In this document: in pieces, positions 1-33,773 of the stretch
Position numbering within the stretch: the first letter of the stretch is position 1
How the letters are laid out: the number at the start of each line of letters is the position of its first letter
Source of the DNA: Thermoleophilaceae bacterium
GTDB lineage: Bacteria; Actinomycetota; Thermoleophilia; Solirubrobacterales; Thermoleophilaceae
DNA: 33,773 bases
Direction: 5' to 3'
Assembly: GCA_036378175.1 (NCBI GenBank)
Contig: DASUWY010000082.1
Location: 1 to 33,773 of the forward strand
Program-made: the position numbers and the translations under genes
Notes under the pieces: model-generated
Databases searched by the model: none
The model's input: only the letters and a program-made list of their open reading frames with translations
What the model was told of the DNA's origin: nothing

Positions 1-1050
1 TGCTACGGCGTCGCCATGGCCACCGGCAAGGTCGTCGCCATCGGTGACGCGGTCGGCATCATCGCCGCCCAGTCGATCGGTGAGCCGGGCACGCAGCTGA
101 CGATGCGGACCTTCCACACCGGTGGTGCCGCGGCGGCCGACGACATCACGCAGGGTCTGCCGCGTGTCGTCGAGCTCTTCGAGGCTCGTAAGCCGAAGGG
201 CCTGGCCAAGCTCGCCGAGGTCGACGGCACCGTTGCCGTCGAGGACACGGAGAAGGCGCGCAAGATCATCGTCACCGATGCCGCCGGCGAGGAGCACGCG
301 TACTCGTTCCCGCAGCGGACGCGTCTACTCGTGCAGCCCGGCGACAAGATCAAGGTCGGCCAGCAGCTCAACGAGGGCTCGATCTACCCGCACGAGCTGC
401 TGGAGACCCGCGGCCGCACCGACACCGAGATGTACCTGGTGAAGGGCGTCCAGGAGGTCTACCAGTCTCAGGGCGTGGACATCAACGACAAGCACATCGA
501 GATCATCTGCCGCCAGATGATGAAGAAGGTGCGCGTCGAGCAGAAGGGCGACACGAACTACCTGCCCGGCCAGCTCGTCGACCGCCACGAGTTCCTCAAG
601 GTCAACGCCGACACGAAGAAGGGCAAGGGCGAGCAGGCGCTGCACGAGGAGGTCATCCTCGGCATCACCAAGGCGTCGCTTGCCACGGACTCGTTCCTGT
701 CGGCCGCCTCGTTCCAGGAGACCACCAAGGTGCTCACGGACGCGGCGCTCGAGGGCAAGACCGATCGTCTGCTCGGCCTGAAGGAGAACGTGATCATCGG
801 CAAGCTGATCCCGGCCGCCACCGGCCTGCGCCGGTACCGGCGGCTCGAGATCGAGCCCACGGAGCCGATCCCGCGTCCCACGCCGGACGAGATGGGTCTG
901 CTCGACGAGGGCGAGCTCGCGGCCGAGCTCGGCCTCACGGGCGACGGCGAGCTCGAGGGCTTCAGCTTCGGCGACGGAGGCAACGGTGAGGCCTTCGGCG
1001 AGGAGCTGGCGGATCTCGCGATCCCACCGGCCGACGACGAGCGCGAGTAG
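1..1050 (+). CDS. rpoC: DNA-directed RNA polymerase beta' subunit, C-terminal part (5' truncated)
   Basis: This is the C-terminal ~349 residues of the catalytic beta' subunit of RNA polymerase. The reading frame is open from base 1 and starts with Cys-Tyr-Gly, where the last ligand of the second beta' zinc site is expected, followed by the conserved stretch [21 protein letters not shown] of the bridge-helix/trigger-loop region. Later landmarks are the conserved [10 protein letters not shown] segment and the [18 protein letters not shown] segment near residues 233-250. The last ~60 residues are acidic and Gly/Glu-rich, as is common at beta' C-termini. The stop is TAG at 1048-1050. rpoB and the 5' part of rpoC lie outside the window. 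Identification is secure. Confidence 0.98.
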
Positions 1051-1056
1051 CACTGA

Positions 1057-1087
1057 GGAGTAAGGAGTAGGAGTAGGAGTAGGAGTA
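1057..1087 (+). repeat. GGAGTA hexanucleotide microsatellite after rpoC
   Basis: Five copies of GGAGTA lie in a row (1057-1062, then an extra A, then 1064-1069, 1070-1075, 1076-1081, 1082-1087). The array begins 7 nt after the rpoC stop. Its last copy forms the left arm of the hairpin at 1081-1113. Simple repeats like this can change copy number by slippage. Confidence 0.9.
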
Positions 1088-1113
1088 GGGAGCGCCGCCA
1101 GCTCCCTGCTCCT
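1081..1113 (+). terminator. Hairpin after rpoC, likely terminator without T-tract
   Basis: Bases 1081-1093 pair with 1101-1113 through 13 bp, with one T-G wobble (1086/1108), around a 7-nt loop. The stem is GC-rich in its inner half (GGGAGC/GCTCCC). No T-run follows, which is common for actinobacterial terminators. Its position between the rpoC stop and the next start codon supports termination of the rpoBC transcript, but the role is inferred. Confidence 0.55.
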
Positions 1114-1123
1114 GCACTACGCC

Positions 1124-1558
1124 ATGCGAATCGAGCAGACGTTCCAGGTCGCGGCGGCGCCTGACGCGGTGTTCGACTGCGTCACCGATCCGTCCAGGCT
1201 CACTTCCTGGCAGACGACCAAGACCTCCGTGGAACAGCTCACGGATGGGCCGCCCGGGCTCGGCACGCGCGTGCGCGAGCGAACGAAGCCGCCGGGCGCG
1301 AAGGAGTTCGAGCAGGTGGTGGAGTTCACCGAGTTCGAGCGGCCTCGGCGGCTGCACGTACACGTGGTGGAGGGCCCGTATCCCATCGACGCCACGTACT
1401 CATTCCGGCCGGACGGGGCTGGCACGTCCGTGACGTTCGTGGCCGAGGGCCCGCTGGGCGGGCTGATGCGGCTCGCAGAGCCGGTCCTGAGGCGGGCGAT
1501 GGCCAGGCAGTTCGCCGGCTACCACGAGAAGCTCCGCCGTCAGGTCGAAGCCGGCTGA
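1124..1558 (+). CDS. SRPBCC-family protein (polyketide cyclase/dehydrase-like)
   Basis: A 144-residue protein with the START/Bet v1-type pattern. It opens with MRIEQTFQVAAAPDAVFDCVTDPSRLTSW, the usual strand-helix entry (VAAPPEAVFDYVTDPERLPEW-like), continues with alternating strands that build the ligand cavity, and closes with a long C-terminal helix (about residues 113-142). Proteins of this family bind hydrophobic ligands or act as cyclases; no catalytic residue can be named, so the ligand is unknown. No ribosome binding site precedes the ATG, and the rpoC hairpin ends 10 nt upstream, so how it is expressed is unclear. The fold call is fairly secure, the function is not. Confidence 0.8.
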   Translation: MRIEQTFQVAAAPDAVFDCVTDPSRLTSWQTTKTSVEQLTDGPPGLGTRVRERTKPPGAKEFEQVVEFTEFERPRRLHVHVVEGPYPIDATYSFRPDGAGTSVTFVAEGPLGGLMRLAEPVLRRAMARQFAGYHEKLRRQVEAG

Positions 1559-1568
1559 CCAACCGGCT

Positions 1569-1594
1569 CACGCGTACGCGCGCGCGTGTACCTT
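1569..1594 (+). promoter_or_regulatory. Alternating purine-pyrimidine tract plus possible -10 box
   Basis: Bases 1569-1591 alternate strictly between pyrimidine and purine (mostly CG, with CA/TG/TA steps), a composition able to adopt Z-DNA. It runs into TACCTT (1589-1594), which fits the actinobacterial -10 pattern TANNNT and lies 14 nt before the ATG of the secreted protein at 1609, with GGGGAG in between as ribosome binding site. No convincing -35 is seen. Confidence 0.35.
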
Positions 1595-1608
1595 TTGCGC
1601 GCGGGGAG

Positions 1609-3501
1609 ATGCGTCTCTGGCAGGGGACACTCACTGCGGCCGTGGCCGCGCTGGCGCTCTGCGCCGCGCCGGCTCACGCGAGCGATGGCTGGCTCATCGG
1701 CGCGGCGCGGGTGGACGTCACCCCGCCCACGAGCGGCGCCGAGCCGTCCGCCTTCTCGAGCTGTCCGGCCGCCGTGTTTGACGGGCCGCGCCCTTTCAGC
1801 TTCAACGAGCCGTACCGGGACCTGAACGGCGATGGTCGCTTCGAGTACCCGGAGCCCTACTGCGACGCCAACGCGAACGGGCGCTACGACGGCATCTACT
1901 CGTCGGGTGGCGTGGACCACCTCGCCACCGGCGTACACGACCCGATAGACGCCCGCGCGATCGCCCTCTCGCACGGCGGCAAGACCGTCGTGGTGGTGTC
2001 GGTCGTCGCGCAGGGGCTCTTCCAGAACTCCACCCAGCACATGCGCGAGCTGGCGATGGCGGAGCGGCCCGGGATCACCGGGATGATCGTCAGCGCCAAC
2101 CACAACGAGAGCTCGCCGGACACGATCGGCATCTACGGCGCACCGGCCGATCCGAGCGGCACGGTCGGCCTGCATTCCGGGATCGACGACTACTACATGG
2201 CCTGGCTCGAGCAGCGCGTGGCGGACGCTGCCGTGGCCGCGTATGACGCGCGGGCGCCGGGCACGCTCTGGGCACGCCAGTTTCCGCTGCCGCCCACGGT
2301 GCGCGTGGAGCTGTCGAAGAACTTCCCGACCACGGACGACGCCGGGGCGCCGGCGGCGATCGACCCCAAGGTTGGCGTGCTGCAGGGGCGCGACCCGAGC
2401 GGGCAGCCGCTCTTCACGGTGATGAGCCTCGCCGCCCACAACCAGGAGATCGGTCATTCCGACGACCCCGCCACGGCGCTGAAGCTCTCCTCAGACTGGC
2501 CCGGCTACTTCGCCTCTCGCATCCGCGGGCTCGGAGGGGGCATGGGGATGTTCCTCGTGGGCGACAACGGGTCAGAGGAGGATCCCGAGACGGTGCCGCC
2601 CGTGGGCTGCGCGAGCGGCTGCCAGGCGCAGGCGCAGGCCACCGGTGAGGCGCTTGCGGACGCCGTGGCCTCGGAGGCGCCGCATGCGAGCGCTGTGGCT
2701 GCGGGCAGCGTCACGGTGCAGCGCAAGGAGCTGTACGTCCCCCTCGAGAACAATCTCTTCCGGGCCGCCGCCGCCGCGGGCCTCTTCGGCGACCGCCAGA
2801 CCTACGTGAACGGCGTGCCTGCCGGCCGCGCCGGCAACCAGCTCCTCACCGAGGTGAACGTGGCCACCATCGGCCCGGACCTGCAGCTGATCGGCAACCC
2901 CGGCGAGGCGTTCCCGGCGCTGATGCTCGGCAGCCCGTGGGGGATCGACCAGGTGGGCTGCCCCGAGCGCCCCAACCCGCCGGTGCCGACGTGGCACGCG
3001 CGCGCCGAGTTCCGCCTGCAGGTGGGGCTGGCGAACGACATGATCGGCTACGAGATCCCGCCGTGGGCCTTCTCGAGCCAGCCGGGCCTCTTCGTCACCT
3101 CATACGGCGACGATCTCACCTGCGTCAACGACTCGAACGACCGCGATCCGCAGGGCCACCAGCACAAGCTCGAGACGGAGGGCGTCGGGCCCACGGCCTC
3201 CGCCATGGTCGCGGGGGCGCTCACAGACATCGTCGACCAGCACCCGGACCCGAGCGCACGGATCGTCCGCGGCCGCTTCATCCAGCCGGACGGCAGCCTC
3301 ACGAGGACCGCCTCGGGAGCGGTCGGCATCTGGATCGACGGCGGACGAAGAATCTTCGCCGGCGATGGCAACGCCGTCTTCATGGACTACGACGGGTCGC
3401 CACAGCCAGGCGGTCCGGACATAACCACTCGCGGCATGCGGCAGGGCGGGCGGCGGTACTACCTCGACGTCTACCCGGACCTCGCCGCGTCCGGCCGGTA
3501 G
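1609..3501 (+). CDS. Secreted neutral/alkaline ceramidase-like protein
   Basis: A 630-residue protein with a signal peptide (residues 1-24, cleavage after AHA). It shows the order of motifs of the neutral/alkaline non-lysosomal ceramidase family: LIGAARVDVTPP (29-40), GVHDPIDARA (108-117), VSANHNESSPDT (161-172), AAHNQEIGH followed by LSSDWPGYF (275-301), and VGDNGSEEDP (317-326), matching the family's GD-x-x-P region. Family members cleave the amide bond of ceramides using zinc held by histidines; candidates here are H110 and H277. Unusual is an insert with two DxNxDGxx-type loops, DLNGDGRFE (71-79) and DANANGRYD (86-94), which look like calcium sites. Start choice rests on GGGGAG 5 nt upstream and the signal peptide. 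The 3' end overlaps the opposing gene by 31 nt. Family membership is probable; ceramide as substrate is not shown. Confidence 0.72.
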   Translation: MRLWQGTLTAAVAALALCAAPAHASDGWLIGAARVDVTPPTSGAEPSAFSSCPAAVFDGPRPFSFNEPYRDLNGDGRFEYPEPYCDANANGRYDGIYSSGGVDHLATGVHDPIDARAIALSHGGKTVVVVSVVAQGLFQNSTQHMRELAMAERPGITGMIVSANHNESSPDTIGIYGAPADPSGTVGLHSGIDDYYMAWLEQRVADAAVAAYDARAPGTLWARQFPLPPTVRVELSKNFPTTDDAGAPAAIDPKVGVLQGRDPSGQPLFTVMSLAAHNQEIGHSDDPATALKLSSDWPGYFASRIRGLGGGMGMFLVGDNGSEEDPETVPPVGCASGCQAQAQATGEALADAVASEAPHASAVAAGSVTVQRKELYVPLENNLFRAAAAAGLFGDRQTYVNGVPAGRAGNQLLTEVNVATIGPDLQLIGNPGEAFPALMLGSPWGIDQVGCPERPNPPVPTWHARAEFRLQVGLANDMIGYEIPPWAFSSQPGLFVTSYGDDLTCVNDSNDRDPQGHQHKLETEGVGPTASAMVAGALTDIVDQHPDPSARIVRGRFIQPDGSLTRTASGAVGIWIDGGRRIFAGDGNAVFMDYDGSPQPGGPDITTRGMRQGGRRYYLDVYPDLAASGR

Positions 3502-3722
3502 AGCACCTGCAGGAGCCCCCAGGCGGAGACGATCGCCCACACGCCCTCGAGCAGCAGGAAGCCGAACTGGCTGTCGAGCGCGGCGAGCACAGCAAGGATC
3601 GCCGAGCCCACGAGGTTGAGAACCAGATACGTGCGCGACTGCGTGCGCAGCAGCCCGAACTGCGCTCCGGCGAAGCCGGCGAGGACACACAGCGCGCCCG
3701 CTATTTGAATGACTTGGGTCAC
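3471..3722 (-). CDS. Small three-helix membrane protein (CBU_0592-like)
   Basis: An 83-residue hydrophobic protein with three predicted membrane helices (about residues 4-25, 31-49 and 52-73) and a short basic tail. The pattern of ALCVLAGFAGAQFGLL, then YLVLNLVGSAILAVLA, then FLLLEGVWAIVSAWGLL resembles the CBU_0592-like membrane domain; function unknown. It starts at GTG (3722-3720), which overlaps the TGA of the HAD-like gene as GTGA, so the two are translationally coupled. Its 3' end runs 31 nt into the converging ceramidase-like gene. Confidence 0.75.
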   Translation of the reverse strand: MTQVIQIAGALCVLAGFAGAQFGLLRTQSRTYLVLNLVGSAILAVLAALDSQFGFLLLEGVWAIVSAWGLLQVLYRPDAARSG

Positions 3723-4222
3723 TGGCGCTCCAATGATTCAGCCCACATGATCAGCTCCTCCGCGAGCTCGTCGGTCAGCCCGCTGTGCGACTCGGTGCGC
3801 ACCAGAAGGGTCGGCTCGTCGCGTTCCGCGGCCCAGCGCTCGCACTGCTCGTCGAGGAAGTCGTCCACCCACGCGGCCGGCCGCCCCCGCGCGTAAGTGT
3901 CGATCGCCGCGAGCTTCCAATGGGCGGAGCCGAAGACCGCGTCGGCGCCAAAGGTGATCACCGGCAGCTCGGGCACGTCGAGCCGCAGCAGATGGGGGAG
4001 GTACTCGTTGGCCTTCTCCTCCCAGCCGGTGGCCCACACGAGCTCATAGCGCTCGCTCAGGCGTGTCAGACGAGGTCCACAGGCCTCGTTGATGCAGTGC
4101 ATCACGCCATCCACGAAATGAAAGCTGCCCGGAGGGGGATCCGCCGGCGAAAAGCCGAACAGGCTTATGACGCCGTCCACGTCTACGAACAAAACAGGCT
4201 GTTTGCTGCGGGATTGGTTCAT
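3719..4222 (-). CDS. HAD-like hydrolase domain protein
   Basis: A 167-residue protein with the haloacid dehalogenase signature. Motif I is FVDVDGV with D14 (nucleophile) and D16 (acid/base). Motif II is Thr65 in VWATGWEE, K103 in SAHWKLAAI fits motif III, and the acidic pair D120-D121 in AWVDDFLDE fits motif IV. No large cap domain is present. Such proteins are usually phosphatases; relatives are annotated only as HAD domain proteins and the substrate cannot be named. It heads a two-gene minus-strand operon with the small membrane protein. The ATG at 4222-4220 has no clear ribosome binding site, so a leaderless or weak start is possible. Confidence 0.8.
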   Translation of the reverse strand: MNQSRSKQPVLFVDVDGVISLFGFSPADPPPGSFHFVDGVMHCINEACGPRLTRLSERYELVWATGWEEKANEYLPHLLRLDVPELPVITFGADAVFGSAHWKLAAIDTYARGRPAAWVDDFLDEQCERWAAERDEPTLLVRTESHSGLTDELAEELIMWAESLERQ

Positions 4223-4368
4223 CTGTTTGGCAAAGACTTAACTTGGGGAACAAGTCAGCCACGGGGAAAGCAGCTATCGTCCTCCTCCCGGGGGCGCGCC
4301 GCGCTCAAGCTGGAAGGCTCACGAGCCGATAGCTCGAATAGCGGCAGGGAGTTGTCGCCTCCATCTTT

Positions 4369-5247
4369 ATGACAGTAGAACTGGGCATTCTGCTGGCGCT
4401 CTTTTGTGCGCTGGCCACCAATCTTGGCTTCCTCTGGAAGCACCGGGGCGCATGCGCGGCTCCCGACGTCGACGTCCGGCACCCGTTCCGGAGCGCCCGA
4501 CAGCTCTACAGCTCCAAGTGGTTCGCGCTCGGCATGGTCGTGGCCACGGGCGCCTGGGGCTTCCACGTCGCGGCGATGGCCCTCGCACCCCTCTCGATCG
4601 TCCAGACGGTGATCTCGGGCGGCCTCGTGTTCCTCACGGTGCTGGCCGAGCGCTACTTCGGCTTCGAGGTGGGCAAGCGGCAGCTGATCGGTGTGGGCCT
4701 GATGGCCGCCGGCCTCGTGCTTCTCACGCTCACGCTGCCCCACACGGGCGGCGCGCACTCCCACTACTCGCGCGTGGCGATGGCCGCGTTCGAGTCGGGC
4801 CTCCTCTTCGTGGGCACGATGATGGTGCTCTCGCCGAAGCTTGGCGCGCCTCACGAGCATCACGGCCTCTTCCTCGGCGCCGCCTCGGGCATCCTCTTCG
4901 GCGTCTCCGACGTGGCTATCAAGGCGCTCACGGGCGCGATTGGGCACGCCGGCGTGATGGGCCTCGTCTCACCCTGGCTCGCCGTGACCCTCGCCGCCTC
5001 GGTGATCGCGTTCTACGCCTCCGCACGCGGCCTCCAGGTCGGCGATCCGGTGCCAGTGATCACCCTCACCAGCGCCGGCGCGAACGTGTCCGCGATTGCG
5101 GGCGGCATCATCGTCTTCGGCGACCCGATCGCCACACACCCGCTCGGGATCGTGCTCCAGAGCGTGGCCTTCATCCTGGTGATCGCGGCAGCCGCCGTGA
5201 TGCCGGCGCCGATGCGCGCCGTGGAAGCAGCGCCGGCTACGGCGTAG
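4369..5247 (+). CDS. DMT-superfamily membrane transporter (EamA/NIPA-like)
   Basis: A 292-residue integral membrane protein with nine to ten hydrophobic segments in the two-repeat layout of the drug/metabolite transporter superfamily. The stretch APLSIVQTVISGGLVFLTVLAERYFG (about residues 75-100) is the typical end of the first repeat and GDPVPVITLTSAGANVSAIAGGIIVFGDP (about 225-252) that of the second. These resemble the NIPA magnesium transporter branch as well as EamA exporters; the substrate is not decided. A His-rich loop (HTGGAHSHYS, then HEHHG) lies between the repeats. The ATG lacks a nearby Shine-Dalgarno. It is divergent from the HAD-like gene, with 146 nt between them. Confidence 0.75.
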   Translation: MTVELGILLALFCALATNLGFLWKHRGACAAPDVDVRHPFRSARQLYSSKWFALGMVVATGAWGFHVAAMALAPLSIVQTVISGGLVFLTVLAERYFGFEVGKRQLIGVGLMAAGLVLLTLTLPHTGGAHSHYSRVAMAAFESGLLFVGTMMVLSPKLGAPHEHHGLFLGAASGILFGVSDVAIKALTGAIGHAGVMGLVSPWLAVTLAASVIAFYASARGLQVGDPVPVITLTSAGANVSAIAGGIIVFGDPIATHPLGIVLQSVAFILVIAAAAVMPAPMRAVEAAPATA

Positions 5248-5250
5248 CCG
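5234..5250 (+). terminator. Hairpin at the transporter stop codon
   Basis: CGGCTAC (5234-5240) and GTAGCCG (5244-5250) form a perfect 7-bp stem with a 3-nt loop; the TAG stop is inside the right arm. There is no T-tract. A role in ending the transporter transcript before rpsL is inferred. Confidence 0.4.
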
Positions 5251-5315
5251 CCCTGCAATTCCGCAACTCCGCAACTCCGCTTGCTTTGCACGGCGAGACT
5301 CGTCGCTAGAGCTCG

Positions 5316-5333
5316 CTGCTAGCATCCCGCGCC
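5316..5333 (+). promoter_or_regulatory. Candidate rpsL promoter giving a leaderless mRNA
   Basis: CTGCTAGCAT (5316-5325) contains TAGCAT, a TANNNT -10 box, only 8 nt before the GTG start of rpsL. No Shine-Dalgarno is present. Transcription from this box would begin at or within a few bases of the GTG. The same 10-mer occurs in the fusA leader at 7348-7357. No -35 box is obvious. Confidence 0.5.
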
Positions 5334-5729
5334 GTGCCAAGCATCAATCAGTTGGTTCGCAAGGGCCGCAAGAAGCCCAAGAAGAAGGTGGCCACGCCGG
5401 GCCTCAAGTCCGGCCAGGGTCGCAAGAAGCGCCTCGCCGCGCCTCAGCGCCGCGGCGTCTGCACGCGCGTCTACACCACCACCCCCAAGAAGCCGAACTC
5501 CGCGCTGCGCAAGGTCGCGCGCGTGCGGCTCACCAACGGGATGGAGGTCACCTCCTACATCCCGGGCGAGGGGCACAACCTGCAGGAGCACTCGGTGGTC
5601 CTCGTTCGAGGCGGCCGTGTGAAGGATCTTCCGGGCGTCCGCTACAAGGTCGTCCGCGGCACCCTCGACGCCGCCGGAGTGAGCGACCGCAAGAAGGCGC
5701 GCTCCCAGTACGGCGTCAAGGCGAAGTAA
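5334..5729 (+). CDS. rpsL: 30S ribosomal protein S12
   Basis: S12 sits at the decoding centre of the small subunit and controls translation accuracy. The 131-residue product carries [21 protein letters not shown] (40-60), [10 protein letters not shown] and [12 protein letters not shown] (93-104). K53 and K97 correspond to the two lysines whose change gives streptomycin resistance in other bacteria, and D98 is the residue methylthiolated in many species; all are wild type here. Compared with typical S12 (about 123 residues), the segment after RKGR is about 8-9 residues longer (around residues 22-37, rich in Gly, Lys and Arg). Start is GTG, likely leaderless. rpsG follows 6 nt downstream. Confidence 0.98.
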
Positions 5730-5735
5730 GAAGAG

Positions 5736-6206
5736 ATGCCGCGTAGAGCAGCAGCAGGCATTCGCCCCATCGAGCCGGACCCGGTCTACAACTCGCGGCT
5801 CGTCCAGCAGATCATCAACAAGGTGATGGTCTCCGGGAAGAAGTCGCTGTCGGAGCGGATCGTGTACGACGCGCTCGACATCCTCTCGAGGCGCTCCAAC
5901 AAGGAGCCTGTGGAGTCGCTCGAGCAGTCGATCGCCGCGCTCACCCCCAACCTCGAGGTGCGCTCCCGCCGCGTCGGCGGTGCCACCTACCAGGTGCCGG
6001 TTGAAGTCCCCGCCCGCCGCGCCCGCACGCTCGCGGTGCGCTGGCTCGTCGAGTTCTCCCGCGGTCGCCGCGAGAAGACGATGGCGGAGCGTCTCGCCGG
6101 CGAGCTCCTCGACGCTCAGTCGGAGCAGGGCGGCGCCTACAAGCGCAAGGAAGACATCTACCGGATGGCGCAGGCCAACAAGGCCTTCGCCCACTACCGC
6201 TGGTAG
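5736..6206 (+). CDS. rpsG: 30S ribosomal protein S7
   Basis: S7 nucleates assembly of the 30S head and contacts the E-site tRNA. The product is 156 residues, the normal bacterial length. It shows the canonical opening [20 protein letters not shown] and the conserved [26 protein letters not shown]. It ends in the usual [13 protein letters not shown]. Start ATG lies 6 nt after the rpsL stop, so the two are one transcript. In E. coli S7 represses the str operon; no such site can be recognised here. Unlike the usual order, fusA does not follow directly: two unrelated genes come between. Confidence 0.98.
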
Positions 6207-6210
6207 CCCC

Positions 6211-6239
6211 GACGGCGATAGCCGGCGCATGCCGGCGTC
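6211..6239 (+). terminator. Hairpin after rpsG
   Basis: GCCGGC (6221-6226) and GCCGGC (6231-6236) form a 6-bp stem with GCAT as loop. GAC (6211-6213) can pair with GTC (6237-6239) outside a bulge. It starts 5 nt after the rpsG stop and lacks a T-tract. Probably ends the rpsL-rpsG transcript, consistent with a separate promoter at 6384. Confidence 0.45.
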
Positions 6240-6262
6240 CTCGGTCGGCCGCGGGCTAGTCG

Positions 6263-6334
6263 CCCAGCCGCCTCCCTGCGTCCTTGGCCTGCCTGGCTCT
6301 CGCCGCCGGGCCCAGCGGCCTCCCTGCGTCCTTG
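6263..6334 (+). repeat. 48-nt-period direct repeat between rpsG and the NTF2-like gene
   Basis: Two copies of a 24-nt sequence beginning CCCAGC (6263-6286 and 6311-6334) agree at 23 of 24 positions and are spaced 48 nt apart; similarity then decays. The rest of the 228-nt gap (6207-6434) holds the rpsG hairpin and the promoter at 6384. I see no coding sequence here. Confidence 0.7.
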
Positions 6335-6383
6335 CGGACCTTGGTTTTCGCACCCAGTTACCAGCGGGGCGTTCAACCCTCGC

Positions 6384-6428
6384 TTGACCTGGGGATTCGG
6401 TAGGGGTTTACTCCCTCGCCGGGAGGGG
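6384..6428 (+). promoter_or_regulatory. Promoter and ribosome binding site of the NTF2-like gene
   Basis: TTGACC (6384-6389) and TTTACT (6407-6412) are 17 nt apart, a good sigma-70-type pair. A strong ribosome binding site GGGAGGGG (6421-6428) precedes the ATG at 6435. CTCCC (6411-6415) can pair with GGGAG (6421-6425) across a 5-nt loop, but only transcripts starting upstream of 6411 would contain both arms. Confidence 0.55.
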
Positions 6429-6434
6429 TGCGTG

Positions 6435-6896
6435 ATGGACGGGGCGAAGCGCGTCGAGGCGGTGCGCCGCATCTTCGAGAGCGGCCAGGACTACATCAAT
6501 GGCGACCGCGAGGAGTTCGAGGCCGCCGTGGCGGAACATTGTGCGGAGGACGTCCTCGTGGTGCCGTCGTCCGCGCTCGCGTCGGGAAACGTCGGCCCGT
6601 TCAGGGGCCACGAGGGAGTACTGAGCCAGCAGGAGGCGGTGGCCCGCCGATGGGCCGACTTCAGCCTGATGGTCGACGACTACGTCGAAGTGCCGCCGGA
6701 CACGGTCGTGCTGCTCGGACGCGTGAGGGCCAGGCGCGGCGACGGCTCGGGCTATGCCGTCGAGCTCGGCATCATCAACCGCTTCGAGGACGGCCGGATC
6801 GCGGAGATCCACTCCTACCAGAGCAAGGCGCGGGCGCTGGACGAAGCCGGTGCGAGCCGGCTACCCGGGCGGCCTGGATCTGACGAGCAGCCGTAA
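6435..6896 (+). CDS. NTF2-like/SnoaL-like domain protein
   Basis: A 153-residue soluble protein of the NTF2-like cone fold. It begins with an amphipathic helix (VEAVRRIFESGQDYINGD), has the region around CAEDVLVVPSSALASGNVGPFRGHEGVLSQQEAVARRWADFSLMVDDYVEV typical of SnoaL-like proteins, and ends in strands VELGIINRFEDGRIAEIHSYQSKARALDEAG. The family includes ketosteroid-isomerase-like enzymes and binding proteins; no catalytic Asp/Tyr pair can be assigned, so the function is unknown. ATG 6435 is chosen because GGGAGGGG lies 6 nt upstream; GTG 6432 and an upstream in-frame TTG are less likely. Its 3' end overlaps the opposing membrane-protein gene by 36 nt. Confidence 0.75.
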   Translation: MDGAKRVEAVRRIFESGQDYINGDREEFEAAVAEHCAEDVLVVPSSALASGNVGPFRGHEGVLSQQEAVARRWADFSLMVDDYVEVPPDTVVLLGRVRARRGDGSGYAVELGIINRFEDGRIAEIHSYQSKARALDEAGASRLPGRPGSDEQP

Positions 6897-7376
6897 CAGC
6901 CCCGCGCCGATCAGGAGGGCGGAGCCCACGAGCTCGAGCCAGAAGCCGATCCCGGGTTTGGCCTCGGCATTCGAGAACTGCGTGCCCACGATGCCCGTCT
7001 TGTGGATGTCCGGCAGGTCGACGGCGAGGACGATCGCGAGCGACACGACTCCGAGCACGAGCAGGGCGATTCCCGCCGGCCGGCTCGCGCCCACCGCGGC
7101 GCCCCAGGCCATCACCAGCGCGATCGCGCCCAGCACGGCGAGCGCGTAGCCATGGTGGCCGCCGCCGGTGGTGGTGCACGCGTCCCGCAGGCTCGGCGAG
7201 GCCAGATCACTGCAGCGCGCCGTCACCACATCCACGTGGTAGAGCGTGAGGAAGTCGCTCACGATCAGGAGCAATCCGCCCACCGTCCCGAGCCCGAGAA
7301 TCACCAGGCGGGGAGCGCCCAAACGCCCTAAGACAGCCGAAATCCCTCTGCTAGCATTCTCTCCCGCTCGCGGCAT
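6861..7376 (-). CDS. Four-helix membrane protein of unknown function
   Basis: A 171-residue protein with four predicted membrane helices (about residues 23-47, 76-97, 101-120 and 143-166). The loop after the first helix has two cysteines (C55, C67) that could form a disulfide if it faces outward, and a small GGGHHG patch. I do not recognise the family. The ATG at 7376-7374 is chosen; an in-frame extension upstream to 7406 would add 10 residues but looks less natural. The gene converges on the NTF2-like gene (36-nt overlap), and its 5' end overlaps the candidate fusA promoter (7330-7357) on the other strand, so the two could interfere. Confidence 0.65.
   Translation of the reverse strand: MPRAGENASRGISAVLGRLGAPRLVILGLGTVGGLLLIVSDFLTLYHVDVVTARCSDLASPSLRDACTTTGGGHHGYALAVLGAIALVMAWGAAVGASRPAGIALLVLGVVSLAIVLAVDLPDIHKTGIVGTQFSNAEAKPGIGFWLELVGSALLIGAGLLRLLVRSRPPG
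7330..7357 (+). promoter_or_regulatory. Candidate fusA promoter
   Basis: AAGACA (7330-7335) and TAGCAT (7352-7357) are 16 nt apart, a -35/-10 pair for + strand transcription. The -10 lies inside CTGCTAGCAT, identical to the 10-mer before rpsL. Transcription would start near 7364 and give a ~190-nt leader before fusA. Confidence 0.45.
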
Positions 7377-7429
7377 GACCGTCCGGCTGCCGTGAGGCTC
7401 AGTCACGGGAGGAGGCTGAGTAGCGATTC

Positions 7430-7456
7430 ATGCACATGGAGACCCCTGCCACATAG
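7430..7456 (+). CDS. Possible leader peptide MHMETPAT
   Basis: An ATG at 7430 opens eight codons (M-H-M-E-T-P-A-T) and ends with TAG at 7454-7456, 33 nt before the terminator stem. A purine-rich GGGAGGAGG (7408-7416) lies 13 nt upstream, a long but possible spacing. A second ATG is in frame at 7436. The peptide is too short for any sequence-based support; it is listed because of its position in front of a terminator. Confidence 0.25.
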   Translation: MHMETPAT

Positions 7457-7489
7457 ACAACTGCCCCGGGCAACACGCGTCGTAGCGAC

Positions 7490-7511
7490 AAGGCCCGGAG
7501 GGGCCTTTTTT
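7490..7511 (+). terminator. Intrinsic terminator in the fusA leader
   Basis: AAGGCCC (7490-7496), loop GGAG, GGGCCTT (7501-7507) and a run of six T (7506-7511). It is the only textbook hairpin-plus-T terminator I found in the window. The T-run is on the + strand, so it acts on transcripts running toward fusA, not on the opposing gene at 6861-7376. Confidence 0.85.
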
Positions 7512-7554
7512 CTGCCCAAGATCCCAGTCCAAGAGAAGCCAAGAAGCCACCCAC

Positions 7555-9663
<2,109 letters not shown>

Positions 9664-9712
9664 AGAGTATGTTTCCGGGGTTCGCCTTCTGGCGGGCCGC
9701 CTAGAGCTTTCG

Positions 9713-9720
9713 AAAGGAGC
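9713..9720 (+). promoter_or_regulatory. tuf ribosome binding site
   Basis: AAAGGAGC lies 8 nt before the GTG start of tuf, the best Shine-Dalgarno in the window. It fixes the start at 9729. A small stem CGCC-TTCT-GGCG lies upstream in the fusA-tuf gap. Confidence 0.7.
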
Positions 9721-9728
9721 GACAACCA

Positions 9729-10916
<1,188 letters not shown>

Positions 10917-10920
10917 CACC

Positions 10921-10977
10921 GCTCGTTAGAGACACGAGCTTTCGGGGGCGGGCCCCAGCAGGACCGGGTCCGCCCTC
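10921..10977 (+). terminator. Tandem hairpins between tuf and rpsJ
   Basis: Hairpin one: GCTCGT (10921-10926) with ACGAGC (10934-10939), 7-nt loop, followed by TTT. Hairpin two: 10944-10955 pairs with 10966-10977 over 12 positions with two G-T wobbles and a 10-nt loop; it is very GC-rich. They could end the tuf transcript or form the leader of the S10 operon, the place where L4 acts in E. coli. No T-tract follows the second. Confidence 0.5.
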
Positions 10978-10998
10978 GGTGCGTCCTAAGGAATCAAG

Positions 10999-11322
10999 TT
11001 GGCAGCTATTACACAGAACAAGATCCGGATCCGGCTCAAGGCCTACGACCACTCGGCGATCGAGACGGCCGCCAAGGAGATCGTGGAGACGGCCGAGCGG
11101 ACGGGCGCGACCGTGTCCGGACCGGTGCCGCTGCCCACGGAGAAGAACGTCTACTGCGTGATCCGCAGTCCCTTCAAGGACAAGGACTCGCGCGAGCACT
11201 TCGAGATCCGGACGCACAAGCGGCTGATCGACATCCATCAGCCCACCCCGAAGACGGTCGACTCGCTCCAGCGGCTCGACCATCTTCCAGCAGGCGTCGA
11301 TATTCAAATCCAGCTCGTCTGA
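10999..11322 (+). CDS. rpsJ: 30S ribosomal protein S10
   Basis: S10 is a head protein of the small subunit and also partners NusB in antitermination. The product is 107 residues with [40 protein letters not shown] and [18 protein letters not shown], both conserved. It starts at TTG (10999), supported by TAAGGAA 5-6 nt upstream and the canonical N-terminus. It is the first gene of the long S10/spc cluster. The next gene, rplC, begins 4 nt after its stop. Confidence 0.98.
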
Positions 11323-11326
11323 CCCG

Positions 11327-11944
11327 ATGGCTGCACTACTCGGGAAGAAGATCGGGATGACGCAGCTTTTCGGCGAGGACGGCCGCGTTGAGCGGGTCAC
11401 CGTGATCGAGGCGGGCCCCTGCCACGTCACCGCCATCCGCACGCATGACCGTGACGGCTACGAGGCCGTCCAGCTCGCGTTCGGCCCGGTGAAGGAGAAG
11501 CGGCTCACGAAGGCCGAGCTGGGCCACCTCAAGAAGGCCGACGCTCCGGCGCTCCGCCACGTCTGCGAGTTTCGCGATGAGGCCGGCGAGCTCACCGTCG
11601 GCGAGACCGTGACGGTGGAGGCGTTCGAGAAGGGCCAGACCGTGAAGGTTTCCGGCATCTCGAAGGGCAAGGGCTTCCAGGGCACCGTCAAGCGACACAA
11701 CTTCCACCGCGGCCCGGTCACCCACGGCTCGCACAACGTGCGCGCACCGGGTTCGATCGGAGCCTCCGCCACGCCTTCGCGCGTGTTCAAGGGCATCCGC
11801 GGGCCCGGCCAGATGGGCAACGAGCGTGTCACGCAGCGCGGTCTCGAGATCGTCGACGTGATCGCCGACAAGAACCTGCTGCTCGTCCGCGGTTCCGTGC
11901 CGGGCCCGAAGGGCGGCACCGTCGAGATAAGGAGCGATCGCTGA
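11327..11944 (+). CDS. rplC: 50S ribosomal protein L3
   Basis: L3 is an early-assembling large-subunit protein whose loop reaches toward the peptidyl transferase centre. The 205-residue product begins MAALLGKKIGMTQLFGEDGRVERVTVIEAGPCHVT and contains the conserved FQGTVKRHNFHRGPVTHGSHNVRAPGSIGASATPSRVFKG and GQMGNERVTQRGLEIV. Length is normal. The TGA stop overlaps the ATG of rplD by one base (TGATG), indicating coupled translation. Confidence 0.98.
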   Translation: MAALLGKKIGMTQLFGEDGRVERVTVIEAGPCHVTAIRTHDRDGYEAVQLAFGPVKEKRLTKAELGHLKKADAPALRHVCEFRDEAGELTVGETVTVEAFEKGQTVKVSGISKGKGFQGTVKRHNFHRGPVTHGSHNVRAPGSIGASATPSRVFKGIRGPGQMGNERVTQRGLEIVDVIADKNLLLVRGSVPGPKGGTVEIRSDR

Positions 11945-12588
11945 TGGCCGCTCCCAAGGCAGCCCTTCTCGGGCAGAAGACCGGCGAGGCGGACCTCGAT
12001 GCCGCCGTGTTCGGCGAGACCTTCCACATGTCGCTCGTGCACGAGGCCGTGCGCGCTGAGCTGAACGCGCGCCGCCGCGGAACATCCTCCACCAAGACGC
12101 GCGGCGAGGTGGCGATGTCGGGTGCCAAGGCCTTCCGCCAGAAGGGCACCGGCCGCGCCCGCGCGGGAGCCCTCTCCACCCCACAGCGCATCGGCGGCGG
12201 CATCGCCTTCGGGCCCAAGCCGCGCGGGTACACGGTGAAGGTCAACCGCAAGGCGCGCCGTCGCGCGCTGCGCGCCGCGCTTTCGCTCCATGCCGAGCGC
12301 GGCACCCTCGCGGTGGTCGACCCCTCGAACTTCGACAGCCCCTCCACGAAGAGCGCCGCCGAGGCGCTTGCTTCGTTCGGCGAGGGGCGGGCGCTCGTGG
12401 TCCTCGCTCGTGAGGGCGAGGAGGCGTGCGCGAAGTCGTTCCGCAACATCGGCGGCGTGACCGTGCTGCCCGCGGACGACGTGGGCGTGGCGGACATCAT
12501 CGGCGCCGCGCGGCTCGTGCTCTCGCAGGCGGCGGTCGACCATCTCACCGCGGTCGCGGCCCCGCCCGCCAAGGAGGCCACGTCGTGA
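11944..12588 (+). CDS. rplD: 50S ribosomal protein L4
   Basis: L4 binds 23S rRNA and lines the exit tunnel; in E. coli it also represses the S10 operon. The 214-residue product has the extended loop with STKTRGEVAMSGAKAFRQKGTGRARAGALSTPQRIGGGIAFGPKPR (about residues 48-93) and the C-terminal domain with NIGGVTVLPADDVGVADII. The start overlaps rplC by one base and the end overlaps rplW by four (GTGA). Whether it regulates its operon here cannot be read directly, but the hairpins ahead of rpsJ are candidate targets. Confidence 0.97.
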   Translation: MAAPKAALLGQKTGEADLDAAVFGETFHMSLVHEAVRAELNARRRGTSSTKTRGEVAMSGAKAFRQKGTGRARAGALSTPQRIGGGIAFGPKPRGYTVKVNRKARRRALRAALSLHAERGTLAVVDPSNFDSPSTKSAAEALASFGEGRALVVLAREGEEACAKSFRNIGGVTVLPADDVGVADIIGAARLVLSQAAVDHLTAVAAPPAKEATS

Positions 12589-12878
12589 ACCCGCGCTCGG
12601 TGATCATCCGGCCGATCGTCTCGGAGAAGAGCTACGCGCTTCTCACGGCCAACAAGTACACCTTCCGCGTCCATCCGGACGCGCACAAGACGCAGATCCG
12701 CCAGGCGGTGGAGGACATCTTCGGCGTGCGCGTTGAGGACGTTCGGACGATGAGCGTGAAGTCCAAGCCCAAGCGGCGCGGCTACACGTACGGCCGCACC
12801 CGCGAGTGGAAGAAGGCGATCGTGCAGCTCCACCCGGACGACTCCATCGAACTCTTCGAGGGCCAGGAGCTCGGTTAG
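12585..12878 (+). CDS. rplW: 50S ribosomal protein L23
   Basis: L23 sits at the tunnel exit and is the docking site for trigger factor and SRP. The start is GTG 12585, giving 97 residues ([19 protein letters not shown]...), the typical N-terminus; a longer upstream reading frame would run through rplD and is rejected. Conserved parts are [36 protein letters not shown] and the basic loop [13 protein letters not shown]. It overlaps rplD by 4 nt (GTGA). Unusually, the next gene, rplB, starts only after 160 nt that contain a long inverted repeat. Confidence 0.96.
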
Positions 12879-12888
12879 TGGCCGCCTC

Positions 12889-13031
12889 CGCAAATACGCT
12901 CGCGTTCGGCGGCTGCGAACCTTCGCCTGGCCGGCCCCGCGATGCTCGCCAATGCCGGGCATTGGCTGCGCTCACGTGTCCACCCCTCCTCGGTTCTCGC
13001 TCGCCGAGCCGCGACCGTATTTCCGTCGGAG
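12889..13031 (+). promoter_or_regulatory. Structured element in the rplW-rplB gap (candidate cis-acting RNA)
   Basis: Bases 12889-12912 can pair with 13001-13025: 20 of 24 positions are Watson-Crick, one more is a G-T wobble, and one base is bulged. Between the arms are an 8-bp perfect stem with 3-nt loop (12948-12955 with 12959-12966) and a small GCGAA/TTCGC stem (12915-12926). The right arm ends 3 nt before GGAG (13028-13031), the ribosome binding site of rplB. Almost every other junction from rpsJ to secY is shorter than 30 nt or overlapping, so this insertion stands out. It could be a translational regulator of rplB or a small repeat element. Confidence 0.55.
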
Positions 13032-13038
13032 ACCACTA

Positions 13039-13872
<834 letters not shown>

Positions 13873-13878
13873 ACAGAC

Positions 13879-14157
13879 TTGTCTCGTTCATCCAAGAAGG
13901 GACCGTGGGTCGAGGATCGCCTGATCAACCGCATCGAGGCGATGAACTCCTCCGGTCAGAAGCAGATGATCAAGACCTGGTCGCGGGCCTCCACGATCTT
14001 CCCGGAGATGGTGGGCCACACCATCGCCGTTCACGACGGCCGCAAGCACGTGCCCGTGTTCGTCTCCGAGTCGATGGTCGGGCACAAGCTGGGCGAGTTT
14101 GCTCCCACGCGGCTGTTCCGAGGCCACGCGGGCTCCGACAAGGCAAGAATGCGATGA
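13879..14157 (+). CDS. rpsS: 30S ribosomal protein S19
   Basis: S19 lies in the 30S head next to S13. The product is 92 residues with the canonical start [40 protein letters not shown] and conserved [38 protein letters not shown]. It starts at TTG 13879; AAGAGG within the end of rplB (13864-13869) serves as ribosome binding site. The TGA stop is inside the ATGA overlap with rplV. Confidence 0.97.
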
Positions 14158-14798
14158 GCGAAGAAGAGAAGCAGAGCGCAGAGGAGCAGGCCGCGGAGGA
14201 GCAGGCCGAGGCCGCGGAGGAGACTCCGAAGAAGCCGCGCCGCACCCGGCGGAAGAAGGCTGAGGAAGAGACCCCTGCTCCGGAGGCAAGCGCCGCCGAG
14301 GAGCCCGCTGCCGAGGCCGAGGCCGAGGAGACCGGGACTGAAGAAGCCGACGCTGAGGAGACTCCTGCTGAGGAGGCCAAGCCGTCGCGCCGTCGTCGTT
14401 CTTCCGAGACCGCTGCTCCGGTGCACAAGAAGGCGCCGGCGCCGCGCGCTGCCGACGGCACCGTGGTCGTGCGGGCGCAGGCCAAGTATGTGCGGCATGC
14501 GCCGCGCAAGGCGCGGCTAGTGGTCGACCACATCCGCGGCAAGTCGATCGACGAGGCGCGTGCCATCCTTCAGCACACGCCACGAGCGGCGGCCGTCGAT
14601 GTACTCAAGCTTCTCGAGTCGGCCGTGGCGAACGCGGAGAACAACCACGAGCTCGTCGCCGACGACCTCGTGATCCGCAAGGCCTACGTCGACGAGGGGC
14701 CCACGCTCAAGCGCTACCGTCCACGCGCTCTCGGCCGCGCCACGCGGATTCGCAAGCGCACGAGCCACATGACCATCCAGCTTTCGCCGAAGGAGTAG
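14154..14798 (+). CDS. rplV: 50S ribosomal protein L22 with ~100-residue acidic N-terminal extension
   Basis: L22 spans the large subunit and its hairpin lines the exit tunnel. The conserved core is residues ~103-214 ([32 protein letters not shown] ... [26 protein letters not shown]), about 112 residues, the normal full length. Before it comes a low-complexity region of ~102 residues: Glu/Ala-rich blocks interrupted by basic patches [10 protein letters not shown] (26-35) and PSRRRRSS (77-84). The start ATG 14154 overlaps the rpsS stop (ATGA), and there is no other start that would remove the extension and keep normal coupling, so the extension is probably translated. It is likely disordered; its function is unknown. 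Confidence 0.95.
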
Positions 14799-14808
14799 TC
14801 GACACAAC

Positions 14809-15717
14809 ATGGGTCAGAAAGTTCATCCAGAAGGCCTGCGGGTCGGCTACATCCACGACTGGAAGTCGCAGTGGTTCAACGACCGCGAGTTCTCGAACTA
14901 CCTGCTCGAGGACGTCCGCATCCGCGATCACATCGAGGGCAAGCTCGCGCACGCCGGCCTCTCTGACATCACGATCAAGAAGAACAAGAGCGAGGTGGAG
15001 GTGAACATCCACACCGCTCGCCCGGGCATCGTCATCGGCAAGTCCGGCAGCGAGGTGGACGCCCTGCGCCGCGAGCTTCACCGGATGACCGGCAAGTCGG
15101 TGAAGGTGAACATCCTCGAGATCAAGCGTCCCGAGCTCGACGCGAAGCTGGTGGCGCAGTCGGTGGCCGAGCAGCTCCAGAACCGCGTGGCGTTCCGGCG
15201 CGCGATGAAGCGCGCGCTCACCTCAGCGATGCGCTCCGGCGCCAAGGGCGTCCGCATCCAGGTGTCCGGCCGGCTCGGCGGCGCCGAGATGGCGCGCACC
15301 GAGGGCTACTCGGACGGCCGCGTGCCGCTCCACACGCTGCGTGCCGACATCGACTACGGCTTCTACGAGGCCCGCACCACCTTCGGCCGCATCGGCGTGA
15401 AGGTGTGGATCAACAAGGGCGAGATCATGCCCTCGGGCTTCGCGCAGGACCTGACCCAGATCGAGGCCCCGCAGCAGGCCGCCGCTGGTGGCGGCGGTGG
15501 CGGTGGCCGTGACGGCGGCCGCGGTGGTCGCGACGGCCGTGGTGGCCGCGGTGGCCGCGGTGGCGGACCGGGCGGTCCCGGTCGCGGTGGTCGCGGTGGC
15601 GGTCCCGGCGGCCGTGGCGGCGGACCGGGTGGTCCCGGTCGCGGTGGTCGCGGCGGTGGCGGCGGCGGAGGCCGTGGCCCGCGCGCCGGTGGCGGAGGCC
15701 CTGGAGGAGGTCGCTAA
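14809..15717 (+). CDS. rpsC: 30S ribosomal protein S3 with Gly/Arg-rich C-terminal tail
   Basis: S3 forms part of the mRNA entry channel. The core (residues 1-~220) has the normal features: [13 protein letters not shown], the KH domain with [20 protein letters not shown] (71-90), and [19 protein letters not shown]. After [10 protein letters not shown] comes an ~80-residue tail (about 223-302) made almost only of Gly and Arg with some Pro and Asp, in [11 protein letters not shown] units. Such RGG tails bind RNA in other proteins. Typical bacterial S3 is 210-230 residues, some actinobacterial ones longer. The tail is encoded by internal DNA repeats. rplP begins 3 nt after the stop. Confidence 0.96.
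15565..15653 (+). repeat. 57-nt-period repeat in the rpsC tail
   Basis: The 32-nt sequences at 15565-15596 and 15622-15653 match at 31 positions and are 57 nt (19 codons) apart. They encode the [12 protein letters not shown] units of S3. The repeats suggest the tail grew by duplication. Confidence 0.8.
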
Positions 15718-15720
15718 CCG

Positions 15721-16140
15721 ATGCTTCAGCCCAAGCGAGTCAAGCACCGCAAGCAGCATCGCGGCCGCATGCCCGGGAACTCCAAGGGCGGCGTGCGCGT
15801 GGAGTTCGGCGAGTACGGCCTGAAGACGCTCGAGCGCGGCTGGATCACCAACCGCCAGATCGAGGCGGCCCGAATCGCGATGACGCGCAAGATCAAGCGC
15901 GGCGGCAAGGTCTGGATCAACATCTTCCCGGACAAGCCGGTCACGGCGAAGCCGGCCGAGACCCGCATGGGCTCCGGCAAGGGCTCGCCCGAGGGCTGGG
16001 TGGCCGTGGTCAAGCCGGGCCGCGTGATGTTCGAGCTGGCCGGCGTGCCCGAGCCGCTCGCGCGTGAGGCGATGCGCCTCGCCGGCCACAAGCTCCCCGT
16101 GAAGACGAAGTTCGTCGTGCGAGAGGGTCAGGAGCAGTGA
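15721..16140 (+). CDS. rplP: 50S ribosomal protein L16
   Basis: L16 helps position tRNA in the A and P sites. The product is 139 residues, normal length, with [24 protein letters not shown] at the start and conserved [24 protein letters not shown] and [30 protein letters not shown]. It sits 3 nt after rpsC and overlaps rpmC by 4 nt (GTGA). No unusual extension is present. Confidence 0.98.
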
Positions 16141-16358
16141 AGCGGACTGACGCGAACAGCATGCAGGACCCGGAGCTCGTGGAGTTCATCGGGAACAAGC
16201 GCCAGGAGCTGTTCAACCTGCGCTTCCAGCACGCCACCGGCCAGCTCGAGAACACCGCGCGCCTGCGCGAGACCAAGCGCGAGCTGGCGCGCGGCCTCAC
16301 CGTCGCGCACTCGCGCGATATCGACGTCGACAGAGAACTGAAGAGACAGAAGGCATGA
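16137..16358 (+). CDS. rpmC: 50S ribosomal protein L29
   Basis: L29 sits by the exit tunnel next to L23. The product is 73 residues, starting GTG (16137) in a GTGA overlap with rplP. The two-helix core is clear: [49 protein letters not shown] shorter form could start at the Met in NSMQDPEL, but coupling favours GTG. The TGA stop overlaps the rpsQ ATG (ATGA). Confidence 0.95.
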
Positions 16359-17059
16359 TCGAAGAGAACGAGCAAACGGCGGCTGACGCCGCCGAGCCCA
16401 CAGAGGGCAGCCCGCAGCCGGCAGAGCCGGAGGCTCCCGCCCCCGAGGAGGCTCCCGCCGACGAGACGCCTGCGGCTGAGGAGACGCCGGCCGAGGAGGC
16501 CGCGGCTCCTGCTGAGGAGGCTCCGGCTGAGGAGGCTCCGGCCGAGGAGGCCCCTGCGGCTGAGGCTCCCGCGGCCGAGGCTGCTGAGCCCGCCGAACAA
16601 CTTCATCCCAAGGAGGCGCGCAAGCGCGCTCGCTCGCAGCACAGTGGCGAGGCGCGCCCGCAGCGCACGGCCGAGGAGCGCGCCGGCGAGCGTGCCGAGC
16701 GTCGGGAGCACCTCGCGAAGGTGCGCCGCTCCTATCGCCAGAAGCAGCGCGAGAAGCGCGCCGCTGCTCCGCGTGCCGCGGCGCCGCAACTCGAGCCGGC
16801 CGAGAAGGGTTCGGGTGCCGCGCGCGTGCGCCAGGGCATCGTCGTGTCGGCTAAGCCGGACAAGACGATCACGGTGCGCATCGACACCGCCCGCCGGCAC
16901 CGCACCTACAAGAAGATCGTCCGGTCCTCCTCCACGCTGCACGCCCACGACGAGCGCAACGAGGCACATGAGGGCGACACGGTGCGCGTGATCGAGACCC
17001 GGCCTATCAGCCGCACCAAGCGCTGGCGGCTCGTCGAGATTCTCGAGAGGGCGAGGTAG
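16355..17059 (+). CDS. rpsQ: 30S ribosomal protein S17 with ~155-residue N-terminal extension
   Basis: S17 binds 16S rRNA in the body of the 30S subunit and is normally 80-90 residues. Here the core occupies residues ~156-234 ([74 protein letters not shown]). It is preceded by two blocks: 1-82, strongly acidic Ala/Glu/Pro with tandem APAEE units, and 83-145, strongly basic and probably helical (Arg/Lys-rich). The start ATG 16355 overlaps the rpmC stop as ATGA, which supports translation of the full 234 residues. The extension is nearly twice the size of the core. Its role is unknown. Confidence 0.95.
16505..16579 (+). repeat. 15-nt tandem repeat inside rpsQ
   Basis: Five 15-nt units in frame: 16505-16519, 16520-16534 and 16535-16549 encode Ala-Pro-Ala-Glu-Glu; 16550-16564 and 16565-16579 encode Ala-Pro-Ala-Ala-Glu. 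Codon differences between units show they are not recent identical copies. The unit length keeps the frame if copies are gained or lost. Confidence 0.88.
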
Positions 17060-17061
17060 GG

Positions 17062-17430
17062 ATGATCCAGGCCGAGACTCGACTCAAGGTCGCCGACAAC
17101 ACCGGCGCGCGCGAGATCCTCTGCATCCGCGTGAGCGGCGGGTCGCGCCGCCGCTACGCTGGTGTGGGCGACATCATCGTCGGCACCGTCAAGCAGGCGA
17201 TCCCGCAGGGGTCGGTCAAGAAGGGCGAGGTGGTGCAGGCGGTCGTCGTGCGGACGAAGAAGGAGTTCGGCCGCGAGGACGGCACCTACATCGCGTTCGA
17301 CGAGAACGCGGCCGTCCTGATCGACCCGCAGAAGAACCCGCGCGGCACCCGAATCTTCGGCCCCGTGGCGAGGGAGCTCCGGGAAAGAAACTTCATGAAG
17401 ATTGTGAGCCTCGCACCCGAGGTTCTGTAG
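17062..17430 (+). CDS. rplN: 50S ribosomal protein L14
   Basis: L14 lies at the subunit interface, where the silencing factor RsfS binds in other bacteria. The 122-residue product is of normal length: [48 protein letters not shown], then [36 protein letters not shown] and the C-terminal [28 protein letters not shown]. It starts 2 nt after rpsQ; GGG ahead of the ATG belongs to a weak ribosome binding site. Confidence 0.99.
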
Positions 17431-17438
17431 GACACACG

Positions 17439-17774
17439 ATGGCTCTGAAGATCCGCAAAGACGACATGGTGAAGGTGATCTCCGGCAAGTCCAAGGGCCG
17501 GACCGGTCGCGTGCTGCGCGTGGACGTGAAGAACCAGCGTGTCTATGTGGAGGGCGCGAACATCATCAAGCGCCACCAGCGCCCCACCACACTGCGCGAC
17601 ACGCAGCGCTCGAGCGAGCTGAGCGGCGGAGTGATCGAGAAGGAAGGCCCCATCCACATCAGCAACGTGATGCTCCTGGATCCAAAGTCCGGCGATCCCA
17701 CGCGCGTGCGCGTGAGCCGGGAGGGCGGCCATCGCAAGCGTGTGGCCGCGCGCTCTGGGGAGGCCATCGACTAG
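17439..17774 (+). CDS. rplX: 50S ribosomal protein L24
   Basis: L24 starts large-subunit assembly. The product is 111 residues with the KOW motif in [43 protein letters not shown], and conserved [28 protein letters not shown]. Length is normal. It lies 8 nt after rplN and 2 nt before rplE. Confidence 0.98.
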
Positions 17775-17776
17775 CC

Positions 17777-18592
17777 ATGCCCGTTGCCGAGCCAAAGATC
17801 AACCCGCGCCTCAAGCAGCGGTACTTCGAGGAGATCCGGCCGCGCCTCTGCGACCGCTTCAAGTACTCGAGCGTGATGGAGGCTCCGCGCCTCGAGAAGA
17901 TCACGCTGAACATGGGAGTGGGCGAGGCGAAGCAGGACACGAAGCTGCTCGAGAACGCGCAGGAGCAGCTCGCGACCATCGCCGGCCAGAAGCCGAACGT
18001 CCGCGTGGCCCGTAAGTCGATCGCGGCCTTCAAGATCCGCGACGGCATGCCAATCGGCGTGGCGGTGACGCTGCGCGGCGCACGCATGTGGGAGTTCCTC
18101 GATCGCCTCACCTCGATCGCGATCCCGCGCATCCGCGACTTTCGCGGCCTCAACCCGCGCTCGTTCGACGGACGCGGCAACTACTCGATGGGCGTGCGCG
18201 AGCAGATCATCTTCCCGGAGATCGATTACGACGCGATCGACCAGGTTCGCGGCCTCGACGTGACCATCACCACGTCCGCGAAGACGGACGCGGAGGCATT
18301 CGCGCTACTGGAGGCGCTCGGAATGCCGTTCGCGCACGAGGGCCGGCCCGGCGAGGACACCGCCGCCGAAGAGGCCGCAGAGGAGGAGCGTCGCAAGGAG
18401 GAGGCTCGCCAGCGCGCGGAGGCCGAGCAGGCCGCGCTCGAGCAGCTCAAGGAAGAGAACCCAGATGCTTATGCCAAGCCGCCGGAGCCCCCGGAGGCCG
18501 GTGGCGAGGACTCCGCGGAGGGCGCCGAGGCGAGCCGCCCCGCGGAGGGACAGACAGACGAGCGCACCGAAGCCGGTGCGAAGGAGAGCTAG
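17777..18592 (+). CDS. rplE: 50S ribosomal protein L5 with ~85-residue charged C-terminal extension
   Basis: L5 binds 5S rRNA in the central protuberance. The core, residues 1-~187, is complete: [61 protein letters not shown] and [32 protein letters not shown]. Typical L5 ends there, near 180. The remaining ~85 residues are a Glu/Ala/Arg-rich probable helix (about 195-225) followed by a Pro/Gly/Glu-rich disordered end. The TAG stop overlaps the GTG of rpsN by one base, so the tail is inside the operon's coupled reading and not a sequencing run-on. Confidence 0.95.
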
Positions 18593-18777
18593 TGGCAAAG
18601 ACTTCCCAAGTGGTGCGCCAGCAGCGCAAGTCCAAGTACAAGACGCGCAACTACAACCGCTGCAAGCGGTGCGGTCGCCCGCGCGCGTACTTCCGCAAGT
18701 TCGGCCTCTGCCGGATCTGCCTGCGCGAGGTGGCGCACGAGGGCTACGTCCCCGGACTCACCAAGTCGAGCTGGTAA
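18592..18777 (+). CDS. rpsN: 30S ribosomal protein S14, zinc-binding type Z
   Basis: A 61-residue S14 of the short zinc type: CKRCGRP and CRICLRE supply four cysteines (C-x2-C and C-x2-C), with the conserved end [14 protein letters not shown]14 is a late-binding head protein. It starts at GTG 18592, overlapping the rplE stop by one base, with AAGGAGAG (18581-18588) upstream; a longer upstream reading frame is a shadow of rplE. Many bacteria also hold a zinc-free S14 elsewhere in the genome; none is in this window. Confidence 0.97.
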
Positions 18778-18781
18778 CGCC

Positions 18782-19180
18782 ATGTCGATGACGGACCCGC
18801 TAGCCGACCTGCTCACCCGTATTCGCAACGGGCTCGAGGCCGACTTCGAGTACGTGGACATCCCGCACTCGAAGTTCAAGTCGGAGGTCGCCCGCATCCT
18901 CAAGGAGCAGGGCTACATCGAGGACTTCTCCACGGAGCCCGCGCGTGTGGGCCAGACGCTGCGCGTGCGGCTCAAGTACACCGAGCAGCGCGCGCCGGTG
19001 ATCACCGGCCTAAAGCGTGTGTCCCGTCCGGGCCGGCGCGAGTACGTGGCCGCGGGTCAGGTGCCGAAGGTCTTCGGCGGGATGGGCACTGCCATCATCT
19101 CCACCTCGAAGGGCGTGATGACCGGCCACGACGCTCGCCGCGAGGGCGTCGGCGGCGAAGTGGTCGCGTACGTTTGGTGA
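18782..19180 (+). CDS. rpsH: 30S ribosomal protein S8
   Basis: S8 binds the central domain of 16S rRNA and represses the spc operon in E. coli. The product is 132 residues: MSMTDPLADLLTRIRNGLEADFEYVDIPHSKFKSEVARILKEQGYI, and the C-terminal GMGTAIISTSKGVMTGHDARREGVGGEVVAYVW with the expected STSKG signature. Length is normal. It starts 4 nt after rpsN. Confidence 0.98.
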   Translation: MSMTDPLADLLTRIRNGLEADFEYVDIPHSKFKSEVARILKEQGYIEDFSTEPARVGQTLRVRLKYTEQRAPVITGLKRVSRPGRREYVAAGQVPKVFGGMGTAIISTSKGVMTGHDARREGVGGEVVAYVW

Positions 19181-19188
19181 TCTGAGTC

Positions 19189-19722
19189 ATGAGCCGTATT
19201 GGAAAGCTCCCCATCCCCGTGCCGACTGGAGTCGATGTGTTCATCGAGCCCGAGGTCGTGCGCGTCAAGGGGCCGAAGGGCGAGCTCGAGCAGCGCGTGT
19301 CGCGCGAGATGCAGATCGAGCAGGAGGACGGCACGATCGTCGTCAAGCGGCCGACCGACCGCGGCGAGCACCGCGCGCTCCACGGGCTCACCCGCAGCCT
19401 GATCTTCAACATGGTCCAGGGCGTGACCGAGGGCTACGAGAAGCGCCTGCAGATCCAGGGAGTGGGCTACCGCGCCGCACTTCGCGGGCGCGACATCGAG
19501 CTCTCGGTGGGCTATTCGCATCCGGTGCAGATTCCGGCGCCGGACGGCATCGACTTCGAGGTACCGCAGCCCACGCAGATCGTGGTGCGCGGTATTGACA
19601 AGCAGGCCGTCGGCGAGGTGGCCGCGCGCATCCGCAAGGTCCGCCCGCCCGAGCCCTACAAGGGCAAGGGCATCCGCTACGACGGCGAGTACGTGGCGAG
19701 GAAGGTCGGTAAGCGCGCATGA
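19189..19722 (+). CDS. rplF: 50S ribosomal protein L6
   Basis: L6 is near the GTPase-factor site. The product has 177 residues: [70 protein letters not shown] and the C-terminal [27 protein letters not shown], all conserved. Start ATG 19189 lies 8 nt after rpsH. The end overlaps rplR by 4 nt (ATGA). Confidence 0.99.
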
Positions 19723-20072
19723 GCGTCACCACCAAGCCCGCCCAGCGTCTGCGCCGCCGTCGCCGCGTGCGCGCGAAGGTGCGCGGCACCGCGGAGCGGC
19801 CGCGGCTGTCGGTGTTCCGCTCGAACCGCGGCATCCAGGCGCAGCTCATCGACGACGACAAGGGCCACACCGTGGCCGCCGTCACCTGGACGGAGAAGGA
19901 CCTCAGCGCGCTCGCCCGCGGCGAGCAGGCCAAGCGCGCCGGCGAGTTGCTCGCGGCGCGCGCCAAGGAGCAGGGCGTGGACACCTGCGTCTTCGACCGC
20001 GGCGGCTACCGCTATCACGGCCGCGTGAAGGCGCTCGCCGATGGGGCCCGTGAGGGCGGGCTCCGCTTCTAA
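19719..20072 (+). CDS. rplR: 50S ribosomal protein L18
   Basis: L18 binds 5S rRNA together with L5. The product is 117 residues: basic N-terminus [46 protein letters not shown] and the C-terminal [31 protein letters not shown], both typical. It overlaps rplF by ATGA. rpsE begins after 26 nt. Confidence 0.98.
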
Positions 20073-20098
20073 CCCTTCGATACCCTCGGACGAGACTT

Positions 20099-20806
20099 AT
20101 GGCAAGAGACAGGACAGCAGTAGCGCCCGCCGGAGACCTCCAGGAGCGCGTGGTGGAGATCAACCGCGTGGCGAAGGTGGTCAAGGGCGGCCGCCGCTTC
20201 TCGTTCACCGCGCTGGTGGTGGTGGGCGACGAGCGCTCGGTCGTGGGCGTGGGATACGGCAAGGCGAATGAGGTGCCGCTCGCGATCCAGAAGGGCGTTG
20301 AGCGCGCGAAGAAGAACCTCTTCAAGGTGCCGATGTACAAGACCACCATCACCCACGAGGTCACGGGCGTGTACGGCGCGGGGCGCGTCTTCCTGAAGCC
20401 GGCCTCCGAAGGTACCGGCGTGATCGCCGGTGGCGGGGTGCGTGCGGTGCTCGAGCTCGCGGGCATTCACGACGTGCTGTCGAAGTCACTCGGCAGTCAG
20501 AATCCGATCAACCTCGTGAAGGCCACCGTCACGGCGCTGCAGATGCTGCGGTCGCCGGAACAGGTGGCCGACCTCCGTGGGCTGACCGTGCGTGAGGTTC
20601 TCGGCATCGGTCCGAACGGGTCTGACGCTCAGGGCACGGAGGAGGTCGCAGAGGACAGCTCGCAGGTCGCAGGGGATGAGGCTCCAAGCGAGCCTGCTGC
20701 CTCCGATGCCGCGCCAGCCGAGGCGAATGCCCCTACCGCAGCTCCGGGTGAGCCCGCTTCGGGTTCCGCTTCCGGCGGCCCCGCCGGCGAGGAGGCCTCT
20801 GCGTGA
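20099..20806 (+). CDS. rpsE: 30S ribosomal protein S5 with ~64-residue acidic C-terminal extension
   Basis: S5 forms, with S3 and S4, the mRNA entry region and affects accuracy. The core is residues 1-~172: [56 protein letters not shown], and [39 protein letters not shown]. After [11 protein letters not shown] comes a tail to residue 235 rich in Glu, Asp, Ser, Pro and Ala, lacking basic residues. A typical S5 ends near residue 170-200. The TGA stop overlaps the rpmD start (GTGATG), so the tail lies inside coupled coding sequence. Confidence 0.96.
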
Positions 20807-20985
20807 TGGCCACTCTGCGGATCACCCAGGTGAAGTCCACGAACGGGACCAACCCGCGCCAGAAGGGCGCGCTCCAGTCGCTTGGTCTCGGCCGGATCGG
20901 CAAGAGCGTGGAGCGGCCGGACCATCCGACCGTGATGGGCACGGTTCGCTCGGTTTCGCACCTGATCAAGGTCGAGGAGGTCTGA
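20806..20985 (+). CDS. rpmD: 50S ribosomal protein L30
   Basis: A 59-residue L30: [59 protein letters not shown], the whole compact fold of this large-subunit protein. Either ATG 20806 or GTG 20803 could start it; ATG gives the canonical N-terminus and a one-base overlap with the rpsE stop. rplO follows after 1 nt. Confidence 0.96.
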
Positions 20986-20986
20986 G

Positions 20987-21472
20987 ATGGCCGCCGAGAT
21001 CGGACTGCACTCACTGAAGCCGAAGCCGGGCAGTCGCCGTCCGCGCAAGCGGGTCGGCCGTGGCGAGGGCTCCGGCCTGGGCAAGACCTCGGGCCGCGGC
21101 GAGAAGGGCGCCGGCGCGCGTTCCGGTTACAAGAGCCGGCCGAACGCCGAGGGCGGCCAGATGCCGATCCATATGCGGATGCGCAAGCTGCGCGGCCCGC
21201 ACATGAAGAAGTCCATGCCCTTCGAAAACTTCCGCACGCACACCCAGCCGGTGAACCTCCGCGATCTCGAGGCGCGCTTCGACGACGGCGCCGAGGTCAA
21301 CCCGGCCGCGCTCGTGGAGAAGGGCCTCGCCACCCGCAAGGGCGTCCCGGTCAAGATCCTCGGTCAGGGCGAGCTGAAGAAGAAGCTCACGGTCCACGCC
21401 CACGCCTTCTCCGCCAGCGCGCGCGAGAAGATCGAGGCCGCCGGGGGCGTCTGCACCATCGTCGAGAGCTAA
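20987..21472 (+). CDS. rplO: 50S ribosomal protein L15
   Basis: L15 joins many 23S rRNA domains during assembly. The product is 161 residues: [41 protein letters not shown], the glycine-rich N-terminal arm, [32 protein letters not shown], and the C-terminal [24 protein letters not shown] little longer than E. coli L15 (144) but within the range for the family. It starts 1 nt after rpmD. Confidence 0.98.
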
Positions 21473-21481
21473 CCTCGCACC

Positions 21482-22753
21482 ATGCTCGGAACCTTCCTCA
21501 ACGCGTTCCGGATCGCAGACCTGCGGAAGAAGATCGCCTTCACGGCGGCCATGATGGCGGTGTACCGCTTCGGCGCGTACATCCCGGCGCCGGGCATCAA
21601 CATCGACGCGGTGAAGGGCATCCAGTCGCAGTTCGGTGGCTCGAACGTGCTCGGCTTCCTCAACCTCTTCTCCGGCGGAAGCCTCTCCCGCTTCGCGATC
21701 TTCGCGCTCGGGATCATGCCCTACATCACCGCCTCGATCATCCTGCAGCTCCTGCAGGTGGTCGTGCCCTCGCTCGAGAAGCTGAAGAACGAGGGCGAGG
21801 TGGGGCAGCAGAAGATCACCCAGTACACGCGCTACCTCACGGTCGCGCTCGCCTTCGCGCAGTCGATCGGCTACGTGTTCCTGTTCAGGACCTTCGCGAG
21901 CGACGCCAATACGAAGGTCGTGAACAACTTCAACATCGGCTCCGTCCTGCTGATCGTCCTCACGCTCACCGCGGGAACGGTGTTCGTGATGTGGCTCGGC
22001 GAGCTGATCACGCAGCGCGGCATCGGCAACGGCATCTCGCTGATGATCTTCGCCAGCATCGTCGCGCGCATCCCGCACGGCGTCACCGCCTGGTGGAACA
22101 ACCCCGACCAGGTGTTCAAGGTGATGATGCCGCTGATCGCGCTCGCGGTGATCGCGGCGATCGTGTTCATCCAGGAGGGCCAGCGCCGGATCCCTGTGCA
22201 GTACGCAAAGCGCGTGGTCGGCCGGCGCATGTCCGGTGGCGGCTCGACCTACCTGCCGCTGCGCGTGAACATGGCCGGCGTGATCCCGGTGATCTTCGCG
22301 GCGTCGCTGATGGCATTCCCGCCGACGATCGGGGAGCTGATCCACTCGAAGGCGGCCCGCGACTTCTCGGTCTTCTTCAACCCGAACGGGACCGCCTACA
22401 TCATCGGCGAGTCGATCCTGATCGTGCTCTTCACGTACTTCTACACCGCGGTCACCTTCAACCCGGTGGAGCAGGCCGACAACCTCAAGAAGTACGGCGG
22501 CTTCATCCCAGGGGTGAGGCCAGGCAGGCCCACCGCCGAATATCTCGACCGCATCCTCGCCCGGCTCACGTTCCCCGGCGCGCTCTACCTCGCCGCCGTG
22601 GCCGCGCTCCCGACCATCCTCATCAACCAGACCAGCGCCAACTTCTTCTTCGGAGGCACCTCGATCCTGATCGTGGTGGGGGTGGCTTTGGACACCATGA
22701 AACAGTTGGAGGCGCAGATGATGATGCGGAACTACGAGGGCTTCCTGAAGTAG
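21482..22753 (+). CDS. secY: Protein translocase subunit SecY
   Basis: SecY is the channel of the Sec translocase in the cytoplasmic membrane. The 423-residue protein has ten hydrophobic segments. Conserved parts are FRIADLRKKIAFTAAMMAVYRFGAYIPAPGI, LNLFSGGSLSRFAIFALGIMPYITASIILQLL (plug and second helix), the loop RRIPVQYAKRVVGRRMSGGGSTYLPLRVNMAGVIPVIFA, and the end GFIPGVRPGRPTAEYL ... MMMRNYEGFLK. It starts 9 nt after rplO and closes the spc cluster. adk does not follow at once: about 980 nt with two other genes lie between. Confidence 0.99.
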   Translation: MLGTFLNAFRIADLRKKIAFTAAMMAVYRFGAYIPAPGINIDAVKGIQSQFGGSNVLGFLNLFSGGSLSRFAIFALGIMPYITASIILQLLQVVVPSLEKLKNEGEVGQQKITQYTRYLTVALAFAQSIGYVFLFRTFASDANTKVVNNFNIGSVLLIVLTLTAGTVFVMWLGELITQRGIGNGISLMIFASIVARIPHGVTAWWNNPDQVFKVMMPLIALAVIAAIVFIQEGQRRIPVQYAKRVVGRRMSGGGSTYLPLRVNMAGVIPVIFAASLMAFPPTIGELIHSKAARDFSVFFNPNGTAYIIGESILIVLFTYFYTAVTFNPVEQADNLKKYGGFIPGVRPGRPTAEYLDRILARLTFPGALYLAAVAALPTILINQTSANFFFGGTSILIVVGVALDTMKQLEAQMMMRNYEGFLK

Positions 22754-22819
22754 GCGGTTCGGCCGGATCCGCCGATCGAGTAGTACCCAGAGAGGGAAGC
22801 ATCGTCGGCCCGGCCTCTC
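22753..22819 (+). terminator. Hairpins between secY and the converging small gene
   Basis: GGCGG (22753-22757) pairs with CCGCC (22769-22773) right at the secY stop, and GAGAGG (22790-22795) with CCTCTC (22814-22819) across 18 nt. Being between converging genes they could act in both directions. No T-tract, so the role is tentative. Confidence 0.35.
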
Positions 22820-22836
22820 GGTCGTTGCTGGTGCTT

Positions 22837-23079
22837 CTAGCTCCTCTCCTCATTGCTTGTTTTGAGCTCGGCGCCTCCCCAAGCATCTGCTCGGAGTCCG
22901 TTGGCGTTGTCCAGCCAGTTGTCTGTTAGCTCGACTGTCACGGCGAGCTTCTGCTCGTGGAAGAGGAATACGACTTCGGCTGGGTGGTGGAGGACCTCGT
23001 CGGGCTGCGGCATGTCGTTGTCCGTGAGCAACTGTCTGAGGTGGGCCTCGGCCTCGGTGGGTGTGGGTGGATTGGTCAT
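22837..23079 (-). CDS. Small hypothetical protein, 80 residues
   Basis: An 80-residue acidic protein starting ATG at 23079-23077, with AAGGGTGGG about 4 nt upstream on its own strand; a longer frame to 23130 lacks such a site. It has an N-terminal helix (PTEAEAHLRQLLTDNDMP) and a strand-rich centre (PAEVVFLFHEQKLAVTVELTDN). I do not recognise a family. No signal peptide or membrane helix. It lies in opposite orientation inside the secY-adk junction, and its DNA is visibly less GC-rich than the ribosomal genes around it, which hints at later insertion. Confidence 0.6.
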   Translation of the reverse strand: MTNPPTPTEAEAHLRQLLTDNDMPQPDEVLHHPAEVVFLFHEQKLAVTVELTDNWLDNANGLRADAWGGAELKTSNEERS

Positions 23080-23164
23080 TTGCCCACCCTTACGGGCGCG
23101 ATGTGACATCTCCAGACGTGGGTGCGACAACTCTGCAACGGACGCGTACCAATCCGTTCGCGGT

Positions 23165-23176
23165 TAGGTTCCGCAT
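23165..23176 (+). promoter_or_regulatory. Possible -10 box of a leaderless SnoaL-like gene
   Basis: TAGGTT (23165-23170) lies 6 nt before the ATG at 23177, and no Shine-Dalgarno is present. Transcription would start at the ATG itself. Confidence 0.45.
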
Positions 23177-23584
23177 ATGGATCTCAGGGCAAGCCGCGAG
23201 GCCCTCGTGCGGGAGCACATGGAGTCGGAGAACCGGCACGAGTTCGACGTGACGCTCGGCACCTTCGAGCATCCCCGCTACGAGATCGTCCCAACAGGGG
23301 ACGTCTACGACGGGCCCGAGGAGGTATCGCGCTACTTCAAGGAGACTCGCACCGCGTTCCCCGACCAGCGCAACGAGCTCATCGCGCTCCACCACGCCGA
23401 CAACGCGGTAATCGCCGAGTTCTGGCTGCGCGGCACCCACAGGGGCCCGCTCCGCGGCATCGAGCCAACAGGCAAGGCCTTCGAATGCCGCTGCGCAGCC
23501 TTCTTCATCTTCGAAGGCGAAAGCCTCGTCTGCGAACGCGTGTACTTCGACACAGCAACAATCGCCCAACAACTCCTCAGCTAG
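23177..23584 (+). CDS. SnoaL-like polyketide cyclase/ester cyclase family protein
   Basis: A 135-residue protein of the NTF2-like fold. The pattern ALVREHMESENRHEFDVTLGTFEHPRYEIVPTGDVYDGPEEVSRYFKETRTAFPDQRNELIALHHADNAVIAEFWLRGTHRGPLRGIEPTGKAFECRCAAFFIFEGESLVCERVYFD is the usual SnoaL layout: helix, then GPEEVSRYF, the F-P-D segment, and the GTHxGPLxGIxPTG segment. Ester-cyclase relatives use an Asp/His pair; the D in FPDQRNE and the H in GTHRG are candidates. Substrate unknown. It sits between secY and adk, followed by a strong palindrome. Confidence 0.8.
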   Translation: MDLRASREALVREHMESENRHEFDVTLGTFEHPRYEIVPTGDVYDGPEEVSRYFKETRTAFPDQRNELIALHHADNAVIAEFWLRGTHRGPLRGIEPTGKAFECRCAAFFIFEGESLVCERVYFDTATIAQQLLS

Positions 23585-23599
23585 CCAGCTCAACCAGCA

Positions 23600-23711
23600 G
23601 CTGTGGACGCCGGGGAGCGGATGGGTTGCCTTCTCGGCGTACTACTCGATCGGCGAAGCCGATCGCTCGCAGAGAAGGCAACCCATCCGCTGCCCGAGCG
23701 CAGCCACAAGC
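23600..23711 (+). repeat. Large nested palindrome upstream of adk
   Basis: Bases 23616-23635 and 23672-23691 are perfect inverted copies (20 bp). Pairing continues outside after one G-G mismatch with CGGG/CCCG (23611-23614 and 23693-23696), and further out with 23600-23606 against 23704-23711 (one bulged base). Inside, CGATCGGC (23647-23654) and GCCGATCG (23658-23665) form a perfect 8-bp stem with GAA loop. It starts 15 nt after the SnoaL-like gene and ends 22 nt before adk. It may be a terminator, a structured RNA or a mobile palindromic repeat. Confidence 0.9.
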
Positions 23712-23719
23712 GTCCGCGA

Positions 23720-23733
23720 TACTCTTGCGCGCC
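23720..23733 (+). promoter_or_regulatory. Candidate adk -10 box, leaderless start
   Basis: TACTCT (23720-23725) fits TANNNT and is 8 nt before the TTG start of adk. There is no Shine-Dalgarno. Same spacing as at rpsL and rpmJ. A -35 would fall at the foot of the palindrome and none is recognisable. Confidence 0.45.
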
Positions 23734-24408
23734 TTGCCTGAGCTAAACCTCATACTCCTCGGACCGCCAGGCGCCGGCAAGGGCACCCAGGCGGAGCGGC
23801 TGATCGACGACTTCGACCTGCCGTACTACGCCACCGGCGACATCCTGCGCGCTGCGGTGAAGGGCGAGACGGAGCTCGGCAAGAAGGCCAAGGAGTACAT
23901 GGACCGCGGCGACCTCGTGCCGGATGACCTGATCTGCGAGGTGATCATGGAGCGGATCGACAGCTCCGAGGCGGCCGATGGCTTCATTCTCGACGGCTTC
24001 CCCCGCACGCTCGGCCAGGCTGAGGTGCTGGAACGTGGCATGGACAAGCTCGGCCGCAGGCTCACCGCCGCGCTGCTGCTCGACGCTCCCGACGAGGAGG
24101 TGATCCGCCGCCTCTCCGGTCGCCGCATCTGCGTGAAGAACAGCCACCTCTACCACGTGGACTTCGACCCGCCGAAGCGCGAGGGCGTGTGCGACCAGGA
24201 CGGCTCCCGGCTGATCCAGCGCGATGACGACAAGCCGGAGACGATCGCCAGGCGGCTGGAGGTCTACCACAGCGAGACGGCCCCCCTTGTGAAGCACTAC
24301 GACGACCAGGGAATCCTGCGCCGCTTCGACGCCGCGCGCCCTCCGGGCGAGGTTCACGACCACATTCGGGCGACGCTCGCCACGCTGAGGCTCGAGGACG
24401 AGCTGTAA
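23734..24408 (+). CDS. adk: Adenylate kinase
   Basis: Adenylate kinase interconverts ATP + AMP and 2 ADP. Start TTG 23734 gives 224 residues beginning LPELNLILLGPPGAGKGTQAE with the P-loop GPPGAGKGT at residues 10-18; a much longer frame upstream runs through the palindrome and another gene and is rejected. Other marks are the AMP-binding ATGDILR, DGFPRTLGQAE, and a long LID domain with GRRICVKNSHLYHVDFDPPKREGVCDQDGS. In the LID the usual C-x2-C...C-x2-C/D zinc site is altered: the first Cys is kept, the second position is Asn, and C..D remain; a nearby His or Ser may fill in. map follows after 46 nt. Confidence 0.97.
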   Translation: MPELNLILLGPPGAGKGTQAERLIDDFDLPYYATGDILRAAVKGETELGKKAKEYMDRGDLVPDDLICEVIMERIDSSEAADGFILDGFPRTLGQAEVLERGMDKLGRRLTAALLLDAPDEEVIRRLSGRRICVKNSHLYHVDFDPPKREGVCDQDGSRLIQRDDDKPETIARRLEVYHSETAPLVKHYDDQGILRRFDAARPPGEVHDHIRATLATLRLEDEL

Positions 24409-24454
24409 ATCCGGCGGTGGCTTGAGAGATCTCTAAGCTCTCCCTTCAGAGCCG

Positions 24455-25228
24455 ATGATCATCAAGAAGTCACGCGAGGAGATAGCGAAGATCGAGGCGG
24501 CGGGGCAGATCCTGGCCCGCTGTCTGACGATGCTGCGCGGGAAGGCGCGCCCCGGTGTGACGACCAAGGATCTCGACGAGGCGGCGGAGCGCTTCATCCG
24601 CTCGCAGAACGCGTCGCCGGCCTTCAAGGGCTACCGCGGCTTCCCTGGGTCGATCTGCACGTCCCCGAACTCGATGGTGGTGCACGGGATTCCAGGTCCC
24701 TACAAGCTCGAGCGCGGCGATGTCCTCTCGATCGACGTCGGCGTGGTGCTCGACGGCTGGGTGGCGGACGCCGCGATCACGGTGCCGGTGGGCCCGGTGA
24801 GCTCCGTGGCGCGCCAGCTGCTCGATACCACCCGCGCCGCCCTGTTCGAGGCTGTCGAGCAGTGCCGTCCCGGCAACCATCTCGGCGACGTGTCGAATGC
24901 CTGCCAGCGGCGGGTCGAGCAGGACGGCTTCAGCGTGGTGCGCTCGCTCGTGGGGCACGGGATCGGCCGGGACATGCACGAGGATCCGCAGATCCCCAAC
25001 TACGGCGATCCCGGCACCGGAGTGGAGCTCGCGGAGGGCATGGTCCTGGCGATCGAGCCCATGGTGAACGCTGGCGATCACGCCGTCCGGATGGGATCCG
25101 ACAACTGGTCCGTGTACTCTCAGGACGGCTCTCTGGCCGCTCATTTTGAGCACACCGTGGCCATCACGGCGGAGGGCCCAGTCATATGCACGCCCTGGCA
25201 CCTCGAGGAGGCGCGCCGCGCCGCCTGA
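24455..25228 (+). CDS. map: Methionine aminopeptidase, type I
   Basis: Removes the initiator methionine from new proteins in the cytoplasm. The product is 257 residues. The five metal ligands of the pita-bread fold are all present: D94 (LSIDVGV), D105 (WVADAAI), H168 (GHGIG), E201 (AIEPMVN) and E232 (HFEHTVAI); H77 (VVHGIP) is the substrate-binding His. No SH3-binding or zinc-finger N-terminal extension is present, so it is the short form. ATG 24455 is the natural start; no clear Shine-Dalgarno, but TAAGCT (24434-24439) upstream could be a -10. infA, usually next, is absent. Confidence 0.98.
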   Translation: MIIKKSREEIAKIEAAGQILARCLTMLRGKARPGVTTKDLDEAAERFIRSQNASPAFKGYRGFPGSICTSPNSMVVHGIPGPYKLERGDVLSIDVGVVLDGWVADAAITVPVGPVSSVARQLLDTTRAALFEAVEQCRPGNHLGDVSNACQRRVEQDGFSVVRSLVGHGIGRDMHEDPQIPNYGDPGTGVELAEGMVLAIEPMVNAGDHAVRMGSDNWSVYSQDGSLAAHFEHTVAITAEGPVICTPWHLEEARRAA

Positions 25229-25301
25229 CGGGGGGCCGACGGCCGCACGGCGGCTGCTATCTTTACGCGTGCCTTTCCGGCGCGAAGCCGTCTCCTGGGC
25301 T

Positions 25302-25339
25302 TTGCGCTATTTCTCTTTGTCCCAATAGATTGCGGAGCG
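25302..25339 (+). promoter_or_regulatory. Candidate promoter of the rpmJ-rpsM-rpsK-rpsD cluster
   Basis: TTGCGC (25302-25307) and TAGATT (25326-25331) are 18 nt apart; the -10 ends 8 nt before the rpmJ ATG. GGAG (25334-25337) could be a very close ribosome binding site or be skipped in a leaderless start. The whole map-rpmJ gap is 111 nt and contains no gene. Confidence 0.45.
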
Positions 25340-25453
25340 ATGAAGGTCCGAGCGTCAGTCAAGCCCATGTGCGAGAAGTGCAAGATCATCCGCCGCCACG
25401 GCGCAGTGCTGGTGATCTGTCAGAACCCACGCCATAAGCAGAGGCAGGGTTAG
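25340..25453 (+). CDS. rpmJ: 50S ribosomal protein L36
   Basis: A 37-residue L36: [37 protein letters not shown]. The zinc ligands C11, C14, C27 and H32 are intact, so this is the zinc-binding form. It is the smallest ribosomal protein, placed near the GTPase centre. The ATG is at 25340, and the TAG stop overlaps the GTG of rpsM by one base. In most bacteria infA stands directly in front of it; here map does. Confidence 0.98.
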
Positions 25454-25833
25454 TGGCGCGCATCGCCGGCATCAACATCCCGCTCAACAAGCGGGTTGAG
25501 GTAGGGCTCACCTACATCTACGGGATCGGTCCCTCGCTGTCGCGTCAGGTGCTGAGCCAGACCGGCGTGAGCCCCGACACCTACGTGAAGGACCTCACCG
25601 ACGACGAGGTCGTCAAGCTCCGCGAGGCGATCGATCGCGACCTCACCGTCGAGGGCGACCTTCGCCGCGAGCGCTCGCAGAACGTCAAGCGCCTGATGGA
25701 GATCGGCTGCTACCGCGGGCTCCGTCACCGCCGTGGCCTGCCGGTTCACGGCCAGCGCACCAAGACGAACGCGCGCACGCGCAAGGGCCCGAAGCGGATG
25801 CAGGTGGCCGGAAAGAAGAAGGTGAAGAAGTAG
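25453..25833 (+). CDS. rpsM: 30S ribosomal protein S13
   Basis: S13 is in the 30S head and forms the inter-subunit bridge with L5. The 126-residue product starts GTG (25453), overlapping rpmJ by one base: [34 protein letters not shown], then [29 protein letters not shown], all conserved, ending in a basic tail that reaches toward the P-site tRNA. Length is normal. Confidence 0.98.
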
Positions 25834-25834
25834 C

Positions 25835-26233
25835 GTGGCGCAGCAGAGGCCAGCACGCGGTCGCGGCCGGCGGCGGGTGAAGAAGAACATCCCCTTCGGC
25901 CAGGCCCACATCAAGACAAGCTTCAACAACACGATCGTGTCGCTCACCGACAAGGAGGGCAACGTGATCGCCTGGGAGTCCGCCGGCGGCGCCGGCTTCA
26001 AGGGCTCCCGCAAGTCCACTCCTTTCGCCGCCCAGGTCACCGCCGATGCGGCGGCCAAGAAGGGCATGGAGCAGGGCCTTCAGAAGGTCGAGGTCTTCGT
26101 CAAGGGCCCGGGCTCCGGGCGCGAGACCGCGATCCGCTCGCTCCAGGCCGCCGGGCTGGAAGTGACCAGCATCCGTGATGTGACTCCTCAAGCGCATAAC
26201 GGATGCAGGCCGCGTAAGAGGAGGCGTGTCTGA
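25835..26233 (+). CDS. rpsK: 30S ribosomal protein S11
   Basis: S11 is on the 30S platform near the E site. The product has 132 residues; start GTG 25835, one nucleotide after the rpsM stop. Conserved parts are [91 protein letters not shown]. The one-base overlap (TGATG) with rpsD indicates coupling. Confidence 0.98.
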
Positions 26234-26856
26234 TGGCCCGCGATCGTGGAGCACAGTGCAAGCAGTGCCGCCGCGAGGGCATGAAGCTCTACCTCAAGGG
26301 CGAGCGCTGCCTCACCGACAAGTGCGGAGTGGAGCGGCGTTCCTATCCGCCTGGAGAGCACGGCCGCGGGCGCGCGAAGCAGTCGGAGTACCGGCTTCAG
26401 CTGCGCGAGAAGCAGAAGGCCAAGCGCTTCTACGGAGTGCTCGAGAAGCAGTTCGCCCGCTATTACGACAAGGCGAGCCGCCAGCCTGGCGTGACGGGCG
26501 AGAACCTGCTCAGGCTGCTCGAGACGCGCTTCGACAACGTGCTGGTGCGGCTCGGCTTCGCCTCCTCACGGCGGCAGGCCCGGCAGCTCGTGCTGCACGG
26601 CCACTGGACCATCAACGGGCGCCGGGTGAACATCCCGTCGTACCAGGTCCGCGGAGGCGACGTGATCGCTCTCAAGTCGAGCAGTAACGGGGCCGACCAG
26701 GTGATCCGCGACGCAACCGAACTTATTTCCGTCGTCCCGGCCTGGCTCCAGGCCGATCACGACGGGCTCACGGCGAAGATTCTGCGCCTCCCGGAGCGGT
26801 CGGAGATCGACACTCCGGTGCAGGAACAGCTCATCGTCGAGCTGTATTCGAAGTAG
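26233..26856 (+). CDS. rpsD: 30S ribosomal protein S4, zinc-binding form
   Basis: S4 starts 30S assembly and forms part of the mRNA entry site. The product is 207 residues. The N-terminal zinc site is complete, C-x2-C-x13-C-x4-C (in CKQC ... CLTDKC), the pattern known from Thermus S4. The S4 RNA-binding domain follows: [52 protein letters not shown]. The start overlaps rpsK by one base. S4 represses the alpha operon in E. coli; no matching pseudoknot could be identified by eye here. Confidence 0.98.
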
Positions 26857-26875
26857 TGACCCGCTGCCGCTCCGT

Positions 26876-26891
26876 GCCGCGTACGCGCGGC
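26876..26891 (+). promoter_or_regulatory. Hairpin between rpsD and rpoA
   Basis: GCCGCG (26876-26881) and CGCGGC (26886-26891) pair perfectly around TACG, in the 70-nt gap before rpoA. It may slow or end transcription, or be a processing site. GAAGGAA (26911-26917) downstream is the rpoA ribosome binding site. Confidence 0.35.
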
Positions 26892-26926
26892 CCGCGGTAA
26901 GCCCAGACGCGAAGGAATCCCACCTC

Positions 26927-27898
26927 ATGCTCGAGTTTCAGACCCCTCAGATTTCCGCCGAGAACGTGGAGGACAACCACGGCACCTTCACGATCGAGCC
27001 GCTCGACCGCGGCTTCGGCTACACCTTCGGCAACTCGCTCCGGCGGGTGCTGCTCTCCTCTCTCGCCGGGGCCGCTGTCACGAGCGTGAGGATCGAGGGC
27101 GTGGCCCACGAGTTCTCCACGATCTCCGGCGTGAAGGAGGACGTGACCGACATCGTCCTCAACCTCAAGGAGGTGGTGTGCCGCATGCACACGGACGCCA
27201 CCGAGATCGAGGCGCCGCTGATCGCCACCGGCCCGGGCGAGGTCACCGCCAAGGACATCGACCTGCCCTCGGGTGTGGAGATCCTCAACCCGGACGCCCA
27301 CATCGCCACCCTCGAGAAGAAGACCAAGCTCGAGGTGTACCTGACGATCGGGCGCGGGCGCGGCTACTCGCCGGCCGAGGAGAACAAGACCGACGACCAG
27401 CCGATCGGCGTGATCCCGATTGACTCGATCTTCTCGCCCGTGAAGCGCGTGGCCTACCAGGTGGAGGCCGCCCGTGTGGGCCAGCGCACCGACTACGACA
27501 AGCTCACCCTCGACATCGAGACCGACGGCTCGGTGGAGCCGCAGGCGGCTCTGCGCGAGGCGGCCGAGATCCTCATCCAGAGCCTCTCGATCTTCACCGA
27601 CCAGGAGCGCCTCGAGGCGCTGCGCGGCGGCGTTGACGGCGGGCTCGATGCAGTCGCGGCCGCGGGCCCGGCGCCCGGTGGTCGCGCTCCGGGCGGGATG
27701 GACGACATCCTGATCGAGGAGCTCGAGCTGGGCGTGCGCTCGTACAACTGCCTCAAGCGCGCGGGCATCCAGACCGTGGGTGAGCTGCTCCAGAAGTCAG
27801 AGTCCGAGCTGAACGCGATCCCGAACTTCGGCCGCAAGTCGATCGAGGAGGTCATTGAGACCCTCGAGGCGCGCGGCCTGCACCTGCGGCAGGGCTAG
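26927..27898 (+). CDS. rpoA: DNA-directed RNA polymerase alpha subunit
   Basis: Alpha dimerises to start RNA polymerase assembly and its C-terminal domain contacts upstream promoter DNA and activators. The product is 323 residues. N-terminal domain: GTFTIEPLDRGFGYTFGNSLRRVLLSSLAGAAVTSVRIEGVAHEFSTISGVKEDV. A Gly/Pro-rich linker (about 238-260) leads to the C-terminal domain with IEELELGVRSYNCLKRAGIQTVGELLQKSESELNAIPNFGRKSIEEVIETLEARGLHL, complete with the helix-hairpin-helix. Start ATG 26927 has GAAGGAA upstream. Confidence 0.99.
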   Translation: MLEFQTPQISAENVEDNHGTFTIEPLDRGFGYTFGNSLRRVLLSSLAGAAVTSVRIEGVAHEFSTISGVKEDVTDIVLNLKEVVCRMHTDATEIEAPLIATGPGEVTAKDIDLPSGVEILNPDAHIATLEKKTKLEVYLTIGRGRGYSPAEENKTDDQPIGVIPIDSIFSPVKRVAYQVEAARVGQRTDYDKLTLDIETDGSVEPQAALREAAEILIQSLSIFTDQERLEALRGGVDGGLDAVAAAGPAPGGRAPGGMDDILIEELELGVRSYNCLKRAGIQTVGELLQKSESELNAIPNFGRKSIEEVIETLEARGLHLRQG

Positions 27899-27907
27899 CC
27901 CCTTCCG

Positions 27908-27922
27908 TAGACTCCAGGGCCC
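27908..27922 (+). promoter_or_regulatory. Possible -10 box just before rplQ
   Basis: TAGACT (27908-27913) fits TANNNT and ends 9 nt before the rplQ ATG; no Shine-Dalgarno is visible. A leaderless or nearly leaderless rplQ transcript is possible besides read-through from rpoA. Confidence 0.3.
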
Positions 27923-28276
27923 ATGCGTCACCAGAAGGACCGCGGAAAGCTCAGTCGCAGCGCCTCGCATCGCAAGGCGCTGCTGATGAACCTCTCGCGA
28001 GAGGTGATCACGCACGAGCGGATCGAGACCACCGAGGCCAAGGCCAAGGCGGTCAAGCCGGACCTCGAGCGGCTGATCACCCTCGCCAAGAGGGGTGACC
28101 AGCATGCCCGCCGCCAGGCGATGGCGCGGCTAGGCCAGGACAAGTACGTGGTCTACAAGCTGTTCGAGGAGATCGCGCCGCGCTACTCGGAGCGGCCGGG
28201 CGGCTACACCCGCATCCTCAAGCTGGGTCCGCGCCGCTCGGATGCCACCGAGATGGTGCTGCTCGAGCTGGTCTGA
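27923..28276 (+). CDS. rplQ: 50S ribosomal protein L17
   Basis: L17 lies at the base of the large subunit. The product is 117 residues: [59 protein letters not shown] and the end [36 protein letters not shown], all conserved. Length is normal. It ends the alpha cluster; a methyltransferase gene starts 7 nt later. Confidence 0.98.
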
Positions 28277-28283
28277 CCGGCCC

Positions 28284-29090
28284 GTGACCGACTTCGCGGA
28301 GGAGTTCAAGGCGCGCACGCGAGAGGCGTGGTCGCTGGGCGACTACTCGGAGATCGCGCGGGAGATCCTGCCCGCGGCGCAGGCGCTCGTGGACGCGTGC
28401 GCGATCTCGGCCGGGCAGGAGGTGCTGGACGTCGCGGCCGGCAACGGCAACCTCGCGCTGCTTGCGGCCCGTGAGGGCGCGGCGGTGGTGGCGAGCGATC
28501 TCACGCCGGCGCAGGTAGAGCTGGGACGTGCGCGAAGCGCCGAGGAGGGCTACGACGTGGAGTGGCACGTGGCCGACGTGGAGGAGCTGCCGTTCGAGGA
28601 CGGCCGCTTCGACTGCTGCGCGTCTGTGTTCGGCGCGATGTTCGCCCCGCGGCCGGAGGTGGCCGCGGCGGAGATGTTCCGGGTGGTGAAGCCTGGTGGC
28701 ACCGTGGGGCTCACGGCGTGGACGCCGGACGGATTTCAGGGCACCGTCTTCGCGCTCGGAGGCAAGTACGTGCCAATGCCAGAGGGCGCGCCTCCGGGGA
28801 CCTTGTGGGGTCGCGAGGAGGTGGCGCGCGAGCGCCTCGCTCAGCTCGCCTCGTCGATCCAGTTCGAGCGCCGCTCGATCCGCGAGGAGTGGGAGTCCGC
28901 CGACGCCTTCTTCGAGTTCAGCCGCAACGCGGGCCCCACAATCGCTCGGGCGCGCGCGCTGTCGGATGAGGACAGGGCGCGCATGAAGGACGATGTCCTC
29001 GCCGTGATCGAGCAGTTCAACCAGGCCTCGGACGGCAGCATCGCGATCGAGAACGAGTACCTCATCACCGTGGCCCGCAAGCGCGGCTAG
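28284..29090 (+). CDS. Class I SAM-dependent methyltransferase (UbiE-like)
   Basis: A 268-residue methyltransferase. Motif I is VLDVAAGNGNLALLAA (about 48-63), the acidic end of strand 2 is VVASDLTPAQVELGRAR, motif II/III is WHVADVEELPFEDGRFDCCASVFGAMFAP and the post-motif FRVVKPGGTVGLTAWTPDGF; these fit the ubiquinone/menaquinone-type subfamily (Methyltransf_11/25). The substrate is unknown. GTG 28284 is taken as start (7 nt after rplQ) over a frame that begins inside rplQ. Its TAG stop overlaps the truA GTG by one base, so it is co-translated with rplQ and truA. Position suggests a link to translation, but this is inference. Confidence 0.82.
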   Translation: MTDFAEEFKARTREAWSLGDYSEIAREILPAAQALVDACAISAGQEVLDVAAGNGNLALLAAREGAAVVASDLTPAQVELGRARSAEEGYDVEWHVADVEELPFEDGRFDCCASVFGAMFAPRPEVAAAEMFRVVKPGGTVGLTAWTPDGFQGTVFALGGKYVPMPEGAPPGTLWGREEVARERLAQLASSIQFERRSIREEWESADAFFEFSRNAGPTIARARALSDEDRARMKDDVLAVIEQFNQASDGSIAIENEYLITVARKRG

Positions 29091-29812
29091 TGGCCACCGC
29101 CCGGCTGCTGCTCGAATACGACGGCTCGGGATTTGCGGGCTGGGCGCGTCAGCCCGGTCTGCGGACGGTGCAGGGCGAGCTGGAGGCTGGGCTCGGGCGA
29201 ATTCTGCGGCGCGAGGTGCAGCTGACGGTGGCGGGGCGAACGGATGCCGGCGTGCACGCGCGCGGTCAGGTGGCCAGCCACGACGGCGAACCGGCGACGG
29301 CGAGGGCATTGAACGGGGTCCTGGCGCCGGACGTGCGGGTGCTGGAGAGCGAGCCGGCCGCGGACGGCTTCGACGCCCGCCGCGACGCCCGCAGCCGGAT
29401 CTACCGCTATCGCGTGTTCACACGGGAGGCCGGCAGCGCCTTCGAGCACGGGCGCTCGCTGCACTGGCCGCACCAGCTCGATCACGCAGCGCTCGACGCC
29501 TGTGCCGCCGCGCTGGTGGGCACCCACGACTTCACCGCATTTACCCCCACCGACACCGACCATGTGCGATTTGAGCGGGACGTTCTCCGGGCAGAATGGA
29601 TTGGGGAGGGCGATCACGCAGTCGAGTTCTGGATCGAGGCGGACACCTTCATGAGACACATGGTGCGGACGCTGGTGGGCACGATGCTCGAAGTGGGAAG
29701 GCAGCGCAGGGACGTGGACGGATTTGCCGCGTTGCTGGAGGGACGCCCGCGCACCGAGGCGGGCGATACCGCTCCGGCGCACGGCCTCTACCTCGAGGGC
29801 GTGCGGTACTGA
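29090..29812 (+). CDS. truA: tRNA pseudouridine(38-40) synthase
   Basis: TruA converts uridines 38-40 of the tRNA anticodon arm to pseudouridine. The product is 240 residues. The catalytic Asp is D52 in VAGRTDAGVHARGQV. Other conserved parts are LLEYDGSGFAGWARQ, FDARRDARSRIYRYRVF, LVGTHDFTAFTPTD and MVRTLVGTMLEVGR. It starts at GTG 29090, overlapping the methyltransferase stop by one base, and its TGA overlaps the next gene's ATG. truA after rplQ is the usual actinobacterial order, here with the methyltransferase inserted. Confidence 0.96.
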   Translation: MATARLLLEYDGSGFAGWARQPGLRTVQGELEAGLGRILRREVQLTVAGRTDAGVHARGQVASHDGEPATARALNGVLAPDVRVLESEPAADGFDARRDARSRIYRYRVFTREAGSAFEHGRSLHWPHQLDHAALDACAAALVGTHDFTAFTPTDTDHVRFERDVLRAEWIGEGDHAVEFWIEADTFMRHMVRTLVGTMLEVGRQRRDVDGFAALLEGRPRTEAGDTAPAHGLYLEGVRY

Positions 29813-30201
29813 TGGGCAATGTCGAGGTGGTCCGCGACTTCCTCGACGCGATGCGCGACCGCCACATGGTCACGATGATGCGCCTCACCACGCGCGACCT
29901 GCTGCTCTCGCTGCCTGCGGACAGCCCTCGAATCGGCGGGCGCGACCACCGCGGGCGCACGAGGGCCATCCGCGCGATGGGCCGCATCATGCGCATCTGC
30001 GGGGGCACGCTGCGCATCCTGCCTGAGTCGTACGATCAGGAGGGCGACCGCGTGATCGTGCGCGCCCGGGTGACCGCGCGACAGGGCCGGCAACAGCTCG
30101 ACCACGAGATGACGTTCGCGTTCCTGGTTCGCGACCGGAAGGTCGCCGAGATCAGGGAGGCGGCGGAGGATCTCGACGCGTGGCATGAGTTCTGGAGCTA
30201 G
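29812..30201 (+). CDS. NTF2-like/SnoaL-like small protein
   Basis: A 129-residue protein starting ATG 29812 in a TGATG overlap with truA; a longer frame begins inside truA and is rejected. It has the NTF2-like pattern: helix VEVVRDFLDAMRDRHMVTMMRLTTRDLLLSLP, the G(R)xxRGRTRAIRAM helix, then strands VIVRARVTARQGRQQLDHEMTFAFLVRDRKVAEIREAAEDLDAW. Ligand and role unknown. It is the last gene of the rplQ-methyltransferase-truA unit. Its end overlaps the opposing zinc-ribbon methyltransferase by 4 nt. Confidence 0.7.
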   Translation: MGNVEVVRDFLDAMRDRHMVTMMRLTTRDLLLSLPADSPRIGGRDHRGRTRAIRAMGRIMRICGGTLRILPESYDQEGDRVIVRARVTARQGRQQLDHEMTFAFLVRDRKVAEIREAAEDLDAWHEFWS

Positions 30202-30920
30202 CGACAGACGTACATGTCCTCCAAGGGGAAGAGGCCGTAGCGCTGGATGGTCTCCGGGTCGAGGGTTCGCACCCAGCGATCCACCGTCACCTCGAAGCCG
30301 GCTTCCCGCAGGCGGTCGGGGAAGTCTTTGCCGTACAGGCGCACGTGGTCGGCCTGCCAGAACGCGCGCTCGCGCTCGGCCGGATCGGTGATTGAGGGGT
30401 CCTCATAGGTCTCGGCGCGGTCCAGGTCGAGCGGAACCAGGACGACCGCGAAGCCGGCCGGCGCCAGGATGCGGCTGAGCTCGCGCATGGCGGCTCGGTC
30501 GTCCTCCACGTGTTCGAGCACGTGGATGCAGAGGATCACGTCGAAGGAATCGTCGGGGTGCGGGATATCCGTGATGTCGAAGTGCTCCATCGCGGCGGGG
30601 TCCTCGAGGTCGGCGCTCACGTAGCGGATGCCGGGGTTGGAGGCGAGCGCGGTCCCGAGGGCGCGCTCGGGGGCGAAATGCAGCACGCGCAGGCCTTCAC
30701 GGTGGAAGAGATGGGTTCGTTCGTGCAGATACAGCCACAGCGCACGGTGACGCGCCTGAGCGCCACAGCGCGGGCAGATCGGGTTGTTCGGGTCACGCCC
30801 GGGCATGAACGCGCGGAAGTGGCCCCCGCAGCAGGGGCACTCCACGGCGTCGCCTCGCAGGCGCAACAGGCGCCAGCGGCGCCGGACTCTCGGGACCACG
30901 TTCACGGCGGGGCCGAACAC
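30198..30920 (-). CDS. SAM-dependent methyltransferase with N-terminal zinc ribbon
   Basis: A 240-residue protein. Near the N-terminus two CxxC knuckles, CPCC and CPRC (about residues 28-31 and 49-52), form a probable zinc ribbon. The methyltransferase domain follows: LRVLHFAPERALGTAL replaces the usual glycine-rich motif I, as seen in a known group of methyltransferases with an LHxAPE signature; YVSADLEDPAAMEHFDIT is the acidic strand; SFDVILCIHVLEHVEDDRAAMRELSRILAPAGFAVVLVPLD is motif II/post. Substrate unknown. Start GTG 30920 is only 17 nt from the divergent surE start; another GTG a few codons in is possible. Converges with the NTF2-like gene. Confidence 0.78.
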   Translation of the reverse strand: MFGPAVNVVPRVRRRWRLLRLRGDAVECPCCGGHFRAFMPGRDPNNPICPRCGAQARHRALWLYLHERTHLFHREGLRVLHFAPERALGTALASNPGIRYVSADLEDPAAMEHFDITDIPHPDDSFDVILCIHVLEHVEDDRAAMRELSRILAPAGFAVVLVPLDLDRAETYEDPSITDPAERERAFWQADHVRLYGKDFPDRLREAGFEVTVDRWVRTLDPETIQRYGLFPLEDMYVCR

Positions 30921-30926
30921 TATGCT
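30921..30926 (+). promoter_or_regulatory. surE -10 box
   Basis: TATGCT (30921-30926) is the best -10 match in the window (4 of 6 to TATAAT) and lies 11 nt before the surE ATG, in the 17-nt space between divergent genes. The mRNA would have at most a few leader bases. Confidence 0.4.
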
Positions 30927-30937
30927 CAGAGGCCGGA

Positions 30938-33773
<2,836 letters not shown>

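What the first reader, a model, noticed from the sequence alone, without database searches (positions are those of the whole stretch)
12879..13038. 160-nt rplW-rplB gap with long-range inverted repeat ending at the rplB ribosome binding site
Arms 12889-12912 and 13001-13025 pair over 24 positions with few mismatches, enclosing an 8-bp perfect hairpin and a smaller stem. The arm ends 3 nt before GGAG of rplB. In an operon where junctions are otherwise overlapping or short, a folded insert here suggests a translational switch for L2 (perhaps bound by a ribosomal protein), which I do not know as a described leader. Alternative: a MITE-like repeat.
Basis: partly seen in the sequence, partly recalled or inferred. 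Interest (0 to 1): 0.78.

Follow-up and report, generated by a model that had tools for sequence, protein, structure and literature searches.

The report
Mobile hairpin repeat between two genes
The folded DNA between the genes for ribosomal proteins L23 and L2 is not a private switch for L2 but one copy of a jumping, hairpin-forming repeat that many actinobacteria carry in dozens of copies, nearly always just after the ends of genes, where it probably shapes the ends of messenger RNAs.

Summary
The 160-nt rplW-rplB gap and its inverted repeat are real. The terminal arms are 12875-12904 / 13010-13039 and run from the rplW stop to the rplB start. It is not an L2 leader. 25 of 29 relatives have a gap of at most 23 nt, and a 92%-identical copy lies between livG-like and livF-like genes in a congener.

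It belongs to a dispersed family that I found in no Rfam model and in none of the papers searched: 23 copies in this genome, 46 in a relative, at least one in 51 of 61 genomes. The family shares a core (two conserved internal loops, covarying stems). Copies sit right after stop codons or tRNA ends, mostly in the sense direction (95 sense, 23 antisense; 0 of 142 inside genes).

The window copy is the 'class I' form: the core inside ~30-nt terminal inverted repeats with TA/CTAG targets. An IS630-type insertion sequence in a relative carries the terminal repeats of sister class I copies.

Best reading: an IS630/Tc1-mariner-type MITE carrying a 3'-end/intercistronic RNA hairpin that works like REP/BIME elements, while its right arm supplies the rplB Shine-Dalgarno. 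Mobility, structure and placement are shown; the RNA effect is inferred.

The parts
12585..12878 (+). rplW (ribosomal protein L23); its TAG stop (12876-12878) is formed by the left end of the element
   Evidence: PF00276 E=3.6e-34; gene call
12875..12904 (+). left terminal inverted repeat TTAGTGGCCGCCTCCGCAAATACGCTCGCG
   Evidence: the repeat finder I1; the terminus recurs at both ends of related copies
12906..13007 (+). family core: GGCGGCTGCGAACC ... GGTTCTCGCTCGCC outer core stem enclosing internal loops and a hairpin; divergent subfamily (GGCCCCGCGATGCTCGCC instead of GCGTCCTCGG)
   Evidence: CM R1 match 12903-13013, 48.1 bits, E=1.1e-10; inverted repeat I2
12948..12966 (+). apical hairpin GCCAATGC-CGG-GCATTGGC; reads CGATGC...GCATCG in sister copies (compensatory)
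   Evidence: sequence; alignment A3
13010..13039 (+). right terminal inverted repeat CGCGACCGTATTTCCGTCGGAGACCACTAA, ends at the rplB start codon
13028..13031 (+). GGAG Shine-Dalgarno of rplB, 7 nt before ATG, inside the right arm and mostly paired
13039..13872 (+). rplB (ribosomal protein L2)
   Evidence: PF03947, PF00181
6205..6316 (+). second copy of the family in the window (class II), directly after the rpsG stop codon
   Evidence: CM R1, 74.4 bits, E=2.7e-18; PF00177 for the upstream gene
6317..6352 (+). extra right half-copy (CTCCCTGCGTCCTTGCGGACCTTGGTTTTCGC) behind the second copy; the sequence that follows it (TACCAGCGG) pairs with the end of rpsG (CCGCTGGTA)
   Evidence: sequence

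Best explanation
The window element (12875-13039) is a miniature inverted-repeat transposable element of IS630/Tc1-mariner type that carries a conserved, foldable core. It inserted at the TA of a former GTTAATGG junction, where the rplW stop and rplB start probably overlapped as TAATG (inferred). Both genes stayed intact because the ends of the element supply a TAG stop on the left and a GGAG Shine-Dalgarno seven bases before the rplB ATG on the right. The core belongs to a large actinobacterial repeat family with ~20-60 copies per rich genome, placed in sense orientation at the 3' ends of genes and tRNAs. In RNA it folds into a long hairpin with two conserved internal loops. The most likely work (inferred) is that of REP/BIME elements: a barrier or processing signal at mRNA 3' ends and between cistrons that protects upstream RNA and partly attenuates what follows. 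At rplW-rplB it would change the ratio of upstream S10-operon products to L2 and beyond; it is not an L2-sensing switch. Shown: dispersed copies at non-orthologous sites, terminal inverted repeats, near-identical copies in relatives, covariation, placement and orientation. Inferred: the enzyme for this exact copy, the ancestral junction, and the RNA effect.
For: Non-orthologous 92% copy between livG/livF-like genes in a congener, and further copies in relatives. 23 copies in G000 and 46 in G014; 51 of 61 relatives have at least one. Near-identical 164-nt copies at CTAG targets in G051. A 1.2-kb insertion sequence with a PF13358 (DDE_3, IS630-type) match in G014 has ends TAGTGGTGTGACCGGCAACGTTCGCCGG, 27 of 28 identical to the terminal repeat of core-bearing element L227 and close to L194 and L179. 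25 of 29 relatives lack an insert at rplW-rplB. Covariation: 79% of cells paired against 65% shuffled, 233 double-change cells against 91, 0 of 500; structures slid by 1-3 columns reach at most 49%. Placement: 97 against 12 gene ends within 45 nt on the 5' side, none of 142 inside genes; sense:antisense 52:8 for class II (p=5e-9) and 43:15 for class I (p=3e-4). Copies start at tRNA 3' ends. Elements recur after the same genes in different genomes (nrdJ-like, ThiS/MoaD, SufB/D, rpsG, rpsJ, rpsQ, rplW, sigma-70). Shine-Dalgarno in 15 of 25 class I stop-start junctions against 36% background (p=0.02).
Against: No autonomous element with the window copy's exact ends, and no PF13358 transposase, was found in G000, so the link to IS630 rests on sister copies. 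Target duplication cannot be measured cleanly, because the targets are palindromic and some copies have unequal ends. Class II copies lack long terminal repeats and may be a separate entity. No expression data exist; transcript-end or attenuation effects are untested. The window copy is divergent in its second internal loop (48 bits against up to 107).
Confidence: 0.75

Rival explanations
1. A cis-regulatory leader specific for rplB, bound by L2 or another ribosomal protein.
For: Strong fold at an operon junction; Shine-Dalgarno in the stem; two other genomes of the family also carry a family copy at rplW-rplB (L007, L019).
Against: The same element occurs after unrelated genes and tRNAs, and 25 of 29 relatives have no insert. 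The three rplW-rplB copies differ in type and outer stem (class I against class II), so they are not one inherited leader.
Confidence: 0.03
2. A purely selfish MITE family: copies survive only where harmless (between genes), and covariation reflects palindrome upkeep by transposition, recombination or gene conversion, with no RNA function.
For: Clear mobility; class I copies sit exactly at stop-start junctions, which spare both genes; the REP literature notes that some such repeats may be parasitic DNA (PMC3733652).
Against: Sense bias at gene ends (52:8 in class II), conserved internal loops across a wide range of copies, recurrence after the same genes in different genomes, and copies directly after tRNAs are not expected of neutral insertion.
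Confidence: 0.3
3. The core is a transcription terminator of an unusual kind (long hairpin, no U-tract), captured by MITEs.
For: Class II copies follow stop codons and tRNAs in sense and are enriched before convergent genes (20 of 52 against 24% of gene ends, p=0.03).
Against: No U-tract seen behind the copies inspected; only a minority of genes carry one; many copies, including the window's, lie inside essential ribosomal operons where full termination would be lethal.
Confidence: 0.25
4. A REP/REPIN element moved by a RAYT (Y1 HUH) transposase.
For: Palindromic, after gene ends, breakpoints near CT.
Against: PF01797 is absent from all 14 genomes tested, including G000, while the controls ring; TA/CTAG targets and IS630-type ends fit better.
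Confidence: 0.03

Closest known systems
IS630/Tc1-mariner-derived MITEs
   Same: Short, no gene, terminal inverted repeats, TA within CTAG as target, many copies, ends shared with an IS630-type element in a relative.
   Different: A conserved structured core is shared by class I elements with quite different ends and also occurs without them (class II); class I shows a sense bias at gene ends; no autonomous partner for this copy's exact ends was found in this genome.
REP / BIME and GTAG- or CGTC-tagged REPs (Di Nocera et al. 2013, PMC3733652)
   Same: Palindromic, dispersed, placed right after ORFs and between convergent or co-directional genes; the element end can supply the TAG stop; some REP dimers sit inside longer palindromes.
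   Different: ~110-nt core (160 nt with ends) against 20-40 bp; no GTAG tag; the CGTC motif occurs on both strands of an internal loop, in direct orientation; no RAYT gene; the paper lists no Actinobacteria for either tagged family.
Correia (NEMIS) elements of Neisseria
   Same: From own knowledge: ~100-155 bp, TA target, ends beginning TATAGTGG, folded as RNA hairpins in mRNA.
   Different: Different sequence and host phylum; a conserved double-internal-loop core is not a feature known to me of Correia elements. Not tested here.
Ribosomal-protein operon leaders (S10/L4, L10, L20 and similar)
   Same: Structured RNA in a ribosomal-protein operon.
   Different: Not specific for one operon, not conserved at the junction, no Rfam match.

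Membership tests
IS630/Tc1-mariner MITE | short non-coding element with terminal inverted repeats | tested here: met
   30-nt terminal repeats at 80% complementarity around a 105-nt spacer
IS630/Tc1-mariner MITE | several copies at non-orthologous sites | tested here: met
   92% copy at livG/livF in G001; copies in G014, G030, G032
IS630/Tc1-mariner MITE | TA target duplication, often within CTAG | tested here: inconclusive
   CTAG flanks in G051 copies; TA on both sides of the window copy (GTTA...CTAATG); palindromic ends leave the length ambiguous
IS630/Tc1-mariner MITE | ends shared with an autonomous element that encodes a DDE_3 transposase | tested here: inconclusive
   Met for sister elements L227, L194, L179 with the G014 IS (L343), whose transposase is in broken frames; not found for the window's exact ends
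REP/BIME (RAYT-associated) | 20-40 bp palindrome with terminal GTAG | tested here: not met
   core 111 model positions, no GTAG tag
REP/BIME (RAYT-associated) | Y1 (RAYT) transposase in the genome | tested here: not met
   PF01797 0 of 14 genomes
REP/BIME (RAYT-associated) | located downstream of genes, between convergent or co-directional ORFs | tested here: met
CGTC-tagged REP | 8-9 bp stem beginning with AT pairs, 4-5 nt loop, CCA tail, 20-40 bp | tested here: not met
   structure of A2 against the description in PMC3733652
Ribosomal protein leader | tied to a ribosomal operon and conserved there | tested here: not met
   dispersed after many genes; 25 of 29 junctions empty
Ribosomal protein leader | binding by the encoded protein | not testable with these tools
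   needs experiment
Any Rfam family | score above gathering threshold | tested here: not met
   none in the window; only a sub-threshold chance-level match elsewhere (Termite-flg 30.8 against 40 bits)

The most novel reading that the evidence does not exclude
The core is an undescribed structured RNA of Thermoleophilia and some other Actinomycetota, used as a portable 3'-end module after mRNAs and tRNAs. Its two-fold symmetric internal loop (GCGUCCU facing GCGUCCU) would be recognised by an unknown host factor. IS630-type MITEs captured it repeatedly, so that they can insert at stop-start junctions, even in ribosomal operons, and carry a stop codon, an RNA 3'-end signal and a ribosome-binding site with them.
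Probability: 0.35. Interest if true: 0.75.

Novelty: new variant of a known kind. Interest (0 to 1): 0.55.

Why it matters
It turns an apparent one-off ribosomal switch into a repeat family, apparently undescribed, that spans at least an order of soil and water actinobacteria. The family links mobile DNA with mRNA 3' ends: its copies are mobile-looking yet show covariation, conserved internal loops and a strong sense bias. That makes it testable whether a host factor reads the structure, and whether MITEs domesticate a host RNA signal to survive inside essential operons.

Tried and rejected
1) L2 leader: rejected by empty junctions and dispersed copies. 2) RAYT/REP: Y1 transposase absent. 3) Rfam family: none. 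4) Translational coupling by the terminating ribosome freeing the Shine-Dalgarno: mean unpaired probability 0.10 to 0.25 over 14 class I junctions, but 0.16 to 0.15 for the window, so not claimed. 5) 5-bp (CTNAG), 3-bp (TNA) or zero target duplication: considered; TA within CTAG fits the young G051 copies best but is not proven. 6) Phage or plasmid origin: no match to a core consensus. 7) A pattern search with a 15-base terminus gave mostly chance hits. 9) Literature searches for this family found nothing; the library is open-access only.

Full report
OBSERVATION. The inverted repeat is real: arms 12875-12904 with 13010-13039 (30 nt, 80%), and inside them 12906-12921 with 12992-13007. The arms therefore begin at the rplW stop codon and end at the rplB start codon, and the GGAG of rplB (13028-13031) lies inside the right arm. 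Folding 12874-13041 gives -76.3 kcal/mol, z = -4.1, 0 of 200 shuffles as good.

NOT AN L2 LEADER. In 25 of 29 relatives the rplW-rplB gap is at most 23 nt; for one of these the script read a frame-shifted value and the short gap was read from the sequence. The exceptions have 80, 121 and 128 nt. In the same genus, a 92% identical copy of the whole 160 nt lies between a livG-like and a livF-like gene (gene names from the encoded termini). More distant copies lie elsewhere in G001, G014, G030 and G032. The 160-nt DNA search in the own genome had found only itself, because most copies are too divergent for it.

A REPEAT FAMILY. A search with the core sequence found copies in 34 of 61 relatives. 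I aligned 59 diverse copies and built a covariance model from them. With it, the own genome has 23 matches and G014 has 46, and 51 of 61 relatives have at least one. In a sample of 396 genomes of the phylum, 31 match, mostly of the same order and class but also 11 outside the class (strict filters, so lower bounds). The core consensus was not found in phage or plasmid collections. No Rfam family fits.

STRUCTURE. The core reads GGCTGC[AG]AACC-[TG]TCGC-stem B-GGCGTCCTCGG-variable hairpin-CCCTGCGTCCTTG-stem B'-CTCGGTT[TC]TCGC. On the 59 copies, the structure I named pairs in 79% of cells (65% in shuffles), with 233 double-change cells against 91 (0 of 500 shuffles reach it); the same structure slid by 1-3 columns reaches at most 49%. 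The large internal loop shows the same GCGTCCU letters on both strands, so the loop is nearly two-fold symmetric. The window copy belongs to a divergent subfamily that keeps the outer core (GGCGGCTGCGAACC / GGTTCTCGCTCGCC) but has another second loop; its apical hairpin CCAATGC/GCATTGG reads CGATGC/GCATCG in sister copies.

TWO FORMS. Class I copies, including the window's, have terminal inverted repeats of about 30-40 nt around the core; class II copies have only a short outer stem that includes the stop codon of the upstream gene. Class I looks like MITEs. G051 holds about 28 copies, near-identical where both ends are in hand, each 164 nt and flanked by CT...AG, so that CTAG is the target. 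In G014 an insertion sequence of about 1.2 kb with an IS630-type DDE_3 match (PF13358) ends in TAGTGGTGTGACCGGCAACGTTCGCCGG; core-bearing class I elements L227, L194 and L179 have the same or nearly the same ends. Its transposase frames are broken. No such enzyme was found in G000 and no long element with the window's exact ends, so the enzyme for this copy is an inference. Y1/RAYT transposases are absent from 14 genomes.

PLACEMENT. I called genes with a codon model trained on these contigs. Of 142 copies none lies inside a gene. On the 5' side of the element, a gene end within 45 nt is in sense in 97 cases and antisense in 12. Sense:antisense is 52:8 for class II (p=5e-9) and 43:15 for class I (p=3e-4); class II is enriched before convergent genes (20 of 52 against 24% of gene ends, p=0.03). 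Some copies begin directly at the 3' end of a tRNA (Val, Ile, Leu, with L103 and L163). Copies recur after the same genes in different genomes: nrdJ-like, ThiS/MoaD, SufB/D, rpsG, rpsJ, rpsQ, rplW, sigma-70. Ribosomal operons are frequent hosts: the window itself has a second copy after rpsG (6205-6316); G027 has one between rplC and rplD; one MAG contig (L223) has three, after genes that I recognise from their termini as rplV, rpsQ and rplN. Much of this sampling is not random (contigs chosen because they carry copies), so frequencies are indicative.

HOW IT PROBABLY WORKS. Removing the element from ..GGTT|AGTGG...CCACT|AATGG.. leaves GGTTAATGG, that is a TAATG stop-start overlap, a common form in these operons (inference from the sequence). 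Insertion there keeps both reading frames: the left end gives a TAG stop, the right end a Shine-Dalgarno. In 15 of 25 class I stop-start junctions a Shine-Dalgarno of at least four bases lies in the right end, against 36% in ordinary tight junctions (p=0.02). It is predicted to be mostly paired; a terminating upstream ribosome raises its free fraction from 0.10 to 0.25 on average but not in the window copy. I therefore do not claim a coupling switch. The sense orientation, the position after both mRNA and tRNA ends, the covariation and the conserved loops point to work in RNA at 3' ends, as for REP/BIME elements: protection or processing of upstream RNA and partial attenuation. That last step is inferred.

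COMPARISON. REP repeats share the placement and can even supply TAG stop codons, and some REP dimers sit within longer palindromes (PMC3733652). They are 20-40 bp, tagged by GTAG or CGTC, and were not listed in Actinobacteria. This family fails the REP definition but works like them. By form and target, the window copy is best called an IS630-type MITE carrying an undescribed structured core.

Noticed in passing
window 6205-6352: A second family copy directly after rpsG, followed by a further right half-copy; the sequence behind that half-copy (TACCAGCGG) pairs with the last codons of rpsG (CCGCTGGTA).
   Followed up: partly
L223 (about 481-593, 1014-1125 and 3614-3726, minus strand): One MAG contig carries three class I copies in one S10-type operon, after genes that look like rplV, rpsQ and rplN.
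   Followed up: partly
L103 1485, L163 2416, L290 12629 (minus strand): Family copies start exactly at the 3' end of tRNA-Ile, tRNA-Leu and tRNA-Val genes; in L290 the outer stem pairs with the tRNA 3' end.
   Followed up: partly
L343 855-2041: IS630-type insertion sequence in G014 with broken transposase frames whose ends match those of core-bearing MITEs.
   Followed up: yes
L094 1484-1620: A 15-base perfect outer stem that includes the last codons of a SufB/D-like gene: the downstream arm mirrors coding sequence. How such arms arise is unclear.
   Followed up: no
L003 rplW-rplB gap: An 80-nt folded insert in the same gap in G015 that does not match the model; possibly another repeat or a worn-down copy.
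   Followed up: no
L324, L325, L326, L327 and other G051 contig ends: Several assembly breaks in G051 fall inside the 164-nt element, so copy numbers from draft genomes are lower bounds.
   Followed up: no
L037, L048, L329, L331 (G058): A sister MITE type with the window's terminus (TAGTGGCCGCC[CT]CCGCAA) but a different core (GGTCATGTGCCAGAGGCACACTCCCGGATC).
   Followed up: partly
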